Part shown: piece by piece, positions 1 through 6,951 of the stretch
Position numbering within the stretch: the stretch's first letter is position 1
Layout of the letters: every line of letters starts with the position of its first letter
NCBI GenBank assembly: GCA_023130215.1
Contig: JAGMAN010000032.1
Coordinates: 1 to 6,951 of the forward strand
Origin: a bacterium
Lineage (GTDB): Bacteria; NPL-UPA2; JAGMAN01
Direction: 5' to 3'
Length of the DNA: 6,951 bases
Translations under genes and position numbers: made by a program
Notes under the pieces: generated by a model
The model's input: only the letters and a program-made list of their open reading frames with translations
Told to the model about the DNA's origin: nothing
Database searches by the model: none

Positions 1-2
1 GT

Positions 3-1994
3 GATTTCAATAAAGGGGAACTGACCAGCACCTCTACTACCAGTAAGGATGAACTAATCCTGGGTCCTTCTGTGGAGCTCCTCTATGATTCCGGCCAGCT
101 CTATATCTGGTCCTTGGTGGTGGATGGAGAGGGCAGAATCTATGCTGGATGTGGCAACAACGGAGCTATCTATAAGATTGAGGGTGGCAAGGGAAAGCTC
201 CTTTACGATTCTCCCGAAATCGCCATCCATAGTTTGGCCTTAGATGAAGAAGGAAACATCTACGGCGGAAGTTCTCCTCGAGGGATAATCTATAAGGTAA
301 AGACCGATGGCTCATCTCAGGTCTTCTGTGATTTGGAGGAAGAATATATCTGGGCTCTTCTATTTGATGGCCAGGGTAATCTATTGGCCGGCACTGGACA
401 AAGAGGTAGAATCTATAAAATTTCTCCGGAGGGTGAGGCCAAGCAGATTTACGATTCCCCTGAAAGCCACATTCTTTCCCTGGCCATTGACAGTGAGGAT
501 AACCTTTATGCCGGCAGTGAGGGGGAGGGAGTCATCTATAAGATAACCCGGGAAGGTAAGGTCTTTGCTCTCTACGACCCTCCTGAGAATGAGATTCACT
601 CCTTGGTCCTGGATAGCCAGAACAACCTCTACGCCTCAGCTATCGAGAAAGGGGCAATGGACGAGGGTCCACCTTTTGTTGTTTCTCCTCAGCCAAAAGA
701 GGGAATGAAGGAGAAGGGGCTAAGCTCCCTCATTTACAAGATTACCCCTCAAGGGAATTCGGTAGAATGGTTTCGCTCAAAGGAAGCTATAATTTTCTCC
801 CTAACAGTTGATGGGGAAGATAACCTCTATGTTGGGACGGGAAATCAGGGCTTGCTTCACAAAGTAAATCCACAGCAAGAGGCAACTACCATCTTAAAAG
901 CCTCTGAGCCGCAGGTTCTTTCTTTAGCATCTGGAGAGAAACAGAAATCCATTTACTTTTCCACAGGCAACTTAGGCCGCCTCTATGAATTCTCCTCCAT
1001 TCATTATGCCCGGGAGGGAATATTTGAATCCAGAGTCTATGATGCTAAATTTATCACTAAGTGGGGTAATATCTCCTGGAAGGGGAAGATGCCCCGGGGG
1101 ACAAAGACAACCCTGGTTACTCGGTCTGGAAATACTAAAAAGCCAGGCGATACCTGGAGTCCCTGGTCCAGGGAGTATAAAGATTATAAAGGAGAGTTAG
1201 TGGTAAGTCCCCCAGCTCGTTTTATTCAGTATCGGGCTACCTTATCTACTGTGAATAGAAATATCACCCCAATTGTTGCCGAAGTCTCCTTAGCCCTTTT
1301 AGCCAGGAACCAGGCTCCCCAAATCTTAGCCATAAAAGTGCCTGAGTTAGACGAAAAGAAGCCACAGGGAAAGGAAGGAAAAGCTCCCGTTCCCATGGTA
1401 AAGGGAGCCGGAGTTCAAGTTAAAAAAGAAAATCGGGGTAAGCAAACGATTAGCTGGGAAGCGCAGGACCCTAACGGCGATAGCCTTCTCTATGACCTTT
1501 ATTTCCGGGGGGAAGAGGAAGTAGAGTGGAAGGAACTTAAGAAGGAAATTGTGGAGAATTCCTATAGCTGGGACAGTCTCACCTTTCCTGATGGCATCTA
1601 TCTAGCGAGATTAGTGGCCAGTGACAGCCCCGACAATCCTCCCGATTGGGCCCTCACTGATGAAGAGATAAGCCAGCCATTCATCGTTGATAATACCCGA
1701 CCGATGGTGGAAAGCCTGAAGGCTACTGTCTCTCCTGACAGCCGTTGCATCATTGAAGGAGAGGCTGTGGATAACCTCTGCCATATAAAAAGCGTAGCAT
1801 ATTCGCTGGACGCAGGGGACTGGGTAGCCATCCATCCAGTAGATGAAGTCTTTGATTGTCCCCGCGAACCCTTCCAATTCACCGTCTTGGAACTTTCTGC
1901 AGGCGAGCATACCCTCGTCATCAAGGCAACTGACTGCAGCGGCAACATCGGCGCCGCCAAGATCATCTTTACTACAGACAAGAAATCCCCATAA
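3..1994 (+). CDS. Beta-propeller protein with C-terminal Ig-like domains (5' end missing)
   Basis: The frame is open to the left edge and runs 23 codons upstream of the GTG at 72, so the true start lies outside the window. Numbering from that GTG, residues 3 to about 310 hold seven repeats of roughly 40 residues with the pattern LYDS...I-SL-D--GNLYAG---G-IYKI, which fits a seven-bladed propeller of the SMP-30/NHL/PQQ-like kind. Blade 5 carries an inserted loop at about 193-219 rich in Pro, Glu and Lys. Residues 315-410 (ESRVYDAKF, then a WSPWS stretch and FIQYRATL) look like a beta-sandwich module. Residues 412-545 resemble a fibronectin/Ig-like domain (NQAP, ISWEAQDPNGDSL, DGIYLARLVASD), and 546-636 a second Ig-like domain ending AGEHTLVIKATDCSGN. 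It is likely exported, but any signal peptide is off the window. No catalytic motif is visible and the function is unknown. The stop lies 2 bases before the mutase gene, so the two are probably cotranscribed. Confidence 0.85.
   Translation, partial: DFNKGELTSTSTTSKDELILGPSVELLYDSGQLYIWSLVVDGEGRIYAGCGNNGAIYKIEGGKGKLLYDSPEIAIHSLALDEEGNIYGGSSPRGIIYKVKTDGSSQVFCDLEEEYIWALLFDGQGNLLAGTGQRGRIYKISPEGEAKQIYDSPESHILSLAIDSEDNLYAGSEGEGVIYKITREGKVFALYDPPENEIHSLVLDSQNNLYASAIEKGAMDEGPPFVVSPQPKEGMKEKGLSSLIYKITPQGNSVEWFRSKEAIIFSLTVDGEDNLYVGTGNQGLLHKVNPQQEATTILKASEPQVLSLASGEKQKSIYFSTGNLGRLYEFSSIHYAREGIFESRVYDAKFITKWGNISWKGKMPRGTKTTLVTRSGNTKKPGDTWSPWSREYKDYKGELVVSPPARFIQYRATLSTVNRNITPIVAEVSLALLARNQAPQILAIKVPELDEKKPQGKEGKAPVPMVKGAGVQVKKENRGKQTISWEAQDPNGDSLLYDLYFRGEEEVEWKELKKEIVENSYSWDSLTFPDGIYLARLVASDSPDNPPDWALTDEEISQPFIVDNTRPMVESLKATVSPDSRCIIEGEAVDNLCHIKSVAYSLDAGDWVAIHPVDEVFDCPREPFQFTVLELSAGEHTLVIKATDCSGNIGAAKIIFTTDKKSP
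78..1001 (+). repeat. Seven tandem propeller-blade repeats
   Basis: There are about seven units of 38-45 codons, with recurring DNA words such as atctataa(g/a) for IYK and ctctatg/ctttacg for LY. At the protein level the blades begin near residues 3, 42, 83, 124, 164, 233 and 274 (numbering from the GTG at 72). Blade 5 is lengthened by a loop of roughly 25 residues, and blade 7 is degenerate (SLASGEKQKSIYFSTGNLGRLYEF). The units have diverged enough that this is an old internal duplication, not a recent DNA expansion. Confidence 0.75.
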
Positions 1995-1996
1995 AA

Positions 1997-3385
1997 ATGA
2001 AACCACTGATAATGAGTGTCTCCGGAGTGAGAGGAGTGGTGGGAGAATCTATCACTCCGGAGATTCTGGCTCGCTTTGCTTCCGCCTACGGGACGTTTGT
2101 TAAGGGAGGCGAAGTAGCAGTTGGAACCGATAGCCGTCTTTCCCGGGAGATGTGCCGCTATGCTGTTTTGGCCGGGCTGGTCTCTGTGGGATGCCAGGTC
2201 ATTGACCTGGGTATCTGCCCCACGCCGACTGTGCAGTTAATGGTTGAGCGTTTGAAGGTTAGGGGAGGGCTCGTCATTACCGCCAGCCACAATCCGGCTG
2301 AGTGGAATGGGCTCAAGTTTCTTAGCGAGGAAGGAGTCTTTCTCAATCCTCGTCAATGGAAGAGGCTGCTCAGTATTTATCATGGCAACAAGATAAACAG
2401 AGTGCCCTTTTCTTTATTGGGAAAGGTGAGGGAGAATTCCCTGGCTCTGTCCACCCATATAGAGAAAATCTTAAATTATCTCAATGTAGACCTAATCAGG
2501 AGGAAAAGGTTCCGGGTAGCCTTAGACTGCGCCAATGGAGCTGGTTCGGTCATTACTCCCATCTTCTTAAGGAGATTGGGCTGTCGGGTTCTGGGCATCA
2601 ACTGCCAGGTAAATGAAGTCTTTCCTCATCCCCCAGAGCCCATCCCTGAGAATCTGTCCAGTTTATCTACTCTAATTAAAGAGAAGAAAGCAGACGTTGG
2701 CTTCGCCCAGGACGCTGATGCTGATAGATTGGCTATTGTCTCTGAGAAAGGAGCCCCCATAGGAGAAGAATATTCAGTGACCTTGGCGACTCAGTTTGTC
2801 CTCCGGAACCAGAAGAAGAAAGGCACAGTGGTGGTTAATCTCTCCACCACTCAGGCCATAGATGACATTGCTCAGAAATTTGGCTTTAGGGTAGTGAGGA
2901 CACCGGTAGGGGAGATTTATGTAGTAGAGGGAATGAAAAAGCACGGAGCAGTAATTGGTGGGGAAGGAAATGGAGGAGTGATTGACCCCCGGGCTCACTA
3001 TGGAAGGGATAGCCTGGTCGGAATGGGACTTATCCTTCAATATTTAGCCGAATCAGGGAAAACCGTTTCCGAGCTTGCTAAGTCCATACCCCGTTATTAT
3101 CTGGTGAAGAAGAAAATTCGTTGTCCTCAAGAGAAGAAGGATAAGGTTCTCGGGATGGTCAGGAGGCAGTTCGCTGAGGAGACGCTTGACCCGTTTAGAA
3201 ATTTGTTTCTAACGGGTCTTGACCTGAGAGATGGTGTCAAGGCGATCTGGGGAGACGCCTGGGTCCAGGTCCGGCCTTCGGGAACGGAGCCGATTGTGAG
3301 AGTATTTGCTGAGGCCAGGACCAAGATAGAAGCCAGGAAGATAGTTAATTCCATATTGATGAGAATCAGGAAGATATGCAGATGA
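1997..3385 (+). CDS. glmM: Phosphoglucosamine mutase / phosphomannomutase family enzyme
   Basis: This 462-residue cytosolic alpha-D-phosphohexomutase most likely interconverts glucosamine-6-phosphate and glucosamine-1-phosphate for UDP-GlcNAc synthesis. All four domains are visible. The N-terminus has SVSGVRGVVGE (7-17). The phosphoserine loop is TASHNP, with catalytic Ser97. The Mg-binding loop is DADADR (239-244), the sugar-binding loop is GEGNGG (322-327), and the phosphate-binding loop is RPSGTEP (426-432). The GEGNGG form is what I associate with archaeal-type GlmM/ManB proteins, unlike the GE-SGH of classical bacterial GlmM, so phosphomannomutase activity cannot be excluded. There is no convincing Shine-Dalgarno sequence. 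The ATG lies 2 bases after the propeller stop, suggesting translational coupling; Met6 (2012) is an alternative start. Residues 397-407 are encoded by an apparent palindromic insertion at the domain 3/4 linker. The family call is firm; the substrate is less sure. Confidence 0.88.
   Translation: MKPLIMSVSGVRGVVGESITPEILARFASAYGTFVKGGEVAVGTDSRLSREMCRYAVLAGLVSVGCQVIDLGICPTPTVQLMVERLKVRGGLVITASHNPAEWNGLKFLSEEGVFLNPRQWKRLLSIYHGNKINRVPFSLLGKVRENSLALSTHIEKILNYLNVDLIRRKRFRVALDCANGAGSVITPIFLRRLGCRVLGINCQVNEVFPHPPEPIPENLSSLSTLIKEKKADVGFAQDADADRLAIVSEKGAPIGEEYSVTLATQFVLRNQKKKGTVVVNLSTTQAIDDIAQKFGFRVVRTPVGEIYVVEGMKKHGAVIGGEGNGGVIDPRAHYGRDSLVGMGLILQYLAESGKTVSELAKSIPRYYLVKKKIRCPQEKKDKVLGMVRRQFAEETLDPFRNLFLTGLDLRDGVKAIWGDAWVQVRPSGTEPIVRVFAEARTKIEARKIVNSILMRIRKICR
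3185..3224 (+). mobile_element. Small palindromic element inserted in frame in glmM, flanked by 7-bp direct repeats
   Basis: CTTGACC occurs at 3185-3191 and again at 3218-3224. Between and overlapping these repeats is a long hairpin: GACCCGTTTAGAAA (3188-3201), loop TTTG (3202-3205) and TTTCTAACGGGTC (3206-3218). That makes 13 base pairs with one bulged T. The repeat offset is 33 bases, exactly 11 codons, coding for LDPFRNLFLTG. Removing one unit restores an uninterrupted FAEET-LDLRDGVK reading, which looks like a normal approach to the C-terminal domain of this family. I infer a MITE-like or RPE-like mini-insertion with a target-site duplication. No other copy was seen in this window, so mobility is unproven. 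Confidence 0.5.
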
Positions 3386-3399
3386 AGTGGATGGGGGCT

Positions 3400-3433
3400 A
3401 ATACAGCCAAAGGCAGTACTGCCTTACCGTATT
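3400..3433. repeat. Nested inverted repeat with a perfect 16-bp palindrome
   Basis: AAGGCAGTACTGCCTT at 3410-3425 is a perfect palindrome. It is flanked by a second inverted pair, AATAC (3400-3404) and GTATT (3429-3433). As RNA it could form a stem with a GTAC loop, an internal bulge and a 5-bp base. It sits between the mutase stop and the promoter of the prephenate dehydratase pair. No T-run follows, so a classical intrinsic terminator is unlikely. It could be an operator for a dimeric regulator or an RNA-processing or stabilising hairpin. Confidence 0.5.
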
Positions 3434-3455
3434 GTCCAGGTGTGACGTTTTGTGC

Positions 3456-3484
3456 TTGACAGGGATAATAGTCAGTGGTAAATT
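3456..3484 (+). promoter_or_regulatory. Sigma70-like promoter of the prephenate dehydratase pair
   Basis: A perfect -35 box TTGACA (3456-3461) is followed by an ideal 17-base spacer and TAAATT (3479-3484, four of six matches to TATAAT). The -10 box ends only 6 bases before the ATG at 3491, so initiation at the usual distance would fall at or next to the start codon and give a leaderless message. An alternative is GTGACG (3442-3447), a 16-base spacer and GATAAT (3464-3469), which would leave a leader of about 15 bases with no Shine-Dalgarno. Confidence 0.55.
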
Positions 3485-3490
3485 GAACAC

Positions 3491-4069
3491 ATGGAAATAA
3501 ACTATTTCGGTAAACCATATAGTTTTACTCATGTAGCAGCTCTTAGAAGATTCGGCAAAAAGCACAAATATGTTTCAATGCCTACAATCGGCGAAACCAT
3601 AGATGCAGTTATAGCTAAGCCTGATTCAATATCTGTTATACCTATTGAGAACACTGCTGGTGGAATTATTCATGATACTGTTGATATATTATGCATGGAA
3701 GAATGCCTTGAGAGCGATCTAATCATCTTGGAAGAATTGGAACTCCTTGTCCGACTTTTTTTATTGAGTAAAAAATCAATTAAATTGTCACAGGTAAAAA
3801 GAATATATTCTCATGAATACGCGCTAAAAAGAGCTGAGGACTGGATAAAAAAGCATATGCCTCATACTGTAGATTTAGAGCAGATTGTCAGCACTTCGGA
3901 AGCCGTTCATCGCATTCAAAAGGAGAAATATTCTTGTGCTATAGCAAGTTCTGAAGCAGCAAGATATTATGGTTTAAGAAAGCTAAAGGAAATCACGGTT
4001 GAAGGAAAAAAGAATCTTACCAGGTTCTTTGTATTAGGAAAAAATGGGAATTCAAAAAGAAGAATATAG
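3491..4069 (+). CDS. pheA: Prephenate dehydratase, catalytic domain only
   Basis: This 192-residue protein matches the periplasmic-binding-protein-like catalytic domain of prephenate dehydratase, which converts prephenate to phenylpyruvate in the cytosol for phenylalanine synthesis. Family landmarks are the N-terminal YFGKPYSFTHVAALRRFG (family: YLGPEGTFSH-AA), VIPIENTAGG (49-58), a Ser-His pair (107-108), STSEAV (134-139), AIASSEAA (150-157) and the catalytic Thr-Arg-Phe (177-179). Family enzymes normally carry an ACT domain on the same chain. Here the frame stops at 4069 and the ACT domain continues in the +1 frame from 4044. No Shine-Dalgarno precedes the ATG. A hand count over 3541-3900 gives about 36% GC, against about 52% in sampled lines of the mutase gene, so the pair may be of foreign origin. 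It could be a broken single gene or a genuine two-subunit enzyme. Confidence 0.85.
   Translation: MEINYFGKPYSFTHVAALRRFGKKHKYVSMPTIGETIDAVIAKPDSISVIPIENTAGGIIHDTVDILCMEECLESDLIILEELELLVRLFLLSKKSIKLSQVKRIYSHEYALKRAEDWIKKHMPHTVDLEQIVSTSEAVHRIQKEKYSCAIASSEAARYYGLRKLKEITVEGKKNLTRFFVLGKNGNSKRRI
4036..4039 (+). promoter_or_regulatory. Internal Shine-Dalgarno for the separate ACT-domain ORF
   Basis: AGGA lies 4 bases before the ATG at 4044, inside the end of the catalytic ORF and directly before the A6 run. It is close but usable, and it supports independent initiation or reinitiation of the ACT ORF, as opposed to simple decay of a fused gene. Confidence 0.4.
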
Positions 4070-4322
4070 AACTACGATTGTCTTTTCGCTTAGAGATAAA
4101 CCAGGGGCTCTCTGTGACGCTTTGAAACCATTCAAGAAGTATAATATTAATTTAACTCGAATTATATCAAGACCCCATACAAAGAAAGAATGGCAGTATA
4201 TATTTTTTATAGAAATTGAAGGAAGGGAAGAAAATCTCCGAATAAAAAAGGCTTTAAAGGGATTAAGAATACATACTATTAGTGTTTATGTTTTGGGTTC
4301 ATATCCTTTAAAAAAGGTTTAG
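4044..4322 (+). CDS. ACT regulatory domain of prephenate dehydratase (separate ORF)
   Basis: This 92-residue ORF matches the C-terminal phenylalanine-sensing ACT domain of prephenate dehydratase: RTTIVFSLRDKPGAL (9-23), GALCDAL (21-27), INLTRI (35-40), SRP (42-44), then YIFFIEIEG and a closing VLGSYP. The two ligand motifs of the family are GALV and ESRP. The first is present as GALC, and the second reads ISRP, with Ile41 in place of Glu, which may weaken feedback control. The ORF overlaps the catalytic ORF by 26 bases in the +1 frame. Losing one A from either the A6 run (4039-4044) or the A5 run (4054-4058) would fuse the two into one standard-length enzyme. Its GC content is lower still (two lines counted: about 27%). 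It is either half of a split enzyme or the tail of a frameshifted gene. An unrelated ACT protein is unlikely given its position. Confidence 0.8.
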   Translation: MGIQKEEYRTTIVFSLRDKPGALCDALKPFKKYNINLTRIISRPHTKKEWQYIFFIEIEGREENLRIKKALKGLRIHTISVYVLGSYPLKKV

Positions 4323-4327
4323 TTTAA

Positions 4328-4648
4328 ATGTTCACTGAAGCCTATGCCATGGGAACTGCCCCTGGTGGTCCTGGTCAAGGACCTTCGGGCTTCCCGATGC
4401 TTTTCCCCCTCATTATTATTATCTTCATCTTCTATATTCTCATCTGGCTTCCCCAGAAGAGGGAACGAAAGCAGAAGGAAGAGATGAGAGCTAATTTGAA
4501 GAAGGGAGATAAGGTAATTACCGGTGGGGGTATACACGGGATAGTTGTTAATGTGAAGGAAAACACTGTTAGTATAAAAGTAGCCGACAACGTCAGGATG
4601 GAGTTCTCCAGGAGTGTCATCTCCCAGGTAGTTAAGCAGGTCGGATAA
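4328..4648 (+). CDS. yajC: Sec translocon accessory subunit YajC
   Basis: This 106-residue inner-membrane protein belongs to the SecDF-YajC accessory complex of the Sec translocon. A Gly/Pro-rich N-terminus (9-21) precedes a single transmembrane segment (about 22-41, FPMLFPLIIIIFIFYILIWL). After it comes the family's basic LPQKRERKQKEEM stretch (41-53), then LKKGDKVITGGGIHGIVVNV and a short beta-rich cytoplasmic domain ending SVISQVV. The length is typical. It starts 5 bases after the ACT-domain stop. The only candidate ribosome binding site, AAAGG (4313-4317), is 10 bases away, so coupling is possible. The usual downstream partners secD and secF are absent: the next genes lie on the opposite strand. 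The stop codon sits in the loop of a perfect 6-bp hairpin. Confidence 0.92.
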   Translation: MFTEAYAMGTAPGGPGQGPSGFPMLFPLIIIIFIFYILIWLPQKRERKQKEEMRANLKKGDKVITGGGIHGIVVNVKENTVSIKVADNVRMEFSRSVISQVVKQVG

Positions 4649-4691
4649 GTCCGACTCCCTTCCCACAAATGTCACAGCGATAACAGACCAT
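4632..4691 (-). pseudogene. Truncated bL28-like N-terminal fragment
   Basis: On the minus strand, 16 bases after the stop of the nuclease-like gene, GAGG (4697-4700) lies 5 bases before an ATG at 4691. The 19-codon ORF reads MVCYRCDICGKGVGLIRPA. Its first 13 residues, with the Cys-x-x-Cys-Gly-Lys-Gly pattern, resemble the start of zinc-type ribosomal protein bL28 (gene rpmB). The expected continuation (GN-VSH..NKTKRRW) is missing, and the reading runs into the antisense of the yajC 3' end and stops. I infer that only the beginning of an rpmB gene survives at a junction near 4650-4655. A chance match or a tiny unrelated zinc-knuckle peptide remains possible. Confidence 0.45.
4640..4655. repeat. 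Hairpin around the yajC stop codon
   Basis: GTCGGA (4640-4645), loop TAAG and TCCGAC (4650-4655) form a perfect 6-bp stem with the yajC TAA in the loop. It lies between convergent genes, where a two-way terminator is often found, but neither strand has a T-run after it. On the minus strand the bL28-like reading fails at this same place. Confidence 0.45.
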
Positions 4692-4707
4692 TTTTACCTC
4701 GTATAGC

Positions 4708-5241
4708 TTATTTAAAAAGTTCCAGTTGTGGCTCCTTCAAGAGCTGATATCGTTTCAGAAGGCACAGGAACTGGAGGAGGTCGCGACCTGCATAGTTCTT
4801 ATTCGGACGAACCTTGCGGATAAGATATTCCAGGATGGAGCTAAGTTCAAGGATGTGGTCAATCCCCTTTCCCTTTAAGATTCTTAAGCTCTTTCGTCTC
4901 ACTTCATCTGTAGCCGGAAGGGATGAGATGACCAATATCTTCTTAAAGCTGCTTCCCTTGAAGAAGTTATTAGCTACCTTCAAGGCTTCTGGTTGAATGA
5001 AATCGAATATCTCAGGAGAGGCATTTAGGAGTGAGGGAAAGAATCTCGGACGATGCCGGATTTTGACTTCAACGGTTGCCCTTTCCACCGCCGGCAGGTC
5101 TGAGGATTGAAGGAGGAAGTCAGGGGCCGGCTCTACTTTCTGTGGATTGGGATTAAGAATGAGAAGTTGGTCATTTACCTTAACTAAAAATCCATTTATC
5201 TCAAAGTATATCTTCGCCAGTTCCTGATTAACATTAGACAT
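4708..5241 (-). CDS. Uncharacterised protein, possible PD-(D/E)XK nuclease fold
   Basis: I do not recognise a named family for this 177-residue protein. The N-terminal helix (NQELAKIYFEINGFLVKVN, 5-23) is of the kind that opens Mrr-like or resolvase-like PD-(D/E)XK folds. It is followed by Pro40-Asp41 and, 16 residues later, Glu58-Val59-Lys60 in a predicted strand (ATVEVKI), which matches the spacing of a PD...ExK metal site. A later strand (KKILVISSLP, 100-109) and a helix (VRRKSLRILKGKGIDHILEL) suggest an alpha/beta core. The C-terminus is Leu/Lys-rich, with no signal peptide or membrane segment. A strong Shine-Dalgarno lies inside the end of aroK, and ATG directly follows the aroK TAA, so it is the third gene of the aroC-aroK operon. 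The nuclease role is inferred from motif spacing only. A link to aromatic synthesis is not evident. Confidence 0.7.
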   Translation of the reverse strand: MSNVNQELAKIYFEINGFLVKVNDQLLILNPNPQKVEPAPDFLLQSSDLPAVERATVEVKIRHRPRFFPSLLNASPEIFDFIQPEALKVANNFFKGSSFKKILVISSLPATDEVRRKSLRILKGKGIDHILELSSILEYLIRKVRPNKNYAGRDLLQFLCLLKRYQLLKEPQLELFK

Positions 5242-5751
5242 TTACAGTGCCTCCTTTACTAATTTCATCACTTCTTCTACCACCTGGTCAACGGTCAGAG
5301 GAGAGGTGTCAATGCTATAATCAGCCTGGGCGTAGTAGGGAGCCCTGAATTTTAAAAGCTCCTTAATTGTAGCTAAGGGATAATCCACTTCAAGCAGGGG
5401 ACGATGGTGCTCAGATTTTGTCCTTTCCAGGATTAATTCCGGCTGGGCCGTGAGGCAGATGAGTATACCCTTCTTTCTTAAATTGTCCATATTTTCTTTC
5501 CTGAGGACTATCCCCCCTCCTGTGGCCATAACCCTGTTCTCATATTGCAAGACTCTCTCCACCATCTTGCTCTCCAGGTCCCGAAAGTGTTCCTCCCCAA
5601 AACGGGAGAATATCTCGCTGATGGATATTCCCGCTTCTTCCCCAATGAGGTCATCCACATCTAAATATTCCATCTTAAGTTTTTCCGCTACCTTCTTACC
5701 AACGGCTGTCTTCCCCGTCCCCATGAAACCAAGCAAGACAATATTCTTCAT
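5242..5751 (-). CDS. aroK: Shikimate kinase
   Basis: This 169-residue P-loop kinase phosphorylates shikimate to shikimate-3-phosphate with ATP in the cytosol. It shows the Walker A motif GFMGTGKT (8-15), the shikimate and Mg-binding DVDD (31-34), Arg57 in EEHFRDLE, the substrate-binding triple glycine ATGGG (76-80), the lid arginine Arg117 in HHRPLL, and the C-terminal RAPYY with Arg136 and YSIDTS. All match the usual family pattern, and the length is typical. The ATG overlaps the aroC stop as ATGA (4 bases). No good Shine-Dalgarno is present, so translation is probably coupled to aroC. aroK versus aroL cannot be told apart by motif; aroK is used because of its operon with aroC. Confidence 0.95.
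5250..5257 (-). promoter_or_regulatory. Strong Shine-Dalgarno of the nuclease-like gene
   Basis: On the minus strand AAAGGAGG lies inside the last codons of aroK, 8 bases before the ATG at 5241. This fixes the start of the 177-residue protein and indicates efficient independent initiation despite the zero-base gap to aroK. Confidence 0.8.
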
Positions 5752-6917
5752 AACTTGCTCACATACTCCATATAGGATGCATAATTTCGTTTCATCTCGG
5801 TCAGGCTATCTCCTCCAAACTTTTCCTTCATAGCCTTAGCCATCTCAAAGGCAACCGCTGCCTCTCCCACCACCGTTGCCGCAGGGACGGCACAGACATC
5901 AGACCTCTCAACGGCGGCCTTAACCACATCCTTACTCACTATATCCACTGACTGTAAGGGAATTTTAAGAGTGGGAATCGGCTTCATGGCTGCCCTGACG
6001 ACTACCAATTCCCCATTGGTAGTTCCTCCCTCTATCCCACCAGCCCGGTTGGTCTTTCTATAAAACTGGTGCTTTTTGCTTTCATAGTAGATTTCATCGT
6101 GCACATTTGATCCGGGACGCCGCGAACTCTCAAATCCTAATCCAATCTCCACTCCCTTTATGGCCTGAATGCTCATGAGAGCCTGAGCTAACCGACCATC
6201 AAGTTTTCTGTCCCAGTGAACGTGGCTGCCTAAGCCAATGGGAACATTGGCCACTACCACTTCAAAGATACCTCCCAGGCTATCGCCAGCTTTTGTAGCC
6301 TTCTCTATCTTCTCGATCATTAACTTCTCGGCCGCCTTATCGGCACAGCCAAGTTTGGATTTATCTCTTGCTTTCAAGATTTTCTCCATGGTCAAATCAG
6401 CCGTGTGAGCCTTAACGCCACCTATTTCCACTACCTGGCTTACTACCTCTATCTCAAATTCCTGAAGCAAGAGATTAGCTACTGCCCCCACCGCTACCCG
6501 GGCGGCTGTCTCCCGAGCACTTGAGCGCTCTAAGATATTTCGCAAATCCTTCTGGCTATACTTAATCGCCCCGGCTAAATCAGCATGGCCTGGCCTTGGC
6601 TTGGTGAGTTTATCTTCCTCTTTAAGGTCCTCGGGCTGAACTAAAGGGTCCATCAGTGACTGCCAGTTTTCCCAATCCCTGTTCCTGATTAAAAGGGTAA
6701 TGGGGCTGCCCAACGTTTCTCCTCCTCTAACTCCCGAGAGAATCTCTGCCTCATCCTCCTCTATCTCCATTCTTTTTCCTCGCCCGTAGCCACTCTGGCG
6801 ACGGCGAAGCTCACCATCTATAAATTCCTTGCTTAATTTCAGGCCTGCTGGAATTCCCTCCAGTATGGTGGCAAGGCATTTTCCATGCGATTCACCAGCG
6901 GTAAGATAGCGCAACAT
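5748..6917 (-). CDS. aroC: Chorismate synthase
   Basis: This 389-residue enzyme converts 5-enolpyruvylshikimate-3-phosphate to chorismate using reduced FMN. All three family signatures are visible: [18 protein letters not shown] with His11 (8-25); [13 protein letters not shown] with His111 and [22 protein letters not shown] with Arg135 (108-147); and [16 protein letters not shown] with Arg338 and Asp340 (338-353). [10 protein letters not shown] with Arg46 and [14 protein letters not shown] (290-303) are also intact. The enzyme looks complete and active, of the ordinary monofunctional length. The start is fixed by a perfect Shine-Dalgarno. It is the first gene of the visible minus-strand operon, but upstream genes off the right edge may belong to it. 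It overlaps aroK by 4 bases. Confidence 0.97.
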
Positions 6918-6924
6918 TGATTAT

Positions 6925-6931
6925 CCTCCTT
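6925..6931 (-). promoter_or_regulatory. Shine-Dalgarno of aroC
   Basis: On the minus strand AAGGAGG lies 7 bases before the ATG at 6917, an optimal site that decides the start. The 20 bases beyond it end in the short inverted repeat CACT-A-AGTG (plus-strand 6943-6951) at the window edge. No promoter can be judged from so little sequence. Confidence 0.85.
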
Positions 6932-6951
6932 AATGAGCACATCACTTAGTG

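Follow-up and report, generated by a model that had tools for sequence, protein, structure and literature searches.

The window analysed here, a stretch of 6,951 nucleotides from a bacterial contig, carries a gene (Table 1) whose product scores 522 bits against the NCBIfam model TIGR03990 (Arch_GlmM, cut-off 439) and is, as judged from its profile matches, an archaeal-type GlmM (phosphoglucosamine mutase). The motif CTTGACC occurs twice in this gene, at positions 3185-3191 and 3218-3224 with a spacing of exactly 33 bp, as had been noted in an earlier, sequence-only reading of the window. The sequence ACCCGTTTAGAAA-TTTG-TTTCTAACGGGT at this place forms a hairpin, for which a stem of 13 bp had been given; the bulged T and the TTTG loop of 4 nt are present as described, but the stem has 12 base pairs, the bulge having been counted in the 13. 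The 33-bp unit is in frame and translates as LDPFRNLFLTG, residues 397-407, at the entry of domain IV, also in agreement with the earlier reading. The RNA fold of the hairpin has a z-score of -2.47, equalled by 2 of 200 shuffles, and hairpins of at least 12 bp were absent from shuffled windows (0, n = 12). A search of the window against Rfam gave no match.

Table 1. Features of the glmM locus, with positions in the 6,951-nucleotide window.
Feature	Position	Strand	Basis
glmM-type phosphoglucosamine mutase, 462 aa, host of the insertion	1997..3385	+	TIGR03990 and four PGM_PMM Pfam domains
Left 4-bp direct repeat CTTG (target)	3185..3188	+	Permutation test; CTTG present once in the empty sites of argD and dapA
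29-bp palindromic element ACCCGTTTAGAAATTTGTTTCTAACGGGT, coding within LDPFRNLFLTGL	3189..3217	+	Sequence, 35-copy family alignment, covariation, model matches
Right 4-bp direct repeat CTTG	3218..3221	+	As for left copy; argD empty site GAGCTTGATTTTGAAGG versus filled site, +33 bp

The 11 inserted residues are also present in the two congeners, whose proteins are 83-84% identical and whose DNA still features the palindrome. They are without counterpart in G003, a genome of the same order and another family, and in most further relatives; a few distant glmM homologues have unrelated extra residues at the same position. Residues 397-407 are a unique insertion at the level of the genus, and they are absent from homologues whose DNA is without the palindrome. 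This distribution suggests that the glmM insertion predates the split of the genus and probably represents one event in its ancestor.

It had also been proposed from the window alone that a palindrome of the RPE or MITE type moved into glmM and was retained because it stays in frame. The confinement of the insert to the genus agrees with this proposal, as does the search for dispersed copies that had been recommended with it. With a 27-bp pattern and up to 3 mismatches, 7 near-full copies were found in the window's genome (G000), 16 and 9 in two genomes of the same genus (G001 and G002, respectively), and a few beyond the genus in the same phylum (2 in G004, 1 each in G006 and G008). The pattern is present in 6 of the 9 genomes of the phylum, with no match in G003, and the reversed pattern used as a control gave 0 in every genome. 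Thirty-five copies align without gaps, with pairing in 91.9% of the stem cells of the alignment. A scan of IMG/VR detected the element on two contigs, lying within an ORF. The glmM hairpin is thus very probably one member of a dispersed mobile family, a minimal MITE.

Comparison of congeners reveals filled and empty forms of the same sites. The argD gene is filled in G001 (CTTGACCCG...CGGGTCTTGAC) and empty in G000, and dapA is filled in G001 (TTTGCAAG[ACCCG...CGGGT]CAAGCAAAAAG) and empty in G000 (TTTGCAAGCAAAAAG); both pairs differ by exactly 33 bp, and CTTG is found once in each empty site. Differences of 33 bp are also seen for murF and trpF, such that insertion is documented by empty sites in argD, dapA, trpF, murF and glmM; those of murG, larC, rluD and a histidine kinase gene are untidy, or the duplications are imperfect. 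Transposition therefore took place both before and after the origin of the genus. Most copies are flanked by CTTG or TTTA on both sides, and the tetranucleotides to the left and right of a given copy match at 3.04 of 4 positions, compared to 2.30 when permuted (0 of 5000 permutations as high), i.e. the 4-bp repeats go beyond a shared consensus. In lnt of G002, one element lies within another, with TTTA repeats; G000 has a related double form of this site, and G001 a single form. A second nested pair (L070) was found, and the nested insertions feature 4-bp repeats. Matching tetranucleotides and nested copies thus resolve the 33 bp into 29 + 4. The mobile unit of 33 bp put forward earlier is correct as a spacing, but its mobile part is 29 bp and the other 4 bp are a target duplication. 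Likewise, the CTTGACC repeat is composed of the 4-bp duplication (CTTG) plus bases of element and target.

Of the six reading frames of the element, one per strand is free of stop codons (LDPFRNxFLTGL and PVRNKFLNG). Of the 32 copies in the three congeners, 30 are located within an open frame of 64-754 aa, and at least 28 of these within frames of at least 73 aa. All intragenic copies but one, the bulge-less L079, use the sole stop-free frame of their strand. Stop codons and selection account for this uniformity, and targeting is not needed to explain it. Each in-frame insertion adds about 11 amino acids and leaves the frame unbroken. Most copies lie inside conserved genes, i.e. glmM and a dozen or more others, including bamA, lnt, moaA, rsmA, argD, dapA, murF and larC as assigned by NCBIfam, and an MscS-like gene matching MscS models below their cut-offs. 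Further putative hosts, named by resemblance, are murG, lptD, rluD, trpF and genes for a glycosyltransferase, a histidine kinase and a pilin. Alignments with homologues extend across both flanks of the insert for glmM, the glycosyltransferase gene, rsmA, lnt, argD, dapA, murF, larC, trpF, moaA and others. Intergenic copies, copies in both orientations and decayed copies also occur. In larC of G001 (L065), the element (at 1501, minus strand) separates the LarC1 domain of this nickel cofactor protein from its LarC2 domain; larC of G000 (L187) has an insert at the same place with no clear palindrome, possibly a decayed copy.

Among 386 genomes searched with a covariance model, 19 contain related hairpins, and 13 of these lie outside the phylum. 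G121 and G258, both from another phylum, have elements of 68-157 bp that are delimited by the arms CCCCGTTAGARAT and ATYTCTAACGGGG. Their 4-bp duplications are exact but differ in sequence (TTTA, TTCA, TTGA, TCAA, TTAG, TTTG); exact variable duplications are evident in G258 itself. Several of these elements are in frame (132, 75 and 72 bp), and one lengthens a pilin-like protein by 44 residues at its N-terminal end. Since the same 13-bp arms serve as terminal inverted repeats in both the 29-bp and the 68-157 bp forms, the element in the window qualifies as a minimal MITE; it is the same design cut down to its ends.

Eight near-identical intergenic 31-bp copies (L100-L107) of the form TTTA-CCCCGCTTAGAAATTTTAATTTCTAACGGGG-TTTA are found in G195 (another family), and look like a recent intergenic expansion. 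In pilin-like genes of two phyla (L192 and L193 of G121; L053 of G004), elements are located at the prepilin cleavage motif GFT|LIELL, with its TTTA or TTCA codons as the target.

The variable duplicated tetranucleotides favour a transposase that makes staggered cuts and acts on terminal repeats. In the mechanism we propose, two terminal inverted repeats of the 13-bp class and the very short loop between them make up the 29-bp element, and a 4-bp target duplication brings the total to 33 bp, or 11 codons. Such elements would be inserted at YTTR- or TTNA-like tetranucleotides by a transposase that acts in trans, presumably by DDE-type cut-and-paste chemistry. With 29 + 4 divisible by three and one stop-free frame per strand, an in-frame genic insertion would add a short peptide, (L)DPFRNxFLTGL or PVRNKFLNG depending on orientation. 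Insertions would survive where a loop, linker or signal peptide tolerates the added residues, with a probably near-neutral effect on the protein, and others would be purged. In 0.79 Mb of the copy-rich genome G258, a scan for pairs of terminal inverted repeats up to 4.5 kb apart revealed neither an autonomous element nor a transposase with these ends. The long pairs checked there as candidates are without duplications and enclose ordinary genes, e.g. for a Lon-like protease. The orientation of the hairpin is coupled to the target strand: the bulge is invariably on the side of the YTTR strand, with YTTR to the left, and this is not predicted for DDE elements with symmetric terminal repeats.

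This coupling of hairpin and target strand, together with the bulged hairpin and the adjacent tetranucleotide, is reminiscent of REP-like elements mobilised by a Y1/HUH transposase (RAYT or IS200/IS605), which would be inserted 3′ of a fixed tetranucleotide without duplication, with the element itself supplying the right tetranucleotide; Y1 genes do exist in G001 and G004. Such an origin is nevertheless improbable. Paired tetranucleotides co-vary by site, as duplications do, and the longer relatives feature TTCA/TTCA, TTGA/TTGA and TTAG/TTAG. The Y1 domain PF01797 is absent from the element carriers G000, G002 and G008, is present in G003 which has no match to the pattern, and is common anyway (221 of 386 genomes). 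No association with Y1 or RAYT genes was apparent, either from the occurrence of PF01797 in the phylum and the 386 genomes or from the scanned flanks of the Y1 genes, where no copy of the element flanks the gene. Further, the element has no GTAG or CGTC end tag, its flanks being CTTG or TTTA, and no repeat-flanked Y1 gene was found.

Conservation of the stem could also be taken to mean that a peptide module or an RNA hairpin is kept for a selected function in several proteins or messages, and is not selfish. Changes on both sides of the stem were counted in 27 cells, from two pairs, with a compensatory A-T to G-C change at one pair in 16 of 35 rows, and the glmM insert is kept across three species. 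This covariation fits descent from two source lineages (AGAAAT/ATTTCT, AGAGAT/ATCTCT) and is alone no proof of RNA function; a DNA palindrome can undergo self-correction in the absence of RNA selection, and lineages of source elements would by themselves yield such a pattern. Correction of the palindrome at the DNA level explains the double stem change between congeners in glmM equally well. Given the unrelated host genes and positions, the two orientations, the intergenic and decayed copies, and the presence or absence of copies between congeners, a selected function is very unlikely. A local 33-bp duplication or a chance palindrome in glmM, which the flanking CTTGACC repeat alone would permit, is refuted by the dispersed copies, with the same 29 bp found at unrelated loci and also outside the phylum, and retains a negligible probability.

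A minimal MITE of this kind resembles several known systems. The RPEs of Rickettsia and the protein-coding palindromic repeats of Wolbachia (Ogata et al.; see PMC2229807, PMC10969869) are likewise palindromic and mobile, are found in frame in many unrelated conserved genes, add a short peptide and also occur between genes; in-frame insertion into unrelated conserved genes is equally seen for the 29-bp element. One Rickettsia enzyme with an RPE insert is reported to have retained activity with altered affinity, and the target duplication of RPEs is listed as unknown (PMC2229807). Unlike RPEs, which are 105-146 bp long (PMC2229807), the 29-bp element is far shorter, occurs in other phyla, and has a 4-bp duplication and empty sites. 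As the length class differs (29 versus 105-146 bp), no membership among RPEs and no relation by sequence are claimed, and the likeness drawn here is one of behaviour. Intragenic REPs with GTAG or CGTC tags (PMC3733652) are likewise short palindromes with a bulge and a neighbouring tetranucleotide, and some lie within genes. The 29-bp element is without such a tag; its tetranucleotide is present as a duplicate on either side and differs from site to site, and no link to RAYT genes was found. Bacterial MITEs such as RUP, Correia/NEMIS and ERIC (PMC2229807) share terminal inverted repeats, target duplications and a non-autonomous nature with the present family. The 68-157 bp relatives in G121 and G258 are MITEs of the ordinary kind, unlike the 29-bp element, which is reduced to its two terminal repeats and in its genus has most copies in coding sequence.

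Since RPEs and intragenic REPs behave likewise (PMC2229807, PMC3733652, PMC10969869), the kind of element is already known. What is new is the family of sequences, its small size, its occurrence in these phyla and a target duplication that is demonstrated. No published report of the arm sequences as a repeat was found in a search that covered literature other than subscription papers, and the matches returned were unrelated, appearing from their titles to be short oligonucleotides. Coding mobile palindromes have so far been described mainly from Rickettsiales, and the present ones come from unrelated uncultured lineages, where in-frame insertion of 33 bp is a recurrent way of lengthening core proteins. 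The transposition model becomes testable through the target duplications, the empty sites, the insertions of one element into another and the longer relatives that share its ends. It is tempting to speculate, as a tentative possibility, that minimal MITEs down to 29 bp are spread across phyla by a new transposase that reads little beyond the bulged palindrome, with orientation coupled to the YTTR target, and that they repeatedly wrote 11-residue peptides into essential proteins. If so, they would rank with the smallest known mobile elements and would give uncultured bacteria a general means of lengthening their proteins.

Elsewhere in the window, an ORF of 177 aa at 4711-5241 (minus strand), located between yajC and aroK, has no Pfam match. 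The pheA gene is split into overlapping ORFs in different frames of the plus strand, with the prephenate dehydratase domain (PF00800) at 3491-4069 and the ACT domain (PF01842) at 4044-4322. This stretch is AT-rich (33-36% GC, compared to 45-50% around it) and was perhaps acquired.
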